The notes under the pieces are model-generated. The model ran no database searches, was not told the origin of the DNA, and saw only the letters and a program-made list of their open reading frames with translations. A program made the translations under genes and the position numbers. 33,992 nucleotides of DNA from a bacterium (GTDB taxonomy: Bacteria; Patescibacteriota; CG2-30-54-11): contig JAKQHK010000064.1 of NCBI GenBank assembly GCA_029573015.1, forward strand, positions 1 to 33,992, given 5' to 3'. How positions within the stretch are numbered: the stretch's first letter is position 1; each line of letters starts with the position of its first letter. Positions 1 to 33,992 of this stretch are shown piece by piece.

Positions 1-1605
1 GGCGTCGCCGGCCTGTTCGTTCTATTCGGCGGGCTGGACCATCCCGAAGAAGTGCCGCTGCAGCTGGTTGGTTTCGGATTCGGCGCTTCGCTTGTTGCCC
101 TGTTTGCCCAGCTGGGTGGTGGTATCTATACCAAGGCAGCCGACGTCGGAGCTGATTTGGTTGGTAAAGTGGAAGCCGGTATACCCGAAGATGACATGCG
201 CAATCCGGCGGTGGTTGCTGACCTCGTCGGCGACAATGTCGGCGACTGTGCCGGCCGCGGGGCTGACCTTTTCGAAAGCACCGCTGCTGAAAATATCGGA
301 GCTATGATCCTCGGCATCGCGCTCTATCCAGTTTTCGGGCTGGGAGGCGTCATTTTTCCGCTCATTGCCCGTTCCTTCGGTCTGATTGCCTCGATCATCG
401 GGGTATTCTCCGTGAAGATGAAAGAGGACGAAGATCCGATGCAGGCGCTGAACCGGGGTTTTTATATCACCGCGATTCTCGCCTTAGCGGGTTTTTCCTT
501 CGCGACGCACTGGTTGCTTACTGAGCACTGGCTGGAATTCTCCCTTATCGGATTCATCGGTTTGCTGACGAGCATTCTCTTCTTGCTCATGACCCAGTAT
601 TATACGGAGCACCGTTATCGTCCGGTACAGCTCATTGCTGAATCATCCAAGACCGGCGGAGCTACGAATATCATCAGCGGTTTTGCTATCGGGCTGGAAA
701 GCACTGCCTTGCCGGTGATCGTGATCTCCGCTGCCTTGCTTGCCGCCTACTGGATCGGTAATCATACCGGGCTTGCTGACGGTGGCTTGTACGGCACGGC
801 CATTGCTACCATGGGCATGCTCGCTCCGGCTGCCTATGTTCTCGCTATGGATACCTTCGGACCGATTGCGGATAACGCGGGCGGCATCGTGGAAATGTCC
901 GGCGCCCCGGAGAAAGTGCGCGAAAAAACCGACCGGTTAGATGCAGTCGGTAACACAACCAAAGCCCTGACCAAAGGCTATGCGGTCGGTTCCGCAGCCC
1001 TGGCGGCTTTCCTGCTGTTCTCCGCCTTCCTGACCGATGCGAAGCTCGAGAGCATCGACATGGCCAAACCGGTCGTGTTTGTGGGTGGATTCATGGGCGC
1101 CATGCTCGTTTTCCTCTTTTCCTCATTTGCCATCCGGGCAGTCGGCAAGGGCGCCGGGTATATTATTGAAGAAGTACGCCGTCAATTTAAAGCTGATCCT
1201 GGTATCATGAAGGGTACGAGCAAGCCTAGTTATTCCGCTTGCGTGGATATCGCCACCAAGGGCGCGCTGCGCGAGATGGTCAAGCCCGGTCTGGTGGCTA
1301 TCGTCGGACCAGTGCTTATCGGCTACATACTCAAAGTTGAGGCTGTTGGTGCCATGCTTATGGTCGGGACGATCGCTGGTGTGATCATGGCACTTGTGCT
1401 CAATACCGGTGGTGGCGCCTGGGACAATGCCAAAAAGTACATCGAGCGCGGCAACCTCGGAGGTAAAGGCTCGGATGCACACAAGGCAGCGGTTATCGGG
1501 GATACGGTCGGCGATCCGTTCAAGGATACTGCCGGGCCATCCCTGCACGTCCTTATTAAGCTGCTCGCAACGATCACCCTTGTCTTCATCCCGCTGTTCA
1601 TGTAA
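1..1605 (+). CDS. hppA: Membrane-bound proton-translocating pyrophosphatase, 5'-truncated by window edge
   Basis: Frame is open from base 1 (GVAGLFVLFGGLDHPEEV...). Motifs GGGIYTKAADVGADLVGKVEAGIPEDDMRNPAVVADLVGDNVGDCAGRGADLFES and GDTVGDPFKDTAGPSLHVLIKL; GNTTKALTKG resembles the K+-independent subtype. Confidence 0.97.
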   Translation, partial: GVAGLFVLFGGLDHPEEVPLQLVGFGFGASLVALFAQLGGGIYTKAADVGADLVGKVEAGIPEDDMRNPAVVADLVGDNVGDCAGRGADLFESTAAENIGAMILGIALYPVFGLGGVIFPLIARSFGLIASIIGVFSVKMKEDEDPMQALNRGFYITAILALAGFSFATHWLLTEHWLEFSLIGFIGLLTSILFLLMTQYYTEHRYRPVQLIAESSKTGGATNIISGFAIGLESTALPVIVISAALLAAYWIGNHTGLADGGLYGTAIATMGMLAPAAYVLAMDTFGPIADNAGGIVEMSGAPEKVREKTDRLDAVGNTTKALTKGYAVGSAALAAFLLFSAFLTDAKLESIDMAKPVVFVGGFMGAMLVFLFSSFAIRAVGKGAGYIIEEVRRQFKADPGIMKGTSKPSYSACVDIATKGALREMVKPGLVAIVGPVLIGYILKVEAVGAMLMVGTIAGVIMALVLNTGGGAWDNAKKYIERGNLGGKGSDAHKAAVIGDTVGDPFKDTAGPSLHVLIKLLATITLVFIPLFM

Positions 1606-1657
1606 TCGTTGAATGTTGCTATTGGGTGATTGATAGATTTGGAAATTGAAAAAATAT

Positions 1658-1692
1658 AAAACGGGTGCCGCTTGAGAAGGCCCCCGTTTTTA
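1658..1692 (+). terminator. Rho-independent terminator after hppA
   Basis: AAAACGGGtGCC ... GGCcCCCGTTTT followed by T-rich sequence. Confidence 0.7.
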
Positions 1693-1751
1693 TTTCGGTT
1701 TACACATACCTGCTTCGTCAGTTATCATTCTATATGTATTTAATCTATGAC

Positions 1752-1781
1752 CAATCTTTTCTTTTACAAAAGAAAAGATTG
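1752..1781. repeat. Perfect 14-bp inverted repeat with 2-nt centre
   Basis: CAATCTTTTCTTTT-AC-AAAAGAAAAGATTG. Confidence 0.8.
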
Positions 1782-1797
1782 AGGGTATTCGCCCCCA

Positions 1798-1840
1798 TCC
1801 TTCTTCGTCCCGTCAGATGACGGGGCTTCGGAGGACGAGT
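1798..1840. repeat. REP-like imperfect palindrome, copy 1
   Basis: CTTCGTCCCGTCAGATGACGGGGCTTCGGAGGA; shares the CTTCGTCC...GG-CTTCGG-GGA layout with the copy at about 24855-24890. Confidence 0.5.
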
Positions 1841-1886
1841 CGTAGAAGCATCGTCGTTGCACTTTCTTGTGTTTCTCGTTCCTTAC

Positions 1887-1961
1887 GCCCCCATAGCTCA
1901 GTGGATAGAGCAGTGGTTTCCTAAACCATGTGCGCAGGTTCGATTCCTGCTGGGGGCACCA
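1887..1961 (+). tRNA. tRNA-Arg (anticodon CCT), CCA encoded
   Basis: Acceptor GCCCCCA/TGGGGGC, D arm AGCTCAGTGGATAGAGCA, anticodon arm GTGGT-TTCCTAA-ACCAT, T arm GCAGGTTCGATTCCTGC, 3' ACCA. Confidence 0.95.
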
Positions 1962-3597
1962 GACATGATTTGTCACCGTTAGCTTCGAGTGGAATGGCGA
2001 AAAGACAGGACAAAGTCGGTGTTCCACTAGCCAATTCATCATAGGTAGGTATCCCCTCAAAAAGGAGGCTAAAAACAGGCCCTTGATTGTGGGGTTTTCT
2101 TTTGTCTGACACCACTTCCGGGAGTTGTTCCACTATTTTTCTGGTGCGTTTCAAAAGTTGCTGTATATCATGCTTTTCCGAGTCGGGTTTGGCCAACTCG
2201 TCCCTGACTTTGGCTGTCTCGATCTCCAGAGCTTCTAGCTTGGCTTCTAGGGCTTGGATGGCTACGGGAGAGCTCAGGAGCACAATCTTGTCGGCAACAG
2301 CGGTTTTCTGGGCTTCTAGGGTCGCCAGATGCTTCTTTATCTTGGCTGAGTCGTCCACCTGTTCCTGTTTGCGGCTCTGCCACTCGTCCAGGACAGTCGC
2401 CTCGATCAGGTCGATCATCTCGGGAGCCAGGTGATAAGTTTCGGCAGTCCGAAAAGCCAGGTTCTCGAGGTCATCTTTTCGGTAGCCCTTGTACTTGTGA
2501 CCACGGCTGCAGTGGTAGGTCGGATATGAGACTCCATACTGCCCCTTGGGCGAGCTTCCCTTGAGCGCTTTGTGACAGATCGGGCAATGGACAAATCGCT
2601 TGAACGGGAACAGGGGATTGTGAGCATTGCGGTGGATGGCGCGAGGGACGGGTTGCACGTCTCTCAGAAGTTTGTAGCCACTGTCGGTCTTTTGAATAAA
2701 AAATCTACCTTTGTTGGCCTTGTTGTAGGTATCAATACTCACAAGGCCGTCAAAGGCCGCCTTGACCGGCTGATTGTTTGTCCACTTCTCACAAATGATA
2801 CCGGCGTACACGGTACAGAGCACCACTTGAGGGATAGCTCTCTCATCGAGAGGTTTGCCCTGCTTCTCCAGAATGATCCTGCCGGAGGAATCGCGCTGAC
2901 AGTAGTTGCGGCGTTTGAAACCCAGGGCTCTCAGTTTGTCAGCTATCACGGTGTCAGAGAAGCCAGCAGCACGCATCTCGAAAACCTTGATGACAAACTC
3001 GCCCTCCTCGGGATGGGGAGCCAGTACAACACGCCTGCCGTGCGGGGTCTCGATTTTGGTGTTGATGTATCCGAGTGGAGGCCTCCGGTTCCAGTAGCCG
3101 TAGCGGGCATAGATGATCTCGGCGCCCACAGTACGAGTGAGCATGACCGAAACTTCGTTATTTGCCTGATTTGCCCGCATCATCTCGGCATCACGGCTCG
3201 GATTGATCTTGCTCCAATCGTAGGCCATGCCCAGGTGCTCTAGCGTGTTGATACTTGGCTGGATATATCCGTAGGAATCAATTAGCTCTATACCGTGGGC
3301 TTCGAGGTCGAGCTTGATGTCCGTAAAGGAGTGACTACCTTTTCTGGTGAGGCGATCAATGTCACGGAATATGACAGCTTTGATGCCACGCTTGCTGTCT
3401 TTGATGTACGCCATCATCTCATCAAAGGCTGGCCGGGAGTCCTTGCGTCCAGAGTATGTCTCTTTGAACACTTTGGCGACTTCCAGCCGGTTGATCTCGG
3501 CAGTCCTCTGGCACTGGCGCTCTTGCTGGTCGAGGCTTTCACCTTCGTTGAGCTGTCTGAGGGAGGAGATACGGCAGTAGATCACAGCACGTTTCAT
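1921..3597 (-). CDS. Large serine recombinase (resolvase + recombinase + zinc ribbon)
   Basis: MKRAVIYCRISSLRQLNEGESLDQQERQC (catalytic Ser region), IFRDIDRLTRKG, CPICHKALKGSS...YHCSRGHKYKGYR zinc ribbon, C-terminal coiled coil. Confidence 0.93.
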   Translation of the reverse strand: MKRAVIYCRISSLRQLNEGESLDQQERQCQRTAEINRLEVAKVFKETYSGRKDSRPAFDEMMAYIKDSKRGIKAVIFRDIDRLTRKGSHSFTDIKLDLEAHGIELIDSYGYIQPSINTLEHLGMAYDWSKINPSRDAEMMRANQANNEVSVMLTRTVGAEIIYARYGYWNRRPPLGYINTKIETPHGRRVVLAPHPEEGEFVIKVFEMRAAGFSDTVIADKLRALGFKRRNYCQRDSSGRIILEKQGKPLDERAIPQVVLCTVYAGIICEKWTNNQPVKAAFDGLVSIDTYNKANKGRFFIQKTDSGYKLLRDVQPVPRAIHRNAHNPLFPFKRFVHCPICHKALKGSSPKGQYGVSYPTYHCSRGHKYKGYRKDDLENLAFRTAETYHLAPEMIDLIEATVLDEWQSRKQEQVDDSAKIKKHLATLEAQKTAVADKIVLLSSPVAIQALEAKLEALEIETAKVRDELAKPDSEKHDIQQLLKRTRKIVEQLPEVVSDKRKPHNQGPVFSLLFEGIPTYDELASGTPTLSCLFAIPLEANGDKSCLVPPAGIEPAHMV

Positions 3598-3609
3598 GGT
3601 TCACCTAAC

Positions 3610-3725
3610 ATAAAAGGACAACTTGGGGGCTGACAAGTAAAGACACAAAGCCTTCACTAACCCAAGTTGCCCTTTTATATCGGCAAGAGGTAATGAGACG
3701 AAAGCTTTGCATTTTACTTGTCAGC
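3610..3725 (-). promoter_or_regulatory. Candidate structured 5' leader: two interleaved long complementary segment pairs
   Basis: 3610-3627 pairs with 3661-3678 (18 bp, one G-U on the minus-strand RNA); 3629-3641 pairs with 3713-3725 (13 bp perfect); order A-B-A'-B'. Confidence 0.6.
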
Positions 3726-3902
3726 GGTCGCATTATACGGCTCTCTAGTATCATCATGCAACGCTCGTTCCTCGGTGAAGACAGAAAGAATAACCTGAGC
3801 CCACCTGCGGGATTCAACAAGCACGCGCTCAATTTCAGCATCGGATAAATGCTGAAATCGTTTGCCCAATACACCGCGTGCCTGTTGAATGGAAAGAGAC
3901 AT
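3714..3902 (-). CDS. Small hypothetical protein upstream of recombinase
   Basis: MSLSIQQARGVLGKRFQHLSDAEIERVLVESRRWAQVILSVFTEERALHDDTREPYNATADK; protein-like helical composition, co-oriented with the recombinase. Confidence 0.6.
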   Translation of the reverse strand: MSLSIQQARGVLGKRFQHLSDAEIERVLVESRRWAQVILSVFTEERALHDDTREPYNATADK

Positions 3903-3911
3903 ATTCGGAGC

Positions 3912-4451
3912 CTACTGTCGACAGCGGCTTAACCAAAAAACGCCACTGTCGCCAGCGGACGCACGCTCGAAAGACTCGCTCCTATCACTGATACGACCGG
4001 CAGTGTCGCTCGTGGTGTTTGCAGCGGAAATGCCCACCAAGAGTCCTGGTAAGGGCGAACGCTCAGAAGAAAGAGGAGGAAATGCAACGGAACCGAGGAG
4101 CGAGCTATAGGCGTGAAGGTCATCTCTTATTTGCCACTCTCTGTCTGGAAGGAATAGTGTCCTCGTTTGTTTTTGGTACTGCCGTATGACGCCCCTTCGT
4201 CGTCTTCGATCATTAAATGTAACATACCACGTTACCTTCCCCGCATTGCTATAAAGCGGGGAAGCAAAAATGACTCGTTCCAAAGATCGGTCGGCAATCG
4301 TTAGGTGAAGTGAAACGGAAGCGTGAGCAGGGAGTCCGATTAGCTGTTTTGCTTTTGATGATTGTGTCGTCTCCAGGCATCGGCGCCTGGAGCCTCCCCA
4401 TCGGTAGCCAGTCGTCCACCTTGTCAGTTTTAATTGAATAACCGTTTCCAT
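3912..4451 (-). CDS. Hypothetical protein, possibly in an operon with the recombinase
   Basis: ATG preceded by AGAGGAG SD on the minus strand; METVIQLKLTRW...; 179-codon open frame ending 10 nt before the next ORF. The C-terminal half looks low quality. Confidence 0.4.
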   Translation of the reverse strand: METVIQLKLTRWTTGYRWGGSRRRCLETTQSSKAKQLIGLPAHASVSLHLTIADRSLERVIFASPLYSNAGKVTWYVTFNDRRRRRGVIRQYQKQTRTLFLPDREWQIRDDLHAYSSLLGSVAFPPLSSERSPLPGLLVGISAANTTSDTAGRISDRSESFERASAGDSGVFWLSRCRQ

Positions 4452-4541
4452 ATACACTCCTCTGATAATAGCTAGAAACGACTAGCTTATATCATTGGTT
4501 TTTGGAGAATCGACCACCGCGTTTATAGTTACGCCCTTCAT

Positions 4542-4567
4542 AAAAAAAGCCCCCGAAAAGGGAGCTT
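4542..4567 (-). terminator. Rho-independent terminator for the 4614-5408 gene
   Basis: Minus strand AAGCTCCC-TTTTC-GGGGGCTT followed by a T run. Confidence 0.75.
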
Positions 4568-4613
4568 AATTGTACTGTGTGTGGTGGTTGGGAATGTTTA
4601 CCCGCGTCCAATG

Positions 4614-5408
4614 TTACGCGCTAGACAGACTTTTCAATTTTTCGATATTGAGCGTGTAGAGTTCCGTTTTTCCCTGTCTGTGGTGGGTGAGGTAACTGTC
4701 GAGATCGAAATCCAGTCCTTCGAGTTTATCCCTGAGTTTTGACAGTGCATCCTTGGTATCGGACTCCTGGGGTAGGTCAGAGGTCGTGAACGTGGCAACA
4801 TCTGCTGCTATATTACTCTGATACTTGTGTGCGAGAAAAACAAAGCACTTGTATTGCAGGCTTTCCTCAGGTGAATACTTGTCGCTGTTGGTGCGTGCGT
4901 ACCTTCTGAGGACTATGCTTGTGCCGTTATCTCTCTTGAGCATACCGCCATTGGTATCTACCCACTCGACCGGCCCCAGCATGATCCTTTTCGCCTTGGG
5001 CTTTCCATACTTGGCAATCACCCACTGGAGCACTTTTTCGCTGACATTGGCAAGACTGACTGATACGCCAGGCTCCATGCTGTTTGGTTCGAGTCGCAGC
5101 TGGAGCTCGAGATATTTCGACTGCCAGTAGATCGACCAGTATTTGTCACTTGGAGGATTCCAGCTTTCCGGCTGGGACATGAAATCCAGATTGTCCCGAG
5201 AGCCAAAGTGTCTGATCTCCACAGCTTCAAGGTTGGTGGGGTCTCCCAGGACATACAGCGCTTTGGCTAGAGGCTCCATGTCCAGGAGATCATCATTCAG
5301 ATAGCCAAGACGACAGATGAGGTGCTGTGGCCGTCCCTGACGAATATGCTCATCGAGAATACGCTGCGCTACATCGCCAAGGTTGGGTGGGGTCATCGTC
5401 TCAGCCAT
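4614..5408 (-). CDS. Hypothetical protein (264 aa)
   Basis: Long ORF with protein-like composition, own downstream terminator; no family recognised. Confidence 0.8.
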   Translation of the reverse strand: MAETMTPPNLGDVAQRILDEHIRQGRPQHLICRLGYLNDDLLDMEPLAKALYVLGDPTNLEAVEIRHFGSRDNLDFMSQPESWNPPSDKYWSIYWQSKYLELQLRLEPNSMEPGVSVSLANVSEKVLQWVIAKYGKPKAKRIMLGPVEWVDTNGGMLKRDNGTSIVLRRYARTNSDKYSPEESLQYKCFVFLAHKYQSNIAADVATFTTSDLPQESDTKDALSKLRDKLEGLDFDLDSYLTHHRQGKTELYTLNIEKLKSLSSA

Positions 5409-5478
5409 AGGTTGCTTTCGAGTAAATATCCAAGTGCTACATTATAACTCGTTTACCGGCAAGCCGCCAAGACATTTA

Positions 5479-5508
5479 TTGCTTTTCGTGCTCGCTTAAA
5501 CCTATAAT
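5479..5508 (+). promoter_or_regulatory. Sigma70-type promoter for the leader RNA
   Basis: TTGCTT (5479-5484) - 18 bp - TATAAT (5503-5508); predicted start about 5515. Confidence 0.6.
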
Positions 5509-5514
5509 GAACCC

Positions 5515-5633
5515 GCACACTCTATAACCCATAGTCTACGAATCGCAGCCAAGGAGAAAGCAGGGAGTGTCTCTGCCAATTCTCTTTGGCTGCGGCTATG
5601 GAGAGTGTGCAAAGCAGGGGCACTCCTTTTTTT
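5515..5633 (+). ncRNA. Candidate structured leader RNA / attenuator (or small RNA) upstream of the Mrr-like gene
   Basis: Nested stems 5515-5523/5602-5610 (9 bp), 5529-5534/5596-5601 (6 bp), 5545-5558/5580-5593 (14 bp incl. one G-U), 5560-5565/5571-5576; alternative terminator 5603-5608/5620-5625 with T7 at 5627-5633. Confidence 0.6.
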
Positions 5634-5643
5634 GTGAGGAAAA

Positions 5644-6228
5644 ATGCTAGAAAAACACTCTCGCCAAGACCCGCTCCAATTACTCGTCGAGGCTTTACCC
5701 CCCTTGCTTTTGATGTATGGGTTATACCGCTTTTCAAAGAGCCATAATATCCAGTCTGCTATCGCAGAGACAACAGTGGTCTCTCTCATACTATGCGCCG
5801 TGTTGGTAGCACTGATTCTGGCATATCAGTACTGGAAGCGGCATGAGCAGCAAAAATATGGCATGGACAAGATCGACGTGATGACAGGCTTTGCTTTTCA
5901 GGACTATCTGGCTAACTTGTTTCGCGAACTGGGGTATCACATCACCAAGACACCCCACAGGGCTGACTATGGCTGCGACTTTATCATAGCTCGTGATGGC
6001 AAGAAGGCTGTCGTACAGGCCAAACGATCAAGTGATGTAATAAGCATAAAAGCCGTACAGGAAGCTATCGCAGCGAAAGAATATTATCGGACTGACTATG
6101 CAGCTGTGATCACAAACAACCGTTTTTCATCCAACGCCCTGCGAATTGCGGAAAAAACTGGAGTTATCTTAATCAGCCGGGAGAATCTGTTGAATCGAAT
6201 AAAAAAAGCATATAATCAAAAGGCATAA
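5644..6228 (+). CDS. Membrane-anchored Mrr-type restriction endonuclease domain protein
   Basis: Two N-terminal hydrophobic segments, then FAFQDYLANLFRELGYHITKTPHRADYGCDFIIARDGKKAVVQAKR (PD-(D/E)xK, Mrr_cat-like, D...QAK). Confidence 0.85.
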   Translation: MLEKHSRQDPLQLLVEALPPLLLMYGLYRFSKSHNIQSAIAETTVVSLILCAVLVALILAYQYWKRHEQQKYGMDKIDVMTGFAFQDYLANLFRELGYHITKTPHRADYGCDFIIARDGKKAVVQAKRSSDVISIKAVQEAIAAKEYYRTDYAAVITNNRFSSNALRIAEKTGVILISRENLLNRIKKAYNQKA

Positions 6229-6328
6229 TAGAAAGAATATCTACCTGCTGAAAACTGTCATATCACAAACTCGATACAGACACTGACAAACAAACCTCAA
6301 TGCACCATCTAACTCAAAGGAGATAAAC

Positions 6329-6592
6329 ATGGCAACATATGACACACAAGTCTTGCTTCAGCACCTAAATGATAAATGGCATGGCGTCAAATGCCCTCTA
6401 TGTCAAGCAGATAAATGGAATGTCTCTGATAATGTTTTCGAACTACGGCAATTTAATCAAGGTAACATGATAATCGGCGGAGTACCAATCGTCCCTGTTA
6501 TCCCGGTTACCTGCAGTAACTGCGGCAATACCGTGCTTGTTAACGCATTGATGACAAAAGCCATCACCCCTCCTACAAATAAGGAGGCTTAA
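6329..6592 (+). CDS. Small zinc-ribbon protein
   Basis: VKCPLCQADKW...VTCSNCGNTVLVN; SD AAAGGAG upstream. Confidence 0.8.
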   Translation: MATYDTQVLLQHLNDKWHGVKCPLCQADKWNVSDNVFELRQFNQGNMIIGGVPIVPVIPVTCSNCGNTVLVNALMTKAITPPTNKEA

Positions 6593-6593
6593 A

Positions 6594-7004
6594 ATGACAG
6601 CTCAAAAAACTGAACTAAAGGTTTCACAAGACTTTGAGCTATTACTGCCTCAACAACAAAAAGCTTATCCGATCTCAAAAGACGAATGGACTTTCTTAAA
6701 AGAGAAGGTTAAAACGATAAATAATTCATCAAACATCTATCATACGATCGGTTCAGTGTTCTTGGGTATCACGGGTTCAGCTCTCTTGGCTGTATTCACA
6801 TATGACAAACCAAATCCGATCACTATTGAATACAACACTAGAATTTTGATCACGATTTCCGCATTTATCGTTTCTTTAATCTGTGGAATCTGCTTACTTG
6901 TCTTTGGTGGGAAGCAAAAACAACTGCAAGAAATAAGTGCAGCAGAAGTAATTCAGCATATGGAGCTAATTGAAAAAAGATATGCGGCTGAGGAAGACAG
7001 CTAA
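6594..7004 (+). CDS. Hypothetical protein with two predicted TM helices
   Basis: Starts 2 nt after the previous stop; hydrophobic segments IGSVFLGITGSALLAVF and ILITISAFIVSLICGICLLVF. Confidence 0.75.
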   Translation: MTAQKTELKVSQDFELLLPQQQKAYPISKDEWTFLKEKVKTINNSSNIYHTIGSVFLGITGSALLAVFTYDKPNPITIEYNTRILITISAFIVSLICGICLLVFGGKQKQLQEISAAEVIQHMELIEKRYAAEEDS

Positions 7005-7054
7005 TTTAGCTCAACCTTTACGTAGCAGCGATAATTATTGGTATAGGTGCTATC

Positions 7055-8149
7055 ATGAAAAAAACTGTCATCTTTCTGACTTGCTTTGCCGTTTTAAGTA
7101 TCAGCCTATCTGGTTGCACCTATCAAAGCAAACCAAGTGAGTACAAAACTAACAACGAAAACTTCAAACAATCTATATCGTTGCTGCATGAATCAATCGA
7201 CCTATCTAACCCGGAAGGTAGTGAGAATTTATCTCAATTCGAATTATCAAAAGAGACAGAAGATACAATTCTGGCCGACCTCAAAGAAGGAATCAGGCTA
7301 AGCAAAATTGTGAGTAACGAATACCTGGACTATATACACCCTGAACTCAACAACTATTATCGGAATAAGCTAATTAAAGGTAGCCAATCATACTATGATG
7401 GTCTACTGGCGGCTGATGCCAATCAGATCTCATCATCTATCACGAAACAAATGCAAGGCAGCCAGCTCCTGAATGATTGGCTCACATGGTGGAATAAAAA
7501 TAATGATACTGTCGGCGACAAGGTGTTTGGCGATTATGTAATTAAGAATATTCTTCAGTACTTAATGTATATAGGAATAATCAATATTATTTTTGCATTT
7601 GTCTGGAAATGGGCTGTCGTCCTACCTAGCGCAATCGTGCTGACCTTAGCTAAATTTTCTCGAGGCATTTTGCTTGTGAGGGCTGCAGGAGCCTTCTGCC
7701 TTGTTTCACTGACCGCATCTGTAACGCTTAACGCAATGGAGAATACAAACAGCGATCTGTTATGGTTTTTCTATCCTGTTGTTGGCTCTTTTGTTTTATT
7801 CATGGGTTTCGCTGGTAACTCGTATGAGCAGCGAAAAAAAGCGCGGATAAACGGTGATTTTACGCTTATGGCTCAACTTGAAGCCGATGCATGGTTTGAT
7901 GTCATAATCACATTCGGATCACTACTCCTTTTTGTTGCTATGCTTTTTCTCCCTACAATCATCGAAAACCCTGCTACAAATTGGCTCCTAAGTGTTGTCA
8001 CCTGGGCATATAAGTTACCCATCATTGGATTCCTTCTTGGAATGGGTGGAGTTGTTTTTATGCTAAACACAATGTTTTATGGTCTATTTATGATGGCGAT
8101 ACTGTTCGGATTGTTGTACTCAAAAATTCATAAGCCTAGGGTGGAATAG
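7055..8149 (+). CDS. Putative lipoprotein / multi-TM membrane protein
   Basis: Lipobox-like LSISLSGC at the N-terminus, soluble domain, then several TM helices. Confidence 0.75.
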   Translation: MKKTVIFLTCFAVLSISLSGCTYQSKPSEYKTNNENFKQSISLLHESIDLSNPEGSENLSQFELSKETEDTILADLKEGIRLSKIVSNEYLDYIHPELNNYYRNKLIKGSQSYYDGLLAADANQISSSITKQMQGSQLLNDWLTWWNKNNDTVGDKVFGDYVIKNILQYLMYIGIINIIFAFVWKWAVVLPSAIVLTLAKFSRGILLVRAAGAFCLVSLTASVTLNAMENTNSDLLWFFYPVVGSFVLFMGFAGNSYEQRKKARINGDFTLMAQLEADAWFDVIITFGSLLLFVAMLFLPTIIENPATNWLLSVVTWAYKLPIIGFLLGMGGVVFMLNTMFYGLFMMAILFGLLYSKIHKPRVE

Positions 8150-8337
8150 GTGATTAAAGAATATGCATCAGCAATCTGAACAATCTGCCCCAATTGCCCA
8201 ACCAACTTATATCAACTTTCTCTCGCACGGTGCACCAACTACTCAAAACATCTCTTCGATAAGCTTTTTTTGTTCAGATATCCTGATAAACGAAGCGATT
8301 ATTTCGTTCCACCGTTTTTTGACTAAGCGCACCAGCC

Positions 8338-8437
8338 TTCGCTCTCCTTCGCCCCGTCATTCGACGGGGCTCAGTCGAGCTTTGGCGTGCCCTCCGAAGT
8401 TGAAAAACGTAGGAGGGCTGGCACGTTTTAGCTTGTC
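8338..8437. repeat. REP-like structured element, diverged copy
   Basis: CCTTCGCCCCGTCATTCGACGGGGCTCAG (GCCCCGTC/GACGGGGC hairpin) ...CCCTCCGAAG. Confidence 0.45.
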
Positions 8438-8531
8438 AATCACATAAGCAGGTTTCCAGCTTCTCATCTTCATGGCCGTTGTATAAATTGTCTTCATCAG
8501 CTGTATGATGAATCTACGGGCATATCATGCA

Positions 8532-8576
8532 TTGACATCGTACTTTGTTTTTTATAATATCAATTTATATTGATAT
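8532..8576 (+). promoter_or_regulatory. ars operon promoter with ArsR-type operator 1
   Basis: TTGACA (8532-8537), TATAAT/TAATAT at 8553-8560, palindrome ATATCAATTTATATTGATAT (8557-8576). Confidence 0.7.
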
Positions 8577-8590
8577 ATCAGTACAAAACA

Positions 8591-8905
8591 ATGAAAAAAT
8601 CCTGCTCCTGCATAACCGATACCAGAATGGCTGATTCACTTCTCTCTCTCGAGCCTCTGCTCAAAGCACTGGCTGATGCCAATCGTTTAAAAATCGTCTG
8701 CCTGCTTGCCAAGCAGGAGCATTGCGTGTGTGAACTGGTCGAGTCTCTCGATCTGGCACAGAATTTGATCTCGCACCATCTCGGGGTGTTGAAAAAAAAT
8801 GATCTTGTGGAGTGCCGTCGCGAGGGAACAAATATGTATTATGCTCTCAATGCTAAGACGGCCCAGCGTATGGAATCAGTTCTGAAACATGTGTTGAAAA
8901 AATAA
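8591..8905 (+). CDS. arsR: ArsR/SmtB-family transcriptional regulator
   Basis: LLKALADANRLKIVCLLAKQEHCVCELVESLDLAQNLISHHLGVLKKNDLVECRREGTNMYYAL; CVC metal-site region. The listed ORF start at 8570 lies in the operator; ATG at 8591 preferred. Confidence 0.93.
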   Translation: MKKSCSCITDTRMADSLLSLEPLLKALADANRLKIVCLLAKQEHCVCELVESLDLAQNLISHHLGVLKKNDLVECRREGTNMYYALNAKTAQRMESVLKHVLKK

Positions 8906-8921
8906 TTTTTTTATCTATTAT

Positions 8922-8937
8922 ATCAATATCTATTGAT
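8922..8937. promoter_or_regulatory. ArsR-type operator 2
   Basis: ATCAATATCTATTGAT, same ATCAA-N6-TTGAT architecture as operator 1. Confidence 0.6.
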
Positions 8938-8946
8938 GGAGGCAGT

Positions 8947-9186
8947 ATGAAAATTGAGGTTATCGGTTCGGGCTGCCCGACCTGCAAAAAGATGTACGAG
9001 GCGACGATCAAGGTAGTTGCCGATCTTGGGTTAGAGGCTGAGGTGGCGTATTCAACCGACATCACCAAGATCATCGAAATGGGTGTGATGCAGTCGCCGG
9101 TCCTGGCTGTGGATGGTGAAGCGTTGATCGTTGGGGCAGCTGACCAGGCCAGGATAAAACAGATCCTTGAGAAAGTGGGGAAGTAA
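8947..9186 (+). CDS. Small redox-active-disulfide thioredoxin-family protein
   Basis: MKIEVIGSGCPTCKKMYEATIKVVADLGLEAEVAYSTDITKIIEMGVMQSPVLAVDGE. Confidence 0.92.
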   Translation: MKIEVIGSGCPTCKKMYEATIKVVADLGLEAEVAYSTDITKIIEMGVMQSPVLAVDGEALIVGAADQARIKQILEKVGK

Positions 9187-10167
9187 ATGGATATCTTTCG
9201 GCCTCTGCAAATTTTTGCTGATATAGTCACCTACGATCTGTTGCATATCGTCAAAGACAGTTACCTTGGGAATACCGTCAATTTCTTCATCTACGATGTG
9301 ATCAAGATCGGTATCCTGCTCATCGTCATTAACTACATCATGGCAATCACCCGCTACTATTTCCCCATGGAAAAGGTGCGCGACATCCTCACGAAACGTC
9401 GATGGTTCGGCTTGGACTACCTGTTCGCTGCTCTGCTTGGGGTCATCACCCCTTTTTGTTCATGTTCATCGATCCCGCTTTTTATTGGGTTCGTTGGAGC
9501 CGGTATCCCACTGGGGGTTACGTTTGCCTTTCTCATCAGTTCACCTCTAGTCAACGAAGCCTCGCTCTATTTGTTCCCTGCTTTGTTCGGCATGAAAGCA
9601 ACTATAATCTATAACGTTGTGGGCTTGGTCGTGAGTATTCTCGGCGGCATGCTTATCCAGCGTCTACATATGGACAAATACGTCAAACAGGAATTACTCA
9701 GGTTCAAGTCCCGCCGCGAAGTCGAGGCAGAGAATAAAGGAAAAGCGCTCCCACTTTCCACCCTACTCAAGTACTTCTGGACAGATGGGATGCGGATAAC
9801 CCGCAGTGTATTTCCCTATGTGGTGCTCGGGGTAAGTATGGGTGCGCTCATTCACGGCTTTGTCCCTGCCAGCTTCGCCGAGCAATACCTGTCTGCCAAA
9901 GCCTGGTGGACGATCCCGCTTGCCGTCCTGCTCGGTGCTCCCCTCTATGCCAACTCCGTCAGCGTGATCCCGGTCATGGAAGCGCTTGTCGGTAAGGGCG
10001 TACCTATCGGCACCGCGCTCGCCTTCATGACCGCGATTGTCACGATCTCAATCCCAGAAAGCATGATCCTAAAAAAAGTGATGCGTTGGCAGCTCCTGGT
10101 AATGTTTTTTGCCATCACTATCGTTGGCATCATCATCATGGGATACCTGCTCAACTGGATCTTATAA
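9187..10167 (+). CDS. PF03773-type (UPF0718/ArsP-like) permease
   Basis: ITPFCSCSSIPLFIGFVGAGIPLGVTFAFLISSPLVNEAS and PLYANSVSVIPVMEALVGKGVPIGTALAFMTA. Confidence 0.9.
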   Translation: MDIFRPLQIFADIVTYDLLHIVKDSYLGNTVNFFIYDVIKIGILLIVINYIMAITRYYFPMEKVRDILTKRRWFGLDYLFAALLGVITPFCSCSSIPLFIGFVGAGIPLGVTFAFLISSPLVNEASLYLFPALFGMKATIIYNVVGLVVSILGGMLIQRLHMDKYVKQELLRFKSRREVEAENKGKALPLSTLLKYFWTDGMRITRSVFPYVVLGVSMGALIHGFVPASFAEQYLSAKAWWTIPLAVLLGAPLYANSVSVIPVMEALVGKGVPIGTALAFMTAIVTISIPESMILKKVMRWQLLVMFFAITIVGIIIMGYLLNWIL

Positions 10168-10184
10168 TCAATCAGGGGTGTCTT

Positions 10185-10658
10185 TTGAAAATCAAAAAAA
10201 GTACGTTTACTTTTCAAATAATCGTCATATCGGTTTTGACACTAAGCATAATTACTCTAGTGATCTGGGTTTCAACCAACCCTGTAAAGCCTGACACTTC
10301 CAGTTCTCTTGGCAGAGGCATAAAGGCCGATAGTATCGAGATTGTACATTTTCATGCAACTCAGCAGTGCTGGTCATGCCGTACTGTCGGCGAGTATGCG
10401 CTCAAGACTATTACTGAGCAGTTCGCCTCAGCGTATGCTTCCGGTCAGATTAAATACCTGGAGATAAATATCGATCTGCCTGAAAATAGAGACATAGTGA
10501 CCAGATATCAGGCACGTGGCTCCTCTCTCTATGTCAATGCGATTGTTGATGGTGTTGATCACATAGAGGAGGATGTCCGAGTCTGGAGACTCGTGGGCAG
10601 CGAAGATCAATATCTCGTGTATTTTGGCGACAGATTAAAACAATTACTAGGAGAATAG
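10185..10658 (+). CDS. ArsF-like nitrophenyl-arsenical nitroreductase subunit / thioredoxin-fold protein
   Basis: TTG start after AGGGGTG; N-terminal TM then VEIVHFHATQQCWSCRTVGEYALKTI; sits near the ArsG-like gene. Confidence 0.7.
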   Translation: MKIKKSTFTFQIIVISVLTLSIITLVIWVSTNPVKPDTSSSLGRGIKADSIEIVHFHATQQCWSCRTVGEYALKTITEQFASAYASGQIKYLEINIDLPENRDIVTRYQARGSSLYVNAIVDGVDHIEEDVRVWRLVGSEDQYLVYFGDRLKQLLGE

Positions 10659-10664
10659 AATCCT

Positions 10665-10967
10665 ATGTCAACTAAAACTTGGAATGGCGTCCCTCTCGAT
10701 CAGATAAACTGGTTTCCCACTATCGACAAAAGCAAATGTACTAAGTGTTTCGAATGTATGAATTTTTGTGCTCATGGTGTGTATACCAAAAATGAACAAA
10801 ACGAACCGGTCGTATCCGAACAATACAACTGTGTAGTCGGATGCACCGGATGTCAGAAAATATGTCCTGTCGGTGCAATTTCGTTCCCCCCCAGAGAATA
10901 TCTTAATAGTTTTAGCAATCAGAATAAAGCACGTCTCTCAGGATGCTCGTGCGGTGGCAAATGCTGA
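10665..10967 (+). CDS. 4Fe-4S ferredoxin-type protein
   Basis: KSKCTKCFECMNFCAHGVY and CVVGCTGCQKICPVGAISFP; C-terminal GCSCGGKC. Confidence 0.88.
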   Translation: MSTKTWNGVPLDQINWFPTIDKSKCTKCFECMNFCAHGVYTKNEQNEPVVSEQYNCVVGCTGCQKICPVGAISFPPREYLNSFSNQNKARLSGCSCGGKC

Positions 10968-10980
10968 AAGGACATGCAAG

Positions 10981-11694
10981 ATGAATGATTTCTTGAACAC
11001 TCTTATCGACCAGAGCGGGATTCCTCTCGTGGGGGCTCTAGCATTGGGGATTATGACATCACTGAGCCCTTGTCCGCTGGCTACAAACATAACAGCCGTG
11101 GCGTATATTTCCAAAGAAGTACACTCACCTCGTGCTGTTCTACTGAATAGTTTAGCATATACTTTTGGGCGTGCGGTTAGCTATTTGGCATTATCAATGT
11201 TGATTGTCTTTGGAATCTCAACTTTACGCATTTCCAGTCTATTCCAGGGGTGGGGAGACAAAGTGCTCGGTCCGTTTCTCATCATCATTGGTCTGGTCAT
11301 GCTGGATATTATAAAGATTAATGGGGGTAAAGACCGTGCCGTTCTTAATAATATTAAACTCTGGTTAGCCAAACGCAGCTATCTGGGCTCGTTGGCACTC
11401 GGGATGATATTTGCGCTAGCGTTCTGCCCTTATAGCGGTGTCTTGTTCTTTGGCGCCCTGATACCGCTTGTACTCCGATCAACAGAATCGGTACTGCTGG
11501 CACCAGCATTTGCTTTGGGGACAGCTATTCCAGTCATTCTTTTTGCTCTTGTTATCTCTATGAGCTATCGCAGGTTGAATCGAGCGTTTATGCTGGCATC
11601 CAGGGTAGAGAGGTTCATCAGGAGTGTAGCCGCAGTACTGTTTGTCTTGAGCGGCATCTATTATTCACAATTTTTGATTCGCTCTATTATCTAA
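10981..11694 (+). CDS. ArsG-like / CcdA-DsbD-type membrane permease
   Basis: GIMTSLSPCPLATNITAVAYIS and LALGMIFALAFCPYSGVLFFGALIPL; resembles aromatic-arsenical efflux permease ArsG. Confidence 0.82.
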   Translation: MNDFLNTLIDQSGIPLVGALALGIMTSLSPCPLATNITAVAYISKEVHSPRAVLLNSLAYTFGRAVSYLALSMLIVFGISTLRISSLFQGWGDKVLGPFLIIIGLVMLDIIKINGGKDRAVLNNIKLWLAKRSYLGSLALGMIFALAFCPYSGVLFFGALIPLVLRSTESVLLAPAFALGTAIPVILFALVISMSYRRLNRAFMLASRVERFIRSVAAVLFVLSGIYYSQFLIRSII

Positions 11695-11742
11695 CCATGG
11701 TCTATTTAATTCAATCTATAATTTCTTAAAAGTATGTAGTAT

Positions 11743-12801
11743 ATGGCATCAAAACCCGCATCGGATACACTAACCCAGCCGCAGCTCAGCCTCGTAAGCA
11801 AATTGCTACCGCTCTGGATCATACTGTCTATGGCAGCAGGCTTGCTGATCGGCAAATTCATGCCAGCAGTCGGTAAAGCACTAGAGCCTGGCATCCCCCT
11901 CGGCCTCTTCGTGATGATTTTTCCAGCTATGACTAAACTTGAACTTGGCGAAATAAAGAATGCCCTGCGCGACTGGAAATCAGCTGCAATTGTCATTTTT
12001 TTCAATTATGCCATAAATCCTTTTCTGCTCTATTTCATCGGTTCAATTTTTTTATCCGATCATCCCGAGCTCCGCACAGGATTAGTATTGCTGGGAGTTG
12101 CCCCCTGTATTGCGATGGTACTCGTCTGGACCGACCTGGCTAAAGGCAATGGTCCTTTAGGTATTGTTCTTATGGCTTGGAATTCATTGATCCAGATCGT
12201 AACCACGCCATTTTTTATTTGGCTCATCCTGGGTGCACACGTGTCGATTGATATCCGTTTGGTCGCACAGAGCGTCTTTTTGTACCTTGGCTTGCCTTTA
12301 CTCACAGGCTTTTTTGTCCGTCGCTGGGCATTGAAGAAAAAGGGGGTAGAGTGGTTTGAGAAAAACGCTGTGCCCGTTCTCGATGATGTACAACTCATGG
12401 CGCTCATGCTCACCCTCATTGTGATGTTCGCGCTTAAGGGAGATGTGATTCTTCAGAATCCTGAATTAATATGGTTGATGGCTGTTCCCCTCACACTGTT
12501 TTTCTTCTTGCTTTTCTTCGGTGTCCTTATGGTCAGTCGTAGGATCGGCTTCTGTTATGCTGACGCTGCGACGACATCATTTCATTGCACCGGACGCAAC
12601 TTCGAGCTGGCGATTGCTATCGCGCTTACTGCCTTTGCCTCGCAGCCCATGATTGCAGTTTCGACCGTAATCGGTCCGCTCATCGAAGTGCCGCTTATGC
12701 TTACTATTGTTTACCTGGCTAAAAAGTGTGAGTGGAAGTTGTTCGGCACGAATACAGCGGGCGCATATTCTCAGCAAGCCCGCACTGCTCGTGATATATA
12801 G
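11743..12801 (+). CDS. acr3: ACR3-family arsenite efflux transporter
   Basis: GVAPCIAMVLVWTDLAKGNGPLGIVLMAWNSLIQI and TTSFHCTGRNFELAIAIA. Confidence 0.92.
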   Translation: MASKPASDTLTQPQLSLVSKLLPLWIILSMAAGLLIGKFMPAVGKALEPGIPLGLFVMIFPAMTKLELGEIKNALRDWKSAAIVIFFNYAINPFLLYFIGSIFLSDHPELRTGLVLLGVAPCIAMVLVWTDLAKGNGPLGIVLMAWNSLIQIVTTPFFIWLILGAHVSIDIRLVAQSVFLYLGLPLLTGFFVRRWALKKKGVEWFEKNAVPVLDDVQLMALMLTLIVMFALKGDVILQNPELIWLMAVPLTLFFFLLFFGVLMVSRRIGFCYADAATTSFHCTGRNFELAIAIALTAFASQPMIAVSTVIGPLIEVPLMLTIVYLAKKCEWKLFGTNTAGAYSQQARTARDI

Positions 12802-12835
12802 TCTTGTTCTATCAATCTATAAAAGAATAGCGCTT

Positions 12836-13315
12836 ATGTCCGATAAAACATGTTCTTGCGGTAGTGGTTGTTGTGGTTCAATATATCCATCTACTGCTGC
12901 GTCGTCGAAGCGAACTCTCGTCATCGAGTGGCAGCGTTTGGTCGAAAACGATAAAACCTGTCCGCGTTGTGGCAATACTGAGCAAGAGTTGGATGCGGCA
13001 CGAGCCATCCTGGAAAAAGTCTTCGCACCTCTTGGTATTGCAGTAGACGTGCATAAAAAGACACTATCACTAGATGAATTCAATAAAACACCTTCTTCTT
13101 CCAATCAAATCACCATCAATGGCAAATTACTGGAATCCTGGATCGATGCTGCCTCCGGTGCGAGTGCTTGTTGCGATGTCTGTGGCGATACGGAGTGCCG
13201 GACAGTCGAAATCAACGATCAGGTTTTCGAAACTATACCAACTAAACTGATTATTATTGCCTGCTTGCGAGCATACCTTGATCGCGAACTGACTCTGATG
13301 AAGAATCCCAGATAA
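12836..13315 (+). CDS. DUF2703 domain protein
   Basis: LVIEWQRLVENDKTCPRCGNTEQELDAARAIL...; Cys-rich N-terminus CSCGSGCCG. Confidence 0.8.
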   Translation: MSDKTCSCGSGCCGSIYPSTAASSKRTLVIEWQRLVENDKTCPRCGNTEQELDAARAILEKVFAPLGIAVDVHKKTLSLDEFNKTPSSSNQITINGKLLESWIDAASGASACCDVCGDTECRTVEINDQVFETIPTKLIIIACLRAYLDRELTLMKNPR

Positions 13316-13362
13316 ACCTGTCTATCTTGTCATCCTTCTATTTTTTATGAGAAAGGCTTTCT

Positions 13363-13776
13363 ATGCCTCCCAAAACAATTGACATTCTGAACAATTACAA
13401 GACGTATGCCGTTGTCGGTGCCACAACCAATCAGGAAAAATATGGGTATAAAGTATTCAGAGCCCTCATTGATGCAGGGTATACAGTCTATCCTCTCAAT
13501 CCCAATTATCCTGAGATCGATGGCATACAATGCTATGCTGACATAGCAGCACTACCCGTTTCACCTGATGTGGTGGTATCGGTTGTTCCTCCCCATGTGA
13601 CCCTGAGTGCAATTGACGCTGGGCACGCTCGAGGCGTTCAGGTGTTTTGGATGCAGCCCGGTGCCTGGTCGGAGGAAACCGTGCAGAAATGTATTGATCT
13701 TGGGATAGAAGAAGTACATGAGAATTGTATTATCTCAGCGGTGAACCTGATCAACAACAAAGCAGCTTCTTGCTAA
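13363..13776 (+). CDS. CoA-binding (YccU-like) protein
   Basis: YAVVGATTNQEKYGYKVFRALIDAGYTVYPLNPNYPEIDGIQCY; VFWMQPGAWSEE; HENCI. Confidence 0.9.
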   Translation: MPPKTIDILNNYKTYAVVGATTNQEKYGYKVFRALIDAGYTVYPLNPNYPEIDGIQCYADIAALPVSPDVVVSVVPPHVTLSAIDAGHARGVQVFWMQPGAWSEETVQKCIDLGIEEVHENCIISAVNLINNKAASC

Positions 13777-14006
13777 CTGCACGATTGCATAGCTGTTATT
13801 CTTCGCGCTTATCATCCAGATAAAACACGGGCAGCACTGGCTCTAGAAAGATACAATACAAGCTTTGTTTAAGATGCAATCCCATCCTGCATTTTTTCAT
13901 CGAACGAAACATGTGTCGTGGGATACAACCCATTGTTTTTATGCATAGAATTTGATATCATTCTGATGCTAAGCAATCAAATAAAATAAAAAAGAGAGTA
14001 GCAATC

Positions 14007-14033
14007 ATGTCTCTCAGGGTCAGAGACATTTTT
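14007..14033 (+). terminator. Rho-independent terminator
   Basis: ATGTCTCT-CAGGGTC-AGAGACAT followed by T run. Confidence 0.65.
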
Positions 14034-14156
14034 CATAGTGTTTTTCAGCAACTCAATACAGTACTATTGAACTCAAATTTGATTAAGCTGTACCACCGGG
14101 TATAGCTTTTTTTATTGTGAAAAGCAGAAATCTACACACAAATAAGGAGGCTGCAG

Positions 14157-15749
14157 ATGCAAGCAGGATTGTTTATCTCACGGGATAACGGACGGATCAG
14201 CGAAACCATTGATACTGGCTGGCTTGCAGCCCAGTATGCGCATCTCGCTGTGGTGCATGAATGTGACGATTTTTTTTCTGAGGCTGATTATGCGGACATA
14301 CTGAAAATAGTCAGTGACCGGCAACTGGACAGCGTTATTTTTGCTGGCAATTCCCCGAAGCATTTTGAGCGGGTTGAATTCGGTTCACGTATGATTGAAA
14401 AATTGATTGACGCTGGCTTGAATGAGAATGCCATCGCCTATGCGAATATTCGTGAGCAGGTAGCATATCCGCACCGCGGGACACGTGAAGCCGCAACTCA
14501 GAAAGCTAAACTCCTCATCGATGTAGCGCTAGCCCGTCTGGAAAACAGCCATCAGGTAAAAAATATTTCTGTTTCACCCCACCGTTCCGTTGCGCTGATC
14601 GGCGTTACTGCCGGTTCAGTCGTGGCTGCGAACCAGCTCATCCAGAAAGGGTATGATGTCTATATCATTGACAAGAAGAATACGCTGAGTCATGAGCTGG
14701 AAAACGATGCGGTGCGTCCGTTCTGGGCGGCTATCCGGTCTGCAAAAAAAATGCATTACTACCCGGGGACTGATGTCAGGGATGTAGCCGGCTGGTGCGG
14801 AGATTATTCCATCACGCTGCTGCATCCGGACGGGAGTGAGGAGTTATGCACCTGTGGCGGTATACTATTGAGTGTCAACGGTCACCATGAATGGATTAAA
14901 GATTTACGTCCCATCCTCCAGCTTGATGTGGATGATACCGGCTTGCTGAAGAGCAGGGAAAAAGCATTGATCAGCGGGCAGACCAAAGATGAAGGTGTCT
15001 GGTTCATCCCGTATGTGGAGGGAGCCGGATTTGATCATGAGATGAGCAGCGCGAGCATGGCAGTTCTATCACTGACGACCATCCTTGATCAGAATGCCAT
15101 TGAGCATCCGGTACATGTTTCAGAAGTTGACCCAGCGGTGTGCGGAGGATGTGGGACATGCGTGAAAACCTGCGCTTTCGCAGCAGCCAGTCTGGATGTA
15201 GGCAAAAAACTGTCCTCGGTGGATCCCCGACGCTGCAAGGGATGCGGGAACTGCGTGGTTTCCTGCCCTACGGGAGCGCGCGACCTGATCAATTATCCTG
15301 AGAAATATATTTTTAAAGCGATCGACATATTGAGCCAAGGAATCCCCGGCGATACAAATCCCCGGATCCTTGCCATCCTGTGCAATGGGTGTGGTTATCC
15401 GGCATCTGATGCCACTGGTGAGCTGGCTGTTGATGAGGAGCAGTATCGCTATCCAACCAATATCCTACCTTTGCGAGTTGAATGCGGTGGCAATGTCGAT
15501 ACCCAGTATATCCTCATGGCATTGCAGCGGGGATTCGATGGCGTTGCCGTGACCATCTGCCGGGACGGTCATTGCCATCATATCGTCGGCAATGTCGATA
15601 TGGAACGTCGTTTGAGCTTGTTCCGCGAGGTTCTGCGTTCCCGTGCTATCCAGCCGGAACGCATGCGGATCATTAAGGTGTCTCCGCATGAGGGAGAAAT
15701 TTTTAGCCAGGAAATCAATACATTCGTTCAGGATATCAAGTCGCTTTAG
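14157..15749 (+). CDS. HdrA-like protein fused to an MvhD-like domain
   Basis: HdrA-like N-terminus (YANIREQVAYPH..EAATQKAKLLIDVA), two 4Fe-4S motifs CGGCGTCVKTCAF and CKGCGNCVVSCPTGA, C-terminal LCNGCGYPASD...VECGGNVDTQYILMALQRGFDGVAVTICRDGHCHHIVGN (MvhD). Confidence 0.87.
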   Translation: MQAGLFISRDNGRISETIDTGWLAAQYAHLAVVHECDDFFSEADYADILKIVSDRQLDSVIFAGNSPKHFERVEFGSRMIEKLIDAGLNENAIAYANIREQVAYPHRGTREAATQKAKLLIDVALARLENSHQVKNISVSPHRSVALIGVTAGSVVAANQLIQKGYDVYIIDKKNTLSHELENDAVRPFWAAIRSAKKMHYYPGTDVRDVAGWCGDYSITLLHPDGSEELCTCGGILLSVNGHHEWIKDLRPILQLDVDDTGLLKSREKALISGQTKDEGVWFIPYVEGAGFDHEMSSASMAVLSLTTILDQNAIEHPVHVSEVDPAVCGGCGTCVKTCAFAAASLDVGKKLSSVDPRRCKGCGNCVVSCPTGARDLINYPEKYIFKAIDILSQGIPGDTNPRILAILCNGCGYPASDATGELAVDEEQYRYPTNILPLRVECGGNVDTQYILMALQRGFDGVAVTICRDGHCHHIVGNVDMERRLSLFREVLRSRAIQPERMRIIKVSPHEGEIFSQEINTFVQDIKSL

Positions 15750-15777
15750 TTCCCACCTATCATACCAAGGAGTGATA

Positions 15778-16680
15778 ATGCCAGATAAAGTAACTGTCGC
15801 GACGACTTGGCTGCAAGGCTGCTCCGGCTGCCATATCGCCCTGTTTGACCTTGACGAGGAGCTGCTTGATGTGTTGGAGATTATCGATCTCAAAGCTGCG
15901 CCCGTCATGGATGTGAAGCAGCTGCCCGATGTTGATATCGGCCTCGTCGAAGGATGCGTTGCCAATGACGACAACGAAGAAGTTCTAAAACACATGCGGG
16001 AAAAATCAAAGAAGCTAGTGGCACTCGGTACGTGCGCCTGCTTCGGCGGAATATGCGGATTACGCAACCTGTACCACTTGCATGACGTGTTGGAGCGCGG
16101 GTATGTCACGACTGAAAGCACGGTTGATGGACATATTCCCCAGAGCGCTGATATACCCAAACTCAAGGAATACGTGCGGCCGATCGATCAGGTGGTAAAA
16201 GTTGACGGGTACATCCCAGGCTGTCCGCCATTGCCCGAGCTGATCAAGGAAGGTCTTCTCGCGCTTACGCGCGGCGAACTGCCCGAGATCAAGACTCGCA
16301 ATCTCTGCGAGGAATGCACCCGCAAGAAATCGAAAATGCTCACTGCGACGCGCGATTACCTGACAGCCGCGGTCTGCTCTCCCAATGAGCTTGAGGAAAT
16401 TGACCCCCATGTCTGCTTTCTCGAGCAGGGGGTTCTGTGCATGGGACCGGCTACCCGGGAAGGCTGCGATGCCCGTTGCCTTCATGGCAATATGCCCTGC
16501 CGGGGCTGCATGGGACCGACGCCGGATGCCCAGGAGCAGGGTGCCAAGATGATCAATGCACTCTCATCGATTCTGCCGGCAGGCGCGCTTATGTTCCAGG
16601 AAGATGTCGTCGGAGTCGGGTACCGGTATTCCATGCCGGTATCGATATTCCCGCATCTGTCAAATAAAAAGAAGGAGTGA
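15778..16680 (+). CDS. [NiFe] hydrogenase small subunit (MvhG-like)
   Basis: WLQGCSGCHIALFDLDEELLDVL; GTCACFGGICGLRN; GYIPGCPPLPE; C-terminal Cys motifs. Confidence 0.92.
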   Translation: MPDKVTVATTWLQGCSGCHIALFDLDEELLDVLEIIDLKAAPVMDVKQLPDVDIGLVEGCVANDDNEEVLKHMREKSKKLVALGTCACFGGICGLRNLYHLHDVLERGYVTTESTVDGHIPQSADIPKLKEYVRPIDQVVKVDGYIPGCPPLPELIKEGLLALTRGELPEIKTRNLCEECTRKKSKMLTATRDYLTAAVCSPNELEEIDPHVCFLEQGVLCMGPATREGCDARCLHGNMPCRGCMGPTPDAQEQGAKMINALSSILPAGALMFQEDVVGVGYRYSMPVSIFPHLSNKKKE

Positions 16681-16686
16681 TGAGCC

Positions 16687-18111
16687 ATGAGCAATACGAT
16701 AACCATTGCCCCGGTCACCAGGGTGGAAGGTCACGGGAAAGTTACGATCCATATGAATGATGCCGGCGAGGTGGAGGAGTCCCACTTCCATGTCGTGGAA
16801 TTCAGGGGCTTTGAAAAATTTTGTGAAGGCCGTCTGCTTTCCGAGATGCCGGTGATTACTACCCGCGCCTGCGGCATCTGTCCGGTCAGCCATCATCTCG
16901 CTGCTGCCAAAGCCTGTGATGACGCGCTTGGTGTAGAGATACCGCCTGCAGCCAAAAAGCTTCGGGAACTCATGCATATGGGTCAGATGATGCATTCGCA
17001 CGCACTGCATTTTTTCTTTTTAGCAGCACCGGATTTCATCCTCGGACCTGATGCTGATCCGGCGATGCGCAATGTCGTCGGCCTGGTCGGCGCTGATCCG
17101 GAACTGGCAAAAAAAGCCATTACCCTGCGTCGTATCGGACAGGAAATCGTCACCCGGGTGGGCGGGAGAAAAATCCATCCGGTTACGGCGATTCCCGGAG
17201 GCATGAGCAAGCCGCTTACGCATGAGGAACGCTATGAGTCCTTGCAGGAAATCGACGAAGCGATATCGTTAGCCCAGCTCGGCCTGGAGGTCGGCAAGAG
17301 TTTGTTTGAGAAGTATGCTGATCTGATACCGAATTTTGCAGTGATCAAAACGAATTATATGGGACTCGTGAAGAAGGATAATCTGGAATTGTATGATGGC
17401 ACATTACGTCTGATCGATGCCGAAGGCAATGAGCTGGAACAGTTTGATCCAAAGGATTATCTCAAACATATCGGTGAGCATGTTGAGGACTGGTCATACT
17501 TGAAATTTCCTTTTTATAAAAAGCTCGGCTGGCCGAATGGCGTGTATCGCGTTGCTCCCTTAGCACGGTTGAACGTTGCCAAAAGCATCAGCACTCCGCT
17601 CGCCAATCAGGAGCTGAAGGTCTTCAAAAAGCTTGGTAATGGCGGGCCGGTGCATGAGACGCTCTATTTCCACTATGCGCGTTTGATTGAACTGCTCTAT
17701 GCGGCCGAGCGTGCCAAGGAGCTTCTCGAGGACGATGAGATCGTAAGCAAGCATGTCCGGGTGAAAACCGAACGCAAAGAGGGTGAGGGTATTGGGGTCA
17801 TAGAGGCACCTCGCGGGACGCTCATTCACCATTATCAAGTAGATGCCATGGGTAAAGTCGTTAAAGCTAATTTAATCGTGGCGACGATTCATAACAATCC
17901 CGCCATGGATCGGAGTGTTAATGAGGTAGCCAAAAAGTTCGTAAAAGGAAATCAGATCAGCGAGGGAGCGTTGAACATGGTGGAAATGGCTGTCCGCTGC
18001 TATGATCCGTGTTTGTCCTGCGCCACGCATGCTGTCGGGCAGATGCCTTTGTCCCTCGAGCTGTACGATGCAGGGGGAACGCTTGTAGATGTTATCGAGA
18101 AAAGGAGTTAA
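16687..18111 (+). CDS. [NiFe] hydrogenase large subunit (group 3c/MvhA-like)
   Basis: L1 motif [11 protein letters not shown] and L2 motif DPCLSCATH. Confidence 0.95.
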
Positions 18112-18113
18112 GC

Positions 18114-18350
18114 ATGGATTACCAAACTGCAGCCACGACGGTGGTCAAGCCCAAGCTGGAAGAAATTTTTGGTGCCATGCTGGGAGGAGCGATTTTCACT
18201 AGCGGTTTTGTTGCTGCCCTGAAAGGCGCGGATGACAAGGATAAAATGCGCATTCTTGTAGAAGCAGTCTGTACCAATCAGCAGGTGCTTGCCATGTGGG
18301 GGGATGCGCAGACCGCCAACCAGAAGAACCAGTGGCTGGCGCTCGTTTGA
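18114..18350 (+). CDS. Small hydrogenase-associated protein of unknown function (78 aa)
   Basis: MDYQTAATTVVKPKLEEIFGAMLGGAIFTSGFVAALKG...; ATG 2 nt after the large-subunit stop; GAGAAAAGGAG SD. Confidence 0.85.
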   Translation: MDYQTAATTVVKPKLEEIFGAMLGGAIFTSGFVAALKGADDKDKMRILVEAVCTNQQVLAMWGDAQTANQKNQWLALV

Positions 18351-18817
18351 AACCGGATATTTTATGCATCGGTTACGGTAATATTCTCAAGCAGGATGAC
18401 GGACTCGGTCCGCAGATTATCCAGAGACTGCAGGCTGAGTCTTTTGCTGGACAGGAAACTGTTACCTATCTAGATGTCCCCCAGCTTGACATCGACCTCA
18501 CGGAGATGTTGGCAAACGTAAGGCTGTCGATATTTATCGATGCCCGTATGGATGACCAGCAGGAATTGGTGATTGTGAACCAGATAGAACCCGCTGAAGA
18601 GCAGGTTGATTACGCTCATTCTACGCATACCATGGATATACCGTCACTTTTACAAATCACACAGGAGTTATACGCTAGGGTGCCGTTGTGTTACATAGTG
18701 CTGCCAAAGGGTTTTTCTTTTGAAATCGGTGATGATCTGACAGAGCAGGGAAAGCTTGCTGCTGCGGCAGCAGTTGATGCAGTCACGCAATTGATCGGCA
18801 AGCATCTGCACGTGTAG
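18347..18817 (+). CDS. Hydrogenase maturation endopeptidase
   Basis: LCIGYGNILKQDDGLGPQIIQRL; TTG start overlapping the upstream TGA; conserved Asp/His region DARMDDQQ, HSTHTMDIPSLL. Confidence 0.88.
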   Translation: MKPDILCIGYGNILKQDDGLGPQIIQRLQAESFAGQETVTYLDVPQLDIDLTEMLANVRLSIFIDARMDDQQELVIVNQIEPAEEQVDYAHSTHTMDIPSLLQITQELYARVPLCYIVLPKGFSFEIGDDLTEQGKLAAAAAVDAVTQLIGKHLHV

Positions 18818-18854
18818 TACAGAAATAGCTTGTTTGAATGATAAAAATATGTTT

Positions 18855-18886
18855 AACTAGTTATGAATTATAATTCATAACTAGTT
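18855..18886. promoter_or_regulatory. 32-bp perfect palindrome: terminator and/or operator before DUF134
   Basis: AACTAGTTATGAATTATAATTCATAACTAGTT followed by T run; TATAAT at the centre. Confidence 0.75.
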
Positions 18887-18893
18887 TTTTTGT

Positions 18894-19388
18894 ATGCCCA
18901 GACCGCATTCACCCCGCTGCATTGCATTTAAGCCCGGCACCACCTACTTCAAACCGTGTGGCGTGCCGTTGGCCAGTATAGAAAAGATCGCCCTAACCCT
19001 TGATGAAGTCGAGGCGTTACGCCTGGCTGATCTGGAAGGCGGCAAACAGTCTGAATGCGCGAAGAGTATGGAAGTATCGCAGGCGACTTTTTTTCGTATT
19101 TTACAATCAGCGCGACATAAAGTCGCGCAAGCTCTAACGCAGGGGAATGCCATAGAATTAAAAGGAGGTACAGTCATCATGCCAAATAGAGACGGAACCG
19201 GACCGGTTGGCGGAGGATTCGGACGGGGCAGGGGAAAAGGTTTCGGTAGAGGAGGGGGACAGGGAGCGCCAGGCACCTGCAAGTGTCCGCAGTGCGGTCA
19301 CGAAGTTGCCCACACGCGGGGCACGCCCTGTGTCAAGCTGAAATGTCCGAAATGCAAGATCCCGCTGGTACGCGGGGATATCACATAA
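18894..19388 (+). CDS. DUF134 DNA-binding protein with C-terminal Gly-rich zinc-ribbon module
   Basis: MPRPHSPRCIAFKPGTTYFKPCGVPL...LTLDEVEALRLADLEGGKQSECAKSMEVSQATFFRILQSARHKVAQAL; CKCPQCGHEVAHTRGTPCVKLKCPKCK. Confidence 0.9.
   Translation: MPRPHSPRCIAFKPGTTYFKPCGVPLASIEKIALTLDEVEALRLADLEGGKQSECAKSMEVSQATFFRILQSARHKVAQALTQGNAIELKGGTVIMPNRDGTGPVGGGFGRGRGKGFGRGGGQGAPGTCKCPQCGHEVAHTRGTPCVKLKCPKCKIPLVRGDIT
19179..19388 (+). CDS. Candidate internal in-frame translation product: Gly-rich zinc-ribbon protein
   Basis: AAAGGAGGT (19161-19169), 9-nt spacer, ATG (19179), giving MPNRDGTGPVGGGFGRGRGKGFGRGG...CPQCG...CPKC. Confidence 0.65.
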   Translation: MPNRDGTGPVGGGFGRGRGKGFGRGGGQGAPGTCKCPQCGHEVAHTRGTPCVKLKCPKCKIPLVRGDIT

Positions 19389-19411
19389 TAGACCATTTAC
19401 TAGAGAATACT

Positions 19412-19714
19412 ATGAACAGGCGCTGGCGCCTCATTGCCTTGATATACATAGCAGGAATACTCGTGTTTGCCTTCTGGCAGCATGCACGGTTACTGGAGCA
19501 GGCTTCGTGTTGCGGTGTCCGGGGAGACTATTATCAATACTACTTTCCATTTCCGGTGGTGCGGTCATCAGCGCTTTCAGATATCGGAGGATTGCCTGCT
19601 CGTAACATGTGGATGCATGTATTGGCAGATCTGGTGATTCCTGTGGGATTGGTTTTGTCTTCAAAGAAGCTTCGATTGATTACATCTATTAGACGCAGGG
19701 AAACTCAACAATGA
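19412..19714 (+). CDS. Small hypothetical membrane protein
   Basis: MNRRWRLIALIYIAGILVFAFWQHARLL...LADLVIPVGLVL. Confidence 0.65.
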   Translation: MNRRWRLIALIYIAGILVFAFWQHARLLEQASCCGVRGDYYQYYFPFPVVRSSALSDIGGLPARNMWMHVLADLVIPVGLVLSSKKLRLITSIRRRETQQ

Positions 19715-20442
19715 TCAAGAACACTATTCTAGTCATGAGCGGCAAGGGTGGGGTCGGCAAGACGACTGTGGCGGTCAATCTGGCTGCTTGGCTGGTCAGC
19801 AGCGGCACGACCACCGGTTTGCTGGACGTAGATATCCACGGTCCGAATGTGCCACTCATGGCTGGTGTCAGCACGGCGCGCTTGCAGGTTGAGAATGAAA
19901 AAATTACACCAGTTGTGCTCGAGAGCGGGCTCCGCGTCATGTCTATTGCCTTTCTTCTCGAAAACGCAGACAGTTCGATCATCTGGCGGGGGCCGATGAA
20001 GCACAATGTCATCAAACAGTTCGTCGAGGATGTTGCCTGGGGCGATCTGGATTACCTGGTGATTGATTTTCCACCCGGCACCGGAGACGAGTGCATCAGC
20101 GCCGCCCAGCTTATCCCGAGCGGACGGAGCGCCGTCATTGTTTCCAGTCCCCAGCAGGTATCCCTGCTGGACTGCCGCAAGTCTATCGATTTCTGCAGGC
20201 AGTTTCAGATTCCGGTCATCGGGTTGATAGAAAACATGTCAGGCGAACTATTCGGCGAGGGAAGCGTGGCAGCGCTCGCCGCAGCGCAAGGTGTTCCGTT
20301 CCTTGGCAGTTTGAGCATGGATCGCAGCATAACACTTGCGGGAGACAGCGGCGAACCGTTTGTCCTCGGTACCTCCCCGGCTGCGACGCGGTTTCAGGAT
20401 ATAGCTACCCGGATCAGTCTGTACTGTGAGGAGAAAAAATGA
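19711..20442 (+). CDS. Mrp/NBP35-family P-loop ATPase
   Basis: VMSGKGGVGKTTVAVNLAAWL; DVDIHGPNVPLM; IDFPPGTGDE; GLIENMS. Confidence 0.93.
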   Translation: MIKNTILVMSGKGGVGKTTVAVNLAAWLVSSGTTTGLLDVDIHGPNVPLMAGVSTARLQVENEKITPVVLESGLRVMSIAFLLENADSSIIWRGPMKHNVIKQFVEDVAWGDLDYLVIDFPPGTGDECISAAQLIPSGRSAVIVSSPQQVSLLDCRKSIDFCRQFQIPVIGLIENMSGELFGEGSVAALAAAQGVPFLGSLSMDRSITLAGDSGEPFVLGTSPAATRFQDIATRISLYCEEKK

Positions 20443-20819
20443 AAATTGCTGTCAGTGCCGCAGGCACAACCATAGAGGATCAGATGGATGAGCGATTCGG
20501 ACGTTGTCCGTACTTTCTCCTCGTCGAAACAGTTGACGGAGTGATCAAGGATGTCATCGTTACGCCCAACGAGGGAGCGATTGAGGGTCATGGGGCAGGC
20601 TTGAAAGCGGTCGCCCAGCTGGGCGAGCTTGGGGTGGAGGCAGTGATTACCGGTAATCTTGGTCCGAATGCGTTCAATGCTTTGGCCCAGATGCACATAT
20701 CGGCCTACTGCGGGAGTGGTTACGCCACTATCAAGGCGGCGGTGGAAGCCTTACAGTCAGGAAAACTGCCGGAAATTTCCCAGAGCCAACAGGCGCATCA
20801 CGGCATGGGTGTGAACTAA
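20439..20819 (+). CDS. NifX/NifB C-terminal-like (Di-Nase) protein 1
   Basis: MKIAVSAAGTTIEDQMDERFGRCPYFLLVE...; GNLGPNAFNAL. Confidence 0.9.
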   Translation: MKIAVSAAGTTIEDQMDERFGRCPYFLLVETVDGVIKDVIVTPNEGAIEGHGAGLKAVAQLGELGVEAVITGNLGPNAFNALAQMHISAYCGSGYATIKAAVEALQSGKLPEISQSQQAHHGMGVN

Positions 20820-20832
20820 ACAGGGGAATACG

Positions 20833-21678
20833 ATGCAGATCGCAGTTACCGGTGGTAAGGGGGGAACAGGCAAGTCAACCATTGCTACAGCGCTTGCTCT
20901 GGCTTTGGCAAAAAAGTCGCGCGTCCTGCTCATGGACGCGGATGCGGATTGTCCCAATGACCATTTACTTTTAGGCATGGAGCGCCAACAGATCAAAATA
21001 GTCGAACAGCGCATACCGGTCTGGAATATGCAGACCTGCACCAAGTGCGGAGCCTGTGGTCCGGTATGCAAGGCGAATGCCATCGTGTCTGTGACAGGGC
21101 ATGAGCCTTTTTTTTCTTCGCCACAGTGCCACGGGTGCGGAGCATGCGCGCATAACTGTCCGACGGGAGCGATCAGCTGGGGCGCCAAGGAAATCGGCAC
21201 CATTTATTCAGGAAAATCTGGTGCGGTTGATTTGCTTTCAGGCGAACTCAAGGTCAACGAACCGGCGTCGGAGCGGATTATTCAGGAAATGAAACAGCTG
21301 GTTAATCAGAAAAAAACAGCGTATGACCATGTAATCATCGATACCGCAGCCGGGACGCATTGTGATGTCATCGCCGCCCTGGAGGGGGTTGAACATGTTT
21401 TGGCTGTAACCGAACCGACACCACTCGGGGCGCATGACCTCGAGCTCATACTTGAGTTGACTGCAGCTATGCGGCTTCCAAGCAGTATCATTATTAATCG
21501 TTATGAGGAAGGTCGGGATGACCTGATCGCTCCGGTGGCTGAGCGCCACAAAATAGAGATTAAGGCGCGGGTGCCGTACAGCGAGGAGATCGTTCGCTCC
21601 TACGCCCGGGGAGAGTCGATCAGTCATCCGGTTATCGACAGTCTCGCGCGAGGATTGGATGCTTCTTTCGGTTCGTAG
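20833..21678 (+). CDS. MinD-superfamily ATPase with inserted ferredoxin domain, paralog 1
   Basis: GGKGGTGKSTIATALALAL; CTKCGACGPVCKANAI and CHGCGACAHNCPTGAI inserted in the P-loop domain. Confidence 0.93.
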   Translation: MQIAVTGGKGGTGKSTIATALALALAKKSRVLLMDADADCPNDHLLLGMERQQIKIVEQRIPVWNMQTCTKCGACGPVCKANAIVSVTGHEPFFSSPQCHGCGACAHNCPTGAISWGAKEIGTIYSGKSGAVDLLSGELKVNEPASERIIQEMKQLVNQKKTAYDHVIIDTAAGTHCDVIAALEGVEHVLAVTEPTPLGAHDLELILELTAAMRLPSSIIINRYEEGRDDLIAPVAERHKIEIKARVPYSEEIVRSYARGESISHPVIDSLARGLDASFGS

Positions 21679-21727
21679 ACCCTGAGGTTTTTATCAAACG
21701 TATTAATTATTTACTAATGGAGAATGT

Positions 21728-22135
21728 ATGGCAACCATTACCGCCAAACACGCAGGGGACATGCTGTTCGATGTGACTGTTGGCAAGCATACCATCCAGA
21801 TGGATGTACCTGACAGTATGCATGGCAAGGATCGGGCGATGACACCTCCTCAGGTGACCATCGCTTCTCTGGCTGGCTGCATTGCCGCGTTTGTCACGAA
21901 TTATTGCCGGAATGCCGGGATTGATGCGACTGATCTATCTGTTGATGTGTCATTTGATAAAACTGAGCAACCTTCCTGCCTGACCAATATGAAAGCTACC
22001 ATACATATTCCGCATGGGGATATTGCCGGCCGGGAGAATGCCATCCTTAAGGTTGCGAACAGCTGTCCGGTGCATTACACCCTATGCCATACAGACAGTA
22101 TAGCTATTGCGCTCGCGGAACAGGTTGTATTATGA
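21728..22135 (+). CDS. OsmC-family protein
   Basis: MTPPQVTIASLAGCIAAFVTNYCRNAGIDATDLSVDV; NSCPVHYTL. Confidence 0.88.
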   Translation: MATITAKHAGDMLFDVTVGKHTIQMDVPDSMHGKDRAMTPPQVTIASLAGCIAAFVTNYCRNAGIDATDLSVDVSFDKTEQPSCLTNMKATIHIPHGDIAGRENAILKVANSCPVHYTLCHTDSIAIALAEQVVL

Positions 22136-23010
22136 AAAAAATTGTTATCCTGTCCGGCAAGGGCGGGGTCGGGAAAAGCAGTATAACTGCCTCGCTGGCG
22201 GTGTTGCTCGCGGAGCGGCGACGGATCAGCGCGGTCGATTGCGACGTGGATGCCTCCAACCTTGGGCTGGTGCTCGGGGTCAGGGACGCTGACATGGCGA
22301 GCTGGGAGCCGATTGAGACGAGCGAAATTGCGGAGATTGATCTTCAGCTTTGTAACGGATGCAGGCAGTGTTATGAGCAATGTTACTTCGAGGCTATCGG
22401 TTGGGACGAGGCGACAGGCAAACCGTTTATGCGGGATTTCGGGTGCGAGGGGTGTGGACTCTGTTCGCTCGTTTGCCCCGCGCAGGCAATCCGTATGGTC
22501 AAGATACAAAACGCCCGCATCGGGTATGCCCAGACGCGATTTGGGTTTTCGGTATTCAGCGGTCAGCTGGTTATGGGCGCGTCCGGATCCGGCAAGATTG
22601 TGGCCGCGGTAAAACGGTTGGCTATTGAAAACAGCATTGAGCAGGATATACTGCTGTATGACGCGGCAGCCGGGATCGGTTGTCCGGTCATCGCTTCGGT
22701 AGTGGGGAATGACTTCGCGATCATGGTTACCGAGCCGACCCCGTCTGCCTTGGCTGATTTGCAACGAGCCTATGAGGTAGTACGGCATTTCAAGATTCCG
22801 GCTGGTATCGTGATCAACAAGTGGGACATCAATCCTGATTTTGTTGCGGATGTCGAACAGTTTGCTGAGAGTAATCAGTTAGAGATTCTGACTAAAATTC
22901 CTTATGATCGGGCTTTTGTGGAGGCGCTTGTCAGTTTGCAGCCGGTGATAGAATACAAGCCGGAATTGCGCCGATATTTTGAGCTTATTATTGATTCAGT
23001 CGGAGTGTGA
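22132..23010 (+). CDS. MinD-superfamily ATPase with inserted ferredoxin domain, paralog 2
   Basis: LSGKGGVGKSSITASLAVLLAE; CNGCRQCYEQCYFEAI and CEGCGLCSLVCPAQAI; ATGA overlap with the upstream gene. Confidence 0.93.
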   Translation: MKKIVILSGKGGVGKSSITASLAVLLAERRRISAVDCDVDASNLGLVLGVRDADMASWEPIETSEIAEIDLQLCNGCRQCYEQCYFEAIGWDEATGKPFMRDFGCEGCGLCSLVCPAQAIRMVKIQNARIGYAQTRFGFSVFSGQLVMGASGSGKIVAAVKRLAIENSIEQDILLYDAAAGIGCPVIASVVGNDFAIMVTEPTPSALADLQRAYEVVRHFKIPAGIVINKWDINPDFVADVEQFAESNQLEILTKIPYDRAFVEALVSLQPVIEYKPELRRYFELIIDSVGV

Positions 23011-23014
23011 ATAG

Positions 23015-23506
23015 ATGGCCGATGGTTTCGTTATTACGTTTCAGCCGATAGGCATCGTGCATTCTCCCTATACGCGGGCTGAGGGAACACCTATTCAGCC
23101 GAGGGGCGCAGATGGCGTTGCGGGTTTAGTGGAGGTGCAGCCCGAGTATCAGCAGGGTTTGCAGGATATCGAGGGTTTCTCGCATATTATTCTCATCTGT
23201 CATTTGCATCAGTCCAAGTCGGCTTGCATGCTGGTTACTCCATATCTGCATGACCAGCTTCACGGGGTGTTTGCCACGCGGAGTTCGAGCCGCCCCAATC
23301 CCATTGGGCTTTCCACCGTTAGACTGGTCAGGGTTGCGGGCAATATATTACACATTGAGAATGTTGATTTGCTCGACGGGACGCCGGTACTGGATATCAA
23401 ACCTTACGTTCCTCAGTTTGATACCGAAGAAAATGTCAGGATCGGCTGGCTGGAACAGAGTATTCACGCCTTGGCGTCAACCAGCGATGACGGTCGATTT
23501 GTTTGA
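23015..23506 (+). CDS. TrmO/TsaA (YaeB)-family protein
   Basis: FQPIGIVHSPYTRAEGTPIQPR; FATRSSSRPNPIGLSTVRLV; LDGTPVLDIKPYVPQFD. Confidence 0.92.
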   Translation: MADGFVITFQPIGIVHSPYTRAEGTPIQPRGADGVAGLVEVQPEYQQGLQDIEGFSHIILICHLHQSKSACMLVTPYLHDQLHGVFATRSSSRPNPIGLSTVRLVRVAGNILHIENVDLLDGTPVLDIKPYVPQFDTEENVRIGWLEQSIHALASTSDDGRFV

Positions 23507-23524
23507 TTATGATGTGGGGATAGC

Positions 23525-24343
23525 ATGAAATTAACGGTGCTTGTCGATAACAATACGAATGATTTTTCTGAGCCTTTTTTACTGGGCGAATCAGGGCTGT
23601 CCTATCTGATAGAAATCGACGGAACGCAGATTTTGTTCGATACCGGATGCGGTGATGTTTTCCTGCGTAATGCTGATGCACTCGGGATCGATTTGACACA
23701 TCTGGATATGTTGATTCTGTCGCATGGGCATGAGGATCATACCTGGGGCATTGATTCATTGATTAAACGGTTAGGTCAGGAACATACCCGGCAGATCAAA
23801 CTGATCGCGCATCCGCATGCGTTAATGCCTAAGTGGTTTGGCGAGGAACAAATCGCTATTAGGAACGATATACACGAGTTTTTTTCCGTGCAGGAAAGCG
23901 TGGATCCGGTATGGCTTACTGCTCAGATCTGTTTCCTCGGTCAAATCCCTCGGGAAAATAGCTGGGAGGGAAAACAGGCGGTGGGTGAACGGATGCAGGA
24001 TGGTGTCCGCGTACCGGATCTGGTTGAGGACGATACCGCTTTGGTATACAAAACAGCTGACGGTCTGGTTATAATTACCGGTTGTTCCCACGCGGGAGTC
24101 TGTAATACGATCGCCTATGCCAAATCAGTCTGCGCTGATGAGCGTATTCTTGATGTAATCGGTGGATTTCATCTGCTACAGGCTGACCAAGCGGTGTTGC
24201 AACAGACCGGGGACTACCTCGCGACCTGCAGACCGGTTGTCACCCATCCATGTCACTGCACAGATCTTTCGGCCAAGATATTTTTAAGCCAGCATGTGCC
24301 TGTGGAAGAGGTGAGGAGCGGATTAGTTCTCGAGTTTGATTAA
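23525..24343 (+). CDS. Metallo-beta-lactamase-fold hydrolase
   Basis: LFDTGCGDVFLRNADALGIDLTHLDMLILSHGHEDHTWG; ITGCSHAGVCNT. Confidence 0.92.
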   Translation: MKLTVLVDNNTNDFSEPFLLGESGLSYLIEIDGTQILFDTGCGDVFLRNADALGIDLTHLDMLILSHGHEDHTWGIDSLIKRLGQEHTRQIKLIAHPHALMPKWFGEEQIAIRNDIHEFFSVQESVDPVWLTAQICFLGQIPRENSWEGKQAVGERMQDGVRVPDLVEDDTALVYKTADGLVIITGCSHAGVCNTIAYAKSVCADERILDVIGGFHLLQADQAVLQQTGDYLATCRPVVTHPCHCTDLSAKIFLSQHVPVEEVRSGLVLEFD

Positions 24344-24375
24344 TACTTTTTTAACTAATATATCAGGAGTACAGT

Positions 24376-24732
24376 ATGAAAATTGCGATGCCGGTCGAAC
24401 AGGAAAACGGGATGGATTCATCCATCTGCAGTCATTTCGGCCAAACACCCTACTGGGCGGTCTATGACAGTGAGACCGAAGAGCTGAGCATACATCCCAA
24501 CACCAGCCAGCATGGAGGTGGCGGTTGCCAGGCAGTGGCAGAGATTGCCAGCTTCAAGCCGGATATGGTTTACACGCTCGGGATGGGTTTCAATGCCATT
24601 GAAAAGTGCCGGGCTCAGGGTATAGCGGTGAAAAGCGGCAGCTGGCAGACGGTCCGCGAAGTGATAGCCAATCTCAGTGAAGTTACCGATATGCAGGGCG
24701 GATGTGCCGGAGAACACGGGGATTGTCACTAA
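24376..24732 (+). CDS. NifX/Di-Nase-like protein 2
   Basis: MKIAMPVEQENGMDSSICSHFGQTPYWAVYDSE; GMGFNAIEKCRAQGI. Confidence 0.88.
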   Translation: MKIAMPVEQENGMDSSICSHFGQTPYWAVYDSETEELSIHPNTSQHGGGGCQAVAEIASFKPDMVYTLGMGFNAIEKCRAQGIAVKSGSWQTVREVIANLSEVTDMQGGCAGEHGDCH

Positions 24733-24837
24733 TACATTCGTAAACGTATGATACACATACGTTACCACAGAGCATACAGAGGTTTGTGCATCGCAATCGG
24801 TCGGGTTGATTTCTCTGGACGCTCTGCTATACTTTAT

Positions 24838-24943
24838 TAGCTTGGGGGTGTCCGCCTTCGTCCTTCGACTTAGCTCAGGACTTCGGCGGACTGAGAATAC
24901 ACTCCTCGAACCTGATCTGGATCATGCCAGCGTAAGGGAAAGC
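24838..24943 (+). promoter_or_regulatory. TPP (THI-box) riboswitch
   Basis: GGGGGTGTCC...GGACTGAGAATACACTCCTCGAACCTGATCTGGATCATGCCAGCGTAAGGGAAAG; promoter TTGATT-16-TATACT upstream. Confidence 0.95.
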
Positions 24944-24965
24944 CGTTTCGACCAGGACACTACAG

Positions 24966-25000
24966 AAGGCTGCTTTCCATCAGGGAGGCAGCCTTTTTTT
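24966..25000 (+). terminator. Intrinsic terminator of the TPP riboswitch expression platform
   Basis: AAGGCTGC...GCAGCCTT followed by T7. Confidence 0.88.
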
Positions 25001-25049
25001 ACGCTTTGTGTTCTTCGTGGTTACATTGTATTTATAAATGTCGGGAGGC

Positions 25050-26108
25050 ATGATGAAACTACATGTCATGGGAATTATTACCGTTATTGCTTTACTGCTT
25101 GCGGCAGGCTGTACCGCGGACAAGCAAGAAACGAGCACAGAGGTTGAGATTCAGACTTTAACTGTGATGACGCATGACAGCTTCGATGTGAGCGCGGATC
25201 TGGTCGCGCAGTTTGAACGCGAGCACCAGGCAAAAATTGAGTTCCTGCAGAGCGGTGATGCCGGGCAGGTACTCAATACGGCGGTTTTGCAGAAGGCCAA
25301 TCCGCTCGCTGACGTCCTCTATGGCGTGGATAATTCTTTTCTGGGTCGGGCGCTCGCGGAAGGTATTTTTCAGCCATATGTATCCGGCGAAACCGCTGCG
25401 ATCAGGGAAGAGATCCGCGAGTATTACCGCGACGAGCGGGTGACGCCCATAGACTATGGAGACGTATGTCTGAATTATGACAAAGCAGTTGTCAGTTCTG
25501 AATCCCTGCCAAGTTTAGAGAGTCTCGGCGATCCTGCGCACAAAGACCAGCTCGTGGTGATGAATCCTGCCACATCTTCTCCCGGATTATCGTTCCTGTT
25601 GTTGACGGTAGGCTATTTCGGTGAGGATGGATACCTTGCGTACTGGCAGTCATTAAAAGATAACGGGGTAAAAATAACATCCGGCTGGGAGGACGCGTAC
25701 TGGGGAGAGTTTTCTGCCGCGAGCGAAGGCGAGCGGCCTATTGTTGTCAGTTACGCTACAAGCCCGGCAGCCGAAGTGTACTTCAGTGAAGGAGCTCTTA
25801 CTGAACCGCCGACTGCTGTTCCTGCAATTCCGGGTGGCTGTTTCCGGCAGATAGAATACGCAGGGGTTCTAACTGGCACAGACCAGGCAGAGCTGGCTGG
25901 GGAATTCATTGATTTCATGCTTTCCCAGGAGTATCAGGAGGATATCCCTTTGAAAATGTGGGTATATCCTGTCCGGGCTGATGCGGAGCTGCCGGAGGTT
26001 TTTGTTCATGCACCCCAGACTGTTGCCCTGACAACGCTCAGACCGGAGGAAATCGCCGCCGGACGTGATGCCTGGATAGATGCCTGGACCGATTTGATGA
26101 TGCGCTGA
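25050..26108 (+). CDS. thiB: Thiamine ABC transporter substrate-binding lipoprotein
   Basis: Lipobox LLLAAGC; LTVMTHDSFDVSADLVAQFEREHQAKIEFLQSGDAGQ; DVLYGVDNSFL; downstream of the TPP riboswitch. Confidence 0.92.
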   Translation: MMKLHVMGIITVIALLLAAGCTADKQETSTEVEIQTLTVMTHDSFDVSADLVAQFEREHQAKIEFLQSGDAGQVLNTAVLQKANPLADVLYGVDNSFLGRALAEGIFQPYVSGETAAIREEIREYYRDERVTPIDYGDVCLNYDKAVVSSESLPSLESLGDPAHKDQLVVMNPATSSPGLSFLLLTVGYFGEDGYLAYWQSLKDNGVKITSGWEDAYWGEFSAASEGERPIVVSYATSPAAEVYFSEGALTEPPTAVPAIPGGCFRQIEYAGVLTGTDQAELAGEFIDFMLSQEYQEDIPLKMWVYPVRADAELPEVFVHAPQTVALTTLRPEEIAAGRDAWIDAWTDLMMR

Positions 26109-26193
26109 AATCACGAGGGGGCTAGAAGTTAGGAGTCAGGAGTGAGGGGGTAGGGGTTAGGAGTGAGAAGGTAGAAAACCGCAGAGAGGGGAA

Positions 26194-27870
26194 ATGGCGA
26201 GTCTAAAACGTACCGTAGCACTGGGAATATTGTTCGGTATACCGTTAGGCTTTCTAACGTTTTTTTTTCTGTATCCTCTCGGTATGGTGTTCTTGCGCAG
26301 CGGCTTCCAGGTGCAGGAGGTGTTTGCCGTGCTGGCAGATGATTACTACCGCGGAGTGATCTGGTTTACTGTCTGGCAGGCAGCAGTGAGCACGATTATC
26401 TGTTTGCTTATCGGTTTGCCGCTTGCCTATGTGACAGCCCAGTATGATTTCCGGGGTAAGCGGCTGTTCCGTACCCTGATCATGGTTCCTTTCGTCATGC
26501 CCACGGTCGTTATGGCGGTTGCCATGCGAGCGCTGTTTGCCCGGGGCGGCTTGTTTGCTGGCTGGCTCCCGCTCTATGAGACCGTATGGCTGATAATTCT
26601 CGCCAACGTGCTCTATAACATCGGTATTGTAGTCAGGATAGCGGGGGAAAGCTGGGAACGGTTAAGTCCGCAGTATCGGGAGGTAGCTGCAGTTCTCGGA
26701 GCAAATCACTGGCAACGGTTTCGGTTCGTGCATATGCCGCTGATGGTACCTGCGCTTGCCGGAGCTGCCCTGCTTATATTTCTCTACTGTTTTTGTTCGT
26801 TCGGAGTGATCCTGCTACTGGGCGGAAGTTCATTCAGCAGTATAGAGGTAGAAATCTACCGTCAGACTACTCAGCTGCTGCATATGGATATCGCAGCTGC
26901 TCTTGCGTTCATACAGCTGATCCTTACCCTGTTTGCCGGTGCGGTGTATCTGTTCCTGCAACGCAAATTCCGCTGGCAGCTGCTGGAACGCGGCCAGAAT
27001 TATCCCCGCAGACGCTTGTCCGGATCCGGGCAGCATCGTCTGGTCCGGTTGCTGCTTGGCATAATCGTACTGGTGGTTTTCCTGCCGTTTTTTGTTTTGG
27101 TTTTCCGGTCATTTTATACTGAAAACGGATTCACGCTGGACCGCTATGCAGCGCTGTTTACCAATACGACCGGTTCGCTTTTTTTTCTTTCCCCGTTTGT
27201 TTACTTCCGCAATTCCTTTCTGATTGCCGGAGGAGCGGCACTGCTTGCTGTTTTCCTCGCTATGCTGGTCGTCATTGCTGATATCTCCTTTCGCAAGCGG
27301 CATAAAGCGGTGTCATGGCTAGCACAGAGCGTGCAGATCATCGCTTCCCTGCCTCTTGGGGTTTCCGCGGTGGTGCTCGGTCTCGGTTACCTTCTCTCTG
27401 CGTTGATCGTGCCGTCACCGCTTTTTGCCAGCCGCTCGCTCATCATCATCATGCATGCGGTTATAGGGTTTCCTTTTGCCTTAGCGACGCTGTATCCGGC
27501 GTACCAGCGGATCGAACCGACAGTTCTGGAAGCAGCACAAGTGCTGGGAGCGACGAGCTGGCAGCGTATGCGGTATGTAGTCTTGCCGCTTATTCGGCAG
27601 GCACTTGCTATCGCAGTATCCTATGTCTGCCTGCTGTCCCTCGGCGAATTCGGAGCAGCGCTTATGGTCAGCCGGCCGGATAATGCAACCCTGACGGTTG
27701 GCATCAGTAAATACCTCTCCCAGCCAGGCAGTCTTAATTTCGGTAGGGCGCTGGCGATGAGTTCGATTCTGGCAGGCGTCTCGTTCACAGGTATGCTGCT
27801 CATTGAGCGGTTGCGACAGCCGAAAACTTACCAGATCGGGTCGGTGCAGCATGCCGTGCATGATTCGTAG
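26194..27870 (+). CDS. thiP: Thiamine ABC transporter permease (two fused permease domains)
   Basis: Two EAA-type loops, EVAAVLGANHWQRFRFVHMPL and EAAQVLGATSWQRMRYVVLPL. Confidence 0.9.
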   Translation: MASLKRTVALGILFGIPLGFLTFFFLYPLGMVFLRSGFQVQEVFAVLADDYYRGVIWFTVWQAAVSTIICLLIGLPLAYVTAQYDFRGKRLFRTLIMVPFVMPTVVMAVAMRALFARGGLFAGWLPLYETVWLIILANVLYNIGIVVRIAGESWERLSPQYREVAAVLGANHWQRFRFVHMPLMVPALAGAALLIFLYCFCSFGVILLLGGSSFSSIEVEIYRQTTQLLHMDIAAALAFIQLILTLFAGAVYLFLQRKFRWQLLERGQNYPRRRLSGSGQHRLVRLLLGIIVLVVFLPFFVLVFRSFYTENGFTLDRYAALFTNTTGSLFFLSPFVYFRNSFLIAGGAALLAVFLAMLVVIADISFRKRHKAVSWLAQSVQIIASLPLGVSAVVLGLGYLLSALIVPSPLFASRSLIIIMHAVIGFPFALATLYPAYQRIEPTVLEAAQVLGATSWQRMRYVVLPLIRQALAIAVSYVCLLSLGEFGAALMVSRPDNATLTVGISKYLSQPGSLNFGRALAMSSILAGVSFTGMLLIERLRQPKTYQIGSVQHAVHDS

Positions 27871-27934
27871 TATTTCGCTTAAGTTCAGATTTTTCATCAG
27901 TAGGGCATCATCTAGCTTTTTTTTAAGGCGCATC

Positions 27935-28579
27935 ATGAGCTATGTACAGTTGCAGTCGATCAGCAAGGCATATGCCGGCATCAGTTATCTGGATAGTATC
28001 AGTCTTGAGATGGAGCGCGGGGAAATCGTGGCGCTCCTTGGACCATCCGGCACCGGGAAAACGACCTTGCTGCGTATTATAGCGGGACTGGAGCAGGCTG
28101 ATAGCGGCCGGGTGATCATAGAGTATAGGGATATTACTGATTTAGCACCCGAGAAACGCGAGATCGGGTTCATGTTTCAGGGATTTGCCTTGTTTCCGCA
28201 TCTGAATGTTGCCGGCAATATCGCTTTTGGCCTGCGTCTGCGGCACTGGCCGCGAGAGAAAATCAAGGAACGGGTAGCTGAATTGCTTGAACTCGTACAT
28301 CTGGCTGGTTTTGAGCATCGGGCGGTGCATACTCTTTCAGCCGGTCAGCAGCAGCGGGTGGCTTTTGGCCGCTGTCTTGCGCTCTCGCCGCGCTTATTAT
28401 TGCTCGACGAACCGATGAGCTCCCTGGATGTTGACACCAAGACACATTTACTGAGAGAATTACGTACTTTTATCCAGCAGACCAATCTGCCAGCGATGTA
28501 TATAACCCATGATCCGGAAGAGGCGAAGCGCATCAGTGATCGGGTAGCGCGTTTGCAGGACGGTCGCCTTGACCTCTAG
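27935..28579 (+). CDS. thiQ: Thiamine ABC transporter ATPase
   Basis: LLGPSGTGKTTLLRIIAGLE; LSAGQQQRVAFGRCLALSPRLLLLDEPMSSLD. Confidence 0.9.
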   Translation: MSYVQLQSISKAYAGISYLDSISLEMERGEIVALLGPSGTGKTTLLRIIAGLEQADSGRVIIEYRDITDLAPEKREIGFMFQGFALFPHLNVAGNIAFGLRLRHWPREKIKERVAELLELVHLAGFEHRAVHTLSAGQQQRVAFGRCLALSPRLLLLDEPMSSLDVDTKTHLLRELRTFIQQTNLPAMYITHDPEEAKRISDRVARLQDGRLDL

Positions 28580-28635
28580 CACGAGATTTGGCAATATGTT
28601 TTTAGATTCTATACGTTTATTAGCGGGAGACGGTC

Positions 28636-30822
28636 ATGAAATGTACAAAATGCGGCGCCGAGGTGGAAGAACAGCGTGCTTTCTGCAATGCCTGCGGGCA
28701 GCGGGTTGTTCAGGAAGAAATCACAGGTGCAGGTAAAGCGGTTACCAATGCAACAGCGCAGCCAGAAGGTAAACCAACAGCTGAGGGGGAATCCCCATCA
28801 GGTGCTGCAACGCCGGTCACTCAGACAGCGTCCACTGCTGTATCCGGTGCGTCTGCATCTCCGCCAGCGCAGCGCAGCAACCTGAAAACGCTGGGAATTC
28901 TCATTGGAGCAGTTATAGTATTGCTCCTCGGACTGGGCGGAGTCTGGGCGTTCAAGGGATCTCTGCCGGTTCTCGGTGATTTTCCTTTCCCGGCGCTGCT
29001 CGATACTCTGGCACTCACACCGGAGCATGAGATGGACGAGCTGGTGCCTGCTTCGGCAGATATATATATCCATGCAGGGGTGAGTACCGAGCTTGATCAG
29101 GTTAAAAAGTTGCAGGCGCTCTGGCAGCTTTTTCCTGAGGCTGAAACATGGGAGGAAAATTTGAAAGAAGAGCTGGCGAGCGGGGATGGAGACGAGGATG
29201 CGGAGGAGGTGATCGGCTGGGATGATGTTCAGGCATGGCTTGGAGATTATGCCGGTATCTTCATGGATCTGGAAGGCGTGAATTTGAATGATTCCGAGAC
29301 TCCGTTTGTGGGTGGCATCATCGCGGAAATTGCCGATCATAAAGCAGTAGACGATTTTTTGGACAAGTGGGTGGCCAAGGCTACCAAAGACCGTGAAGAA
29401 GATGATGATGCGCCACAGGTTTCCGAGCGCCAGTATAAAGGGATAAAAATTATTGCCACGGTTGATGATGAAGAGGAAACCGAGGATACCTTCGTGGCAG
29501 TGATCGGTGATTATTTTGTTATGACGAGCACCGAGGAGCTCATCAAGCAAATAATCCATAACCATCGCGATGACGGCGAATATCTTGCCCAGAATGAAAA
29601 GTATCAGCAGGTTAAAGCCGAGTTACCCCAGGATAGCCTTGGGCAGTTGTATATGGATATGGGTTCGTATATGCAACTGATTGGGGAAAGCATGGACACT
29701 CCCCAGCTTGGTACGGCAGCGCTGGGAGAGGATTTCTGGAATGATTATGCCGAGATGCTCGGCTACATGGGTGGCGTGCTTGTGGCAGAAGATGAAGGTA
29801 TACGTATCAAAATGAGCGTGCAGACAGATAACGAGAAAGCAGAAGAGCTTGGTCTTGCAGCACAAATGCCATCGTTTACCCCTGCACTTGTTGAGCAGGT
29901 GCCGGCTGATGCGGTTTTCTACATGGAAAGCTACAGTATCAAACAGTATGTTGACAGTTTGATCCAGCAACTCGGGGTTACTGACGCAGATGCGATTGAC
30001 CAGATCAATCAGTTCAAGGATATGCTGAAGAAGGATCCCTACAACTTTGATGTTGATACTGAACTGCTCGATTTGCTTGACGGGCCGTATGCTATGGGTT
30101 TCTGGGCAGGAGAACAGGTGCCGACGCTTACCCTGCTGTTCGCCGTGAGTGATACAGCGCAGATGCAGAAAAATATCGATAAAGGACTTGATCTGCTCAC
30201 TGACGAAATCATCCAGTCAAGCATACCGGCCGGGCGGCAGGTGACTGAAGCCGAAATCGCGGCAGCCAAAGCGATGTTTCCTGATCTGGTGGTTTCGGAA
30301 CCATATGCCGGGGCTACAGTCTGGACGATAAATCCGCTTATTCTCGCCGAGGTTCCTGATTATCCGGTGGATTATCTGAATCTGGCGTACGCGTTGACGG
30401 ATGATTTGTTGATCATCTGCAGCGATGTGAGCGGCATCCACGCAAGTCTCGATGTGATCGCTGGCACAGCAGACAGTCTGGCTGATGATGCTACCTATCA
30501 GAAATTGACCGAAGGGATACCTGGCGATCTTTTCAGTTTTGGCTATATGAGCCGGGAAGCAACCATGCAGATGGTTGAGAATATCATGATTATCGCCAAA
30601 GATATGCTTGTCCAGCAGATGCAGGCGATACGGGAACAGTACGGGGAAAGTGAAAATTTTATCCTGGAGAGCATGACAACCAGCCTGGATGATATGGATG
30701 CACAGCTGGCCAAGCTGGAAGAGATCAATGCGCAGATCGAACCTTTAAAAGGTATGGTGATCTACAGTGTTGCTGATGGCGACGTGCAAACATCAGATAT
30801 CTATATCCAGATACGCGAATAA
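28636..30822 (+). CDS. Zinc-ribbon, single-TM, DUF3352-like large extracytoplasmic protein
   Basis: MKCTKCGAEVEEQRAFCNACGQR, linker, one TM helix, long acidic domain with repeated PADAxxYxxxxs-type segments. Confidence 0.75.
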   Translation: MKCTKCGAEVEEQRAFCNACGQRVVQEEITGAGKAVTNATAQPEGKPTAEGESPSGAATPVTQTASTAVSGASASPPAQRSNLKTLGILIGAVIVLLLGLGGVWAFKGSLPVLGDFPFPALLDTLALTPEHEMDELVPASADIYIHAGVSTELDQVKKLQALWQLFPEAETWEENLKEELASGDGDEDAEEVIGWDDVQAWLGDYAGIFMDLEGVNLNDSETPFVGGIIAEIADHKAVDDFLDKWVAKATKDREEDDDAPQVSERQYKGIKIIATVDDEEETEDTFVAVIGDYFVMTSTEELIKQIIHNHRDDGEYLAQNEKYQQVKAELPQDSLGQLYMDMGSYMQLIGESMDTPQLGTAALGEDFWNDYAEMLGYMGGVLVAEDEGIRIKMSVQTDNEKAEELGLAAQMPSFTPALVEQVPADAVFYMESYSIKQYVDSLIQQLGVTDADAIDQINQFKDMLKKDPYNFDVDTELLDLLDGPYAMGFWAGEQVPTLTLLFAVSDTAQMQKNIDKGLDLLTDEIIQSSIPAGRQVTEAEIAAAKAMFPDLVVSEPYAGATVWTINPLILAEVPDYPVDYLNLAYALTDDLLIICSDVSGIHASLDVIAGTADSLADDATYQKLTEGIPGDLFSFGYMSREATMQMVENIMIIAKDMLVQQMQAIREQYGESENFILESMTTSLDDMDAQLAKLEEINAQIEPLKGMVIYSVADGDVQTSDIYIQIRE

Positions 30823-30838
30823 TATGCCGGTTTGCGTT

Positions 30839-30895
30839 AGGAACGGACCTTTCCGGCTGATGCCGGAAAGGTCCGTTCCTGTGTCTTTTTAGTGT
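30839..30895 (+). terminator. Strong Rho-independent terminator
   Basis: 19-bp perfect stem AGGAACGGACCTTTCCGGC-TGAT-GCCGGAAAGGTCCGTTCCT, then GTGTCTTTTT. Confidence 0.85.
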
Positions 30896-30980
30896 CTGAT
30901 CCCTTGGGCAACGCACGTTGCCGGATAGGGAGACTCGTGCTAAAGTACAACTGTTCTTAACTGTTCAACACGGATAATTC

Positions 30981-31883
30981 ATGAGCATTTATACTGAAAT
31001 TGCGGCAAACAAGAGGCGTTCCTATCTGCTCATCGCCTGTTTTATCGGAGCGGTTACCTTTCTCGGTTGGGTTTTCGGGCAAATAACCGGCGATGCAGGT
31101 ATGGGTGTAACCCTGGCGTTTATCATGGCAATTTTTTCTGCTTTTTTCAGCTACTATTATTCTGACAAGATCGTCCTAGCCATAAGCCAGGCGCGAGAAG
31201 TAAGCCTCGAGAGCGACTGGCAGCTCTATCAGATCGTGGAAAATTTGTGTATTGCTACCGGATTACCCCGTCCGCGGGTGTATGTGATTGATGATACCGC
31301 CCCGAATGCCTTTGCGACCGGTCGCAATCCGGAGCATGCGGTTATCTGCGTGACGACCGGGTTGCTCATGAAGCTCGACAAACGGGAGCTTGAAGGAGTC
31401 ATCGCTCATGAGATGGCGCATGTAAAAAATTATGACATGCTGGTTATGACGCTGACTGTGGTTCTTGTCGGCGTGATCAGCCTGCTGTCCGACTGGATTC
31501 TTCGTTTTACCTTCTGGGGAGGACGCAGCCGGAAGCGGGATGAAAACCGGGGAGGGGGACAGGTTCAATTAGTCCTCATGATCGTCGGTATTGTGCTCGC
31601 CGTAGTTGCACCCCTGATTGCTACCCTGATTAAACTGGCGGTTTCACGTCAGCGGGAGTATCTGGCAGATGCATCGGCAGCCCTGATCACCCGTTATCCC
31701 GAAGGTCTGGCGCGGGCTCTGGAAAAAATAGCCGGTGACCGCGAGCCACTCGAGGCAGCCAATAAAGCCACGGCGCATCTCTATATCGTCAACCCCCTGA
31801 AGGATCATGCCAGCGCCATGAACAGTTTATTCAGTACCCATCCGCCTATCGGTGAACGGGTACAGCGTTTGCGGAGCATGTGA
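30981..31883 (+). CDS. htpX: HtpX-family zinc metalloprotease (M48)
   Basis: VIAHEMAHVKNYDMLVMT (HExxH), RPRVYVIDDTAPNAFATGRNPEHAVICVTTGLL, AVSRQREYLADASAA. Confidence 0.95.
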   Translation: MSIYTEIAANKRRSYLLIACFIGAVTFLGWVFGQITGDAGMGVTLAFIMAIFSAFFSYYYSDKIVLAISQAREVSLESDWQLYQIVENLCIATGLPRPRVYVIDDTAPNAFATGRNPEHAVICVTTGLLMKLDKRELEGVIAHEMAHVKNYDMLVMTLTVVLVGVISLLSDWILRFTFWGGRSRKRDENRGGGQVQLVLMIVGIVLAVVAPLIATLIKLAVSRQREYLADASAALITRYPEGLARALEKIAGDREPLEAANKATAHLYIVNPLKDHASAMNSLFSTHPPIGERVQRLRSM

Positions 31884-32668
31884 TGACCACTCAGGTACAA
31901 CAGGTCCAGCGCAAGGAATCATTAGCCCTGGCTATTATACTTAGCCTGGGACTGCTCGTGTATACGACAAGCGATGCCCAGTTAGCCATCTGGCTGGCAG
32001 TTCCGATGTTTGTCATACCGCTTCTCGGCAGCCTCTGGGTTCTGAAACTGCCATTCCCGCCTGACCCCAAACGTCTCGAACTCTACGCGTTGCTCATCCA
32101 GCCGGTATTGCTTTACAGCGGTACTGCCTATTTCCTGCGTCAGGCATCGAGTCCACTGCTGCCAGTGGTCGGTTTTTTCGGGATGATCGTGTTTTATCTG
32201 TTGTTTATCAGTCTGAGCGCCCTTGAGCTCTACCGGCGGCTGCCCAATCATGTGGGGCGCATCATCCTCAACGTGTTCAGTCTGGTGACCGGGTATATCT
32301 ATTACAGCTATCTTTTTCAGCTGGATGTGCATCTGGCTTTGGGAGTGGGGATCGCATTTATTGTCAGTTTTCTGCTTTTTTTTCAGAGTATTTTCTGGTG
32401 GAGCAGTGCACATATCAGCTATTCAGTACTGTATGCCTGTTTGGCTGCTTTTTTGCTGAGCATGCTGTTCTTCTGCCTTTTTTTCTGGCCACTCGGCTAC
32501 TTGGTGACCGGGTTTGTCATGCTTATCGGTCAATATTTCCTCACCGGCATTATCCAGCAGTATTTTAAAAAAAATCTTACCAGAGCGGTTGTCATCGAAC
32601 ATGCGGTGGTATCACTGGGTATGCTGGCGATTATTCTGCTGCAGGTGCGCTGGTTACCGTCGTTATGA
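31880..32668 (+). CDS. Multi-TM hypothetical membrane protein
   Basis: Overlaps the htpX stop (ATGTGATGA region); mostly hydrophobic. Confidence 0.8.
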   Translation: MMTTQVQQVQRKESLALAIILSLGLLVYTTSDAQLAIWLAVPMFVIPLLGSLWVLKLPFPPDPKRLELYALLIQPVLLYSGTAYFLRQASSPLLPVVGFFGMIVFYLLFISLSALELYRRLPNHVGRIILNVFSLVTGYIYYSYLFQLDVHLALGVGIAFIVSFLLFFQSIFWWSSAHISYSVLYACLAAFLLSMLFFCLFFWPLGYLVTGFVMLIGQYFLTGIIQQYFKKNLTRAVVIEHAVVSLGMLAIILLQVRWLPSL

Positions 32669-32743
32669 CGAGTACTATGCAGTCAATAAGCATGCAGGTT
32701 AGTGGCTATCAATATAAAGGGAGAACTTAGAAGAGGAGGGATT

Positions 32744-33992
32744 ATGGATGTCCAAAAAACCCAAAATAGTCAAGTACCGCAACAGACCTTACCTCCTGCA
32801 CCAGTTGTAAAGCGGGGTACTTCCCTGGTACAGGTTATCATCATAAGCATGATCATTGGAGCACTGAGTGGCGGGGCAGTTGCCGGCGGGATCTACTATC
32901 TCGCCGTCAAGGATCCTGCCATAGCCAAACAGCTTAAACCGATCAGTGACTTTCTCGCTCAGGTACAGATGAAAGCGGGTGACAAGGATGTTGTTCAGGT
33001 AACGGTTGAGGAAAACTCGGCTGTCACTGCAGCAGTGGAAAAAGCTCAGCCGGCGGTTGTGAGTATTATCGGGACTGTACAGGTTCAGGATTTTTTCTTT
33101 AACCGGATTTATGAAGATGATTTTGCCGGTACCGGTTTCGTCATTGACCGGGAGCAGGGATTGATTCTGACCAATCGTCATGTCGTGGAAGAAGTAGCGG
33201 AATATAAGATTCTTACTGCCAGTGGTGAGGAAATTCCTTTTACCCAGGACAATGTCTCTCTTGATCCTGCCAATGATCTGGCGATCATTCAGGTTGATAT
33301 CCCTGCTGATATGGAGATCGGAGAAGTGGAACTCGGGGATTCCAGCCAACTGGTTCCCGGGCAGCTTGCCATTGCTATTGGCAATGCTTTGGGAACGTTT
33401 GACAATACAGTGACCGTTGGAGTCATCAGTGCGTTGGGGCGTCAGATCAGCGCCAGCAGCGGGACGTCCGGCCAGGAACTGCTGCTTAATGTCATCCAGA
33501 CTGATGCAGCCATTAATCAGGGCAACAGCGGTGGACCGCTTCTCAATGCCGAGGGGCAGGTGATCGGCATCAATTCAGCGATCGCGAGTGGCTCAGCAGA
33601 GAATATCGGGTTTGCCATACCTGTCGATGATGCCAAAGTTGCCATAGAAAGCTATCTCGTCCATGGAAGCATCGTACGTCCCTGGCTGGGAGTCGAGTAT
33701 GTGCAGCTGACCAAAGACATATCTTTGGCCAATGACCTGCCGACTGAAGAGGGAGCCTACATCAATAATGTTGTTTATGACGGACCGGCTGAAAAGGCGG
33801 GCATCCTGGCTGGTGATATTATTTTAGCCCTTGACGATGAATTGCTGACTGCGGATAACAGCTTGGTGGAAGTCATGCAGCAATTCCAGATCGATGATGT
33901 CATTGAGGTCAGGTTGCTCCGGCCTGATAATCCGCAGGCTGACTCACCGGTGTACGAAGAAGAACTTATTAATGTTTCCCTGGAAGAACGTC
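32744..33992 (+). CDS. HtrA/DegP-type serine protease with PDZ domain, 3'-truncated by window edge
   Basis: Translated manually: MDVQKTQNSQVPQQ...TM...GTGFVIDREQGLILTNRHVVEE...NDLAIIQVDI...TDAAINQGNSGGPLLN...PDZ; absent from the ORF track because it runs off the end. Confidence 0.95.
   Translation, partial: MDVQKTQNSQVPQQTLPPAPVVKRGTSLVQVIIISMIIGALSGGAVAGGIYYLAVKDPAIAKQLKPISDFLAQVQMKAGDKDVVQVTVEENSAVTAAVEKAQPAVVSIIGTVQVQDFFFNRIYEDDFAGTGFVIDREQGLILTNRHVVEEVAEYKILTASGEEIPFTQDNVSLDPANDLAIIQVDIPADMEIGEVELGDSSQLVPGQLAIAIGNALGTFDNTVTVGVISALGRQISASSGTSGQELLLNVIQTDAAINQGNSGGPLLNAEGQVIGINSAIASGSAENIGFAIPVDDAKVAIESYLVHGSIVRPWLGVEYVQLTKDISLANDLPTEEGAYINNVVYDGPAEKAGILAGDIILALDDELLTADNSLVEVMQQFQIDDVIEVRLLRPDNPQADSPVYEEELINVSLEER

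Follow-up and report, generated by a model that had tools for sequence, protein, structure and literature searches.

A candidate attenuator-like leader RNA with interleaved helices upstream of a serine integrase gene in Patescibacteria

The C4 antisense RNA of P1/P7-like phages is encoded on the same strand as its target and has loops complementary to the mRNA just downstream. In the repZ and repA leaders, long-range pairing joins a hairpin loop to sequence just upstream of the gene start, and a leader ORF lies nearby. Patescibacteria are tiny-genome bacteria, mostly uncultured, and the silencing and mobilisation of integrative elements within them have, to our knowledge, been little studied. 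Among mobile elements elsewhere, Tn916 is described as controlled by transcriptional attenuation that is relieved by translation inhibitors (PMC9154091). The countertranscript attenuator of pT181 is among the work cited in PMC10724649, as are, by title, the pseudoknot leaders of ColIb-P9 repZ and IncL/M repA. The STAXI motif is a pseudoknot RNA found near integrase, antirestriction and other DNA-handling genes (PMC2864571). Our search of open-licence papers returned nothing on integrases, tRNA targets or regulatory RNAs of Patescibacteria, and no earlier description of a leader such as the one reported here.

The window, by which we mean the whole stretch of 33,992 nucleotides analysed, comes from a draft genome that is 69% complete. 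A sequence-only reading had noted two interleaved complementary pairs ahead of a recombinase gene and proposed that they form a pseudoknot, or two mutually exclusive folds, in the transcript. An inverted-repeat search recovered both pairs exactly where that reading had placed them, pair A joining 3610-3627 to 3661-3678 (18 nt, 1 mismatch) and pair B joining 3629-3641 to 3713-3725 (13 nt, perfect). The pairs do interleave, in the order B'-A'-B-A on the minus strand, and the mismatch in pair A, which reads as A.C on the plus strand, becomes G.U on the minus strand. A small ORF (3714-3902, minus strand) has its TAA stop within the arm at 3713-3725, and the integrase ATG (3597) lies 12-13 nt past the end of arm A. 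Folding extends the B stem inward by 13 further pairs, 3 of them G-U, with one bulged C (3700-3712/3643-3655), and the A stem extends to 21 pairs (3661-3681/3607-3627), leaving one nucleotide (3628) between B and A. The leader is most likely an on/off switch for the integrase. More specifically, we give roughly an even chance, judging from sequence, that its arms are parts of a cis-acting transcription attenuator leader for the integrase gene of a tRNA-integrated element. The features of the locus are as follows.

1887-1961, plus strand: tRNA-Arg(CCT), probable attachment site; the integrases of relatives also abut tRNA genes
1921-3597, minus strand: large serine integrase, 558 aa, downstream of the leader (Pfam Resolvase, E 1.3e-17; PHROG integrase, E 6e-42)
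3601-3606, minus strand: integrase Shine-Dalgarno sequence AGGTGA, predicted to be buried once helix A forms
3607-3725, minus strand: leader RNA, 119 nt, from the predicted +1 at 3725 through the U-tract (folding z -6.14), with an architecture common to ten relatives
3607-3627, minus strand: arm A, 3' arm of helix A, GC-rich CCCAAGTTGTCC (3627-3616) and then U-rich UUUUAUGUU (3615-3607)
3629-3641, minus strand: arm B, 3' arm of hairpin B, from the inverted-repeat search
3643-3655, minus strand: arm C, inner 3' arm, from folding; the bulged C is 3642
3661-3681, minus strand: arm A', 5' arm of helix A, placed in the apical loop of hairpin B/C
3700-3712, minus strand: arm C', inner 5' arm of hairpin B, 13 pairs with 3643-3655 including 3 G-U, from folding
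3713-3725, minus strand: arm B', 5' arm of hairpin B, with its perfect 13-bp partner at 3629-3641
3714-3902, minus strand: small ORF, 62 aa, member of a family encoded upstream of serine recombinases in Patescibacteria (profile E 1.6e-7)
3732-3737, minus strand: TATAAT, -10 box of the leader's predicted promoter, an exact match 6 nt upstream of B'; the -35 is weak

A chance origin of the arms was ruled out by simulations and shuffles. Three inverted repeats with scores of 13-15 lie within 280 nt upstream of the window integrase, whereas ten Markov simulations of the 34-kb window yielded two of at least 13 overall (∼0.2 per window) and none of at least 15. The interleaved pair as a whole scored 75.5, against 38-45.5 for its own shuffles and 54.5 for the best shuffle of any locus among 126-155 homologous upstream regions, and no other of 83 loci was as strongly structured as the window leader. 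Insertion of a repeat or MITE was also rejected: the region is single-copy in its own genome and had no credible DNA match in 192 relatives.

A survey of 127, and then 155, regions upstream of serine recombinases identified ten relatives that keep the architecture but differ in sequence (∼155 loci in all). Their shared order is a TATAAT-like box, B', an inner stem, A' in the apical loop, B, 0-7 nt, A and a U-tract. The window and seven relatives (L149, L022, L016, L199, L184, L216 and L244) scored 52-75.5, and shuffling the same loci gave scores that were mostly under 49, apart from one maximum of 53 and one of 54.5; L149, which belongs with another small-ORF family, has the same interleaved order in a different sequence. 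Three lower-scoring loci were included because the full architecture is present: L246 (47, with each of its 40 own shuffles scoring lower), L217 (42) and L213 (6-nt gap; 49 in a stricter descriptor). Since members were picked by complementarity, so that pairing within B and A is partly there by construction, the independent evidence consists only of the box, the U-tract, the C stem, the strand bias and the changes between related loci, the first three being features unused in selecting most members. The inner C stem is present in 11/11 loci. Two-sided changes were found in several B pairs, and also in A pairs, among L016, L022 and L216, whose integrases are 57-59% identical, and in several B pairs between L213 and L217 (integrases 51% identical). 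The sequence-only reading had held that a lack of conservation or covariation would tell against it; relatives show both conservation and compensatory changes. The first relatives examined, ∼37% identical and with a small ORF overlapping the integrase start, are the closest ones and have no leader, so to conclude from them that there is no conservation would have been wrong. Presence of the leader did not track the integrase tree (10 changes, compared with 10.7 for shuffled labels).

The leader has a predicted promoter of its own. A TATAAT-like box with at most one mismatch ends 4-9 nt before B' in 9/11 leaders (background 5.5%, p 2e-10); it is exactly TATAAT in seven of the eleven, the window included, and -35 boxes are weak throughout. 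The position of the window box (3737-3732) accordingly puts the predicted +1 on the first base of B' (3725). At the other end, a U-tract follows A in 10/11 leaders (background 6.9%), giving a GC-rich helix and then a U-tract ahead of the gene start, with an unusually long hairpin loop. In the window this loop is 33 nt, long for an intrinsic terminator, and the U-tract UUUUAUGUU is interrupted; a terminator scan with loops restricted to 3-8 did not call helix A.

That the element acts as RNA is well supported by sequence comparison. With scoring that is strand-symmetric and penalises both mismatches equally, G-U outnumbers A-C in the stems 13:0 on the sense strand across the 11 loci, which argues for a transcribed RNA. 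The window leader likewise folds with a z of -6.14 on the minus, integrase-sense strand against -2.99 on the plus strand, in keeping with the earlier proposal of a transcribed structure on the recombinase strand. Leader-less relatives do carry operator-like repeats near their promoters, as would be expected if the arms were DNA-level operator or recombination sites, yet this reading is highly improbable given the 13:0 ratio, the folding asymmetry between strands and the placement of the probable att site in the tRNA, at the opposite end of the integrase gene. Rfam covariance-model searches with the leader and five relatives' leaders gave no family at gathering score, STAXI and C4 included, and a group I intron or any other Rfam family was set aside for the same six sequences. 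A guide RNA directed at the tRNA target was also rejected, the words that leaders have in common with their own tRNA being no longer than those with other members' tRNAs.

Because helix A followed directly by U's reads as a terminator, we favour attenuation, with the B/C hairpin as antiterminator, over a pseudoknot switch, C4-like antisense action in trans or coupling to the small ORF. Under attenuation, transcription would begin at the first base of B' (3725), and B' and C' would pair with C and B to give a long 5' hairpin with A' in the apical loop and with A, carrying the U-tract, directly 3' of the hairpin. While this hairpin stands, A' would be out of A's reach (the 3' linker is a few nt and the stem ∼26 bp), no terminator would form, the integrase Shine-Dalgarno sequence would be partly free and the gene would be on. 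If the hairpin were prevented, the GC-rich A-A' helix and its U-tract would terminate transcription, switching the gene off, and in the window fold A would additionally bury the Shine-Dalgarno sequence. We observe the arms, the box, the U-tract, the strand and the recurrence, and infer termination, the exclusivity of the folds and the identity of the on-state. The loop of hairpin B encloses the 5' half of helix A, so the two folds would be topologically exclusive; moreover, only a few nt separate the 3' end of A' from the top of a ∼26-bp stem, and A adjoins the base of that stem, a geometry from which we expect helix A and the complete B/C hairpin to be incompatible.

Folding calculations are consistent with two alternative states. 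In growing transcripts of the window leader, B dominates (0.99 at 3624-3618) until A is complete, after which A prevails (0.97), and the nested folds A and B were alternatives in 6/6 members modelled; hairpin B/C is as stable as fold A, or more so, in several members. At most positions of the Shine-Dalgarno sequence the unpaired probability is near 0 in fold A and about 0.6 with B imposed. The two exclusive folds of the sequence-only reading are thus plausible, fold A burying the integrase Shine-Dalgarno sequence in the window and fold B partly freeing it. That reading did not remark on the U-tract right after A, present in 10/11 loci, which indicates transcription termination at least as much as control of translation. 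A related arrangement would have B, without the inner C stem, and A stack coaxially as a pseudoknot beside the ribosome-binding site and switch integrase translation, as in repZ-type plasmids. The interleaved order and the 0-7 nt B-A junction of all members would permit such stacking, A ends 2-29 nt from the start codon, and the Shine-Dalgarno sequence is buried in the window fold A. We nevertheless regard a translational pseudoknot as unlikely: given the conserved inner C stem, a full pseudoknot is implausible on steric grounds, the presence of a U-tract after A goes unexplained, and the 2 to 29 nt between A and the start codon is a variable distance.

The stop codon within B' in the window raises a further reading, in which a ribosome ending there blocks hairpin B and lets fold A form. 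Blocking 3706-3734 in folding calculations does leave fold A at 0.97. This translation-coupled attenuator is nonetheless improbable, because the small-ORF stop of L149 comes after A', because in the other leader loci where the small ORF was found its end lies between 70 and ∼1100 nt ahead of the integrase, in most of them about 200-1100 nt, and because the small ORF contains the -10 box that belongs to the leader itself. The coupling to the upstream ORF that had been suggested from the window does not therefore generalise: the small ORF ends at no conserved place in leader loci, and in 9/11 members a TATAAT-like box of the leader's own stands 4-9 nt ahead of where the leader begins. As to what might act on an attenuator, no ligand, protein or antisense promoter was identified for the leader, and a countertranscript attenuator was rejected for want of a conserved TATAAT-like box on the opposite strand, the window copy having none at all.

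The 62-aa small ORF is, on the strength of its family profile, a real gene. It had no match to the profile of the first small-ORF family and matched the second. Its coding sequence contains a nested hairpin (3812-3827/3875-3890 and 3832-3841/3849-3858, minus strand) of 16 bp with one G-U plus 10 bp, beginning 12 nt past the start codon, and the surrounding 150 nt have a z of -3.6. Just upstream of the ORF, the direct repeat CCGCTGKCGACAG occurs at about 3915-3927 and 3945-3957, 30 nt apart; each repeat contains the near-palindrome CTGKCGACAG, and the two are a likely operator pair. In the leader-less Patescibacteria family (L003-L111), a small ORF of ∼55 aa (MGRLKGSKNK...LSTEERIRFLANLIVDRIIEDQ) is nearly universal and overlaps or adjoins the integrase start.

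The named relatives of the integrase come almost entirely from Patescibacteria MAGs, and nearly all of those scanned adjoin a tRNA gene. No relative above 39% identity to the window integrase was found, and viral, phage and plasmid searches with the integrase or the small ORF returned no close relatives. At 1921-1961 the integrase frame overlaps the tRNA-Arg gene, as it does in several relatives (L003, L004 and L017), so that the last residues are encoded by the tRNA antisense; excision would alter the integrase C terminus. No second att copy was found within the window.

The window contains a second copy of the leader, on the plus strand and ahead of a nuclease gene.

5503-5508, plus strand: TATAAT, -10 box of the second copy, 6 nt upstream of arm B'
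5515-5633, plus strand: second leader copy (descriptor score 59, shuffle maximum 45.5; folding z -6.81)
5515-5523, 5529-5534 + 5544-5558 and 5564-5576, plus strand: 5' part of the second copy, arms B', C' and A' respectively
5580-5594 + 5596-5601, 5602-5610, 5614-5626 and 5627-5633, plus strand: 3' part of the second copy, arms C, B and A and the U7 tract respectively
5644-6228, plus strand: Mrr-like nuclease gene downstream of the second leader (Mrr_cat, E 1.9e-24)

The stricter descriptor, which combines box, B, A and U-tract, was scanned over 2.5 Mb, both strands counted, and returned 13 distinct loci at 47 or above; shuffles of 4.1 Mb peaked at 45.5. Within the 861 kb scanned of the leader's own genome, only the two window leaders exceeded the shuffle maximum. 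Leaders at L168 and L249 likewise stand upstream of non-integrase ORFs. Together with the second copy, these leaders ahead of other genes make the leader look like a module of these elements rather than an appendage of the integrase. The hairpin of the second copy exceeds fold A in stability by ∼20 kcal/mol, so that a strong effector, or else a kinetic contribution, would be required for switching. An A' held in the apical loop of a very stable hairpin would be hard for A to reach in cis, and this suits a C4-like same-strand antisense RNA, in which a processed 5' hairpin, with A' exposed in the loop, would base-pair in trans with A of other integrase transcripts and block expression; A and A' differ between the two window copies, so no cross-talk would be expected. 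We judge this mode of action quite unlikely, however, since our sequence-based analysis gave no sign of processing or of a free hairpin, the U-tract better suits termination in cis and Rfam gave no C4 match.

The second copy lies within an island (4614-8149) that encodes the Mrr-like nuclease along with a CxxC protein, ORFs of membrane or lipoprotein-like character and a 264-aa ORF. The nuclease has a membrane segment at its N terminus, and its best PADLOC match is the Mrr-like part of ZorD. Elsewhere in the window, a TPP riboswitch above gathering score (24834-24956, plus strand) precedes an ABC transporter-like operon.

We tentatively propose, at somewhat below even probability, that these leaders represent an undescribed class of modular leader RNA in integrative elements of Patescibacteria, in which a 5' hairpin traps the 5' half of a terminator in its apical loop and switching occurs by topology and not through shared bases. 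Such RNAs would resemble orphan riboswitches and control integrases together with other element genes, for example the Mrr-like nuclease. A compact RNA module with defined ends, found before diverse integrases and at least one nuclease gene, offers a testable entry point. If the topological switch is real, it would be an unusual attenuator design, and its trigger would reveal when these elements excise.

Of the described systems, pT181-type and Tn916 attenuators share with the leader a promoter-proximal position and a terminator helix with a competing helix upstream of a mobile-element gene. Unlike in those attenuators, the competing helices of the leader have no bases in common and exclude each other by topology; no countertranscript promoter or conserved leader-peptide coupling was found for the leader, and its hosts are Patescibacteria. 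As in the repZ and repA leaders, a loop would pair with sequence just upstream of the gene start and a leader ORF lies nearby. In those leaders, however, a short loop pseudoknot is combined with an antisense RNA, and the leader peptide is obligatory; helix A here is 10-21 bp long with a U-tract behind it, and coupling to a leader peptide is not conserved. STAXI is similarly an RNA close to DNA-handling genes, but is a small pseudoknot in 2-3 tandem repeats where the leader is single and ∼80-130 nt long. Like C4, finally, the leader is a same-strand RNA whose loop is complementary to mRNA just downstream; unlike C4, it has one loop, one immediately adjacent target and a U-tract.
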